This document shows, in pieces, positions 1 through 64,000 of a stretch of DNA of 64,000 bases. Position numbers and translations under genes: made by a program. A model generated the notes under the pieces. That model saw only the letters and a list, made by a program, of their open reading frames with translations, did no database searches and was not told where the DNA came from. The first letter of the stretch is position 1; the number at the start of each line of letters is the position of its first letter. The stretch is from Setophaga petechia (taxonomy: Eukaryota > Chordata > Aves > Passeriformes > Parulidae), in contig JANCRA010000003.1 in assembly GCA_024362935.1 (NCBI GenBank), positions 36,889,291-36,953,290 on the forward strand. The letters run 5' to 3'.

Positions 1-855
1 TTTCTAAAGAATAATTTGTTTTCTTTTTAGCATTTTCAAATAGAAAATGTATATGTGTAGAAAACCATTTTACTGAAGGACAGTTTTTAGTATGCCTTAT
101 GGTAGAATGTTACTCTTTTTTTCTAATAATGCTACTAGAAATTACTGGGCAGTGATGACTGTCATGTCTTGGGGACTGCTGAGAGGTGTTTTAAGAAAGC
201 TTTTGGTGTGTTGGTGCAATAAATTGGAGAACTTGTAATGAGGGTGATGAGCTAAATTAGACTTAATTTTCATTGGTTGGTATTTATTTAAAGGCAAAAA
301 AAGAGATAAAAACTAAATTTTCAAAATAAATTTCAAAGCATTGTGGAAGTAGACTTGTCTGAACTGATATTGAGTCCTTTGTTCTCTTCCCTGTAGGAAA
401 AAAAATGTTAAAACTAATGTGTTACTGTAGGTATTTGTTCTATTATGGCCACTTGTCTGTGAGAATTCCTATCTCAAATATGTACACCACCTGCAGGGTG
501 GAATTCTGCTCATTTATTTTTGTATGTCTTAGAGCTTCAGATTTTTTTGTTTGGTGGGTATTTTTGGTTGGTTGGTTTTGGTTTTCCTGTTTTGGTGTTT
601 TGTTTTTTGATCACTATATTAAATTACTCAAATCACATGTTTGGGTATAGATAGTATCACTTTCACGCTTCTATTTTCAGTAATATTTTTAAAAATATAT
701 TCTGGGATTGCTTTTTTGCACTTCAGAAGAGAACTGTTGTCTGTGGATTAAAATTAACATTCTACAAATCTCTGCTTGAAATGTATAGGTTTCTATAATG
801 TTGAGGAAGCACAAATGGCATGTATGGTGTTTGTATCATCTAATTACCCATACTG
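1..855. other. AT-rich non-coding flank
   Basis: No gene, RNA or recognisable repeat is visible. The stretch has T-rich runs and many stops on both strands; the only open frame (about 80 codons near 405) is low-complexity Phe/Val/Trp-rich translation of T/G-rich DNA. Confidence 0.6.
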
Positions 856-1330
856 TTATCTTCTGAATAAAATCAGCACTGGTATTGGGGTTGTGCTGTG
901 AGGTTTTGGTAGCTGGAGGGTTACAGGGGTGGTTTCTGTGGGCAGCTGCCAGAGCCTCCCACTGTGTCTGATGGAGCTGATGCCATTGGGCTCCAGGATG
1001 GACCCACCACCACTGAGCCCTCAGCCATGGCGGTAGCGCCTCTGGGATAACAGTTTTAAAAAAGGGATTAAAAAATCCACCTGCACAACAGGCAGCAGCA
1101 GTGACAAGAGAGAATATATGAAGGAAAGAGCTCATCTGACACTGAGGTCAGTGAAGAAGGAGGAGAAGGCGCTCCAGGCACCAGAGGAGAGATTTCCCTG
1201 CAGCCTGCAGTGAAGCAGATCCACCTGCCCAGCTGAGGAGGGGAGTCCCTCTGTCCCTGCAGGGACAGCTGGTATCCAGCCAGGGTCAGCCCACCGCAGC
1301 CTGCCATGATGATGCAGGGATTTATTACAG
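856..1330. repeat. GC-rich block, probably an old interspersed repeat
   Basis: This block is clearly richer in G and C than both flanks. It has sharp edges, CAG/CTG-rich text and internal similarity around CTGCAG (CCTGCAGCCTGCAG, CCCTGCAGGGACAG). The style resembles GC-rich consensus sequence dispersed in bird genomes, including a phrase of the kind GCCATGG.GG.AG.GCCTCTGGGATAA. I cannot name the family. Two overlapping minus-strand open frames of 79 and 99 codons lie in it, but they have no recognisable domain and look like by-products of the base composition. An ancient exon or CpG-poor regulatory element is possible but less likely. Confidence 0.45.
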
Positions 1331-4300
1331 CAGTAATCTATTTATTTTCCCTTTCCATCTCATATGGTAGGTGTGCAGCTTTTCCAGGATCAACAAAACT
1401 TACTATCTAATTGACCATAAATTGTACAAGCCTATAGCATTTAAAATACTGTGCACTAAATACACTTGTTATGATATGGCAATTTTTTATGGGTGGCTTG
1501 GCTTTAAATACTGTCTGTGTTTAAACATATTTTATTGTGATGGAAGCAGAAATTGGAATTTATGACAGATTTTAATGCAAAAAAAAAAAAAAGGCAGGTA
1601 GATTATATGTACTTTAGCAACAATTTCTTTACACAAGACTTAGCAGAAAGCAACTTTATCTTCTTCAGCTGGTGTAACTTGAGGAATTGCAAGGTGATAA
1701 ACTTGAAAATTTTCCTATCTTTTGAACAGCAGTGAGCTTATGTAAAACTAATCTGCTTTCTGAATAACTTGGCCCATTTGCAATTTATTTACAACAGAAC
1801 AAATCTTTTTAAATATGTCTCAGAAAGCCCTTAGGCTGAGCTATACCTTCTATCACTTAGGAGATAAATAGAAGTGCCTTAGTAATTGTGTTATTATGGG
1901 TCAAATTCCAGAATTCATCTCAAAGTCTTAGACAACTAACCTTTTTTGAGGGAAGATAAAGCAAACATTCCAAATAATGGCCATTATAAACCATCAAAGG
2001 ATGACATATAAATAGCATTTATTTTCAAAATTTCATACTCATGTTGGGTAATGAATTGGATCCACTGAACCTTTGTCCTCTCACAGTTTGTCATCTGCAT
2101 CTGCAAAATTTCCTTCGAGCTTTTCCCCAGGGAAAGGATGAGAACCAATGCACTGTCAGAAAAACAGACACAATGCTTGAAGGTTCTGCAGGCTTCATGT
2201 ACAAAACAACAATTGAAAATAATGGGTCAGTACTTTGCAGCTTTGTGACTTTGTAATCTGGATTGTACAGTCCACAAAATCCTCTGATATGAAGTATGAA
2301 AAATGTTGTCAATATTTAGGCTTTAATGTGCTCCAAAGGATCAGCTTGACGATGAATGTCCTATGCTTAAAGACTGATGCTTGAAAAATCTGAAACGGTA
2401 GCCTTGCAATCATAAATTCATATATCCTCAACTTCTTGGAAAATAGTCCTTCCTGCATAAGATTATCTAACTGACTAAATTTCAAAGCAAGAGCTTTTTT
2501 AGTAACAGCTTCTATTAGGTGAGAAATGTTAAAAACTTCAGTATTAGTAGTTACTGCTACTCTTGAGCTTCTCATACTTAGATGCAGGAAGAAAGTAATT
2601 ACTGTGTGACCAAAGGGGGAGGGCAAAAATAGCAGAAATACAGAAGTCCAAATATCAAACTCAAAAAGGTAAAGCAAATATATTTTAAAATATTTGAAAC
2701 ACTTTTGTGTCACCTTATGTAACATTCAAGAGGAATGTTATTCCAGTTGTTATTCCAGAATGTAAAGAACTGGCTGAAAGTGCTCAGTTAGTCCTCAAGG
2801 AACTGCCCTGCCATCAGCAGGTGAAGGTGTTTTGGAAGATGGTATAAATTCTTGCACCCACTCCATGATAGCACCTGCTTCTTACTACTCATCTGCAGAA
2901 AGGTGAATCTGCTTTCTACTCAGGGGCTGGCTCTCTGCTTCTGCTGGCACATTTCACTGATGTGATTGTGGGATTATGTTCTTTTGAACTTTCACTTAAC
3001 ATTCGAGATCAGTAAAACTTTATCCTGATACTCAAAACATCCTATATTTGTGGTTAAAACTTTTCCCATGGGTTTTCTTCCTTTTCAGAGACATCATTTG
3101 CCACTGAATCCTTGTCCCTCAATATGATTTAAAAATCTCTAGAAAACTTGGACTGTATTTGAATTATAATGAAATGTGAAAGCGAGGAATTCTGAAATGT
3201 CCCAGGGTATTTGAATTTTTAACTTCATATCATTTTAAATTAAAAATCGAGCTATAATAGTTACATTTAAAAGACAACAGAAATGCCTCTCAATTTGTAA
3301 ACGTATGTTGGATTATAGGATGTCCTGTAAATACTAAAATTAATTATTTGGGAAGAAAATAATTAGAGCAATGGAAATATTATTAGTATTTTACATCCAT
3401 CTTATTTTCTTTATATTGTATTTTTAATGTAGTCGAAGAGGACATTTTCACAAGTGAAAATTGGAGCAGAATTCCAGTTGAAATACAGAGATTCATGTTT
3501 TGCATTTCCCAGAGTGTCTAAAATATTCAGGGTAAATCTGTAGGTATTGTATGTTCCCCAAGGCATATGAGGTTTGTGGCCAGCTCTGCTTCTGATTGAA
3601 GGTGAGGACTGCATTGCCTGGACTATAGTGTGCACTACACTGCCCACATTGTGACAATAACTTTGGCACTCAAATGACCATTCCTCTTCACTCTTCCTGT
3701 TGGCATCCCAGGTAGTTTTCACATGAAGCTACATCATTATGTTGCTGGTCAAACACTGTGCTTAGAATCTCCTACAGTCTAAATTCCCTGTGGAAGGACA
3801 GGACACTGTTATTATGGAAGACTCCTCTCAAGTTTCCATTTGCCAGGAGATAAATAGCACTGTTTAGGAAAATGATCAGTACTGCTAAAGCTACTGAGTG
3901 TACTAGGTTTAGAACTTCTACAGTTCTTAATAATACAACATTTCTTTAATTCATAGCTCCCTCCCCACAGTTCAAGAAAAACAAACCAAACCAGTTAAAA
4001 TACAGCCGTGTGTTTCAACCTAGATATGATAACAGGCACCATCTTGGAATGTGGCAAAATTGAGTAGCAAAATAATGTTATGACTTTTGTTTCTCTTACT
4101 GGTCTACACATAGATGTCTTACAATTTGAGATCCAAACCACTTGAATGTGTATCTTCTTTCTCTTTCATGGATACATCTCTTTTATTTCTTCTTTCTATT
4201 TTTTTTTTGACACACAACCCTTCATATTTCCAATTTTGGAAAATCATGGGATACCAAAATTTAGAGATTCAGGAGTGAAAATTTCCCACATCATGGGAGT

Positions 4301-7300
4301 GAAGATTACTGAAATAAATATAAAGAATATGAGCCTCTGTCATGGCTTATGAGACAGTATTATAGACTGAGAAGGTGAATTAATGAGCGAAGTAGAGGGT
4401 ATAAGGGAAGATCAAAGCTTCATGGTTAAGTGTATTATCATGGGAGCATCACACAAAATGGTATATGATCAAATAATTAGTTGCAAGACTAGAAAGGTCC
4501 TTAAAAATATTCTACTGTCTTGATTCACAAATCTGGCTTCATGTGTGCAATTTAATGAAAATTAAATGCTCTCAAATTACTGATAGCAGCAGGTCTCTGT
4601 ATATTATATAAGTTATTGTGTCTTTAACTACATGTTAGTAGTTCACATTCAATTGAAACGGAAGGAATTAATACAGAAAGAAATGGGTATAATTTTCAGT
4701 GAACACTAGAAATAGGTGTAAAATTGTTTGAGTTGTATATGAGAACCCCCTGAGCAAGGCTGACATATGGCTGGTGATATCCAGTAGGGAACTGTAGAAT
4801 GCAAGGCAGTAATGATAATCCTTCTTAGAAAATAAAGGTCACAAGTGATAGCAAGTGCCAAGAAAGCATCAGGGATTTTTTTTGGGCCTACTGGGTCAAT
4901 AAAACCTCAGTAGGCTTATGTATTTTTTAACTGTAAAAAAACCTATTCAGTTTGGATTTGGGACTGTAAGGACTTGTGAGTGAAGTAGAGAAAACACTTC
5001 ATCCTACCCTGAGCCAATGCCTGTTTCTTCTAGGGGGATATATTAGTTTTAGGAGGTTATGTATCGGAGCCATTGACCTGATTTCCAGCTGTGTTGATTT
5101 CCCAAAAATCCAAAGTCAGTATAAGCTAAGGCAGGAAGCATTTCAGGGAATCAGTTCCTACATTTTTATATATGGATGCTGTTATTGATAAATAAAATAA
5201 ATTTCTGAATATTTCATATAATATATAAAAGCATATTTCAAATCAACATATATTTAAGGAAGTCTTGTATTAATAAATGATTGAATGAAGTAACTGGAAG
5301 CTCGCTTTTTTCCTTCTAGATTATTCATGTTATATAGAGAATTATGAAAAATAATTATCTTTTTACATTTTTTAATGGTAGTGGTGATCATTACAGCTTC
5401 TGAATGATGGATATTCATATGGCAAAAGTTATTTTTGTCAGCAAGTTACCTCCAAGTGCAACTGGCATGTACTTGACTTTTAGGGAATAGAAATTAAGTC
5501 ATGTTATTGATGCAACTGGATAAGTGTTAAGGTATGTAAACAGAAGAAACTAAAGCAAAAGACGGTGTAATAAGATGACTATTAACAATTGTGCACATGG
5601 AAGATTTCAGTTTTTCAATTATGTCTTTGCAATCTAACACTTCCTTATTTATTTGTAGTAATTGACTTTAGAAATATATATTGATTAATGTGTAACCCAT
5701 GCAAATACACATAGAAATATGAAAATGTTTGTGATATACTGAGATTTATGGAAAAAAATTTGAAGACTGCATGTAATAATAATGCTGGAAAATTATTTAA
5801 TTAGCTATACTAACTTTTAGCTGTACTGACCTTTATTTGGAATTCAGTTACTTTATTGTGTCTCTCTATCAAACATCTGCTTGTTTGTGCTTGGAAAAAA
5901 TTTGCCCCTGCCTTACCAAATATAATAGACTGAATTTGAAAATACAGGTTTTTTTTTTAAGGGGAAGTTGTCTCCTGGGTTTTTTTTGTTTTGTTTTTTT
6001 TTTTTGTTATTTGTCTCATACAGGTTTTCCTCCCAGGCCAACCTTTATGTTTTCAAAAAATTTGTCACAAATGTCTTTATAGCTGACTTGTTCTCAAGGT
6101 CTCTTTACAGCTTTTCTTTTCATGGTACATGGAATGGTTTTCTTTGATGTGCAAGCTGCTGGTGTAGAGAGATCCATTGTTCTCTAGATTGGTACCTTCC
6201 TGTCTGCTGTGTTGGTGTGTTCCTGTTGCTCAGCATTTACTGTCCAGTTCTTCTGTGTTTGTGAAAAGCTAGCATGATGTAGCTTGTATCTCCACCTGCA
6301 CTACAGGAACAACTTCCTTCCATGGCTGCCACCAGAATTAGGATCATTGCTCATAATTCCTGCTGATAGAGAATTTTGTGGTTTTAATTTTTATGTAAAC
6401 TGCACTAATTTGGGAAATTTCATGACTTATGATAGATAAGCTTATGAATACCTTCATTTAAAGACTCAGTCTGTCTACATAATTTAATTTTAGCTAACTT
6501 GAATTCACTAAACTACAGTTTAACTATTCACCTATCCATCAGGCTTTATGGTGAATTTTTGCACCATGGGACTCATGTATGAAAGTTACAGGGTTGGGGG
6601 TTTTTTTAGACACATGGATAACAGCAACAAATTTAAGTAAAAAATTACGAATTACTGATTTGAATTCTGCAAAATATATATGCCTGGAAAAAGACTGGAC
6701 TCTAAAGAAATATTTTAGTGCCCACTAATCTATTTGTCCTGTTTCCAAATGTAAGGTTTTAATCCACTAGACTTCTTATGTCTAAATAATCTGTACCATA
6801 TTACTTGAGAAATCCTCAGAGTATAGTCTTGCATTTCATGTTAATATCAAAATAGAGTGCTCTGTTATATTTTAGTATTATTATTAATCTGATTCCTCTT
6901 ATTTCTTGACAAATGAGAGCTTGCTCAGTACGGTTAGGATTCCTTGTTAACAATAGTTGATGGCATTAGATAAATCTATGTTTCTTCAGCAATTTCATTA
7001 ATAGGAAATTCTCAAATTCTTGTAGCTTTACATATTTGGGCCATAAAAACTTTGGTTTCGTAAAACCTTTGTAAAAATAACTAAGGAATTTTAAACCATA
7101 ATGTTTGCTGTAATACTTTTTCTGGGTTACCACCAGTACGACTGGGAAAATCACTCATGAGATTATTCCTGCAATTATACAGAGCTATAGATCTAGCAAA
7201 GTGCATACCTTATATAATAAAACAAGAAAAAACTAAAATAGCAGAGTGGAGAGAAGAGTGAAGGAAAGTAATTTCACAGTGGTTTTGTGAGATGTAGAAG

Positions 7301-7813
7301 TGTATTCACTCAGATTTGATAAAATGGCAGGCACACAGCTCCTCACTCTGTCATCTGTCCTTCACAACAGATGCATGACATGTATGTGGACAGTGCGTGG
7401 ACCTAGTTCAAGCCAGAATTCTGTAATTATTAGCTTTTCGTGCTCTGAGAAATTCCCCTCTCATTGGATTAGGTTACCTTCAATCCTTTAGCCTCTGGTG
7501 ATGCAAGGAAATAGAGACTGACTGTGAAACTGAGTCTAATTACTGGCTGGGAGCCTGTGTGCAGCTTTTTAACATTAGAATTCCTTTCAGAGTAACAAGC
7601 AGGTGGGATCATGGGGAAGAAATGAATGCTTTTGTTCAGCTTTTCCATTTGCATGCTCTTTTTTATTAGAGATGTAAAAATTTAATTGATGTAAATTAAG
7701 GATTGTCTTTATGGAACCTTAGCTGAATAAACAACCTGTGCTTTCTAAATGATTTTACAAAGCACGATTTAGGTTCATTACACTTCCCTAAAGCTGAAGC
7801 TGCAGGCTTTGCC

Positions 7814-7829
7814 TTTTTTTTTTTTTTTT
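7814..7829. repeat. Poly-T run
   Basis: Sixteen consecutive T, followed by C and four T. This is a simple homopolymer; no retrocopy body could be recognised next to it. Confidence 0.8.
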
Positions 7830-10800
7830 CTTTTCAGTCACAAATGCAGGTTAGGTCTCCTATCAAGGGAGAGTTCAGTCCAGTATCACTAGCTTTTTAT
7901 GCAATTCACTGGCAGTTGAAAAGTCCCTATATTTAGAATAATAGGGAAATAGGGAATCAGTGTTCTGAGAAAAAGACAAAGCATGAGAGGAAGATAAAAA
8001 AACTGCAAGTTTTGTCATGGTGTGGACTGTGGTAATGGCTTTTAGATATCATGCTATTAAAGTAGATCCAAATGCAAGGAAGAGGGAGGTGAGGGTAGTA
8101 GCTTCTTTGCTCGGCTGATCAGAGTGTCTGTTTCATTTGCCCAAGGTGTCTTCAGACCTATTCTCATTCCTGTCATTCCAGAAAGAGCTTAGAAGGTTAC
8201 TTCTCCAAAGGAAATTTGCTTTAATACTTAATAATTTATGAAATATTTGCATCACTTTAAAATTTTCATGCTGTTACTGGGTTTTTTGAAGAGTGTGGAG
8301 AGTAAAATTGTAATGCACCGTTCTGACTTTAGTCTCCTTTCCTTTCGGATATGAGAAGGAGTTTTCATACAGCCACTGTGCTGCTCACTTATTTTGTGGT
8401 AGATGAGAGTGGTTACATAAAAGATATTTTTAAATTTTATTCTAAAAAAGGGGTCACAAATTTTCTGATCCTGGTGTGACCAGCGTCAAAATCTTCCTGT
8501 GCCTGAGAGCTGCAAGATGTGTACAGTGTACCTCAGAAAACTGGCATTAGCAGAGTAGTTCATGGGTGGAGGACCATAGCTGCTTCTTAGGGATTTTCCT
8601 CTGAGACAAAAACTCCATTAAATCAGCATAGCCATGCAAGAGGAAATAAAATGTTTAGGTGATGGGTAACTACTAATATGTTTTGGAAACTTTCTGTAAA
8701 AGCACAGCTTTCCTAAAGTCAGTAGAGCAGGGCAGATTTAGACCATCTGAAAATTTATTATTTATATTTTAGAAATTAAAATTATTTGTCATTAAGGATG
8801 CTGACTTGACCACGGTTTCATTGTACAGATGGGATTGACATCAAATTTCTGAAGACACTTTCCTTTCAGCAAATGCATGGCAAGTCTGTTTTGATCTTTC
8901 TGTGCCCATTTAATCATTACTTTTTGCTGCTGCTGCTAAGAATGGTACCCATTTTAGTTTGACTGGTGATTTTTCTGAACATCAGTCTGCTATGCACTGT
9001 GCTGAGATCCACCAAATTTATTTCAAATTACAAGTGAGAACATCCCACCCTTTACTCCTCCACACACTGCTCTTAATATAGGGATTGTATTCACATCAAA
9101 GCTGTCAGAATGTTTCTGTGATCTCATTAGCTATACTTATTTCTACCTACAGAATATGTGAATCATCAACTGAAACAGCACTAAAGACCAACTGCTAAAA
9201 CTCACATGGCTATAAGTATATCCGTGCTGAGAAGAGATATGTTCTCAAGTCTGGAGATTCAAGTTGTTGAAATGGCTAGCTCTGCAGACCTGAAAAGGGG
9301 TTAAGTAATTTTTTGAGATTAATTTGGGCCTAAAGTCTTTAACATGGAAATAAAATTTTTAAATCCATAACAAGTAGTTTTATAATTTCACATAGCCTAT
9401 AAAAATCCTGTCTGTTTATATAACACTGAAGGAATTGAACCAACATTATGTTTTAATATTTGTGGATTTTTTTCTCTGTTTTTATTTTCATAGTTAAAAT
9501 ACAGGGTTTCATTTGACAACTGTGTGAGGTAAATTAGATAGGTGGTACCAAACAGAAATTAGCTCAGTTAATTCAGCCAATTTAAATCCTTATGTATACA
9601 AACATTTACTATAGGGGAGTGAAATCCTTTTAAATGAGAAAATGAAAAGAAATTGGACATAGAAGCTAGATGTTAAATAAATGAGGTAGATACATTGGTG
9701 GTGGATGATGACAGGCGTAAGATCTGCACAACAAAAAATCAAAACTATTCTGATCTCCAGCTGCTGGTTACTAATACTATTTGAAGGTCATTTTAGCAGC
9801 TCAAGTGGGAAGTGTGGTGACTGGAAACTAAAATGTATAACAATTAGCAGCCATTTCTGGATGGGCTGGGCAACATGAGCGTGTCAGCAAGCTGAGGCTG
9901 GTAGCTCTCTGAAAGTTGAGGATGCTCCCTCTTCATGGATGTGAGAAATGAGTCTAACAGAAAAGATAGAGAATTCAGACTTGGTTTGTTGGTCATCAAG
10001 TTCTTCTAATTCTGTATCTTCTTTCTTTGCAGTTAAGGGGGAAAGAATTTATAGACAACAAAGTGAGACTTTTTTCTCTTTTGACAAGTAGTGTAAAGTA
10101 GGGGAAAACACAAAACGCTGCATCTTCTCTCTCTCCTTCATTGAAACATAGATATGCAATTGAAAAGCATTCTTTTCACAGAGGAGCTCCATGTGTCACT
10201 GCCACACACAACTCCTTTGGGCCCCTGCAGAGCCAATGTAGTGGAATAAGTGAATGTCTGACCAATGAAAACAAATCTCACAACAGTGCACAAGCCCACT
10301 CATATTCTGAATTGCAGAAGAAACAGCTTTTCCCGGCATAGCTTTTCAGGAGTTTGTGTCTGCATCTGTTTCACTTCAATACAATACCTTAGAACTAGGA
10401 TTAAGGATTCCTACTTACACAATAGACAGTTCATCTTTCCAGAATTAAATTCCTTTTTTTTTTTTTCCTTTTTGAGTTATAAAGTGAATGCAAATAGAGA
10501 AATGAGTTTTGCAAGAGGTCATGTGTACAGCATCATTTCCCCTGTGATACTGTGGGGAATTTCCTAAACTCTCAGTCTGAGATCCAAGTATGTCACATCA
10601 AAATTGCAAGTCCTTAATAGTCTCTTGCAATCACGTCAGCTTAATATCAGATGCAGGAAAACCTCTGGTAGATATTGAGTGGACAATCTTAATTGTTTCC
10701 ACATCATGCTATATCAATCTGAGGCAAATTTTCGTAGGCCAAAAGGTAAAACTACCAAGTACCAATTAGGTGTGTAATTCCAAAAGGAAAAGTTAGTGTG

Positions 10801-11629
10801 TATATGCAAACCATGGAAACATTCTTCTCACATAAATTGGCTGAATATTATGAAGATTTACATGGACAGTGACCTTTGAAAATCTGGTATTTCAGTATCA
10901 TGAAGTCAAGTAATAAATTTTGTGATACAGTATAGCTGATTTAGCTGATTCGCTTTACTGCCAGTCTGCATATGTGTGTCTAGATCAAGGAACTGAGAAT
11001 TTCAGTGCAAAGGCTTTGAATGTCCTGCAGTCAGCTTGTGTCCAGTCAGGCTGACTGCATTTGGAAACCAGGGAGTAAGAAGGAGTTGGCAGTGGCAGCT
11101 TGCCAAAGGCAAATGAAGAAGATAGCAGCATGAGCTTTGGGAGAGGATGGAGAGGAGTCTGTGGGAGGAAGTAGTCCTGTGATAGTCTAATATGTCTATT
11201 TTAATCTATTGTTTAATTTATCTCATTTATCTATCTTATCTCTGTATTTTTTATTTATCTTATTTCTATTTTACTGTAAGCAGAGAGGCTGCAGTATCAA
11301 GAAAAACAGCATGAGAAACAGCCTCAGCCAATATAAATCAGTGTGCTTTATTTGAAGGCAGAGAATCTGGCCATTAATATAATGTAAAGTTACTGGATTT
11401 TGATTTCTAGGAGCATTGACTGAGCACACACACCTCAGGGTAAAGTAAATGGAAGAGACAGGCTCAGTATCTCTGAAAATCAGGCCCGTGATTTCTAATA
11501 GGTCATAGGCATTTATAAAAGAAGAATTAAATTCTGCTGTATTTTAAAGCCTGTGAGCCCACCGCCTTAGCCACAGTTACAGAGCTGTGTGTGTAAGCAG
11601 ATATAATTCAGCTTATGGAGAGTCCTGGT

Positions 11630-11665
11630 TTTGGGTTTTTTTGTGGGTTTTTTGGGGTTTTCTTT
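11630..11665. repeat. G/T-only simple sequence
   Basis: Alternating runs of G and T (GGTTTTGGG, T7, GTGGG, T6, GGGG) with almost no other base. Low-complexity DNA. Confidence 0.75.
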
Positions 11666-14600
11666 TCCTTTTTCTCATTCTAGTTTAATTATTAAACTTG
11701 CTATCTTTCAGATATATTTTCTGTATTATGATCTACCATGTAGAGATCCCAGTGTTTTAATTAATGCATTTCATAAAGAGATAGTGCATTAGGAGAGATG
11801 GACAGACTGGATAATACCTATGAAATGTTTGGGGGAAACTGAGTACAAGGTTTTCTGTGGACATCTGCTGAAGCTTTAAATACAAATTGTTTTCCAGTAG
11901 GCAGTAGGCAAAGGCTAGAAAATTACTTTGGAATCTACCCCCTTTCTAGTTCAGGCAAGGAGCATTAAGGATATCGGGTCCAACTGAAGTTTGCCTGCAC
12001 TGTGATCTGTCCATCCTTGAGGCACATACTGCCCATGAAGGCGAGAGAATAAAAGTTATTTTGTTCAAGGAATTTTCATACACATAGGGAGTCCTGATTA
12101 TTCACTCTGCAGATAATGATTGAAAACTAAGTGCTATGCTTAACCAGATTTTGAGTTGTGTTACTCCATATGTTTGTATGGATAGGAAAAAGGAAGCATG
12201 GGCCATAAGTCAAAAACCTGAAGTAATGTAAACTTCTGTTACACTTGACATTTGAGCTTTTCCAGTGAGCTCTTTGTGTAAAAGTCCATTCCTGGGCATT
12301 ACTGTCACTTCTGCTTTCTCTATGGAACATTAACTCTGTTTTCATTGCTCACATCTAGCAATGATCAGATGAAGCGTGGCATATCCAAGCTGATAACCTA
12401 TGATTTGCTTTTTTTTTTGTACAGGCATAGACACATATTTCAGTACTGACTTCTTTTGTTAAAATGCTGATTGTTCCATGCAGAAAAAAAAAGAAAGAAA
12501 CTAACCCAAACAACAAAAATCTTTCAATCAATTTTTAATTTTTTTCTTCCTTTGCTGATGAAATTTTTAAAGATATGCTTGTGAAATGATACAACTCTCC
12601 CATCAGGCTGGATCTTAACAGGTCATAAGGCAGCTCAAGCATCATACCCTGCATCTTCTATGCAAGTTGAGTCATCTCAGGATTGAATTTTTTAGGATGA
12701 AAAGAATTACAAGAGGGACGTACCTCTGCTGTTTTGGAGAGTTGCTAGTGAAAGCCTTGCCTTGGGAACTAAGACTGATAAGTTACTCCTTTGACTTTCC
12801 ATTTCTGGAGACCTAACTGCAATCTGAGATACCCACTGAGCCTCCAGCTAAGAGAGAGCTCCTAAGTGCTGCAGTCCACTGTAAACTGTGGAGATTTTGC
12901 AAAACTGTTCATGTGGCAGTTTGAGAGGAATGTGCATAACTCAGCTATGTGGTGTGGGCAGAGGGGCTGTGGTGACAGGACAGATGGAGACTGAAACACT
13001 GGTGAAGTTCTTGATCTGGGGTGAAGTGAAACCATTTATTAGCAGAAGACTTCGTTTTATCTGGTTTTCTATTTATTTACTATTGCACCAAATTAACTGT
13101 TAATAAATCTTATTAAATTTAGGATGATGTGAGCTAGGGTGCTGGGATAGAAAGTTTGAACCTCTATGCATTTTAAGTGTTATCGAAAATATTATTAAAT
13201 ATTTTCTATTAATAGGACTATCATGTACCTTGTAACATAGATGATAACTATGATTATGATACAAAGGAGTGAGACAGTCTAGCAGAGGATATAAGGAAGA
13301 ATGTGATGGGAGCAGAAGGACGGAAAGAAAATTATGGAGATGGTAAAATGAGAGTGATTACAACCCAGTATTACCTATTACCACTTTTTAAGTGCTAATT
13401 TTTTCCTTACCCTCACAGGCTCTTCTAGACTACATAAGAAGGGAGGGCAAGGCTGAAACTGTGTCATACAGAGGAAAGTGAGAGTTAAGCCAATGGCCTC
13501 AAGACTTTATGTTCCATTGGTAATTTTGTTGAAAAACTGTGGATTAAGTAAGGGAAAGTGGAATAATCTTGCATTTGTAGCTGTGCCGTGTTTCTTCTCT
13601 TGAGCCCTGGGTGTTAGGTAACTTTGAAAGGCAAAGTGCAGGTTTGCTGCAGAGTTAAGCATCTTCCATAGATGAAGTCACTAACCTGAAGACACTAATT
13701 CACTAGGAATATCTTATGACCATATGTGACAGTCATTAATTTTTAGAATTGCTCAACTCTCCGTGCAGATCTGTGACATTTTCAGATTTAGAGGCTGCCA
13801 AGTGTGTGAACTTCACTAATTTTCATATAGTGTGTGGAAAATTATCCAGAATGTTTTACATTAAAATTCAAGGTTCATACAGCACACCTTCCATAGAGCA
13901 CTGCTGCAGATTAAATTCGCTTATACATTAGGAAAGGTGCCAATGCAATCATAATAGAAGGCTGAAGTGCTGAAATGATGAAGTAGTTCTTTTGCTGCCT
14001 TCCTTGGCACATGTTCAGCACCCAGCTTTGATTCAAACATCACACTCTATTTGGTAAGACTCTTGAGAGTAATAATAAATTATCTGAGACTGATTTGTTA
14101 GGAGAGGATGTGAAACGCACAGGAAAGCTGCGACAAAATAACCACAGATTTTTCAGATCATGCATATAACAGTTCTGGAAATTTAGGTTTCATGCCTGTG
14201 TACTTCTGAATAAAGAACTTACAGTGGCTCTTCAGTAAATGTCACAGGAATATAGTCCTACTTTGTACATGTGTGACAGATAGAAAAGCAACCAGTCCCT
14301 CAATCTCATCAGCTGGACTAAATGCACTGAATGTTTTTGCTCACAAAGAGATGTCTGCTGTGTCAAATTCATGTAGCATGTCATTTTTCTGTGCACTCAG
14401 ACTGATTGATTAGTTCCCAGTCATTCCAAATGTATTTCTGTTAAATAGTCTGTAGAGCTGATTACTTTTGAAAGGATTTTTTTCATAGAAGAAAGGTCAT
14501 TAATTCCAATAGCGCTTTAGAAAGGAACTGCTGCCTTTAGCATTTTATTTTTGTTTCAGCATTTTCCATAGATATACTGTGTGCATTAATTTCTATTGGA

Positions 14601-15567
14601 AATGTTATGAAGATGTTTATTGAGTGTTCTAGCTTGAGGCTGATCTTATATGTGGTGAATGATACAGAACATTTTGATGACTTCCTAATAATTCCCCAGG
14701 TACTTAAATGAACAAAAAAGACATTGATTACAGACAGAGTAAGGTGAAAACAGTATTTTATACTGTTTTAAAAAAACTTTATGCATTTCTTCATTGTTAA
14801 AATTTCTAACCCATTTTAATGCTGGAAAGCATTCTTTCCTCTCCAGTAATTTCACTTTCAAAATATCATTTGGAGACACTTTTAAAAAGTTTTATAGGAA
14901 GGTGTTAAACAGATACTGTGTTCCACCTTCAGATTTTAAGGTCTGTATGTGTTGATGTGCTGGGCATTTCAAAATATATATAAGTAAGTATAGGCAAATA
15001 CATAAATATGGATGTACAAGTAGTTCTAGTAAAAAAGAATACTGATTTGTTAGTAAAGGGCAGATAAATAATGTCAATAAACATAAAAGCTGGACCTTTT
15101 TTTCTGATTCAGAAGTACAGGTAAAAATATGACTGCATCTCTTTTTAATATGATTAATTATTTCTTATACAAGGCTGCACTCAAAAGTGTGAGAGCTGTA
15201 ATTAGGCACAGACTGATGGTATCATTCAACAGGGAAAACCAGGGAGAGATCTTATTCTCAATAATTGCTCTCGATTGAAATCTAATAATAAAGTCTGGCA
15301 TCGGGACACCTTTACTAGGAATTTAGGTAAAATCTGGGGATTTACCAGTTGGAGGTGGTGGGAGAAGGAGGGAATCTGAACATATTGGTCAGAGAATGAC
15401 TATCTGCTGACACTGTTAAGTAGCAGGGAAATGACAAAGCAAGTTCTAGAAGGCATTCACAGGGAATTATTAGCTGCCTTAGAGGAGTACTGGTGTCATT
15501 TTTTAAATAGGCAATATGTAGTGTGACATATCAGATACTTATATTAAGAAAAAATCTTTGATTTCAA

Positions 15568-15660
15568 GTACGTTCGCGGTAGGGAGAGCAATACGGCAGT
15601 TTAGAGACCACGACACAACACGGTCTGTGTAGTGCAGTCCAGCTGAAGCTGAGAGATGGA
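15568..15660. other. Short CpG-bearing segment left of the ERV
   Basis: About 60 bases here hold five CpG dinucleotides (ACGTTCGCGG, ATACGG, CCACGAC, ACACGG) in a flank almost free of CpG. No open frame or repeat family is evident. It may be a remnant of an older repeat. Confidence 0.3.
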
Positions 15661-15851
15661 TTTCTCTAAACATATCAGAGAGGGAGAATAAATATGTTAA
15701 AAGACAATATTAAAACCATTTAAATTGTTATTAACCAATCATAAACTGACAAAGGTCTGCAATGAGTCATAAAGTGTGGTTCTAAAATAATTTCTAAGTA
15801 GAGTCAGAGAAACTAAATGGTTTTAAGGTGAGGTTTGGAATAAAGGTTATG

Positions 15852-15855
15852 TAAA
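15852..15855. repeat. Target-site duplication, left copy
   Basis: TAAA immediately precedes the TG end of the left LTR and recurs directly after the right LTR at 24313-24316. A 4-bp duplication is the usual length for gammaretroviral integrases. The motif is short and AT-rich, so chance agreement is possible. Confidence 0.65.
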
Positions 15856-15876
15856 TGTTGCCCGATAGATAAAGGA

Positions 15877-15900
15877 CACAAAACTCGGCAAAGTTTTGTG
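15877..15900 (-). other. Perfect 9-bp hairpin in U5 of 3' LTR
   Basis: CACAAAACT and AGTTTTGTG are exact reverse complements separated by six bases (CGGCAA). The hairpin sits just after the polyadenylation signal, and its second arm holds the GU-rich element. The same hairpin is at 23903-23926 in the other LTR. Confidence 0.75.
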
Positions 15901-15906
15901 CGGTGC

Positions 15907-15912
15907 TTTATT
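15907..15912 (-). terminator. Polyadenylation signal AATAAA in 3' LTR
   Basis: AATAAA on the minus strand, about 72 bases after the TATA box and followed by a TTTTGTGT-type GU-rich element about 30 bases on. This is the arrangement expected for the R/U5 border. This copy would be the one used to end the transcript. Confidence 0.8.
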
Positions 15913-15983
15913 GAGGGCCCCCGAGGGTCCGTGGACTCACGTCCCAAGCCAGAGCCCCATTTTCTCGGGTACAGGTGCTCTTC

Positions 15984-15989
15984 TTTATA
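15984..15989 (-). promoter_or_regulatory. TATA box of 3' LTR
   Basis: TATAAA on the minus strand, identical to the copy at 24010-24015. In this LTR it would direct transcription leftward into host DNA, out of the provirus. Confidence 0.6.
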
Positions 15990-16285
15990 CACATAATCCA
16001 TAACAAAATATCCAAGAAACAGTTCAGCTTGAATAACCGACAAACCCCCCTTACAATACAATCCTGAGTTCAAAAACAGAATCATCCATCTTATACCTAT
16101 CACATTGTGCTGCCTCAAAAAAAACTGGCTAAACTTGTTATCTTCCCTATACTAGTTAATTATTTATCAAGTTCTCATGACTACCTGCTAAGTTACACAC
16201 AAACTCAACACACAGCTTCCACAAAAAAACCGATTCACACAACTCATAATTAAATATTTTGCTAAATTTCATTTCTTTTCCAACA

Positions 16286-16298
16286 TTTCCCCCCTTTT
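16286..16298 (-). promoter_or_regulatory. Polypurine tract (plus-strand primer)
   Basis: On the minus strand the 13 bases immediately before the 3' LTR read A4 G6 A3, directly abutting TGTTG. Position and composition are those of the RNase-H-resistant primer for plus-strand synthesis in retroviruses. It fixes the internal border of the LTR. Confidence 0.92.
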
Positions 16299-16328
16299 GA
16301 GCATCCTTCAGCCCTGCTGCAAGGATGC

Positions 16329-18437
16329 TCAACTAACAGTATTGACAGTAACGTCTTCGTAACGAGGTGGGGAGTGTTCTTCATTCTGCCGCCCACGGGT
16401 CATCGCCTTCAGCAGCCGGAGAGATCGCTTCCTTTCCCTTTCGATCACACCTAAAAGGCATCTATATACAATCCATGTAGTCACTAAAAATACCAAAAAC
16501 ATTAGTGCATACTCTATGACAGACGTAATCCAGCCAGATAGGTGAAGCCCCAAGGAATCAAATACTGCTCCTATCCAATTATGCTGTGCTTCCTTTTCAA
16601 TTTCCTTGGTTTTTGTTTCCACTTCTGCCAATTGGGAAATATCTTTCTCAACTTCAAGTGTAACATTTGGAATATGCACACAGCAATGATCTATGCTCCT
16701 ACTCAGGTAACCACAAACTCCGTGTTCTTTTAACAGTAACAAATCCAATGCCATTCTGTTTTGTAGGGTCATCCTTGATGTGGCTTGCAATTGCAAATTT
16801 AGATCTTTAAATCCCTTCTTAGTAGCTGCTGCCAACCTTTCTGTCTGTCCTAACAAGTTGTCAAGCATTTCCCTATTTCGATATGTCGCAATTGGAGGGA
16901 ATAATGACTCTAATATCCATCCAAATTTTACTCCTGAGCCAGGTTCATGCCACTGCTCCTCTAGGGAGCTTTCCCTCTTTTTGAGCCCTTTCCTTTGGGT
17001 CAATTTATTCTGTTTCCAGTACGGACACAATGTGGGAACCCCTAGGGTGATTTGTGTTACTGAACCATCTAGGGGTAAATGTGTGGTCCACTGTCCGTGT
17101 CCCAACACCCAAACCAAATTTCCAGGGCTGTGCACAGCAGTATATCTGCAATCTATAGGCCCATTCATAGACTCCTGGCTCACCGTGTGATCATACCCCC
17201 TACACTCACATCCCCATTTTAATGCCATTTTCACCGGTACCAATCCGATTCGGTCTTCCGGTGTATCACACGTAAAAACCTCAGTACAATTCCAATCCTC
17301 TTTCTGCGGCCTAAACTCTCGGGAAGATGTAGACGTGACAATGGCTCTATAATGTGACTGATTCTTTACTCCTGACCATTGAATACACCATTGCACTTCC
17401 CCAAGGTAACTATAATGTTCCAAAATACTGGGTCCCCATAATGTCTTCCAGCTTTTCCAGGTGTCAAAATTCTGTGTGACATTCTGACAACTCATCTCAT
17501 TTCGCTGAGATTTCGTTTTTATTCGTATTGTATTGCATGGCTCATCTACTGGGGTTGCAATCAAACACTTCCTGGTATTTTGAATCCATCCATAATAAGT
17601 AGGTTTCTTTTCACATTCCTCTTTAGTCATAACCCGAACAGTCATACACAAATCCTTCCATACCTCTACCGATTTGGGAACTGACTGGCAAGACCATGAA
17701 ACATTCTTAAATGATTCAGGCATTTTGGTTACCGGTATGATCCCCCAGGGAATTGGTTCACCTGCAGCCTGTGGTAATGGCAAACAAGCTGTTATTTTAG
17801 TCACATTCTGCATAATCCCAAAATCTCTAATCAATCCTACCACTAAATTCTCCTGCTCAGCACTTCGTTCTATTGTGTTGTTAGCCTCCCGTCTACTCCT
17901 TCTACCGTGTCTCTGTAAGGATAACATCATTCTGTCATGCCTCCCCCATGCATCTTTAGCTGCCCAACACCAATATTCTCCTGTATCGTTTGTGGTTACC
18001 TTGGTAAGATTCAGTACCGTGTTTCCTTGTTGTTTATCCTGATCCCCGCCGACACCTTTCTTGCCTCGGCTTCTTTCGGCCCCCCGTTGCCATATTGCAA
18101 TAACTTCACCGGCCTCAACTTTCTGGCTGTCAAGTATAACACAAGTTAATTGAACATCCATCCCTGTAACCTTTGTTTCTTCAGCCTGTACTAAAGTAGA
18201 CCCTTGAACGGGTATTAGTCTCATGATCACCAACAGCAGTATAATTAAGAAGGCGGCTTTGCGCGGAAGATCATCCTGGTTGGAGACAGTATCTGGGTTT
18301 CCCATCGGAGCGGTGCCTTCTTTACCCTGGTGTAATGGATCCAAGCATCCATCCCCTGGACCTTCACCGCCGTGTAGGTCGTCATCATCACCTGGTGGGG
18401 TCCGCTCCATGATTCCCGCAGCGGATCCGTGATCCAC
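16329..18437 (-). CDS. env: Intact Env glycoprotein with N-terminal Ig-like domain
   Basis: An open frame of 702 codons, unbroken. The first 44 residues lie inside the pol overlap and are Asp/Gly-rich, so the likely start is Met45 (codon 18305-18303). It is followed by basic Arg59-Lys60 and a hydrophobic signal segment at about 61-78. Residues about 80-175 look like an Ig V-type domain: Cys99, Trp116, and Asp151-Thr-Gly-Glu-Tyr-Trp-Cys157. A furin-like site Arg-Arg-Ser-Arg-Arg ends at 183. The surface part that follows has 14 cysteines and several N-glycosylation sites (211, 245, 319, 359, 383) but no CXXC motif. A weaker basic site, Lys-Lys-Arg488, may mark the surface/transmembrane cut. Next come a hydrophobic stretch 503-519, a heptad region, the conserved Leu-Gln-Asn-Arg..Cys575 block, CX9CC (575/585/586), a membrane span at about 643-662 and a 40-residue tail with PPRY at 690-693. 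The role is receptor binding and fusion. The Ig-like assignment is motif-based. Confidence 0.92.
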   Translation of the reverse strand: MDHGSAAGIMERTPPGDDDDLHGGEGPGDGCLDPLHQGKEGTAPMGNPDTVSNQDDLPRKAAFLIILLLVIMRLIPVQGSTLVQAEETKVTGMDVQLTCVILDSQKVEAGEVIAIWQRGAERSRGKKGVGGDQDKQQGNTVLNLTKVTTNDTGEYWCWAAKDAWGRHDRMMLSLQRHGRRSRREANNTIERSAEQENLVVGLIRDFGIMQNVTKITACLPLPQAAGEPIPWGIIPVTKMPESFKNVSWSCQSVPKSVEVWKDLCMTVRVMTKEECEKKPTYYGWIQNTRKCLIATPVDEPCNTIRIKTKSQRNEMSCQNVTQNFDTWKSWKTLWGPSILEHYSYLGEVQWCIQWSGVKNQSHYRAIVTSTSSREFRPQKEDWNCTEVFTCDTPEDRIGLVPVKMALKWGCECRGYDHTVSQESMNGPIDCRYTAVHSPGNLVWVLGHGQWTTHLPLDGSVTQITLGVPTLCPYWKQNKLTQRKGLKKRESSLEEQWHEPGSGVKFGWILESLFPPIATYRNREMLDNLLGQTERLAAATKKGFKDLNLQLQATSRMTLQNRMALDLLLLKEHGVCGYLSRSIDHCCVHIPNVTLEVEKDISQLAEVETKTKEIEKEAQHNWIGAVFDSLGLHLSGWITSVIEYALMFLVFLVTTWIVYRCLLGVIERERKRSLRLLKAMTRGRQNEEHSPPRYEDVTVNTVS
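17913..18200 (-). other. Ig V-like domain segment within env
   Basis: This covers env residues about 80-175. The putative disulfide pair Cys99/Cys157 is 58 residues apart. Trp116 follows the first Cys by 17. The second Cys closes a Asp-x-Gly-x-Tyr-x-Cys signature preceded by Leu-Asn-Leu-Thr-Lys-Val, as in the E and F strands of V-set domains. N-glycosylation sites are at 143 and 150. A basic/Gly-rich loop at 121-138 lies between strands. A furin-like site directly follows, so the domain could be released or held non-covalently. Confidence 0.72.
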
Positions 18438-18850
18438 TTCTTGACGTACACCTGGTCCCCAGGCTGAATGTCGTGGACAGGGTTCTCCAGCGTGAGCGGT
18501 CTATTCCACTGCAACGTATTTCTTAAAGAGTTCAAAATCTTATTCAGTGACATAACATACTCTGCAATTGCCTGGTCCCCGCTCACATGTACCTCCCCTT
18601 TTAATACAGTTGCATGATATGGTTTGCCATATAGTATCTCATATGGACTTACACCTAGCTTTTCCCTTGGTTTTATTCGAATCCTGAGTAGGGCCAAAGG
18701 CAAAGCTTGAGGCCAGTGCAGTTTAGCTTCCTGGCAAATCTTTTTAATTTGCCCTTTCAGGGTTTGGTTCATTCTTTCCACCTTCCCACTAGACTGAGGT
18801 CTCCAGGGGGTATGCAAATCCCAGTTTATATCTAACATTCGTGCTACATC
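18245..18850 (-). pseudogene. pol: pol fragment 3: integrase C-terminal part
   Basis: This continues the frame of the preceding pol piece after an in-frame TAG at 18851-18853. It holds the third catalytic acid (Glu in SSGKVERMNQ, codon near 18778), exactly 35 residues after the second Asp of the upstream piece, i.e. the D(35)E spacing of retroviral integrases. The C-terminal region has the Ser-Gly-Pro-His..Val..Trp-Ile-His module typical of gammaretroviral and class I integrases. Its 3' end overlaps the start of env in another frame by about 60 bp (if env begins at 18305). On its own this fragment has no catalytic activity to offer. Confidence 0.9.
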
Positions 18851-18853
18851 CTA
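18851..18853 (-). other. In-frame stop TAG inside integrase
   Basis: TAG interrupts an otherwise continuous frame ten residues after the Asp of Ser-Ser-Asp-Arg-Gly-Pro-His. The flanking protein sequence lines up on both sides without a gap (D(35)E is preserved). This is therefore a point nonsense change, compatible with CAG to TAG. Confidence 0.88.
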
Positions 18854-20701
18854 CACTACCCCAGCTATAAAGTGCGGTCCCCTATCTGATGACAATCCTA
18901 AAGGTACTCCAAATCTTGGTATTATTTCTTTTAACAGGGTTTTTACCACCTCCTTAGCCTGATTAGTTCTACATGGAAAAGCTTCTGGCCACCCTGAAAA
19001 TGTACATACGTACACTAACAAGTATCTGTACCCTTGTGCCCTAGGCAATTCAGAAAAATCGACTTGCCAGTAATCTCCTGGTTGTGGCCCAATTTGCAAT
19101 CTTCCCATCTGTACCTGTCTCCTTACTACTGGATTATTTTTCAAACATACCGGGCACATTGCATTAACTCTCTTTGCCATTGTTAACATCTGATTAGAGA
19201 TTATTTCATTCTTCAAAAATTTTACCAATACTTCTGCCCCCCAATGGCATTTATTGTGTTCTGTTTCCAAAATAAATTTCATTATGCGGGTAGGTACCAC
19301 TATTTGTCCCATTGGTGTAACGTACCACCCGAGTTGGTTCCTCTGTGCTCCTAGCAAGTTTATTAGCTTTCCATCTTCTATTGAATATTTGGGCTCTTGA
19401 TTCAGGTACGGGGTAGCTGGATTTGTTCTTACCGGTATCAATGCCATTTGAGTCCATACTTCCCGTGCCACTTGCCGTGCTGTAACATCAGCAAATCGAT
19501 TTCCTCTGTAAACGTCTCCCTCCGCAGTCTGATGTCCCCTGACATGCATCACTGCAACTGCTTTGGGACAATGTACCGCATCCAGTAGCTGTAGCACTTC
19601 TTCCCGGTGCTTGATGTTAGCTCCCTGTGAATTCAAAAGCCCCCTTTCTTTCCATAATGCCCCATGTACATGGACCACACCAAAGGCGTATTTAGAATCT
19701 GTCCAGATATTAACCCTTTTGTCCTTGCTCAAATACAGAGCTCTGGTAAGTCCAATCACCTCTGCTTTCTGGGCCGAAGTTCCAGGTAACAGAGCCTTTG
19801 CTTCTATTACCTGATCCAAAGTTACCACTGCATATCCAGCGTAGCGAGTCCCATTCTCGACAAAACTGGATCCATCAGTGTATAGTTCCCATTCAGGTTC
19901 TTCCAATGGCTCATCCTTTAGGTCAGGTCTGCTGGCATATACTTGTTCAATCACCTCCACGCAATCGTGCACCAGTTCCCCAGCCTCCTGGTCACTGCGT
20001 AGAAACTCTGCTGGATTGACATGATTAGTAGTCCTTATTTCGATATCATCCTGCTCTCTCAGGATGGCCTGGTATTGCAACATTCGGTTTGATGATAGCC
20101 AGTGACCCCCCTTTTGCTCCAAAACAGCCATGACCATATGGGGAACAAACACTTTCATTTTTGCCCCCAAAGTCAATTTCCGGGCCTCTTGAATAAGGAT
20201 TATTGTTGCTGCCACGGCCCGTAAACACGAAGGCCATCCGGAACTTACCGAATCCAGTTGTTTAGAGAAGTATCCTACTGGCCTCTTCCATGATCCCACC
20301 TTCTGGGTGAGGACCCCCAATGCCAGTTTTTGCCTCTCATTCACGTACAACTGGAATTCCTTGGTCAGGTCAGGGAGTCCCAAGGCTGGGGCCTCTTTCA
20401 GTGCCTGCTTCAGCTCCTGGAAGGCCTTCTTTCGCTGTGTTGTCCACTCCAGCTGATGCTGCTTCAGGGCCTCATACAGTGGCTTGGCTAGGAGACCGAA
20501 GTTCATGATCCACAGTCGACACCATCCCACCATTCCTAGAAAAGATCTCAATTCTTGATGACTACGAGGCAAAGGAATAGCACATATTGCTTCTATTCGG
20601 TTTACTCCCAAACGTCTCTGTCCCTGTGTGATCTCGCAACCGAGATAAATGACGCTATTTTTGAGCAGTTGAGCTTTTTCCTTAGAGACCCGGTACCCTG
20701 C
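18854..20701 (-). pseudogene. pol: pol fragment 2: RT connection, RNase H, integrase N-part and core
   Basis: The frame is open from the TAA at 20702-20704 to the TAG at 18851. Numbering from the codon at 20611, the RT thumb/connection region comes first. RNase H follows with Asp245 (Tyr-Thr-Asp-Gly-Ser-Ser), Glu284, Asp305 (Thr-Asp-Ser-Lys) and Asp375. The integrase zinc finger is His452, His456, Cys486, Cys489. The catalytic core has Asp518 (Gln-Val-Asp-Phe) and Asp576. All expected catalytic residues of RNase H and two of three for integrase are present. The RT YVDD box lies upstream in the same frame, before the TAA. Confidence 0.93.
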
Positions 20702-20704
20702 TTA
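20702..20704 (-). other. In-frame stop TAA in reverse transcriptase
   Basis: TAA stands 23 codons after the YVDD box (20774-20785) in the same frame, between Met-Leu-Gly and Ala-Gly-Tyr-Arg, a conserved part of RT. Protein similarity continues on both sides, so this is a nonsense change, compatible with CAA to TAA. Confidence 0.85.
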
Positions 20705-20756
20705 GCCCAGCATGTTGAGTAATTTAATTGTTAATTCCACACATATTTCCCTTTCC

Positions 20757-21773
20757 TTAGTAGCCAAAAAGATGTCGTCCACGTACTGCAGAACTATATA
20801 CAAGGATGGGGATATTGTTACCTGGGTTGTCTTCCCACACCTCTAGCTCCTTGGCCAGTTGTTTTCCAAAAATAGTAGGGCTGTGTCGGTACCCTTGTGG
20901 TAATCTCGACCACGTAAGCTGCTTCTTCCTCCCAGAATCAGGATCTTCCCACTCGAAGGCAAAATATTTCCTACTCTCTACTGCCAGTGGGATGCAGAAG
21001 AAGGCATCTTTAAGGTCAATCACTGAAAACCATTTAAACTCCTCCGATACAGATGTTAACAAGGTATAAGGATTTGCAACAACTGGGTGTATGTCTTTCA
21101 CTATTTCATTAATAGCCCTTAGGTCCTGTACCAAACGATACTTACCATTAGGCTTCTTCACTGGAAAAATTGGAGTATTATACTCCGATTCACATTCCTG
21201 TAATATTCCTTGAGCCAAAAACTGTTTAATCAACGGGGCTACTCCCCTCCTTGCCTCAAGCTTCAAAGGGTATTGCTTTACCCTCACTGGTTGGGCCCCT
21301 TCCTTTAGTTCCACTTTTACTGGCTGTGCTGCTTTAGATTTTCCAGGGGCCCCTGACTCCCATACCCAGGGTACTACAGCCTGCTCAATTTCTTCTGGAA
21401 TAGGAGAAACATCCACTTCCTTGATCACAAAAAGGCCTGCTATTTGTTCCTCAGGTATTTCCAATTTCACCCTTCCCTTTTCAAATATTATTTTCACATT
21501 AAGTCGGGACAACAGGTCCCTGCCAAGAAGGGGTGTGGGGCAATTTGGCATATACAAAAATTGGTGATCTAATTGTTTCCCCCCAAACCTAAGATTTAAA
21601 GGTTGTAAAAATGGTTGTTTCTCCAGCTTCCCCGTTGCCCCTACCACCTGTACCATTGTATCACTCAAAGGTCCCAGTCGTTTATTAAGTACAGAATATG
21701 TGGCTCCAGTATCTACCATAAATTCTTGATCCTTTCCATTTATTTCTAAAACTACCCTCAAATCCCGTTCTAG
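20757..21773 (-). pseudogene. pol: pol fragment 1: protease and N-terminal reverse transcriptase
   Basis: This continues the gag frame directly after the UGA at 21774. Numbering from the codon at 21761, the retropepsin active site Asp17-Thr-Gly-Ala is near the start and the flap/C-terminal part (Leu-Leu-Gly-Arg-Asp at 78-82) follows. RT fingers and palm come next, with Asp249 (Val-Ile-Asp-Leu-Lys-Asp-Ala-Phe-Phe) and Leu-Pro-Gln-Gly at 287-290. The frame is lost between about residue 310 and the YVDD box (20786-20820); what follows to the stop at 20757 is out-of-frame. The net change is a single-base shift. A functional polymerase cannot be made without crossing it. Confidence 0.93.
20774..20785 (-). 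other. RT catalytic YVDD box, in the second pol frame
   Basis: Codons for Tyr-Val-Asp-Asp, preceded by Leu-Gln and followed by Ile-Phe-Leu-Ala, lie in the frame of the downstream pol piece. They are not in the frame of the protease/RT piece, which reads through here out of frame and stops at 20757. Confidence 0.9.
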
Positions 21774-21776
21774 TCA
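21774..21776 (-). promoter_or_regulatory. Gag stop codon UGA in readthrough context (UGA CUA G)
   Basis: Gag ends with TGA and the same frame continues at once into protease (start codons at 22757 and 21761 differ by a multiple of three). The stop is followed by CTAG. UGA-CUA is a well-known leaky stop context in animal and alphavirus messages. Gammaretroviruses make Gag-Pol by stop suppression, so this arrangement is expected for the class. Confidence 0.85.
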
Positions 21777-22856
21777 GCTCTGGTTCTGATAGTTTCCCAA
21801 AACTAGTGCCTGAGCAGCATCGGCTGGTCCTCCCGCAGAAGCATTCCCCATTGCCCTTATTCCCACGTTTCCCATGCCCATTCCTCCCCTGACCGGACAT
21901 TCATTTTTCCAGTGTCCTAATTGTCGGCAAAACGCACACTGGTTTGGATCCAACCTCCCCGTGTTAGGTGCAAACCCAAATCCTCCCTGACCTCTTGCCA
22001 TTCCCCTCTGTCCACGATTAGCTCCTCCCCGACCTCGGCCCCGAAAGCCTGCCCCTGTCACCACAGCCAAAATACCAGCTTGTTGTCTTTTTGCAGTTTC
22101 TTTTTCCCTATTATTATATACCTTCCATGCTACCTCCAGCATTTTATCCAAACTCCTGGTATCCTCCCCTTCCAACTTTTGTAACTTTTTCCTAATATCC
22201 TCTTGCGATTGCCCCATAAACAACAATGCCAATTGAAGTTTTCCTGATTGCTCCTCTACATCTAAATTTGTAAACTTCCGAGCCGCATCCTTTAACCGTT
22301 CCAAAAAAGCAGAAGGAGACTCATTCTTGTCCTGCTTAACCGAATACAACTTGGACCAATTCATAGTCTTAGGTATTCCTGTTCTGATTCCTTCCACCAG
22401 CAATTCTTGATATCGTTTCACAGCCCTTATTCCTCCTGTAGAGTTCGGATCCCATTTGGGTTCCTCACTCGGTACCAACTCATCAACTGTTTCATTTAAT
22501 TGTCTCAACCGAATCTCCTCCCGGGCCTTTTCCCGAGTGGCTTTAATAACCATTTCCTTTTCAGTAAAGTCCATTATAGTATCTAATAATACCTGTAAAT
22601 CATTCCAGTCCGGATTCTGAGTTTTTATCACCATTTTAACCACCCTAGCCACTCTCTCCGGGTCCTCCCGGTAACTCCCTGCTGATTGTTTCCATATTAC
22701 CAAATCCCCAGGGGAGAAAGGTACTTTTATAAGTATCCTTTTCCCCTGTGGTCCCACAGCTTCCCTTAAAGGTGCAATTAACTGTGGTTGCCCCTTCTGC
22801 CCCTTCCTCCCCGTGCGAGTTCGCTCCGCTAACGGAGTTCTTTTAACATCCTCCTT
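21774..22856 (-). pseudogene. gag: gag fragment 2: capsid and nucleocapsid
   Basis: The open frame continues gag after the A-run at 22855-22863. Numbering from the codon at 22757, it holds a capsid with the major homology region at about 142-160 (Gln..Asn-Glu-Ser-Pro-Ser-Ala-Phe-Leu-Glu-Arg-Leu). A coiled, charged C-terminal region, an Arg/Gly-rich segment at 238-262 and a single zinc knuckle CX2CX4HX4C at Cys274, Cys277, His282, Cys287 follow. Capsid forms the particle core and nucleocapsid binds the genome. A single knuckle is typical of gammaretroviruses. The part is complete to its UGA but lies in a different frame from the matrix part. Confidence 0.93.
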
Positions 22857-23398
22857 TTTTTTTCATCATCATCATCAATATCGCTGTCACTGGAGCCCGT
22901 TTTTATAAATATGTCAGCAGGGGGAGGACGAGGCACGCCAGGAGCAACCGAAACCCTCGGGGGGGCTACACAATAAGACAGCTTTTCCTCAATTAAAGGA
23001 TACAAATTACTCTCCTTTCTCTCTTTGCATGCCAAACATTCTCTCTCATCATTCACTTCCAAAACCAAAATACCACACTCTTTTTGCCATTCCTCTTTCC
23101 GATACAACACAAAAAACAAATCTAAGTAAGGTATTTCATCCAATTTCTCATTTCTCCTTAAAAACTGCATCAAAGATTCCATTATTTTCAATTCCACAGT
23201 ACCATTTACCGGCCAACCCCTTTCCCCAATCTCATATTCAGGCCACCAACGATTACAATAATCTATCATTTTACTTTTATCCAATTCTTGATAATACCCT
23301 TCACTTTTCCACCGCTTCAATATACACCCCAATGGAGTATTTTCAGGTCTTTTACCATTGGCTTGCACTAACGTTTTGAAAGTTTTAAGAGACATCAT
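22829..23398 (-). pseudogene. gag: gag fragment 1: matrix and following linker domain
   Basis: 189 codons starting with Met-Met-Ser-Leu. There is no Gly at position 2, so no N-myristoylation signal is seen. A helical matrix region with the Gly-Trp-Pro..Asn-Gly-Thr element (residues 61-67) resembles gammaretroviral matrix. A Pro-rich linker (145-160) and an acidic Asp-rich stretch (171-178) follow. No PPPY or PTAP late motif is visible. The frame runs off at Lys-Lys-Arg-Arg after the 9-A run and stops at 22829. The tandem 37-bp repeats begin just upstream of the start codon. Confidence 0.9.
22855..22863 (-). other. Nine-A run where the gag frame changes
   Basis: On the minus strand A9 follows GATGATGATG. 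The matrix frame reads it as GAA AAA AAA AGG, and the capsid frame is one base back. The run contains A AAA AAA in the zero frame, formally a -1 slippery heptamer. A 5-bp stem CTCCG/CGGAG with a four-base loop holding the TAG stop lies 17 bases downstream (22824-22837). A one-base contraction of the run is the simpler explanation. Confidence 0.8.
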
Positions 23399-23399
23399 A

Positions 23400-23588
23400 T
23401 TACAACAATTCCACCTTTAGTCCCAATAAACCAGTATCACAGCAGTTCCACCTTTAGTTCCAATGAACCAATATCACAGCAATTCCACCTTTAGTTCCAA
23501 TAAACCAATATTACAGAAATTCCACCTTTAATTCCAATAAACCAATATTACAGAAATTCCACCTTTAATTCCAATAAACCAATATTAC
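23400..23588 (-). repeat. 37-bp tandem repeat, about five copies, in the gag leader
   Basis: The plus-strand element TTCCACCTTTA recurs at 23409, 23446, 23483, 23520 and 23557, exactly 37 bases apart. The most similar pair are the last two units; the outer copies carry a few substitutions. It lies between the splice donor and the gag start, the region where retroviral packaging signals usually sit. Each unit contains CCAAT on the plus strand. Confidence 0.93.
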
Positions 23589-23731
23589 CATCTCGCCTTC
23601 CTTCCCAAAAACCAAATAGGAGGCGAGTCCTGATCCTGCGTACTTAAACGTACGTCTTATGGTCAGGGCCTAGGCTTTTCCACCACCAAATCCAAATCCA
23701 ATTACCACCTTTTAATATAAAGCACCTTCGG

Positions 23732-23741
23732 GCTTACCTTT
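23732..23741 (-). promoter_or_regulatory. Candidate major splice donor in leader
   Basis: The minus strand reads CAAAG|GTAAGC, with the exon ending at 23738. It is a close match to the vertebrate donor consensus, placed 144 bases into the leader and upstream of gag, where the donor for spliced env mRNA is expected. No acceptor could be chosen with confidence. Confidence 0.65.
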
Positions 23742-23856
23742 GCAGCTTGTCCGACAGGCGCGGGGGGTCGGAGCACGGATCGATGACTCCTCCGAGAAGC
23801 GCTCGGTGCCGGCTGGAGTAATCGAGGCGTGAGCCGCCCCGGCTGCCTTCGGAGTG

Positions 23857-23874
23857 TCCTGCCGCGGGTCGCCA
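23857..23874 (-). promoter_or_regulatory. Primer binding site, tRNA-Arg-like
   Basis: The minus strand reads TGGCGACCC followed by GCGGCAGGA, starting seven bases after the 5' LTR. TGG pairs with the tRNA CCA end, and the next six bases suit an arginine tRNA with acceptor end GGGTCG. The remaining nine bases imply a T-arm/acceptor I cannot confirm from memory. The 7-base gap to the LTR is longer than usual. Confidence 0.6.
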
Positions 23875-23902
23875 AAGAAGCTGTTGCCCGATAGATAAAG
23901 GA

Positions 23903-23926
23903 CACAAAACTCGGCAAAGTTTTGTG
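23903..23926 (-). other. Perfect 9-bp hairpin in U5 of 5' LTR
   Basis: Same hairpin as at 15877-15900 (arms CACAAAACT and AGTTTTGTG, six-base loop). In this LTR it falls in the transcribed leader near the 5' end of the RNA. Confidence 0.75.
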
Positions 23927-23932
23927 CGGTGC

Positions 23933-23938
23933 TTTATT
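23933..23938 (-). promoter_or_regulatory. AATAAA copy in 5' LTR
   Basis: Identical to the signal in the 3' LTR. Here it lies about 45 bases after the expected start of transcription and would have to be ignored for full-length RNA, as is usual for retroviruses with the signal in R. Confidence 0.7.
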
Positions 23939-24009
23939 GAGGGCCCCCGAGGGTCCGTGGACTCACGTCCCAAGCCAGAGCCCCATTTTCTCGGGTACAG
24001 GTGCTCTTC

Positions 24010-24015
24010 TTTATA
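24010..24015 (-). promoter_or_regulatory. TATA box of 5' LTR
   Basis: TATAAA followed by GAAGAG on the minus strand, about 300 bases into the LTR and about 72 bases before AATAAA. Transcription would start near 23980-23985. No other promoter element was assigned. Confidence 0.7.
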
Positions 24016-24312
24016 CACATAATCCATAACAAAATATCCAAGAAACAGTTCAGCTTGAATAACCGACAAACCCCCCTTACAATACAATCCTGAGTTCAAA
24101 AACAGAATCATCCATCTTATACCTATCACATTGTGCTGCCTCAAAAAAAACTGGCTAAACTTGTTATCTTCCCTATACTAGTTAATTATTTATCAAGTTC
24201 TCATGACTACCTGCTAAGTTACACACAAACTCAACACACAGCTTCCACAAAAAAAACCGATTCACACAACTCATAATTAAATATTTTGCTAAATTTCATT
24301 TCTTTTCCAACA

Positions 24313-24316
24313 TAAA
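24313..24316. repeat. Target-site duplication, right copy
   Basis: TAAA directly after the CA end of the right LTR, matching 15852-15855. Extending to five or six bases breaks the match (GTAAA versus TAAAT). Confidence 0.65.
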
Positions 24317-27300
24317 TATGTCCAAAAGTTTCTGCCATAAGTAGCGACATATTGATATCTGATGTTCCGTTTTATCTAAAGGATGTTGAAAGTAGTCTTG
24401 GCAGCCTCTAATTTGCACTTTTATTTGTGTTAGTTTTAAACTTCAAAGCTTTCCTGGTCATTTATTGAGGTAAAGAAGGTGGTTTTGGTTTTTTTTTTTT
24501 TCCTCCTTTCTCTGCTGTATTTGCAAAATTCAATTTTTAAATTACCAGAAATAAAGCTCAAGGGAAGATGATATGGTTGCAAGTAACACTGGAGTTAAAT
24601 TCTGCTGTTGGTGTATCCTTAGGTTTTGTTGGTGTAAATTTAGGTTTAAATTCTTCTCCATATTTAGAATCAGGTTGAAATTTAATCTCATCTGTTCAAT
24701 TTAATTTGGCTATCAAGTTAGTATGTTAGTACAGCTGTCTTTTTTTTTTGTTCTGTCCTTTTTCTAAATTGTGATGGTATTTTGAGGATTTCTTTTTCTC
24801 TCTTCATTCCCAGGGATGTATAGTTCCATTTTCTAGGGTGATCTGGAAACTATATGAAATAAATTCCTTGTTATCTGTCATCATAGGATATGATATTACA
24901 ATTGTCTTTGATGTCTTCTGTTCTTTTTCTGTGGCTCATTATAGTTGTGGAATTCAATCTCTTGCTGTGTTACACATGGATGGCCAAACAGCCCTAGCAA
25001 AGAACTACAGAAATCACTGAGAAATAATTCTGACAAAAATGCCTCTTTTTTTTTCCCCAGTGTAGGATTGATATTTTAGTATATGTGGACTTACAAGCTG
25101 CTGGAAGATCTTTCTACAATATTAATGCTTCACTGGGAAAAAGTAATTGGATGAAGACAAAATAGCTTGTCTCCCTTTTGTCTGTACAAAGAAAAATTTC
25201 AGTTGTAAGAACCCATGTCTAGGGGCAGCTTGAAAGGCAGGATTCTGATATGTGACAAATTTTCTTTCAAGAACCACAGAGAAAGACGAAAAGCTGTTAA
25301 GCTCAGAGAAGCTATTTCCCTTTCAGAACGTCTGTAGTTCTTCACGGGTGTTCTCAAGACCAACTCTTAGTAGTAGACAGAGCATATAAGGTACTGAAGT
25401 GTGAATGGATAACATCAGTGTAGGGGGAAGGGGCTGGATTGGGGACAGTAAGGTAGCATCTGCTTTATAGTGGTTTTTTGGCCTTGTATGTTCTTTTGCT
25501 TTCTTTTCACTACTTCAGGGATATAAGGCTGCAGAAAATCTGGCCTAGTCTGGATAAGGATTTGCTTTGTGGCAGTCATACTATATCTTGTGAAATATCT
25601 CATATTGAAAATATTAGGTGTTTATTGGTTTCCTTAGTGTCACAGTCATGGGAGTAAATGCAAGTCTCCCATATGTTAAAAATACCTGATAATTAAGAGT
25701 GTAGAATAGAATACACAGAGTACTCCAAGTGGCACCTAAAAATCAAAGACTAGATTACTAAAATAACCTATATCATCACACAACAAATCAAATATATTGA
25801 GAGTTTCAACATTTTCTCGTTTTTATTATTGACATTTGTTATATAGAACTGTCTGGAAACTTTTATAGGTAAAATAATGTTTTGGTTTTAGTGTGACCTC
25901 TTTGTTGAATCTTCTTCAAAATTTAGAAGCAATCAAATAATATATTCCAGCTTTAGATTCTATCTTCAAAATATAACAAGAGAACATTTTAAAATATAGC
26001 AAAGATATCTCTGTATTAAAATAGTGTTTGATTGACTTACTATAATCTCTAATTTCAAATATCAGGGGTTTTTTTTCCCTAGGGATGCGAAACTTTTATA
26101 CTGATGGCAACAGTTCTGTTCTAAGTATTTAACACATAGCACATGTGTGAATGAATAGAAGTGTAAAAATTATATATGTAATCATGAGTGTAGGAACCTG
26201 TGTTCCAATTCTCATCTACTGTGGTTGTGAATTGTTAATGCTGTGGAACAAGCATGATTTCCCAGGTGTTTGTTTTTTTGTGGTATCAGCTATTAAACAG
26301 GATAAGGGTGGCAGTAGCTGGAAAAATAAATACTGACTTCAGTTATTATTTCTGGTCAATATTTTCATTTGTGATTTTGAAACAACAATTTTCTGTGTTG
26401 GATTTAGAATGCAAGAGCATTAATTTCTGTCGATTCTTTGAAAAATTCACAAATTTAATAACAATTTTGTGTGTGAACAGAGGCTTTAAAAACCTTTTAT
26501 TTTAACAATTTTATGTAAATAAAGCCTCTCAGGACCAGCCCTCTCAATCAGGTTTAATAAGTTGAGACAGCTGATTTTGGAATGGATCAATGATTAAATT
26601 CGCTATCACGCAAATAGACTGGGCATAGACAAAGAGATTTTCCCAATGTTTCTTTGCCTCACTGTCATTCAAATGAACAACCACTAAATTTTGCATTATT
26701 CTAGATAGATTTGTGTAAGCTATTATACTTTCTGTGTCATAATTAATAATAATGATGATAACTTTTGAAAGTTAAAAGTTTTGATTTAGCTCACCATGTC
26801 TCCTGCTTCATTAGTGTCTTCAACAGTGTCATTTAAGAGCAAATGCTCCGTCAAGCAATAGTGATTCAATCATAAAAGACTGTCATAGCAGAAGTATTAG
26901 AACCCTCATGTTCCAAAGCCTCTTGGTTTTTTGCATCTTATGCTCTAAATTGGACCAGTTATTGTCTATCTTAGGTCATTTCAAACAAGAAAACCAATCC
27001 TTTACTTTTACATACAACCTTTTATTCCTTGAGGGTACCTAAGGGCTGCCTGTGTACAACATTTATAATTTTACCTTTAAATATGCACTCAGCTCTGGAC
27101 TGGAACAAAGTGGAATGCTTACAGGCTCAAATTGCCTGCTGTCTCAGGATGAGAGCTCTTTGTAAATCCTTTGTAAGGAGAAAGCAAATATTCAACCTGT
27201 TCTAAAATCCACATGCAAGTTTTGCCAACACTGGAATCTGAAGACTATGCATATTTTGGGGAATTTTATGGGAAATAACCTTTTGTTTTCCTGCTGTGGC

Positions 27301-29590
27301 TTTCAGCTCAGGACCTTCTCATATTTTCTATATGTTAATAAGCTTGTCTTCAAACCCCTGATGGCAGTGGGCATTCTTTTTTTCCAAAATTACCCGTGTT
27401 TGTGTAACAGATGCATCTAAGAGATATCAAACCACTAATCTATGCATGGCTATAGTAGAATTCTGAACACTCTCAAATTCTGAGTTGAGTTCACATTTAA
27501 AAATTTACATATGTGATTGTCCTGCACTTGTGATAAATGTTGAAATGTGATCCAGCAGTTCTCATTTCAAGCTATTTCATCAACTGATGAACTCAAGCTC
27601 TCCAGCATCTCTGTTAACCCCATAGGGAGCAAACTGAATGAAGGCTTAAAATAGGCACCCACATTCAATTGTTATGAAGGTATAGCAGTACTGTTAAACA
27701 AGATCATCTTCTAAGTTTATTATCAAGGAATACAGAGGAAAAAGCAGCTCCTCTCTGTGTTGTTTGGATAAATCTTTTTATTCCCCCTCCCTCCTCATCC
27801 CTCATGCTACCCATGCAGATTAAAAGAGCTCAGAGCTGACTAGACTGTTCTTTTCTGAACTGTTCCAGCTTAATTTAAAATCCTAATTTTACTGGGCATC
27901 TCATGATTTATACTCACAGGTGCTACAGCTGCTAGGGGATCTATTTGACTGCAGTGTCTTCTGAGGCAAATCAAAACATTATTTCACATGTTATTTTTAG
28001 TATTTGAGGCAGATAAATGCCTGATAGTCTTCCTGATATTAGGTGAGCTGCATTTGTGCTCCAGTGACTACAGAACTATTTTGAATTTATTCCTATTGCT
28101 AATGCTTTTGCTTTTCCACCTCCACTCCTCTCTATAGTTTTCCTGCCCACTATGTAAAATGTCTGTATTTTCTTTATTTTTAGTTCTCCTAAAATCTGAC
28201 AGCTAGTACTTCTGGGGTGATTGGTACTTGATTCCATTTTAACGCTAACCAGCTACACTAGGGAGGTATGTAGCTTAGCTGCTATCTTCTGAGAGTCTTA
28301 AAATTGGATAGAGTCTAAATAAGTCTTGGCATGTACAATAAGAACAAGAGATTTCAACAGTCTGAAATTGTTTTGTTGTTTTTTTGGGTTTTTTTTCCCT
28401 TCTTCCATATAAAGCAAAAGTACAGAAATATACTAATGCTTTTGTCTGCATCATCCTTTTTCTATATTGAGATATAGATTTGGGAGTCAATCTGTGAACA
28501 GTCTGTGAATTATTGCTGTGATTATATGTCAATCCTCTTTCACTGCCATATTTTTGCTCCGTATGTCTTGTCTTCAGAAGACATTTAACAGGTTACATGA
28601 TCTGGAGTTTGGAAGCCAGTTGTCTAAATGGAAAAAAAGCCTCATGGCTATATGTCAACTCTTTTTATTCAGACTAGGTTCAAAGAATTACTGTTTTTAG
28701 GGAGTAGAAACATCTTGCAAAAAATGGTGCTAAGTTGTTGATGTAAGGCTCTAAAAGTCCAGTAGAGAAAGTTTTCTGAGGTAACCCAAAGGAAAAAAAA
28801 ATGAAAAATGGGAGGGAAGGAGGTGTGTTTAAGCAAGGATTTAAAAGATTTTGAAAAGACTTCTCAGCCTGAGAATGTGTGAATAAAGTAAGGATGACTA
28901 CCATAATACTGTAGATTGCAAAATGGCACTAGAGAATCCAAAACAAGATATTATACGTAAGTTAGTATTTGATTCAGTCAAATAAAAGTTTTATGTATTT
29001 CAAAGCTTAAAGGTGCTTAGTGTTAGGAAATAATTAAAAAAATTGTTTGTCTTTCCTTAAACTAACATTTCCATCTGAAATTTCATACTGTGAACCAGCA
29101 CCCATGGACTTATAACCCAGGAAAATCTGGGCGTTTAAACTAGTGGCATTTGTTGTTTCACCATCCAGTCTTGTGTCATCATTTTCTGTTGGGAACCTCT
29201 GTAGGTTGAAATTGAAAGTGTGTCATGAAATCACCTTCAGGTCAATGAACTTGAAGAGATCACAGGCAAGTATTTTTGTGCTGTTTCTCTGGGACCATGT
29301 TTTTGTGGTGCACAGTCCTGGGTAACCCACTCTTCGTGCTTCCCAGGAGCGTGGGGGACAGACTGTTGTGTAGAATGGGAAGCTGTGCAGGTGTCTAGTG
29401 TCTCATCTGCATCTTGACTGAAGTGGGGGATGAATCTTGATAATACTTTCCACTTCAATAAAGACTTTCATGAGATTTCAGGTAATCTATTTTGCTTCAT
29501 GTCTAAATATTTTTCTTTATTTATTTGTAATTGAACCTTGAATATAAGCCTATAGGCTATTTGATTAAAGCAAGCATGAATTCATGCACT

Positions 29591-29628
29591 CATGTATGTA
29601 TACATGTATGTATACATGTATGTATAGC
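29591..29628. repeat. Short tandem repeat (ATGTATGTATAC)n
   Basis: Three copies of a 12-base unit built from TATG and TACA, self-complementary in part. A microsatellite. Confidence 0.85.
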
Positions 29629-29935
29629 ATTTTTATATTTCAATATATTCTTGCCGGAAAAAAATTTCTTTATTCTTTTCAAGGGCTGTTATAGTTTTAG
29701 CATAATGACAATCTGATGATCATCGTTGAAAAGAAAGAAAAAAATGTATTTCCAAAAAATCTGGAATGTGTTGTTTTTTCATCAAGAGTAGTAAACATGG
29801 CATACAAATAGAATTTCAATTTTTAAAATGGTTGCTGCCTATTCAATATAAATCTCTCAATTTCCCTGAGGTTAATGATCTATCTAAAATACTAAGGAAA
29901 CTTTTATTGTCCTTTTTCTTCCTCTCCATCTTGGT

Positions 29936-30037
29936 ATTTTTTTTTCTCCTTTTCTGCTTTTAGATTTTTTCCCTTATTTATCTCTCTTATTACATTTTTC
30001 TTTTTTTTTCTTTTTTTTTTCCATTTCTTTTTTTAAG
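29936..30037. repeat. T-rich low-complexity tract
   Basis: About 100 bases of T runs broken by single C (T9, T12 and others). Confidence 0.8.
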
Positions 30038-30099
30038 GCTTGATTTTACCTTATTAATATCAATGGCAGATCTGTGCAGTGGAAATTATGTGGACTCTT

Positions 30100-30147
30100 A
30101 ATCATAGAATTGAGCAATATGCTGGGTTGGAAGGGACAATTCCAAGT
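30100..30147 (-). repeat. CR1 LINE 3'-end fragment
   Basis: AATCATAGAATTG..GGGTTGGAAGGGAC is the reverse complement of the CR1 3' terminus. Only about 45 bases remain recognisable before the text returns to AT-rich flank. Confidence 0.7.
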
Positions 30148-31737
30148 TATCAACTTTTCAGAGTCATTGCAGGCACATTGTGAATTAATTCACAGCAAAA
30201 TTTATAGGATTTGAGACTTTACTCATCTACATGTGAACAGGTCCACTGAGTTGCTATTGGGTGTGAATAAAATAACATCCTATTGTATATCAGTGATATA
30301 GCTTTTTTATACAGTTATGCAATTTTAGATCCTGTTCTTCCTGCCTAAAAAAGAAATGAAGCCTGAAAATTGTGAAAAATTTATTCTCATTTCAAGGCTG
30401 TTCTTTCATCTAACTTATTATACTGCCATCAACTTCAAATCATGCAAAAGCTGCCCTTTTCATACTGAAGTATGATGAATAGGTATTTAATGAAGACTTA
30501 TCAAAAAAATTGTACAAGAATGCAGTAATATCAGCAGAACATCAGTGTGCCAATATCTAGTGCATACACTAGCACAGTAGCTGCCCTTTATGGACATAAT
30601 TAGTGTAGTTTTTCAGCATATGGACTGACTTTCCTTGGGGAAGTGCAGCCACATTCTTTACACGATATATTCAATAACGTGCTGGTTATGTGCAAGGAAC
30701 ACACTCCCCAGTTTTCAGAGCTGGAGTAGATGTGATGTTTGGTTGTACCTGATCAGCTCTGTTCTGAGATAACATATGGCACATGTTAAGCACAGCTGCT
30801 GTGCTGTGCTTAATTTGACAGTGAGAAAGAGCTTCACAGTAATGGTAACTGTTTGCCAGAATCATAGAATACATGGAAACCATGGACAATAAGTCTTTAT
30901 ATAGACATCCTAACCTTTAATATTCACAGCTCTGTCTATGGTGTCTCATCAGCAACCAGATCAGATTTTCAGTAATAGAATTGCAGTGCTATTATTTGGT
31001 GAGTTTTGGTTGAGATGTCCACCTAAACGCAAGTTTAAATAACATAGTTTTCTGGTTATAAGATATTTCTAGCATGTGAGAAATTACTTTTCCCTCTTCT
31101 AATGTCTGGAAGAGCTGAGCTGGAACAGTCTTAGCTGTGCATCTTCCCGTTCTTATCTTTCAGTAAATACTTAACATAAAGCTTTTAGCTCCTTATGCAT
31201 TTAGTACATTTTGTCTTCTAGTATTATATTATAATGTAAATAAGACAAGGTTGTTTGGGAAGACGGTATTACAAATTTCAAATTGCTTATTTTCCTCAGC
31301 CTTATAAGCATTAATTAATATTCACCCATCTGTCTCCATGTACTTCCTGCCTCTCTTCTCATGCAAATAAGACTATCAGTTTAGTGTGCAGGCTGTCAGG
31401 CCATTAAGGGGTGCTTTGTGCTAATGCATTGCAAAAAATGAATCTTCTCGTTTCTTATAGTTAAGAGGCTGGCTTTGAGAAAGCATACCTCCAAGTATGA
31501 AAACATAAATAAAATCTAATTCCAGACAAAATCTAATCATCAGAACTATGTGTTTTAACAGCTTATGAGAAGTGTGCAAGGGAAAACTGAGGTGTGTTCC
31601 TGCAGGAGTCTTCATCATGAAATAAGTCAAGGAACTGGCTAAAAGGCTGTCTATGTAGGATGTTGATGAAATCACACAGGATAAAGACCAATGTCTTAAG
31701 GCATTTGGCCACCTAATATCATACAAAATCAATCACA

Positions 31738-32615
31738 TGAAAATTTTAGGTTGGAGAAGACCTCTAAAATCAAGCAGTCCAACCACTGATGTTCTCCACA
31801 CAGTTAACTAGACAATAGCTCTAAGTGCCATGTCCATTCATTTCTCGAATGCCTCCAAGTATGGTGACTCCACCATGTCCCTGGACAGCCCACTCCAGTG
31901 CTCAACAACCCCTTCTGTGAAGAAATTCCTCCTGATGTCCAACATAAGCCTCCCTTGGTGCAACTTGAAGCTATGACCTCTCTCCTGTTATTAGTTGTCT
32001 GACAAAAGAGACCAATCCCTTACTGGTTACAGCCTCCTTTCAGGGACTTAGAGAGAGTGGTAAGGTCTCCCCTGAGCCTCCTTTACTCCAGGCAAAACAA
32101 CCCCAGCTCCCTCAGCTGCTCCTTGTGAGACTAGAGCTCCAGACTCTTACCCAGCTCAGTTGCCCTTCTCTGGACATGCTCCAGCACCTCAGTATGAGGG
32201 GCCTCCAGCACCAGAGTCTGAGGTGCCTAGTGAGGGGCCCCAAACTGAACACAGGATTTGAGGTAGATCATCACCAGTGCCAAGTACATCCTGGTCCTGC
32301 TGGTCACAATATTCTTGCTACAACCCAGGACGCCACCGGACTTCTTGTCCACCTGGGCTCACATGGGCTCACGTTCAGCACCCCCAGGTCCTTCTGTGCT
32401 GGGCATCTCTTCAGCCACTCTTCTGCAAGCCTGCAGCAGTGCCTGGGGTTGTTGTGACTAAAATGCAGGACCCAGCACTATCTTGTTGAATGTTAGACCA
32501 TTGGTCTTTGTCCTTGGTCATCTCTCCAGCCTTTCCACATCCCTCTACAAAATCTTCCTACCTCCAGCAGATGAATGATCCTACTCAGCTTAGTGTCATT
32601 CCCAGACACTTGTGT
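31738..32615 (-). repeat. CR1 LINE fragment, about 880 bp
   Basis: The plus strand starts near the CR1 3' end (GGTTGGAGAAGACCTCTAAAATCAAGCAGTCCAACC style) and runs back through the 3' UTR into the end of the reverse transcriptase frame. Typical phrases are present (AGGAGGAATTTCTTCACAGAAGGGGTTGT on the minus strand). It is 5'-truncated, diverged and has stops in all frames. Open frames of 70-110 codons read antisense through it are not genes. Confidence 0.9.
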
Positions 32616-33549
32616 CTTCCTAAGGCTGAATATTTCATGATTCTGCAATCTTAAATTCTTGCTGAAAATTATGAGATTTTCTGTTTTGAAGGTGGACAGG
32701 GGAGAGTAAAGTGATGGTTGAAACTTGATCGTTGGTGGTCTGCACATGTTTTAGTGAATCTTAATCCAACCCTTATTTGTCATCTGCCCTAAATTTTTTA
32801 GTTTCTTAATCTGTTGCAATTGTTAAAATATTAGACACAGGCTGAGTGCTAGATCCACCAAGAGATGTTCTTGACTCTTGGATAATCTGTGAAATTAGGC
32901 ATCTGAACAGTAGAGTTTATATATTTGCACTATCTGAAAAGCATCCATAGTTATAACAATAAGTAGGAGAGGGGAACTTTTTAAAAGCCCTCCAGTATGA
33001 GAACAGCTTGTATTGCATATAAGTTGCTCCTTTTAAAAACTAAAGAGGACTGTCTGTTTTCTTTGTTTTTCAAGTGCTCATTTCTGATCATAACTATTCT
33101 GAAAAGTGAATCATAATGGAAATGAACTTTTTAGCTTCTCTCATTTCCTGGTAGAAATATGCCTTGGAGCTTGAGGATTTATCTCTCTCTAAAATTATTC
33201 TATTTCACATGTTCTCATTAAGGCTATTAAGTCTAATGCTTATCTGAATTGTATTAATCTCGTTTTGTGTGCTATCTTAGCACAGCTAAAACTATATATT
33301 GAGAGTGCTTCATTTTAAACTTAAAAAAAAATAATCCTACTTTCGGCTTTAATTGAATATAGCCTTCTTCTTTAAATGATAAAGATAAGAATCTCTGGGG
33401 AAGTTCGCCCAGTCAGGGTTGCCAAATTTGGAGTATCTCTTCAGCATAACTGTCCACATAACTGTCTAATCACCGCAGATTGTTGGGTAATCTTCAAATC
33501 ATGAGCAGGTGGCCATGATCACCCATGATAGGGCCTTGAGTGTACTAAT

Positions 33550-34010
33550 GTCTCTAATGACCCAGAGCAGCCTCAACTGTGGCCTCCATCCATATCTCTG
33601 TCTGTAAACCAAAGAGTTCTGTGTTGGCTCAGTCTGGAGTATTCAGCCTCTGTCTGAGCTGTGCTGGCAGTGTTGGTTGCTGGCTGGCTCAGCCATTTGT
33701 GTGCACAGACACAGATCCTGTTGTTCTGTGTCCTAACCCGTGTACTGGCATCCTGTCTTGACCTGCTCTCTGCCTCTTAACCTGCTCACTGACCTCTGGA
33801 TAATATCTCACCCTGATTACCTATAATTGCTTCTGACCCACAGACTGTTTTCCTGGTTTGATCTGGGGCCTGCCCTATGGCTATGCATCTCCCTGCTGAT
33901 TTGCACTCTTGGTTGAACTTGACCATTATCTCTGCTACCTCTCTGATGGTGTTCTGTCTTGCTAACCTTTTTATCTTATTTGGCTTCTGTCTCCTCATCA
34001 CTTAGGGAGA
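33550..34010. repeat. C/T-rich block, possible degraded repeat
   Basis: Higher GC and strong pyrimidine skew on the plus strand, with recurring CCTGCTC, TGACCT and CTCTG words (for example GACCTGCTC and AACCTGCTCACTGACC). It looks like a decayed dispersed repeat or LTR, but no family or boundaries can be given. Confidence 0.3.
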
Positions 34011-36817
34011 AGCTAACCCTTGTTAGATGATCATTTTGCATTCAGATCTGTGATGACGAATGATAGGAGAATTACAGTCTATGACAGCTGCCTCATCATG
34101 CTTTGTGACATGATGGTCACATAAAGACTGAGAAAGCACAGAGTTTAAAATGCAGGCATATTTTGGAACACTTTTTATAATATTGTGAAACTATTTATAT
34201 TTGCCTGGTGTCATCTCTACCACATCAGACACAGTACATAAGCAGAAAAGAGAAGTTCAGTTCTGAAAGCCACAGAAATAAGCGGGGCTTATATTAAGAC
34301 TCTTACAATTTGATTAAAAATAAATCTGGTATTGGAAGACATTCTAATTTTTGGAACTTGGCTGCAAATTGGTAACTGACTTGTAAGTAGCCTTTGAAAA
34401 TACCCATAAATACCCATAGTGTCATGTCTTGTGGAACCCAATTTTCATGTAATACTTTTTGTGACCACTGGGTTACAATCAGTAGGAAAATTGCAGTTAC
34501 TGGAAAAAGGGACAAGTATGGACTAAAGTCAGATCACTGACTGCTGTCATGCTCCCTGCTGCTGTGTTCAATCTGTTCTCTTTGTTTTGAGTCTGACCGC
34601 CTTAAGAAATGCTTTACTGTGGAGATAATTTTGGCTTACCACACCGTGAGACCAGCCAGTACCAAATACCATTTCCAAAAATTGTTGGTCTTGCACAAGT
34701 GTATCCAAGCCAGCTAGGCAATTGTTTTATTCATGCTTGGAGAATGTCACCGGGAGTAAGTTCCTGGATCTAGTATTGGAAAGAATCCTGTCATCCTCAT
34801 TACTATTTACAAGACCTGTATTAGCTAGTGCCAAATCCTGCTCTGAAATGTGGATAGAGAAATGGAAATCTGGTGGGTAATAGAAATGCTAAAACTTTAC
34901 TTACCTGTCCTTCTGGTAGAATGGTTATGAATTTGGGGGAAAGAGTTCTTGAAAGTGTAGTCACTTGGTGGAAGCACTTGCTGGGATTTTCTTGCTCTTG
35001 TTGGAGCGGATCTCAGGGCAAGGCGCTTGGATATTCTGCAGCCAGGACTTGTCTTGCTCCCCCTTTCTACTCAAAGTGCATCACAGAGCTATTGACTGAG
35101 ATCTCTTTGCACTTGGTACAAGTTTTCTAACATAGTCTAGCATGGCCTTTACAAATCAAGGGTACTGCTCTTGCTCATGACTATTGTAGTTGTTGACCTT
35201 CAAAATTACTGTCAACAACAAAATATCTTGTTCTAGAAAAACCGACTTATTTGATAATATATATGTCATGTATATTCTTGGCACAGGATGTGTGGTAGGA
35301 TGTATGTTAAAGACACACACCTTCCTAAATCAGACAAGATCTTAAAATTTTTCAGTTGTCCAGTGGTTGTCCTGGCTGGCACACAATTGCTATTTGGTCA
35401 GACAAGTACACCTCAAAGCTATTTATAGTGTTTTAATATTCTAAGTTTTTGCTTTTTTTTTTTTCTTTGCAAAAGAGATAAGATTTCTTGGTGAAATTAT
35501 CACTGAGTTTCCTTTCTAACTTGGTACAATTAAGATAGTTGGATTTTCTGTAATGTTCAATGTTAAGTTTGGAAGGATAGATTGAAGGTTTTCCATCACC
35601 AAAAGATTTGGTATGATGTGTCCTGAAGTTGAAATACTGTAGAAGAGGCAGTAATGGTATTTTTCAGACTGCATGTTGTATCAGTTTAGTATGGGTTGGA
35701 TTTTTAAATGCCTTTAGAAGGAGAATGTTTCTGATTCCTTTCTTTCTTCTTTAAAATAATTAGTCCTAAAATGCTTCTGAAGTTCCTCTGATACAGCCGA
35801 TACCTATATAAGACAGTGTTAAAGTGGTCAGCGATGAAATCAGCAAAATAATTCATTAGAAATTGAAGACTAAGTAGTGTAGATACTAATTTTCATTAGA
35901 TAGTTACATATTTCAATAACTAAATACATCTGAAAGTAGCTTGTGAATGCATGTGTGTTCATCACACAATTATTGCTTTGCTCATCAGAATAGTGTCATG
36001 CCTATGCTGTATTTGAGAGCTCAGGCACTATAAGTATCATATTGCATATCATATTACCTGGAAATTGACTGCATGGTCTTGGAAAAAAATTTCTAAACCT
36101 CAAGGGCAACATTTTCCCAGTTTATTACACCCTGTTTATTACATATTTTTAGTAGCTGAACTATTTCCTTAGAAAATATCATAAGAAGACAAATGCAAAT
36201 ATTGAGATTAGTACATGAGTTGTAAAATGATGCAGCATATTTTGAGTCTTTTATCTCTAGTTTCTGAACTGTAAAGTCACTTATCTTATAGTTCATGCAT
36301 CTATGCCTGTTTCTCACAGATTGAAAAAAAAAGAGAGAAAAAGTGAGCTTCAGCTTTTCATTGTTTATTATGTTAAAAACAAAACCTCTACAAGTGTCAG
36401 ATGAAAAAAGTAATGGATTTTCCATTAGTTCAAGAAACTACTTCAAGTGTGCAGATTAAAAAAAGGGTCCTTAACAAAATGGTTTTGGTAACATTGAAAT
36501 TTCTTTTAAATTGAGTTACCAGAACAAAGGACAAGTCTAGACTAGGCTTTTGAAACCTATTTGAAACAGAAGAAAATTTTATGAAGTTGAGTTTATTCAT
36601 TGCTTAGCTGAAAAGCTTATTGTATTCAGAAATGCCTCTAAAAACAAGTTTTGACTTGTAAACAAGCAATTTTACTCCTGAAGTACTTATACTTAAAGAC
36701 AGGTTATGTATTTTAACATAGGATTTAGACCTGTCTGATGGCTGCACCAAAGGACACTTTTCTTTACTCTGCAGGTGAAGAAGTTTTGTGTTGCTAATAG
36801 AGAGTTAAGAGGCACTT

Positions 36818-36925
36818 CTTGTTTCCCTTCATTTTTTTCTTCAATTTTGTTCAATCTTTTTCTTCAATTTTGTTCAATCTTCAATTTTTTTTTCCAATCT
36901 TGTTTCCCTTCAATTTTTTCTCATT
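36818..36925. repeat. C/T-rich local duplications
   Basis: TCAATTTTGTTCAATC occurs at 36841 and again 23 bases later. TTGTTTCCCTTCA occurs near 36819 and again near 36900. Likely slippage-driven expansion. Confidence 0.8.
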
Positions 36926-37849
36926 TTCTCTTCATCCTTCATCAGCCTTTGTGTAAGAATGCTCTGGGAGTATGTACAAGAAAAGGAAACCGTAAATCAT
37001 CCCTTCCCATATGAGGTAAACACCTTCATGCTTTTTGGCCTTCCTTCTCAAGCTGTTCCATTTCTTCTTTGATGTGATTTTTAGTGAGTCTGGGAATCAT
37101 ATGTCAGATCTGGATAGCATCCATGTTAATCTGTGTGTTCAAAAAGCAATTAGATAATTTGATGATTAAATCATGTGCCTTTTCTAGAAAGCTCTTTGAA
37201 TACATATTGAAGTGTGAGATACTTGGATCAACCAAGGTAGGAGAAAGCACCAAATGAACTATTTCACATGTGTGTTATAGGCATGTACTACCTTGTGATA
37301 CATTATAGATGTGGAAGAAGGTATTGGTGGTAATCTAGTGCTTTTAGTTAGCATTTAGGACTTTTCATTGAAGGACAAAAATTATTATTGCTATTGTGTG
37401 TGTATATTAATTTTAGAATTCGCAAACAAGACTTTTGCAGTTGTACTTGGGAAGTCCAGAGCTGAATGAGGTTTTCTTCCGGTGAAGTAACTGAAAACCT
37501 TTTCAAGTCGATATAGTTTACCTGTTGCATATTTACCCTCCAAAGATGAGCTTTAAGAGGCTATGAAGACTGATTTTATCAGTCACACTTAACCTCTGAA
37601 TCCAAAGAACCTTTTACTTAGCACTTGAGGAAATACTGAAGGCACTTTTATATTTACAGCTTTTGACAATGCAGTAAGCCTCAAAGGCCTTTCTTCCTAA
37701 ATTAAATAAAATCTGTAGTGCAAACTATGCAAATGTGTTTTGTCATTCTCCCCCCAGAGCTGCCTCTTAGCATTTTATCTCAGTGAGCATGATTAAGTTA
37801 GAGTAGTGGTTTTCCTACAAGCACCTGTTGTACATCTAAAGTGAAAAGT

Positions 37850-37873
37850 AAAAAAAAAAAAAAAAAAAAAAAA
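37850..37873. repeat. Poly-A run of 24
   Basis: Twenty-four consecutive A, the longest homopolymer in the window. The sequence before it is not recognisable as a retrocopied gene or SINE. Confidence 0.85.
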
Positions 37874-40182
37874 GATAGATATTGGGGGAAAAAACTTACA
37901 TCCCATGGCTTTTTTCCATGTCCCTTTTCTCATCAGGGAATGACATTAGCACTGCCAGCTCTAAATGTGAAATCACTGTACAATATCCATCATTAAGAGT
38001 GTTTCTGATGATTTCATGTGTGAGGTTTCTGTGCAATAGCCTAAGCTTTCTTATTCCAGTTAGATAAAAATGTTAAGGTTGTCAGCGCTTGAATTGACTA
38101 TGCTAGCAATCCATGTAGCTCAGACAGAACTTATTGCAGATGAAATCTAGGGCTGTGGGGTAGGAAGTTCAGAAAATATCTTTCTTTGACTCATCATGCA
38201 GTAGCATAGAAATTAATTGTGCAGAGGGCAATGTCAGCTCCCATCAGCAGGGCCTGAGTCTAATTAGCAAAAAGGTGGATGCTACAGTCTGTGAAATTTT
38301 GATTACTAGATGATGTATAATAAGAAGGAAGAATGGTTTACATCCTTTATTGACAGAAAATGTGTACAGGGTGATTAGTGCCCTTGTCAAGTAACCAGGT
38401 AATGTTGTATCTCACTGCCGCAGGTCTGTGGTTTTCCTCACGAAGAGACCATCTGATTCCTGTGCTTTCCATTCTCCACGCTTCAAAAAAGTTTTGTTAA
38501 AACAATAATCTGTCATTGGTGGTGTTAAGTCATTCCATATGAGGGCTTCTGCATTTTAAGTTTATATATAGTTTAAAATGCTTTAGTTTCCAGGCTATCT
38601 AAATCTAACTCAGCTAGAGCAAATGAAGGTAATAATGGACTGACACTACTGAAGCCTGTCTTCAAGTATCATTTTTATTTAATTAGGCCTCAACCATCTG
38701 ACTTCTCCTCAACCAAGAACATTCAGGAATCCATCATAATCAGAACAATTAAGACAAAATATTGACCCATTATCATTGCAGGAGCAATCATCTGTCTTTT
38801 AGAGACTGTATCACACCACAGTCAAGTAAGTATTGCAGAAATAGAAGATATAATAGGATATAGCCATATATTAGATACAGCTCTGAAAATGAGAAATTGC
38901 ACCCTAGATAGTGCACAGACCTTCTGAAAAGTGCATGATTATCAGGGGAGTTTACTTAGTAGACAATGATGAATTATTGAGAATGGAACTGTGTAAATTG
39001 AAGTGCAGGTAAAAGAAGGGGGTAAACCTTTAAGCTGTTGAGGTGTAATAACTGGCTGGAGACACAGTAGGTGTTTTGTCTATTCATCTCCTACAAAGCC
39101 CATTTTTTTCCCCTACATTTTCTTTTACTTTCTGTAGGTAGTTGTCCAAAGAAATCAACCATGAAAGGTATATGAATTCAGTGAGCAACCAAAAAGCTTG
39201 AGCTAATAAATGCACAGCCTCCAGCCATGCTCCTGGTGCCTTTTTCTTTAGTTGTCTTAGTAGCTTTATGTATCTATGATGAATGATGTGATACGGGATA
39301 CTGACAAAACTGTAAGATGCTCAGACATCTCCAAAGCTGCAAAAGAAGCTCTATGTGTTTGTGAGTATGCTGACATTAAAATTAATATTGCCAGAGGAGC
39401 ATTTTAATGGTTTTATACAGTAGACCTACTACAGCATATGAGTTTAACTTTACTTATGACAAAGAGATTTTCTATAGCTGTATGGGTAAGACATGGGTCT
39501 CTGGTGGTTTTAATGACAACAATTCCTCTCTTGCATAGTCTTTTCTAAAAGTCTTGGGGAAAATCTACATATATAAGGAAAAATATCTGTCAAGATTCTG
39601 AGAAATTTAAACTAAGGTAGAAGAAGGGAAGATAGTAAGAATGAAGATTTTTAGTTAAATGTACCTAGGCCTGCTTATCCTAGAGCTGTTTCTGTACCGT
39701 TTTTTGAAAACTAAAACACAGCAGAGTATCTTCTTATAAGAAATCAGGATGCCAATCAAAGAAATAGTGAAGCTATTTGTGAAGTTTAATAGTTTGTCTC
39801 CTTGGTATCCAAATATTCCATGAGTAAATAAGCTCAATAACTCTTATTCAGTTATGATATTTCCACTGTAGAAGTATTGAAAATAAAATAACTTTGTTGG
39901 CTGCAGAGCTGTTTTGAATCATGGTGGACAAATAGGGATTTCACATCCAATGCCTTTTAAAAGAGAATGAGAAGCTGAGAAAAGATTTCAGAAGTATATG
40001 GTCAGCAGCTAATAGACAATTGTACGGCTTTGCTCAGATTTTCCTGAAAAAAGATGATGTGGTTGTTTCCTCAAACTTCCCTGTGTTGTCTTAAGAGCAA
40101 AAGATGGTTGGAACTTTCTCTCTACAACCAAATAATGATTAGTATTTTCTCTGAGGCACACAAATAGAAAATGTAGAAACTT

Positions 40183-40252
40183 AGATATATGTGTGTATAT
40201 AGATGTGTGTGTAAACCTTCATGTATTTGTGTATGTGTATTTTTGTATCTGC
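40183..40252. repeat. TG/TATG-rich simple sequence
   Basis: Imperfect runs of TGTG and TATG over about 70 bases. An interrupted microsatellite. Confidence 0.7.
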
Positions 40253-42880
40253 ATATGCAGATAGAGTCAAACACAGTGGTGTTTGACTGAAGATCTACAG
40301 AGTCCTTCCCACTTCTAATACTTCTTAGCCAGATAACTATTTGAAAATGAGAGAGCATTTGCTACAGGTAGGTAGCTAGTTCACTGCAGTGCAGTATTTT
40401 AAAAGATGGTGTAATATTTAGGCAATTCTGGCTTTTTTTCCCCTTTGGTAAGCCCAGTTCTTTACTTGGAATCCAACAGTCTGTCCATATAAAAATAGCC
40501 TGCATTTCCATGCAAAGTATTACTTGATTTTCCTTAAGCATTGGGTGCTCTATCTGCTCTCATGACAAACAGTGAGTTCCTCTGTTTTACACAGACTGGA
40601 GGACCTCAGTGGGACAGGCTGTTTCTAGAAATCTAACTTGGTTGTACTGAGTACCCAGTTACAGAGATTGAGCAACCCTGAACATGATGTCAGTATTATT
40701 TCATCTGCAAATAAATTCCTAAAAGGGCTGTCTAGGTGTGTTCTTACTCTATGCTCCATTTAATTTTCCTGTGTTCTCTAATTTTTAGTAGACAGTAGAA
40801 ATTTTATATTATAAGGCAAAGAAGGTGATCAGTATCCAATTCATTTTATGGGTCTGTGGGGTTTTTTTTGAATGTCACCTTCATTGGTAAGAACAAATAG
40901 CACGTAAGAGCAAATTTTATTTTTGTTCTAAGCAAGGGCAAAGCAAGCAAACTAAAACTTTGTTTTGGTATAGTAATTGAATCTTAGAAGAGAGGACTGT
41001 GCACTGCAGAATTTGGGTAAAATTGAAGTACCACATGGAAATTCAAGGCAGCCTCATTTTTGTTATTTAAAGGGGTAATATAATAGCTTAAAAGTATTTT
41101 CATGACTGTGATGGACTCCAAAAAAATTATCAGCACATTGATCTGAAATACTGGTTATCTTGGTAGATTTGAATGCAGTACTCAGTGGTTTTGTTTAAGC
41201 TTCAATATTATTTGTTTGTAGCAAGAAAACCAAATTTCACAGGATATCCTTAGTGTCCTAACAAGATGTTACTATGTAGCTGTTACTTTTCTTTACTCAT
41301 CCAAAGAAGAACTAATATTTAAATTTATTGTTCACTATTTTTTAAAAGCAATTATCCTATATTTTTCCTCTTCTTTGTGTTTTGACTTAGTTGAAATTAA
41401 TATAGCTAATCCTGTGTGATACCTTTCAATACAAGTTTTACACGCCCCAAAGCATCTTTCATATCCCAATGATTTAGCTGCTATTGATTTAATCAGTAGT
41501 GAAGAAAATTATTGTAGTCTGATGCACTTGGAGTTTTTCACAATTGCTATCAAAAAGATTTTTATTGACCAGCTTTATTTACCAAGTATTCACTTAAGCC
41601 TAACACAAAGATCAATGTGGCACTGAGATTACAACAATTTACAGACAAAATATGCGTCACCTAAAGAAAGTAAAAAACTCTTGTCATCATGCACTTCTGT
41701 GACATTGGATTTCTCTAAACAATATATTTGTGGTTCATGCTGGCATTGGAGCCAAGTTGACTCATTTCAGCACTGGCTTCAAGGTCTATGTGTTTCTGAT
41801 CTATATGAATATTAATATAAGTAGAAAATTCTTGCCATGGTTGTAGAATTCAAATGCTATTTGGTATTCAGGTCATATATGTCACACTTGAAGACATGCT
41901 TGCAAAAGGGATAAATAATTTCTGAAGAAGTTTACAAGGAAATTACAAGTAAATCAGTGATTAAGGCTGATTGCAAAGACACATGGGATGGCAAAGCTGC
42001 TGTTTTTCCTTGCATCTGTCTTGCACCTCCAGTGCACAGAAACTGAAATGCACACAGTAAACACTCTCCACTTGGGCCCAGATCACTACTGGTACTCTTA
42101 GAATCTAGTCTCAGCATTTGGAAAGTTTCAACATAAGTCATAATTTCAGATGGCTGAAGTTTATGTAAGGGCAGCTCTCTGTACAGGGCTGTCCTTTTCA
42201 CTAATGAAATCTGAGTGCTCTACTGAGACAGTGGCCTTTTGTATCTTATTCATCTCCCTGAAAAAACAGGGTAAACTGTCAGAGACCATTTCTGTGTTGC
42301 CTTATAAATATACTGCATTGAGGGGAAAAAACCCAAGAGAAATTAAACTGCCTTAATTCAGTTCAGGCAAATAAATACAGATGTGTTTGGTCCTTTTTAT
42401 TATTTTACACAAGCTCTCCTATTGGCTTCTTAAAGCCACCAGAATAATCTAAACCCAAAACAACGTGCAGTTTATGCAACAGAAAACTGAAAAAGAGAGT
42501 GTAAGGGAACAAGTTATAGTTTTGGGACTTTTGGTTTTTTTGCCTTCATTTCATTCATGGGTTCAGCAACCATGTAATGAATTAGAAGAATAATACAGAA
42601 TTATTTCACTTAGTTTTCCTGGGGTAGCTAAGTTCATAAACTGCATGCAGTCTTGAAATAGATATTTTCATTTTATCTGTAAAGTCTCAAGTTGAGCACT
42701 CTGATAATATCTGGTGTGTGTGGGGTAAGTAGTTCACAGAATGCAGTTGTGTTCTTCAGCTTAGATCATTCAGTAGGTCTGATTTGAGTTCTCACTTTGC
42801 AATTCTCTCCCTTGAATTATGACTGTGATACTCTATAATAGAATAATTTCACCATGGCAATGCTGTGTTTGTTTAACATG

Positions 42881-42922
42881 AAAAAGGTATATTTTAAAGA
42901 AATACAGAAAAAGGTATATTTG
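42881..42922. repeat. Short direct repeat
   Basis: GAAAAAGGTATATTT is present twice about 27 bases apart. Confidence 0.7.
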
Positions 42923-44402
42923 AAACTCTTGTACCTTTTCTATCGGTATCTGACCATTCACATGAGGATCTTAGACTAATATTCCAAATGGCACTTCCAG
43001 GCTTCCCTTTCTCTCTGTCTTCCTGTCAGAGCTCAATGAGTTCCTCATGGACCCTGGCAATTCTTACTGGACATGATGCAATGTTTTAAGTATTTTCATG
43101 CTTTGTTCTCTTCTGGTAAAAGTCAGCTTTTTTCTTCTGAGTGTTAATGATTTAAAAAACTTATAGCTTTCTTATTTTTAAACAACTTTCAAGGTTGTGT
43201 GTTCTTGTATAGGAAATCAAACTGTGCCTCTTTTTCCTCCCAAACCCTAGTAAAGCTAAGATGCAAAGACAAAAGAAAGAGATGTACATAATTTTACAGT
43301 ATCTCCTACTCCCTGTTCCAACCATACATAGTATGCTTATAAATTTATTGTCACTTTATTTAGTATAACACATAAACTATTTCAGATTCTACACTACTAC
43401 ACATAGCATCTTTACTGCTCTTCTGATTTATCACAACCTACCATAGTTGGTAAATGTATGGAATGTAGGAAATCCTTAATGAGCAAAAGGACACAGCATT
43501 TTGTAAGAGTAAAACATGGTTAATGATCCCATTGGCCATGTTGTCACTGACTGCTGAAGCAGACAGTTTAGACTCAAGCAACTTACCTATATTTGTATTC
43601 ATTAGTTAGTGGTTCAGCAGTCAGTGGGAATTTGCATGGAGTGAAGCGGGCTAATTTAGTTACATAAATCTTAAAGAAATTCATTAGCCCACCTCCTGTC
43701 CTCTTATGTTTTAAGGCAAAACTCAGATGAAAGGCAAACATACAAAAAACCTTCACGCTTCCAGCAGTTTGATTCCTCATAGAATCTGGTGGGGAATCCT
43801 AGTTAGAATCTTGCTGTGAGACAGCATCCAGAATAGCATAATAATAGGGATTGGTGTCTCAAAGAATTGCAGAAGTGGCTATTTTTTTAGTCACTAGAAT
43901 AAATCTTTTCTAGATGAGTAACTAACAGAATATATTCTCACAGGCTGTCTCAGTCCATTTGCCCAGTAGAAACAGACATCCTGAATATTGTCACTCATCA
44001 GTTGTACTAGGTGGGCACGTCATCTGGAAGACACAGAACATGTTAAAGAAACACTTTAACTAATGCTTTAATTTCTAAACCCAGGGTCTGATCTTTCCAA
44101 AATACAATTAGTATGGAGCAATCCTGCAGATGCAGCCCTGCTTCTGTTATTAAGACACTACTTGAGAGTAGTGTCTGTACTCTCAAGTGTTAAAATCTCC
44201 CTCATAATCTTGTGCCTATCCATTCTAAGTTTCAAAATAACTTTCAAAGAACAGTATTGGTTGTGGCTATCTGCAATATGAATGAGTCTAAGAGGTTCAT
44301 CTTGGTACATCATATGGTGCATGGAAATTTCCTTAGGAAAGACTCCTGATAGTGCTGGTTTCATATGGACAAGCGGATTGTACATATGAAGATATGTATA
44401 GA

Positions 44403-44459
44403 AGAAGATTATTCTTAAAATAATAAGAATAATTAAGAATAAGAAGATTATTCTTAAAA
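44403..44459. repeat. Direct and inverted repeat around AGAAGATTATTCTTAAAA
   Basis: The 18-base word AGAAGATTATTCTTAAAA occurs at 44403 and 44442. Between them lies TTAAGAATAA, the reverse complement of the TTATTCTTAA core, so the segment can fold into alternative hairpins. Confidence 0.8.
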
Positions 44460-46417
44460 GCAGAAAATTACTCTCATTTTTCATCTTTGCCAAAACTTTG
44501 GGATTTTTTGTTCGCTGAAACTAAATTCTTTACACCAGAAATAGTTTTGATTAGTCAATCAACTTGAAATAACATATAGAATGGAAAGCAGAAGACTTCT
44601 AAAAGTGTTGAAATGTTTTGTTTCAAAATGATTTTTTTACTAAATAAAAAATTTTTAATTTGACATACTGGCAATTTTTTTTTTCTCAAAAAAACCCAAA
44701 AAATAAGATCAAGATTGTAAAATTAAATATTTTAGCTGTCTCCAGCTGAGCCTGTAGAGAAATTCCTGACTGTCTGTTTAAAATTCTTTTGAAGTAATAA
44801 AAGTAATATTAGTAGAGGAAAAAACATCCCATCCAGTTCTTGCAATTCCTCTGTAAGAGGAGGTACTGTTGAGATCCATGGGAATAAAATAGCCTCCTAA
44901 ACCTGCAAAGTGAAGCAGCTGCCTGTTACAGGTGTGGCACACATCAATGCACTCATTTACATATAGACATGTGACATAATTTAGGCATAGCGGTGTCCTG
45001 AAGTAAACATTTGAAACAACTTCCAGGTGTTAGTGTAAACACTGATTTGGTATTTCAAGTGCATGACACAGTGTTCTTGTAGGAGATTCTGACAGTGAAA
45101 GGGTCTGTGCTTTCTACCATATAGAATCTAAATAGAATTGCAAATCAGAATTACTCAGTACTCCTGATTCTGGCCCTTTTAACAAACTGAAATTCAAAAT
45201 AAAACCAGCCTTTACTTTTTTCACTTTGCTTTCCAGATGTTTCTTGTCCTTTCAGAACTTGAATGTAGGCAAATCCCTATAGAAAATGCTTTCAAATTAA
45301 GATCTATTTGTAATCTGAATCTGAAAAATATCTATGTCTTTCAAACATTCCTTGTATATTTTGAAAAAAATTAACAGCTGACTTTGATGTGAATATATGT
45401 CCTCTCCTCCTAAATTAGCATAGTGTCCAAATTTAAAAAAAATACCAGATCTTGCACCATTAGATTTCCTTCTCTTAACAAGAATATACTGTAATATTTA
45501 AAGTCACACATTGTAGAGGAATTGATTAACATAACCAACCTTGCTTCCTATATTAAATATAATGGAGAAATTTGTGTGTTGATTGACCCCAGAGAAATTT
45601 GCTTCCTGGCTAAAAAAGTGGGTACCATTGTACAAGGCAAGTAGAAATAATTCTGCAATAATTTGGACATCTAATTATGGTTTTTAAGTGCAGACTTTGA
45701 AGTAAATAGAAATATTTTCCTTGTCTGTTCATCTTTTGATGTTGGCTTAAAATATCTTTCATGAAAACAGTCTTCTTTTGAGAAGGCTAGAAATATATTG
45801 CTTAATGCTCAGTGAGGCAGAATGGGATCAAAACCTCCTTAAATGCTTCATGATCAACTGTTAGGAAATTTTAGTAGAGTATAATATGTCAAACTGGCTC
45901 AAAAAAGTTGCAGCAAACTAATCTTTACTCTGACTTGAGTTTGGATCATAGATTCCTTAAATGTTGAATTCACTGGTAAACAAGAAAGCTTAATTGTATG
46001 TTCAAATTTTTGTCAGGAGGTTCTCATCTGAGGATGAGACAGCCATGGTGAGATGTCCCAGTTGCATGTGGAGCTTTGACAGCATATTTCTTTGGACCGT
46101 GGGACAAGACAGTGCTATTAACATAAATGCTGTCAGATGCTGCATTGGATCTGTTGACTGTGTTGATTACTGACATCTCATTTTCTCTATCTCTCAGGGG
46201 GTGGAGGGGAAGTGGTGGTGTATTGAGTGTTGAGTCTTTTTAAAATAGCTTCTGAAATGATCATTTGCAGCCCAAGTTTTCTGATAGGTGTCATAGTTTG
46301 TTGTTGCTAAATTCCAGTGTGACCACTTATTCTAATACTGGATGCTTCATATGCTAACATTCAGAAATAATATATACCGCATTTGTGTTCTGCTGTTTGG
46401 TTTGGAATCTTAGAGCT

Positions 46418-46745
46418 GCAGAATCATAGACTGGTTTGGGTTGGAATGGGCCTTTAAAGATCATCTAGTTCCACGCTCCCTGCCATGGGCAGGGACACCT
46501 TCTACTCTGCTCAGTTGTGCAAAGCCTCATCCAAATTGTCCATGAGCATTTCTGGGGATGGAGCATCCACTGCTTCTCTGCGCAACCTGTTCTTGGGCTT
46601 CACCACCCTCACAGTGAAAAATTTCTTCCTCATATCTAATACAAACCCTCCCTCTTTTATTTTAAAGCCATTCCTTCTTGTCTTAAAACTACATACCCTT
46701 GAGAACTGGCTCTGTCCATCTTTCTTGTAGGCTGGTCCCACCATA
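46418..46745 (-). repeat. CR1 LINE 3'-end fragment
   Basis: The plus strand begins AGAATCATAGACTGGTTTGG and continues GGTTGGAATGGGCC..AAAGATCATCTAGTTCCA, the antisense CR1 3' end. It then runs through the usual 3' UTR text for about 330 bp. Open frames of about 80 codons on both strands come from this repeat. Confidence 0.93.
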
Positions 46746-49007
46746 ACTTGTAAACTATTTAGAGTACCTTGATGCTGGTTTTTAAAAAAAAACCAACCTT
46801 AGAATTCATGCAATTACTGGTGGTATATTTAGCAATGATGTTAGAATGATTGCAGAGAAGTGACTTAGGAAAAGGTGAAGTTCTTTTAAAAACAGAACAG
46901 ACTGACTTGAAGAAAAGTTTGTGAGACACAAAATAAATAAGGAATTAAGAACAGTGAGAAAATAATTGCTTCAAACCAGTGGCCTTCAGGAATATGCTGT
47001 AGTTCACTGAACTGGACCAAATTATCTAACAAATATATTCAATAACTTGTTGTGACTAAGGGTAAGACAGAATGTTTACGAGAAATTATTTTCTTGAAAA
47101 ATAGCATTTGGCTTAAATTGAGGAAGCACGTAAGATGCTGTTAAAAACAGGAAACAAAAATAAGCAACTTGTCTGTAGCTTTCACAGAAATCAGAGTCCT
47201 GCTTAATTGAAGGCATTGAAATTCAGGCTTCCCATTTTATTCCTTGCTAAGCTTAGATGCCAGCTTTGGTACACCATCAATTTTGGTAACTTTAATGCTT
47301 TATTTCAGGTTTTTAAAAAGTTTTGACTCTCACTCCAGGTTAAGATACAGACTCCAGTAAGTCGTATCCATCATATCCTTAATTTCTAAAAGTGATAAAT
47401 GTCCATTCCATTGAAGACCAAATTTGGCCCTCTAGGTTTCTCTGTAATGCCCCTGTGAACCACTGTGCAAGAGATATTTGTAGTCCGAGGTTCAGCTTCC
47501 ACTGGAGTCCAGATGAATTTATTCTGCCATTATTATTTGGAAAAACAAATTTTGTCCTTTCTATTCTAGGTTATCCATCTAACACTGCTGGTTATGACGA
47601 GGGAAAGAAAAAAACATGAGCCACCATTTTTGTGTCAACCTCATTGCATTAGGCCTTCAAGCTGAGTTTTAACATACAGCAAGACAAAGAATATTACATC
47701 TGTGCTGGGACTTTGCTGTATCTATTGATTTTCTGTTTGGAGTTCTTGGTGGTTGATTGTGGCAATATAAAACACCAAAATAGTTGCATAAGAGTAAGGT
47801 TTTGTCCTTGGTGGAGTTAATACATTATCTTGATTAATCAAATTTCTTTTGTTTTCTTATGGAACATCAGAGCACAAGTGAATAGTGTGAAATCTGTTTA
47901 ATTCCACAGGCAAGCAAAGTGCTAAATCAGAGGTAAGTGCCCAAATGGTATTTAAATAGAGTGAAAAAATAATCCCCCTCTAAAGGTTTAATAGGAAGTA
48001 CTGGCTACTTGTTTGCTACCATTTGTAAGTGAGAATTGTTTCATAAGGTTTTCTGTATATATTTTGCTATTGGCCAAGGCATGTGTATATTTTTAGCTAT
48101 TTTTTTCTGTCTATAAACTATGTTTACCAAGACATTCATCCATAAAGAAACAGAAAATCATGCAAATAACTTTTTGCAATGACTGCCCACATTTCTTAAA
48201 GTCTTTGTACTGATTTCAAGAGAGCCATCTGAAATGTCCCTTGCTTGAAGAAATGACAATCAGATACCCCAGCTGTTAGGTTGATGTCCCCATGATGAAA
48301 ACTGTACTTGTCAACAAGTCAACCTGGTATCCCAAGAGATTTCCACCTTTTTTTTAAGCTATGAAACAACATTACTAACTGGGATCTTACCTGCTTGGAC
48401 TCTTTTTTGTCCTTCTGTGCAAAATTTGTAAAAAGTTTCAAGCTGTCTTTTCTGTTTTCTGTCTTGCATTTGTGTCTTGGAAATGGGAATAGAATTCTAT
48501 TCCTTCTCCCCAAAGTCAGTGCTATTTTTAATGAACTCTGATGGGTTTCTTTGAACTTCATCATTACTGCAGATCTTTAAATAATAAACAATAATTCCAG
48601 GACACTGATATTTAAGGATTGTGAACTATGAGTAAACCAAGTTACCCAAATAGCTTTTCTGTGGCAGTCTTTCAACACAGTGCTTTGCAGTTTCCCCTTG
48701 TAAACGTGTGCAGTGCAGTAGATTATAAGCTTATAATTCGATACACGTATATTCTATGTCAATAAACCTTTCAAAAAGGCCTTTTTTTTTTTGTTTTACC
48801 TTGGTGAAACAGAAATTGTAAAGCTGTTGTCATTCACTGTCTTCTACTTGCTTTTCCCTGCCTTGATGTAATTCATGTACTCTAAGAACCCTCTTTGATA
48901 TTGCCAGACAAAACTGTATTCATAAATTTTTTTAAGCATTCATGGGTAAGGGCATAAAATTTCTTTAATTCCCCTCATAAATTAAAAAACCCAAACAACA
49001 CCACTCA
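46746..49007. other. AT-rich non-coding stretch
   Basis: No gene or repeat recognised. Confidence 0.6.
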
Positions 49008-49427
49008 TTGGCCACACGTAAAAAAACTGTGACTGCTCCATCCTCACACGGGATTGCAGGTGTGGGTGTGTTAAGTACTGGAGAAAGAGGTAGTTGTGTT
49101 GAGGAGATGGCACTAACAACTTGCTTTGAGGAAGAAATGGAGGAAAAAAAGATACTCAGTATCAGTGGTGTAGAATGTCTGGGCGAGGAATATGGACTAG
49201 GACACCAAGAACGATACACAGCTCACACATGTCGGAGACGGGTCACGCTGCAGGTTGTTCTTGAGACAATTGTGATTGCATTAGCAGTGCTGAGCTTGAC
49301 ATTAAATGTCATGTTCAATTCCAGCTTATTGAAGGTGATAGCCCTGGCTGTAAAAGTGGTGAAAAGGCAGATGAATGTTTCATCTAATAGGTACTGGGAG
49401 ATCTGTGGGAGTTTGGCCAAACACTGA
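49008..49427 (+). other. Unexplained open frame, 139 codons, with one hydrophobic segment
   Basis: I do not recognise this. The first codon is TTG (no ATG until residue 34), so the apparent start is weak. The frame has an acidic region (about 31-48) and a basic Cys-Arg-Arg-Arg around residue 74. A hydrophobic stretch of about 25 residues (78-103) could span a membrane. It ends in a TGA at 49425. The block is less AT-rich than its surroundings, and the opposite strand is also open over much of it. It has neither splice-site-like borders nor a poly-A tail. It may be a remnant of a dispersed repeat or retrocopy, or chance. Confidence 0.2.
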
Positions 49428-50724
49428 TGAAAGGAGTAGAGAAAAGTGCATCTACAATGTTGTGTATTGAGCAGTGATTTTCTATGTGAAGATTTAATTT
49501 TGTTTCTCTCTTTTTGCCTATATCTTATTATAACAGAAAGGTGTAGGTTTACAACTGTTGTTTCCAATCAAAAGATTATTTCTGTGTGTTTCAGCATAGT
49601 ACATGTGTGGTCTGTATTACTGGGCACTACAGAACCACTGTGGAAACATAAAACTTGACACCTAATGTTTTTTCATGGGGTTGGCTTATGGGGTTTAGCC
49701 ACTCGAAATTGATTAAAAAACATTGCTTTCTTGGATAGGTGCGTGACAGAAATAAAGCTAATATTCTGATTTTCCAATTAACATTGAAATCGTTATGAAT
49801 GAATTGTAGATTAGACAGCTACATGTACAGCAGGTATCTCCAGCATGTCCAGAAGTCTCTTAGGAGTTTCTGCTATGAAATTGAACATGTAAAACTCCTG
49901 GGCAAACACAAGAAATTATTTGAATTATATTTGGAAAAATTTTGTAATAGAAATAGAAAAACATTTCTGCAAACAAGAGTTCTAGGCTAGCCCCAAAGGA
50001 GGGTCTTCAGTGTGGTTCCATGTTTGATGCTCAATTACTTTTATGACAAACTACACCAAGATCATTCACTGTTTTATCTCCACTACCTACTGAAACAGGG
50101 AATAAGTGGCAGTGTGAACTGTGAGTATATTCTGAAACTTCTTCAAACAACACTTTTGAATAGTAATTTTTTGAGTCTCTGGTGCTTGTAGTCAGGCAGA
50201 ATTGTTGCATGCTATATCATGCCACCTGAGACCCTATTTGGGGCCTAGGTCATCAGGCACCTTCATGAGTGCCTGGGTATGATTTGGAATTAGGCAGTCA
50301 TCCATCAGCAACTGGAAGTTAGGTGCATCATTACTACTATTTGCACTGATGGAGAAGTCAAATTCAAAAAAAGGCTGAGGGTGAGAGAGCAGACAAACTA
50401 ACACCCACTAAGAGCCTGTCTTCCTCTACTTCTGAGTCCTGCACAGACAGGTATAAAACAGAAACACGAGATGCATACCTAAATATTGTCATGGTATATT
50501 TGCAAGTGACTTCCTGATCAGGGGGGTTTATGAAATTCTTTCAGAGTAGAGCCCTTGCAGGCACTTATGGAATATTGTAAGTTATCCAGCCCTTCACTAT
50601 GAGATACAGGAATGAAGAGTATGAAAAATACTTGATTAGAGTTCACTTTAACAATAAGGAGTCTTGAAAGTAAAGATGACCTTTAAATAATTGCCAGAAT
50701 AGCGTGATATGGTAAAGATTCACT
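49428..50724. other. AT-rich non-coding stretch
   Basis: No gene or repeat recognised. Confidence 0.6.
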
Positions 50725-51030
50725 TACAACAAAGATGGAGAGAGCACGGAGTGACAGAGCAAGGAGGAATGATTTTAAGATGGAAGAGAGTAGGTTTAGA
50801 TTAGATATTAGGAAGAAATTATTTATTGAGGCTGGTGAGGCACTGGAACCAAATGCCTTGAGAAGTTGTGAATGCCCCACTCCTGGGAGTGTTCAAGGCC
50901 TGATTGGATGGGACTCTGAGCAACCTGGTCTGGTGAAAGGTGTCCCTGCTTATGGGAGGGAAGGAGTTGGAACAAAATGGCCTTTAAGGTCCCTTACAAT
51001 CCAAGTTATTCTATGACTATGATTCTTGTT
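50725..51030 (+). repeat. CR1 LINE 3'-end fragment, sense orientation
   Basis: The plus strand reads the sense CR1 3' UTR. It includes AGGAAGAAATTATTTATTG, GTGAGGCACTGGAACC, a GGTGTCCCTGC phrase and the terminal CCTTACAATCCAAGTTATTCTATGA, followed by a CTATGATTCT remnant of the terminal short repeat. It is strongly 5'-truncated (about 300 bp). Confidence 0.93.
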
Positions 51031-54000
51031 TTATTTATACTAATCCCATCCTAGTGTTATTCTTCCAATAGCAGATGAATTAATTGTGATTTTTATTAAT
51101 ATTTATATTTACTCATAGAAATTTTTGTCTGGTATTGTGTTTTTATTGAGAATCAGAATGCTTTGCTGAAGAGTAGTTTGAGTGACTTTTGGAGTTTTTT
51201 GCCTCAATAAAGTAGAGAAGCAGCACTATTAACTTGACTGGAAGTGGAATAATGGGAGCTGGGTAGGCCTGTTTTGTGTCACTACATGCTGAATACCTGT
51301 ACCTGGAGAATTACTCAAATTTGTAGTCTAGAGAGTTAGTTCTAAGCTTGATTAAGTACGTTATTGCTTCATTTTATTAGTGTAATATCCTCATTTCATG
51401 AATACGCATTTTTGCTTAATTTCTATGTAATACATTGCTGATAGTCCTTAATGCGTGGTAACATTTTTCAGATTCTAAAATCTGAACTTTTTTTTTCTTT
51501 TATTCAGCAAAGTTTAAAAAAACGTTATTTTCATTTCTTCATATTGAGAGGAATTGATATTCAGAGGTATATCCTTGTCATCAATTTTTGGTTACTCAGG
51601 CATCTAATTAATAGACTCTAATATGACTCAAAGTATTAAAATGTGAGTCCTAATGGAGTCCCTGAAATCAGTTAAGTGTATCCCAAAGTTGATTTAAAGC
51701 ATTTAAATTATGTCAAGAAAAAATATAATATCTGACTTGCATAAGATGAAATAAATTTATGTGAAGGAACTCACGCTTTAAAACTGGGTAGTATTTCACT
51801 TATATTCTTAAGCCAATCCTTAATGTTAATCTTAAGCAAATAAATATACTGTATTTTGATGAAGTGATTCTGTTCTTTAAGTTTGAGAATCCAATAAACA
51901 AGCAATTTCCACAGCAGTTGAAACTATTTGTTCTAAAATAGAGGGGATTTTGTTTGTATTTTTAAAAGCTGTACATGATCTAAATTTTTAAATTCCTACG
52001 TTTCATCTCTGGTAAGAGTTTGCTAATATATGATCCACTAGAAAATTTTTTAAAAAGCAAAAAACTGTATTAATCCAAGTACATTACATTTAAGAACAAC
52101 ACCTAGTAAATACAACTACATAAAAAAAAAACCAACAAAAAAACAAAAAAGGCAAAAGAAAAACCCAAAATATTTTAATCACGATTGAGAGTTATGATAT
52201 TAAGAGGAAAAAGGATTTAGGTAGTCTCCAATATCTTTTGCAGGATATTTAATAACAATCAGTGTTTTATTCAAGAATAAAGACCTGAAGGAACCTAAAG
52301 AAAAGTATTTTCCTGTTGAAAATATTTTGTACTTCTGACTGTGTTAAGATTAGAGAGAGATAAAAAAATAAAAACTTTGCTTATACTATTCTTCATATTC
52401 CATACAAATGGTTTGAAAATCCATACTAGAAAACACAATGTGGACAACTTAAAGCATGATAACAATGATAAAAACAAATTATTTAAGATTCTGCATCACA
52501 AAAAGGTATGCATAATGTAGCCAACAGTCATTTTTTGACACGTTGTGCTTCCCAGTAGGTGACAGAAAACAAAAACATCTTGTGACAGAAGGAAACAGAG
52601 TATCTAAATAACATAAATTGATAAAGAAACTCCCTGCAAGAAAACAATTCACAATTGCATAATCAATTATATGCTAACCAAGCACTGTGAAAATGATTTG
52701 CAGTGAGCTAATATAACAGAAGTAAAACCATAATTATTTGCATAACAAATGCATTTGTGAAATCTGGAGCTTTCTTGGAAATAGTTTTTTGGAAATAGCA
52801 TATTTTTGTGAATAGTCTTATTTTGGATGTGTTTTTCAATTTCATCTCATCTCTACTTGGAAATTTTAATAGATGGATCTATAGCAGGGGAACATCAGTG
52901 TTACTGTCATCACAATTGTACCCTCTGACATGAAATATTGAATTAGCTTTGAGATGAAAAAAATTGCCATTATTCTTGTTTTGAACCCAAGGTAAAATAG
53001 TCTAAAATACCTTGGAAAAGTTGACTGAAAGTGGTGGTGACAAACTTTTGATTTCTCAATCCATTGCAACACTTGAAAATCAAATAGATATGTATGACAT
53101 TGCAGGCTGACAAAAGTAAGCTCGTTGCATTTGTATTAATTGGAGACCAAGTGAACTCAGGGTGATGCTGAGCCCAAAATGCTGTCAGTGTACGCCGACT
53201 CTCAGCAAGGCTTGCTGTCTTAGAATGAGTATCACATTAATTCCATTTTCATCACTCCTATGTGGGAAGAATGAGACACCTTCTATAATTGTTGGTGTTT
53301 CTAGAAAGAGTTTTATAATACTTCTGACATTCATGTGTGAAAAACAATGCCTAGAACAGGGCTGTAAGTGGGAGGAAGGGGGTTGGAGTGAAAGAAGTGT
53401 GAACAGTGTTATGCTCTTAGGTCTGATGTCTCACAGATGAAGCAGCCTCTGTGAGAAGGCAGGATACTCCAGGTCAGACAGCACGCCTGCTCCAACCTAC
53501 CCCAGAGCTCCCTCAGGGAGAGAAGGAATGTCTTGCCATTAGTGGGTTCACATGATCATACTCAAAACAACCGTTTTATTGTTGTTGGTTTTTTGTTTTT
53601 TAAGATTGAGGAGTTATGATTGCTGCTCATAAATCCAATTCATATTCTCAATATATAGTGGTGAAAATCTTTTTTGCCTACAGCTATGTCTGTGAATCAT
53701 TCATATTTGGTGGTTAACCTTTGTCTCTAGTTGTACTTCCTAAAATGGTGATCGTGAGACTTGGCAATATTTTTTTACTGTAGCACACTGGAAAATTATA
53801 ATGCTCCTGACTCTTCTAACATGTTTTAATGTAGTCTGAGATGCTTGCCCACCACCATGTCAGCCTCCAGCTCAGTCACTGAACAGAATGATCTAAGATT
53901 CCATGACTTCTTCACAAGCTTCCAGTCACTTACATTTACAAGACGGTTGGTAGTGACATCAAGAATCCCTAGGTATCATGATTAAGATTTTAAGTGCTTG

Positions 54001-57000
54001 GTACTTAATTGTCATCATTTCCTTAAATAACAAACCTTGACAGCTCTGGAAATCAGGATACGTACATGTAGGTACCTGAGTGTTTAGATAGCATGAATTC
54101 TAGGTAGAGGTAGAACTGACATTAATCTTTTTAATCTAAATTGGTAAACAACACTGAGAGGTACCTAAAGATGTGGTGATTACCCATCATTTCTAAAATG
54201 AAAATATTTTGTTAAAATGAAAACTGGAACAGAAATAGAACTGTAGTGCAAAAACACTGGGTGAGACACATCAAGATATTTTGTCCAAGATGCCATGGTA
54301 CATAATGAGAGCAGTAACACCTCCTCATATAGTCTTTGCTCATGTGGCCAACACTTTCATATCTGCATGTTAAATCTTTGTCAGTAGATCTTGTCAGGGA
54401 AGGGCTCATGAGATCTCAGGTAAGAATTACCTCCTCCCCACCTCCCTTGTTGATGGCTAAATCAATTAATGAAGTAATTGTGTGAGGATTGAGAAGCATT
54501 CTCAATTAATGATTTAAAGATTTTTTTTCTTTGTTTCTTTGCTCTGGTTTGAGCAGCATTATGTTCTTAAAATTGTATGTGTTTGGAAGGAGGTTGTATG
54601 AAAGTAAACAGTCTCTCTAGGAAACATTCAGGTGAAATTTTATTTTTTAAGCATAACAGTTGTGCAAAAATGTTGAAGACCATATGAAGCTTAGGCAGAA
54701 ATCGTGTCATTTAGTGAGAAATTACTACAAAGATTAAAGAAAAAAGGCAGAAGAATTTTACTTCCTGATGAAATATAAGGAATTATTTAGGATAGGCTGA
54801 ATGCTTTATCAATGTACAAATTTGTCAAAGATATGAATAGATTCATTGGAAGTATGTGTGAATCTTTGAGGGTTTTGAAGAACTGTCTATCTTTGGTAAT
54901 ATTTTCTTAACCTTTCTGCAGTGTTGATGTCATTCCCACAATATGCTTGCTCCCAGTGCACACATGAAACTGTTACATGACTAAGAACCAGGATGCTGAT
55001 TCCACTTGGTTCAGTGTGTTCAGGGAGGGGGTGGGGGAGAGAGGTTTGTATTTCCTACAGAGCCTCAGCAGCGTGACTTTTAAAGCGTTATACGATACAA
55101 CTTATGAACATATACAGGAAATATATACCATGCATATAGGAATAATACTCCTAAAATCAACACTGCTGCATAATCTGAGCTCCAAACTTTTCTTAGAACT
55201 AAAATCTGTCCTTTTGGACAGACTATGCTTAAGATTGAAATTAGATTACTTCAAAACTGATCATTCATTGTATTTGGGGACCAAAGAATTCTTTTAGAAA
55301 TCAATGTAAGAAAGATCTTTGAGTAGAAGCAGCATTTTTTTTTATCCTGAATTTACTGCTGCAAAAGCAGAGGTATTTGCTGGAGGATGCACAGCATTTG
55401 ATTTGTGTACTTTGGGGTGAGCATTTGGAATAGCCACTGTTACTTCTTTTTAATGTGAACATGTATATGCCAGATCAACCCTGTAGGCTTTTCTTGAGTG
55501 AGCAATGCTGGCAGGTGACTGCTTTGCTCTTCAGGCTGCACTCTGGGCCTCCCTTCACAACCCATTCATGCATTCTGTGATGTCTCTGCTATTTAAGATT
55601 AAGGACATGTTTAAGCAGGATGCTGGATCAGAGCTTCAGTGCAGTGCCATCACTCTGTTCAGCAGAGCACAATGAAATGCTCTGCTTAGAGCATGCTGAG
55701 AGGAAGAGAGGTGTGGTGAACACAGTAAAAAGAATATTATTCTTTGATTCTGTTTACTGGGTGAAGCCTCACCTATGCTGAATGACTTGGCAGCAGTACA
55801 GCTGTGTGCCCTCCTGGGATGCAGCCATGAGCATTTTACCAAAGTTCAAATCATAACTAAACTATATTTACATGTATTGTAACATTGTGAAAATGTTGTT
55901 TGGGGGTTCAGAAATTTTAATTGGCTATTCAATATTTGCATATTGTGTTTGTTATGTGCCTTTTATGACTGTATCCTACTCCCTTCTCATTCATATTCTA
56001 GATTCCATCACTAGTGTGTATATGACACAGGGAGGCGTACAAATTTCTTTTAAAAATAGTTAAGATGGGAAGGCAGGTGGGGAGAAATAATATGTTCTCA
56101 GGGTTTGTTGTTAACAGGGATTGCTGTTGTTTTGTGCTGTTTTCCCACTAGCAGAATGATTCTTCTCTGTGTGCAGCATCCAGGTAATTCAGCTGGCTGT
56201 AATTAACTCATACCTCTTGGTGCCTTCAGACTGTAAGGCATATCATGATTCAGATGAAGACTTTATACCTTTGGTTGTGGTATTTGTTTGGTACAACCTA
56301 AGCATCAGTAGGGGAGTTCTAAAGATTGCCTTGCACCTAGGATGAAAGGCAAGCTTAAGACAAGTGATGCAGAAAGGCTCATGTTCATGTAACAACCAAA
56401 TAAAAACTGAAAGGAATATGAGGGTGATTTAAAAACAGCTTTCCTAGATAAAAGCACCTTTGTGGCAGCTTCCATGCTCCACAGAATGTAATGAGATGTA
56501 TGGCATGGGGAGAGTGTCTGAGAAAGTAAAGTTCCTCCAAATACTTTGAGAATGCATGTCCCTTCTGGGCTGGCTGCTTCAAAATGTATTTGGTTTTTGC
56601 CTATTAAAAGTCCTTTAAGCAGTGCAATGTTGGAAGTAAGCTGCATCATATCTTGCTATCCAAATTCAGAAAGAATATATTTAGTGTTTTTAATGAATAG
56701 TTATAATTTTCTTAAGAAACAAAAAAAAAAAGAAAAAACAAAAGGCATATCTGAATAGTCATGTAAAAACAGAGATGAAAGCTGGTATGTTGTGGGCATA
56801 GAAATTAAAGGCTGTGTGAAAGTACTTAAAGGTAATGGAGGTACTAAGTCAAGTTTTAAACACCTTCTCCAGCTCTGGACTAAATTTGTGGTTTGCAATG
56901 CATGTGTCTCTTCTGCAGTGATGGATTTGTATTTTGCTTAAGCTCCATAAGTCAAGGATTATGGATAATAAAAAGAAAAAATTAAAAAGGAAAATGTTTC

Positions 57001-59045
57001 CTTTCATTATTGTAAATCTGGTAATCTAGTTTCCCTTTACTGTGTGAATGTTAGAGGTCAGATGTGTGCAAAGAGATGTGAGTATCAGTGAGGAGTCCCT
57101 GCAAATATAAACATAGACTGAAATTCCTCTTAGGTCAGATGCAGCTCTTAATCCTTTAGGTAAAACAGATGAGATAGTATATTTTTTGTGTGACCAATAT
57201 ATCTGTTTTGTGGACAGAAAACATTTCAGAGTAGGGTCCTTTCTTCATAGTGGAAAGCCTTTAATACTTTTGAATAGTATTTTTTGAGTGTATCTTGTAC
57301 TGTATATTGGAGGTTGCTTTCAAAGTTATATCTAGAGAAACAGCAAGGAGTAAAAGGCTATTCAAAGCCAGAATTAATAAATTCTGCACATATGCACTGT
57401 GGGACATTGCTCAATCGATTAGAAATTAGCTACTTCTTTTCCAAGAATTGCATGGGGGCAGAATTCACAGCCTGTGTTATGATGTGCATAGTATTTCCTG
57501 CTTTCAATTGCTGCTGTGTGTGACTAAAAAAATGGAAGATCATCATAAACAACAAATAATGTGCATGCTACATGTGCTATTCTGTAGTTTAAAAGTATTT
57601 TTTTCTCTTTTGGTTATCCTAAAGGTCATTTGGTCAATTTTAGTAAATATGGTTGATAAATAATGATGGCCCAAATGCCACAGGGTTTAAGGATTACTTG
57701 TTTCTCAAGGAATATAATAACCTATTACACAGAAGTGTTTTGCTCGGAAAGACAAATTATTGAAAATGCAGGAAAATGCATGTATAAAACAAGAAGTAAT
57801 GTTTATTTGGCAAATTTTGTTTTTATAATTAAGCCATCTGGTGTATCTTGTGAGACTATACAAATAGCAGTGTATAGTTGTCGTAGAAACACGTTTACAG
57901 AATACCTGCGGTGCTTCTTACCAGAAAGTTCTCAAGGTATGAAGATCTAGAAGAAATTATTTCCAGAGTAGATGTAGTACTCTGAAATGAATAGTTAACA
58001 AAAAAGTATCTATTCAGTGGGTCAGCTGCAGGTGATTTGACTATAAACCAAGAAAGGCTGAGTGACACCACCTCCTCTGTGAATGACCCATAAATCATTC
58101 CATTACACATAGCTGGCTAAAACACCAAACTTGTCCCCCTTAGGTATTTGAGTCTGTGCTGGTTGTTTTGATAAAAGAGAATTGTTTCAGTGTAGTATTG
58201 AGCTCTAATACAAGGTTGAAACTAGCAAACAGCAAACCACGGGTCATACTGGGAAGCCTAGCATGCCAGTCAAATGATAGGAAGAGAACTGAACAGAAAT
58301 AATTTTATGTGCTCAGTAATTTTGATATATAAAAATTATTACTTGTAATATTCAGGCAAAGTTGATGTTGCTACTAATTTCATTCTTTTCTACAAGAAAT
58401 GTTTCAGAACCTGGCAGTTCTGGTATCTTTGGGAGCTGGATTTAGATCATAATCCAAATTTACTTTCCCCTAAATATTTTGTTACAATGTATACCAAGGA
58501 AAATTAATGAAAATAGAGTATTTAATACTGAAAAACTAAAATTCTTTACTACCTTGCATTTGTAGCTGAACTTGCACATACATTTCATTTTATCTAGCTG
58601 TGATGATTATAACAGTTTGAAAAAAAAAGTCTGAAATTTCTATGCTGAAGAATCAGACCTTATTTGTTTATTGATATAAATAACTAGTTTGAAGATAAGC
58701 TTCAAAACTCTAAGGCTGTCATAAGGTCAGAACAAAGCTCTTTGTATCTGTGATATTTAATTAAGTGTGATAATTCTTCTTATATTCCATAAAATAACAC
58801 ACAATCTGGGGGAATTTCTTTGGTGTTCTCAGATTGCTGACATTCTACAGAGACTCATTATTTAAATGAGCTTTCTGAATAGAAGATTTGAACTATGACC
58901 ACTGTACTTTCACAAGATATTTTGTACCTGATAGTGAACTTAGTGTTGTTCCAATGAGAAATAATATGAAACCGTTGACGATAAATTATTTTTATTTTAA
59001 TCTAACATTTAAGAATTATAATGTTTCACTTTTCTTCTTAGAAAT
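51031..59045. other. Long AT-rich non-coding stretch
   Basis: No gene, RNA or repeat family recognised. A-rich low-complexity text lies at 52119-52170. Open frames are at most about 114 codons and lack any recognisable motif. Confidence 0.6.
52119..52170. repeat. A-rich low-complexity tract
   Basis: Runs of 7 to 10 A broken by C or CC (ACCAAC, AC, GGC). Confidence 0.75.
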
Positions 59046-60045
59046 GATAGAACCCTATAATCATAAAATGGTTTGGGTTGACAAGGACCTTAAAGATCGT
59101 CTAGTTCCAATGCCCCTGCTATTGACAGTCACCTTCCACTACACCTGGTTGTTCATCCAACCTGTCCTTGGACACTTTCAGGAATAGGACATCTTTTCTG
59201 GACAACATGTTCCAGTACCCCATCACTTTCACAGTAAAGAATTTTTTCCTTCTGTCTCATCTAATCCTACTTTCTTTCACTTTAAAGATATTCCTCCTTG
59301 TCTTATCGGTATGTATCCTTATGAAAATCCCCCTCCATCTTTCTTGTAGGCTCTCTTTGGGTACAGGAAGGCCATGCTGAGGTCTTCCAAGAGCTTTCTC
59401 TTCTTCAGGCTAAATAACTACAACTCTCTTTGCCTGTCTTCATAGGAGAGGTCCATCCCTCTGGTCTATATCAGTGTGTCTGCCGGACACGCTCCAATAG
59501 ATCCAGTCCTTACATTGGGAATAGCAGAACTGGATGCCTTACTCCAGGTGAGGTCTCACATGAGCTGAGTAGAAAGGGAGATTCCCCTCCTTTAATGAGT
59601 TGGCCATGCTGCTTTGGATGCAGCCCAGAATACATTTGACATTTTGAGCTGTGAGTGCACATTGCTGGGTGATATCCAGCCTCTCACTCAACAGCACCCC
59701 AACTCCTCAGGGAGGCTCTTAATCCATTCTTGGACCAGCCTGTTTTGGGATTATCCTGACCTAGGTATAGGACTTCCCACTTGGCCTTGTTGAATTCATG
59801 AGGGTTAGATGGGCCCACCCCTCAAGCCTGTTAATGTCCTTATGGATGGCATCCCTTCCTTCCAGTGTGTCATCTGCACCACACAGCTTGGTGTCACTGG
59901 CCAACTTGCTGGGGATGTGCCCAGTGCCACTGCCCACGTCACCTGCAAAAATGCTAAACAGGGCTGGTGCCAAGCCTAGAGGGACACTTCAGGAATGCAT
60001 GGGGACCATCACTGATCTCCACTTGGACATCAGTCACTGACTGTA
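59046..60045 (-). repeat. CR1 LINE fragment, about 1 kb, with end of the RT frame
   Basis: The plus strand starts ATAATCATAAAATGGTTTGGG..AAGGACCTTAAAGATCGTCTAGTTCCA, the antisense CR1 3' end. It continues through the whole 3' UTR. On the minus strand at 59761-59973 a 70-codon frame retains the C-terminal CR1 reverse transcriptase region (Lys-Leu-Ala-Ser-Asp-Thr-Lys-Leu and Ile-His-Lys-Asp-Ile-Asn-Arg-Leu-Glu-Gly-Trp-Ala). It is 5'-truncated and inactive. Confidence 0.93.
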
Positions 60046-63000
60046 ACTACGAGGTATTTGATATGATCACCCATAAGCAGAAAAGAGTTCACTTGGATAC
60101 AATAATTTAGATGTTCAGTTGTTAGTACTTAAAAAAGAAATCCTTACCAAAAGAAATCCTTATTGTTAGCATGGTATTATAACTGTCATATGAGACAGAG
60201 AGGGACAGTTATTTTTTATCATTAAGGATGCTTCAAAAGGAACATTGATTTCAGATACTTTAGGAAATTGAGACTCAATAGCTGTTGCTTATCTTTTTGA
60301 AGATTTAGCAGCTGGAAAATAATGACTGTTTATGATTCTTATAGAATGAATTTGACCAGCAGATTTTTCAGGGAATCTAATATTAACCTGAAGTTTCAGC
60401 CTCCTTCTGAATCCTGATGGTTTTGGCTTTTATTCTTAAATTTGTCTGATACCTCTCTATTGTTGTACTGAAATGGAAAAAAGCACAACAAAACACCCAA
60501 CCCTCCCACCACCCTCTGCCAAAAAACCTCAAACAATGCCCAAAACATCAATCCATTTTATTGTTCTCTCTTTTAGATAGTTACAATTTGGCTTTCTGCA
60601 AGAATATTTTTCTATACTAGGGTGTACTTTTCTAAACTGGGGTATCTTTACTATAAAATTCCATGCGATTCTTAAAGGGAGAAACAACTGCATAAATATA
60701 GGTTTAGGCCTTTACCACCTTTACATTCAAATAACATTCAAGTCTTTTTTTCTGTACTTCATTTGTCAACCTTCGAATTCCAGTTTTCCCACTTGAGTAA
60801 TCTGTTCATTATGGCCCATCTGTCATAACTTCAGGACGAGAACATGTCTTGAACCAGAAGAATCACTTGTGCATCATGTTTCTGGTCTTTATGTCTAGCA
60901 TGCCCATTTATTTAGACCTACCTGGGGCTTCCTGACTTGCTTATCTTTTTGGGGATATGTGTTTGAAAAGCTATGAGCTTTTCCATATGCTAATGCAGTA
61001 AGTTCTGATTTACTTTCCTCTGAGTAGAGATCTTAAAGGACTTACACAGAAGATTATATCTTATGCAGTTCTCTGTCATTTACTATACATTTGGAGCCAA
61101 TAAAATGAGTCCAGATAAAAAAATTAAAATCTTCCCCAGAGCACTTCATGTTGATTTTTAATTATGAAGTGTGGCTTGTAAAAGTGGGATTAGAACCAGT
61201 TTTCTCCAGTATCAGCAGGACAGCTCTTTGCCTAGGAATTCCCAAACTGGTTTGTTTGCCACTTAACAGCCAATGGAGTACGTTGTGCATGCCACAAAGG
61301 AACGTTTGCATAGCAGCCATCCTCAGCAGAGCATGCTGATTGCCAGGGCTGTAACAGCTGCGATATTTCTTCCAGCTGCTCAGAGAGCAGAACTTTTTGC
61401 AAATGAGCTGCCAGAAAACCCTTCAGCTGTGCACTCTTGATGCTGACTTCTTCCCAGACCAAGCCACATTATTAGTAGTAGATACTTGTCCATTTCTGTC
61501 ACTGGTCCATTAGTATCATTTTTGTGTCCAAGATGAATTCACACCACCTTTGTGGAAATTTTTTTGCCAGTAAGAGGAGTTTTGTGCTCCTCTATGTGAT
61601 GTCTCATCTTTCAGTGACTTTCTGCTTTTGGAAGTCTACCAGCTTGGATGTTGCTAGAATATACCTTTATGAGATATTATGGAAAGCTTGTTTGAACTCT
61701 TTAGTTAAAAGTAGAGAGTGAGAGAAAAGATGTAGAATGTTTGGCACCAAAGAGACAGAAAGACTTGTTCCAGATACTAAGGTTCTTATCAGTGTAAATG
61801 ACAATAGGGCTTACCTTAAAAAAAACAAATGAAAAGTTAACATCATAATAAAAGAATAAATTATTTATTTATTTTTCACACTTTGAGCTCTTGAGCAAGC
61901 TCTGCATGATGTCCATAATAGATTCCCCTTTTCTATAACCAAGGACAGAAATGTAAAATGGTTACTATTTGTAGAATTTCTTAGGAAAGAAAAATTAAGA
62001 AAATCAGTCTTGAGTTAAAATTGAGTTTTGTTTTTTTTTTTTTTTTATATCACTGTCCAGCAAAATACTGCAAAAAAAAAAAACTACTCTTCAAAAATAC
62101 TAAAATGCTGCTAACAATTTAGTAGCTACAATAGAGAATATTTCCTTTTAATGAAGATATTTGTTCCAGCAATCTTGAGAATTTGGTCACAAAGTAGATG
62201 ATGTGTGTCTCCACCCTCTCGACAATCTTTGTTCTTCAAAGTGTTGTCATTTATATCTACCTGTGCAAGTCTAGGATATCTTTTCTGTGAAAGCAAATGG
62301 AAGGTGAAGAATCTAGCTGAACATTTATGCACCATCAAGCAGCAGAATAGACATAAATTATCTTTTTTTAAATTAAGTTAATTAAACATGACACCTTCAG
62401 GGCTATATGTAACTTAAAAATGCCAAAATGGAAATGAGATAGATGCAACACCAGTTAGTGGTAGAAAAGCAAAAAATGCTCTATAAAGAAATAAAATTAC
62501 ATTCTCATATAACATAGAAGACAGGTGACTTCCCAAATCTATTAGAACCTCTGTCTCTTATGAAAAAATATTATTTTAAATGATGCCCCAGCTAACAGGA
62601 GATTAAGCATAAAGACTATCCAAAACTTATTTTAAAAACTTTGGTTATCTTTTCAGATCTATGGTTTGTTATCTGAACTGTTATACAAAGAGCATAGCCA
62701 TGGAAGTGCAAACCAAAACACTTGTAGCAAAAATGTAAATGCAATAGCAATTTCACGAACTCAAGAGGAATTTGCCTCTGGGAGGTAATGAAAAACAAAA
62801 CCAGAAAAACAAAACTGTCCTTACCTAAAAAAAAATTAAAAAGCTTGGAAGTATGGCAAATCAATTTCCCTTCTTTAAAATAACCATTTCAAAGAGTTTT
62901 ACTGGCTACTCAAGTTATATTTCCAGTCCAGTCTTGTCTCTTAATATACTACCTGAAATCAGTTTGAAATATTAATTTGATTAACATGTAAACAAGCAAG

Positions 63001-64000
63001 CAAACAAAAACAATAACCTGGCTTAAAAGGTATGTTTCTGGATTGCACAGACACGTCAGATTGCCATCTGGTAAAAGGATGCTGGATTTATTGCTTTCTA
63101 CTTTTTTGTCCCTATACTTCTCTGGTGAGATCAATACCATATGCTTGTTTGCTTCTTAATGTATAGGGAAATATATACAAAAAGGCCAACAAAATGGAAA
63201 GGAAGTTATTTTTGCTAAAGTCTCAGTGAGAATGAAGGGGCCTCAGAAGCTAGGTTAACGCTTAGTTGAGGAATCTAAGTAGATGTGTCTGTGTGGTGGA
63301 GGATCTGCATCTCAATTTACCTTTCCAGCTGAGATTTTACTTACTTTATTAGCATGATGGTAGTTTCTGTGCTTTTGAGAACTAAGATCTGGAGGGTCCT
63401 TAGGATTCTCCAGTAAATTCTATTTTACCAGCTGTTCAAAGTTTGCTCAAAAGTTTGTACTTAGATAATGCACTTAAAAGCACAACTCCCTATTGGAGTG
63501 CATGAGTCATAAAAGCAGTACCTGTAGTTTAATTGGAGTTTAATTCCCAGCTGTTTTTTTAAATCTTCACAAACAGTGTATTTTGTAATGGGAATCTAGA
63601 TATGCTTTTGACATTTTTCTTATTAATTTCTCCTCCTTTTCTTAAGTTGTGTCTTGGTGTGCTATAAGCTGCTTGAAAGCCTTGCTCACTTAAGGCATGA
63701 CTATAGAACAAACACTCAAGTCAAACAGTGTTGTATCTGACAGGAGTATGACTAGTTTTAATTAAGATACACATAAGCAGAGATTTTGTGCTCTCTGGAG
63801 TCTCTCATACACCAACAGCCTTTTAGACCATACTCCTGTGTCTGAGAATTCAGAAATTTAGTGACTGTCCCTGATGAACTTTAGATTCTGTAGAACAGAC
63901 AGGATTTTGAAAAGCCACAGGAGGTTATTAGCCAGTGCTATATTAAAATTTATTTCCCTTTCAGTTTGGGATGAAGGTTCTACTTGTAACATAATTCAAC
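60046..64000. other. AT-rich non-coding flank to the window end
   Basis: No gene or repeat family recognised. Small items are a direct repeat AAAGAAATCCTTA near 60133/60150, a T16-type run near 62032-62046 and an A12-type run near 62072-62083. Confidence 0.6.

What the first reader, a model, noticed from the sequence alone, without database searches (positions are those of the whole stretch)
17889..18200. Retroviral Env carrying an N-terminal immunoglobulin V-like domain
Directly seen: between the signal segment and a furin-like Arg-Arg-Ser-Arg-Arg site, env encodes about 95 residues. They contain Cys99, Trp116 (17 residues on), a Leu-x-Leu-x-x-Val strand and Asp-Thr-Gly-Glu-Tyr-Trp-Cys157. 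From family knowledge, this Cys/Trp/D-x-G-x-Y-x-C pattern is diagnostic of Ig V-set domains, and the Tyr-Trp-Cys form occurs in pIgR/CD300/TREM-like receptors. Receptor-binding regions of known gammaretroviral Envs do not show this signature in sequence. Inference: the ancestor of this ERV captured a host Ig domain, or evolved one, as a separable receptor-binding or decoy module. Because of the basic site it may be cleaved off as a third Env subunit.
Basis: partly seen in the sequence, partly recalled or inferred. Interest (0 to 1): 0.92.

Follow-up and report, generated by a model that had tools for sequence, protein, structure and literature searches.

The report
Bird retroviral Env with immunoglobulin module
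A young retrovirus insertion, probably in a bird genome, carries an envelope protein with an extra, probably detachable immunoglobulin domain at its front, a remnant of a three-domain module that bird poxviruses carry as a separate protein, so two unrelated virus families share one immune-type module.

Summary
Env ORF 16329-18437(-) carries, between its signal segment and RRSRR, a genuine Ig V-set domain (Pfam 1.2e-8, above cut-off; Ig-like predicted fold of modest confidence). The provirus is gammaretrovirus-like and young (LTRs 431/432 identical); gag and pol are interrupted, env is open. Relatives, mostly from passerine birds, carry zero to three Ig domains in this place. The window's single domain is a hybrid: the part before Cys157 resembles Ig1, the tail Ig3. 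A basic motif precedes SU in 24 of 25 sequences (window included); emu Env has the same SU/TM and no Ig. Unexpectedly, the full Ig1-Ig2-Ig3 module is collinear (42% identical over 96%, E 2e-111) with an avipoxvirus protein family that stops near Env's cleavage site. Among solved chains, Ig1 profiles match B7-family V domains (CD276, PD-L2, PD-L1) best over full length. Best reading: an accessory, protease-released Ig module acting as immune decoy or ligand mimic rather than the entry domain. The module passed between retrovirus and poxvirus (retrovirus to pox favoured, not proven) or both took it from one unknown gene. Function is untested. Ten paper searches of an open-access library listed no description of it.

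The parts
15856..16286 (-). 3' LTR of the provirus (BLAST limits)
   Evidence: 99.77% identical over 432 columns to 23882-24313; TTTA stands outside both LTR ends (read by eye)
23882..24313 (-). 5' LTR of the provirus (BLAST limits)
21774..23398 (-). gag region, split over two reading frames; second ORF matches Gag_p30
   Evidence: Gag_p30 2.4e-39
18245..21761 (-). pro-pol region, interrupted by a frame change and an in-frame stop; RVP, RVT_1, RNase H, rve, MLVIN_C
16329..18410 (-). env from its first ATG (ORF open from 18437)
   Evidence: TLV_coat 3e-5, 23.4 bits, cut-off 22.5
18201..18257 (-). hydrophobic signal segment of Env (residues 61-79)
   Evidence: read from sequence; no signal-peptide predictor was run
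17904..18197 (-). Ig V-set domain (residues 81-178); first part like Ig1, after Cys157 like Ig3 of the three-Ig module
17889..17903 (-). RRSRR, furin-like site between Ig module and SU
   Evidence: a basic motif within 45 residues before SU in 24 of 25 sequences, window included; in a 14-residue zone 20 of 25 against 614 of 14885 control windows
16974..17888 (-). SU that follows the site (residues 184-488), alignable along its length with Ig-less emu Env
16332..16973 (-). TM with LQNR-type segment, C-x9-CC and hydrophobic anchor

Best explanation
Shown by sequence: this is a gamma-type-like Env of a young, probably avian retrovirus with an extra N-terminal Ig module between signal segment and SU. 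The fullest relatives have three Ig domains; this copy has one, best explained by an in-frame deletion that joined the first part of Ig1 to the tail of Ig3. The same three-domain module exists as a stand-alone protein with a signal-like start in avipoxviruses. Inferred: a proprotein convertase cuts at the basic site and frees the Ig module, which acts in trans as an immune decoy or B7-like ligand mimic, an accessory to entry rather than the part that makes entry possible. Confidence: anatomy 0.95, homology with the pox proteins 0.97, hybrid origin 0.9, accessory released module 0.5, B7-like mimicry 0.3. The figure below is for the whole mechanism.
For: V-set match and fold. Of 30 Env relatives, by my reading: 5 have three Ig domains (P0001, P0003, P0009, P0010, P0028; P0009 starts inside Ig1), 3 have part of Ig1 plus Ig2 and Ig3, 4 have Ig1+Ig2, 6 Ig1 alone or with a stub, 3 a broken Ig1, 2 none, 7 lack the N-terminus. 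SU/TM stays alignable whatever the Ig number, Ig-less emu included (71 of 261 SU and 73 of 202 TM residues identical to the window). Hybrid (8 sequences): residues 81-147 score best on Ig1 in 7 of 7 that have it (Serinus z 19.2 against 5.0 for Ig3); residues 158-178 score best on Ig3 in 7 of 8 (Colius z 10.5, Serinus 7.9). Basic site. The five three-Ig Envs carry 8 Cys before SU, an even number, four of them in Ig2. Pox homologues: 2 of 9 hits, 8 of 8 (7 with poxvirus names, 1 from an unnamed source); collinear, 7 of 8 ending at or shortly after Ig3. Ig1 profile over full length: CD276 (1.5e-10, 9lme), PD-L2 (7e-9), PD-L1, JAM-A; the pox profile also finds PD-L2 (6.7e-8) and PD-L1.
Against: No expression, cleavage, secretion or binding data exist here. 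P0004 has Ig1 but no basic motif. The tail of the window's domain shows no Ig3 preference against P0010 (z -0.1). Three of 7 pox modules have 9 Cys, an odd number, and P0033 has a 25-residue tail; membrane anchors were judged by eye only. Loss of Ig domains may mean the module is dispensable in decaying copies; the window's own gag and pol are broken. PDB rank cannot name an origin: other Ig families score near B7, and the best chains by E-value are titin and CEA. The full Env model is poor (pLDDT 50), so contacts between Ig and SU are unknown.
Confidence: 0.45

Rival explanations
1. The Ig module is the receptor-binding domain of this Env: it stays on the virion and chooses the cell, and domain loss shifts the receptor.
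For: Position at the amino end, where gammaretroviral RBDs lie (PMC9967133 passages). Domain number varies between relatives, and the Ig and SU/TM trees disagree, as if parts were swapped (p-AU 3.6e-5).
Against: A conserved basic site may cut it off; emu Env has SU/TM without it; pox keep it as a free protein without SU or TM.
Confidence: 0.28
2. Direction: the module was first in a poxvirus, and a retrovirus took it from there.
For: Poxviruses hold it as a complete gene family; a non-reversible model put the root among the pox rows, with at most about 24% rootstrap. With Zosterops and Aphelocoma left uncounted, pox and env rows are simply two sides of one branch (test B).
Against: Pox rows form one clade (100/99) attached beside one env lineage, Pipra, at 94/92 and 90/91, and inside a mixed group in the Ig1 tree (89/84; sister to the Pipra group only 79/78). 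Similarity continues upstream of the signal core, a stretch that overlaps pol in the window (0 of 5000 column shuffles as good; 6 pox and 10 env rows, best pair 6 identities of 18). The tail of P0033 is weakly like the start of SU (18 of 500 shuffles as high). The rooting may follow AT-rich pox make-up (not tested). Unrooted trees cannot settle this.
Confidence: 0.25
3. Retrovirus and poxvirus each captured the same bird gene.
For: Both kinds of virus capture genes; crocodilian ERVs took a nectin3 mRNA (PMC4299795 passages).
Against: Neither protein search returned a bird gene of this architecture outside ERV-like records (candidates limited to about 170-580 aa and to shared 5-residue words), and the virus proteins are collinear through the signal segment.
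Confidence: 0.15
4. The segment is only an ordinary gammaretroviral RBD, whose fold is an Ig-like sandwich, with a chance V-set signature.
For: Known RBD cores share an arrangement of beta strands (PMC9967133 passage; the Ig-like topology is recalled).
Against: V-set above the Pfam cut-off, no retroviral chain among the 60 PDB rows shown, three tandem Ig domains in relatives, complete SU behind the site.
Confidence: 0.02

Closest known systems
Avipoxvirus three-Ig 'Ig-like domain protein' family (SWPV1-183, Crowpox CRPV-108, Mudlarkpox, Finch poxvirus, Cheloniid poxvirus 1)
   Same: Signal-like start plus Ig1-Ig2-Ig3, collinear with the Env module; 42% identity over 96%. SWPV1-183 is listed as 54% identical to canarypox CNPV081 (PMC5390406 table passage)
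   Different: Free-standing gene, no SU/TM, no basic site at its end; function not known to me
Gamma-type retroviral Env (MLV, syncytins, filovirus GP2)
   Same: TLV_coat match, LQNR segment, TM matches to solved MLV, syncytin and filovirus chains
   Different: Ig module in front; C-x9-CC in place of CX6CC; no CXXC in the window's SU
CrocERV31 nectin3 capture (PMC4299795, passages)
   Same: A retrovirus-derived element carrying three Ig domains
   Different: There nectin3 replaces env; here the Ig module is fused in frame to a complete Env
B7 family V domains (CD276, PD-L2, PD-L1)
   Same: Best full-length PDB matches of the Env Ig1 profile; the pox profile also finds PD-L2 and PD-L1
   Different: B7 proteins are V-C ligands of immune cells (recalled); no bird B7 gene was compared
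REV sequences inside fowlpox virus (PMC3754887, passages)
   Same: Precedent for retroviral DNA entering an avipoxvirus genome
   Different: A different retrovirus; the terms immunoglobulin and Ig-like do not occur in that paper

Membership tests
Immunoglobulin V-set | Pfam V-set score above curated cut-off | tested here: met
   35.5 bits on the piece, 26.9 on whole Env, cut-off 26
Immunoglobulin V-set | Cys-Trp-(DxGxYxC) framework (motif recalled) | tested here: met
   C99, W116, D151-C157
Immunoglobulin V-set | beta-sandwich fold | tested here: met
Immunoglobulin V-set | B-F disulphide formed | not tested
   coordinates were not measured
Gamma-type Env | TLV_coat profile | tested here: met
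   23.4 bits against 22.5
Gamma-type Env | CX6CC after the LQNR segment | tested here: not met
   C575-x9-CC585-586 here; same spacing in Pipra, Serinus, P0010, duck and emu; so called gamma-type-like
Gamma-type Env | CXXC in SU | tested here: not met
   no C-x-x-C among the window's SU cysteines; also absent from alpharetroviruses (PMC9967133 passage)
Gammaretrovirus-like genome | Gag_p30, MLV-type integrase C-terminus, gag stop with pol in the same frame | tested here: met
Avipox three-Ig family | three collinear Ig domains, Ig2 with two further cysteines | tested here: not met
   met by relatives such as P0003 and P0010, not by the window copy, which keeps a hybrid of Ig1 and Ig3
B7 family | V domain profile | tested here: inconclusive
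   best full-length PDB rows are B7 proteins, but no bird B7 was compared
Furin substrate | cleavage at RRSRR | not testable with these tools
   motif only

The most novel reading that the evidence does not exclude
A B7-like immune-ligand module circulates between two virus families of birds: retroviruses carry it as a protease-released third Env subunit and poxviruses as a secreted protein, and both use it to blunt bird lymphocytes; its domain number grows and shrinks as an evolving cassette.
Probability: 0.25. Interest if true: 0.94.

Novelty: new variant of a known kind. Interest (0 to 1): 0.87.

Why it matters
Retroviral Env is normally cut into two subunits. A family with a third, separable Ig part, shared as a gene with poxviruses, would be a direct case of immune-type module traffic between retroviruses and large DNA viruses, and gives a concrete protein whose bird binding partner can be sought.

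Tried and rejected
Chance signature and ordinary RBD: rejected. Assembly or gene-model artefact: rejected as main cause, since the module lies in one open frame here and in many records, though some records look like merged gene models (P0020, P0023, P0024, P0029, P0030). pIgR/CD300/TREM kinship: pIgR rows appear, over positions 60-97 of 99 at most; CD300 and TREM were not among the 60 rows shown. Exaptation of this copy as a host gene: not supported, as the LTRs are near identical.

Direction of transfer: not settled. The SU/TM tree with duck and emu as outgroups has very long outgroup branches and disagrees with the Ig tree (test A). Holding Pipra with P0010 apart from pox was not rejected (p-AU 0.087, test C). 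Non-reversible rooting went against retrovirus-to-pox with low support. The upstream similarity test used the aligner's own placement, left out P0031 and P0043, and concerns a stretch that lies beyond the end of the MLVIN_C match.

Rows left out: Melospiza13 and Hirundo25 from the 17-row tree; P0030, P0032 and single-Ig rows from the 19-row tree; lgn34 from the Ig1 tree (27 of 28 rows kept), where P0005, P0006, P0022, P0029, P0037 and P0043 were not entered; Ig3 columns masked in four two-Ig rows; odd C-terminal ends of Oenanthe and Aphelocoma cut, and P0015, P0023, P0024, P0029, P0030 not entered, in the SU/TM tree.

Viral contig scans found no relative, so no pox DNA was read. NCBIfam, a library for prokaryotes, gave nothing. 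The own-genome search did not complete, so copy number and species are unknown. Paper searches; no listed title or abstract start describes a bird Env with Ig domains. Passages alone were seen of PMC4299795, PMC9967133, PMC6156844, PMC5390406, PMC3754887, PMC10536682; the other papers were seen as listings.

Full report
What is in the window. The minus strand carries a provirus from about 15856 to 24313. Its two LTRs align over 432 columns at 99.77% (431 and 432 bases, so one gap and no substitution), and TTTA stands outside both ends. Gag_p30, retroviral protease, reverse transcriptase, RNase H, integrase core and MLV-type integrase C-terminal domain were found, and a stop between gag and pol leaves both in one frame. 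Gag spans two frames, pol two frames plus a stop; env is open for 702 codons. The insertion is therefore recent in evolutionary terms. The species is not known to me; the nearest Env fragment is from song sparrow (P0036, 85% over 177 columns).

The Ig domain. Pfam V-set is met on the isolated piece and on whole Env. PDB matches by sequence include CEACAMs, pIgR and antibody VH. The predicted domain has modest confidence but an Ig-like arrangement. Foldseek's best solved chain is CD160 (4.5e-4; 2 of 1699 matches at or below 0.001). Its best viral models are the shearwaterpox proteins SWPV1-183 and SWPV1-144 (again the first two for the whole Env model); SWPV1-183 was in the alignment used to fold the Ig piece.

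The family. The Env search gave 30 proteins; those with a name are from birds, mostly passerines, with a mousebird, duck and emu; six carry no name. N-termini align into a module of up to three Ig domains between signal segment and SU. Ig3 and Ig1 match known Ig chains by profile, Ig2 weakly (best 0.0057, PD-L2). Copies hold three, two, one or none. MAFFT by itself placed the window's domain partly in Ig1 and partly in Ig3; separate scoring agrees for the first part in 7 of 7 sequences and for the tail in 7 of 8. The song sparrow record P0036 appears to hold another in-frame join, of Ig2 to the same Ig3 tail (sequence). So the single domain of the finding is most simply the product of a deletion inside a larger module.

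Cleavage site. A basic motif (RxxR or [KR]x[KR]R) stands within 45 residues before SU in 24 of 25 sequences with a recognisable SU start, window included. In the zone 13-26 residues before SU it is there in 20 of 25, against 614 of 14885 control windows; the rows are related and some nearly identical, so the binomial figure given there is too strong. Emu Env has a KNKR site but no Ig; duck has no Ig in its precomputed domain list, but its gene model looks merged. This suggests that the site came first and the Ig module was set in before it.

The poxvirus link. A profile of the three-Ig module found SWPV1-183 (42% identity over 96%, 2e-111) and a Finch poxvirus protein (2e-87) among 9 hits; a second search from these two gave 8 members, 7 with poxvirus names. 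Alignment is collinear from the signal segment to the end of Ig3, where 7 of the 8 pox-type proteins end within about ten residues; P0033 has a longer tail. Pox rows form one clade and attach beside the Pipra Env or its group. I favour retrovirus to pox at about 0.6, for the nesting and for the similarity upstream of the signal core, with a weak hint in the tail of P0033; but the root is not known, support is middling, and one rooting test points the other way. Fowlpox virus with integrated REV shows that such transfer occurs (PMC3754887 passages).

Mechanism. Shown: module, motif, homology, domain loss, complete SU/TM without Ig. Inferred: release by a convertase and action in trans. The pox form, apparently a soluble protein, is the strongest hint that the module can work alone. 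Soluble RBD acting in trans is known for gammaretroviruses (PMC9967133 passages), so a role in entry is a live rival. The B7-like profile of Ig1 (pox also) suggests an immune-cell partner, at low confidence.

Novelty. Neither the passages read nor the listings of ten paper searches in an open-access library described Ig domains in a bird Env or this pox-retrovirus kinship; most subscription journals and bioRxiv preprints were not covered. Some database records already bear names such as Ig-like domain-containing protein or Envelope glycoprotein: the sequences are public, and I found no description of the connection.

Noticed in passing
P0037 (Aphelocoma record): A predicted 'endomucin-like' protein begins with the env leader and part of Ig1 and continues into Endomucin (Pfam 2.1e-48): possible use of an ERV as first exon.
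   Followed up: no
window 16680-16715, residues 575-586 of Env: C-x9-CC in place of CX6CC, also in the relatives shown, emu included.
   Followed up: partly
window about 16974-16994: The SU/TM junction of this copy has no strict R-x-x-R or [KR]-x-[KR]-R match, which 21 of 23 scanned sequences have.
   Followed up: no
window 23397-23588: Array of 5.2 copies of a 37-base unit just upstream of the first gag ORF.
   Followed up: no
trees: Ig module and SU/TM seem to have conflicting histories, which suggests env recombination.
   Followed up: partly
P0030 (Hirundo record): One gene model joins an integrase C-terminus to the Ig module (sequence).
   Followed up: no
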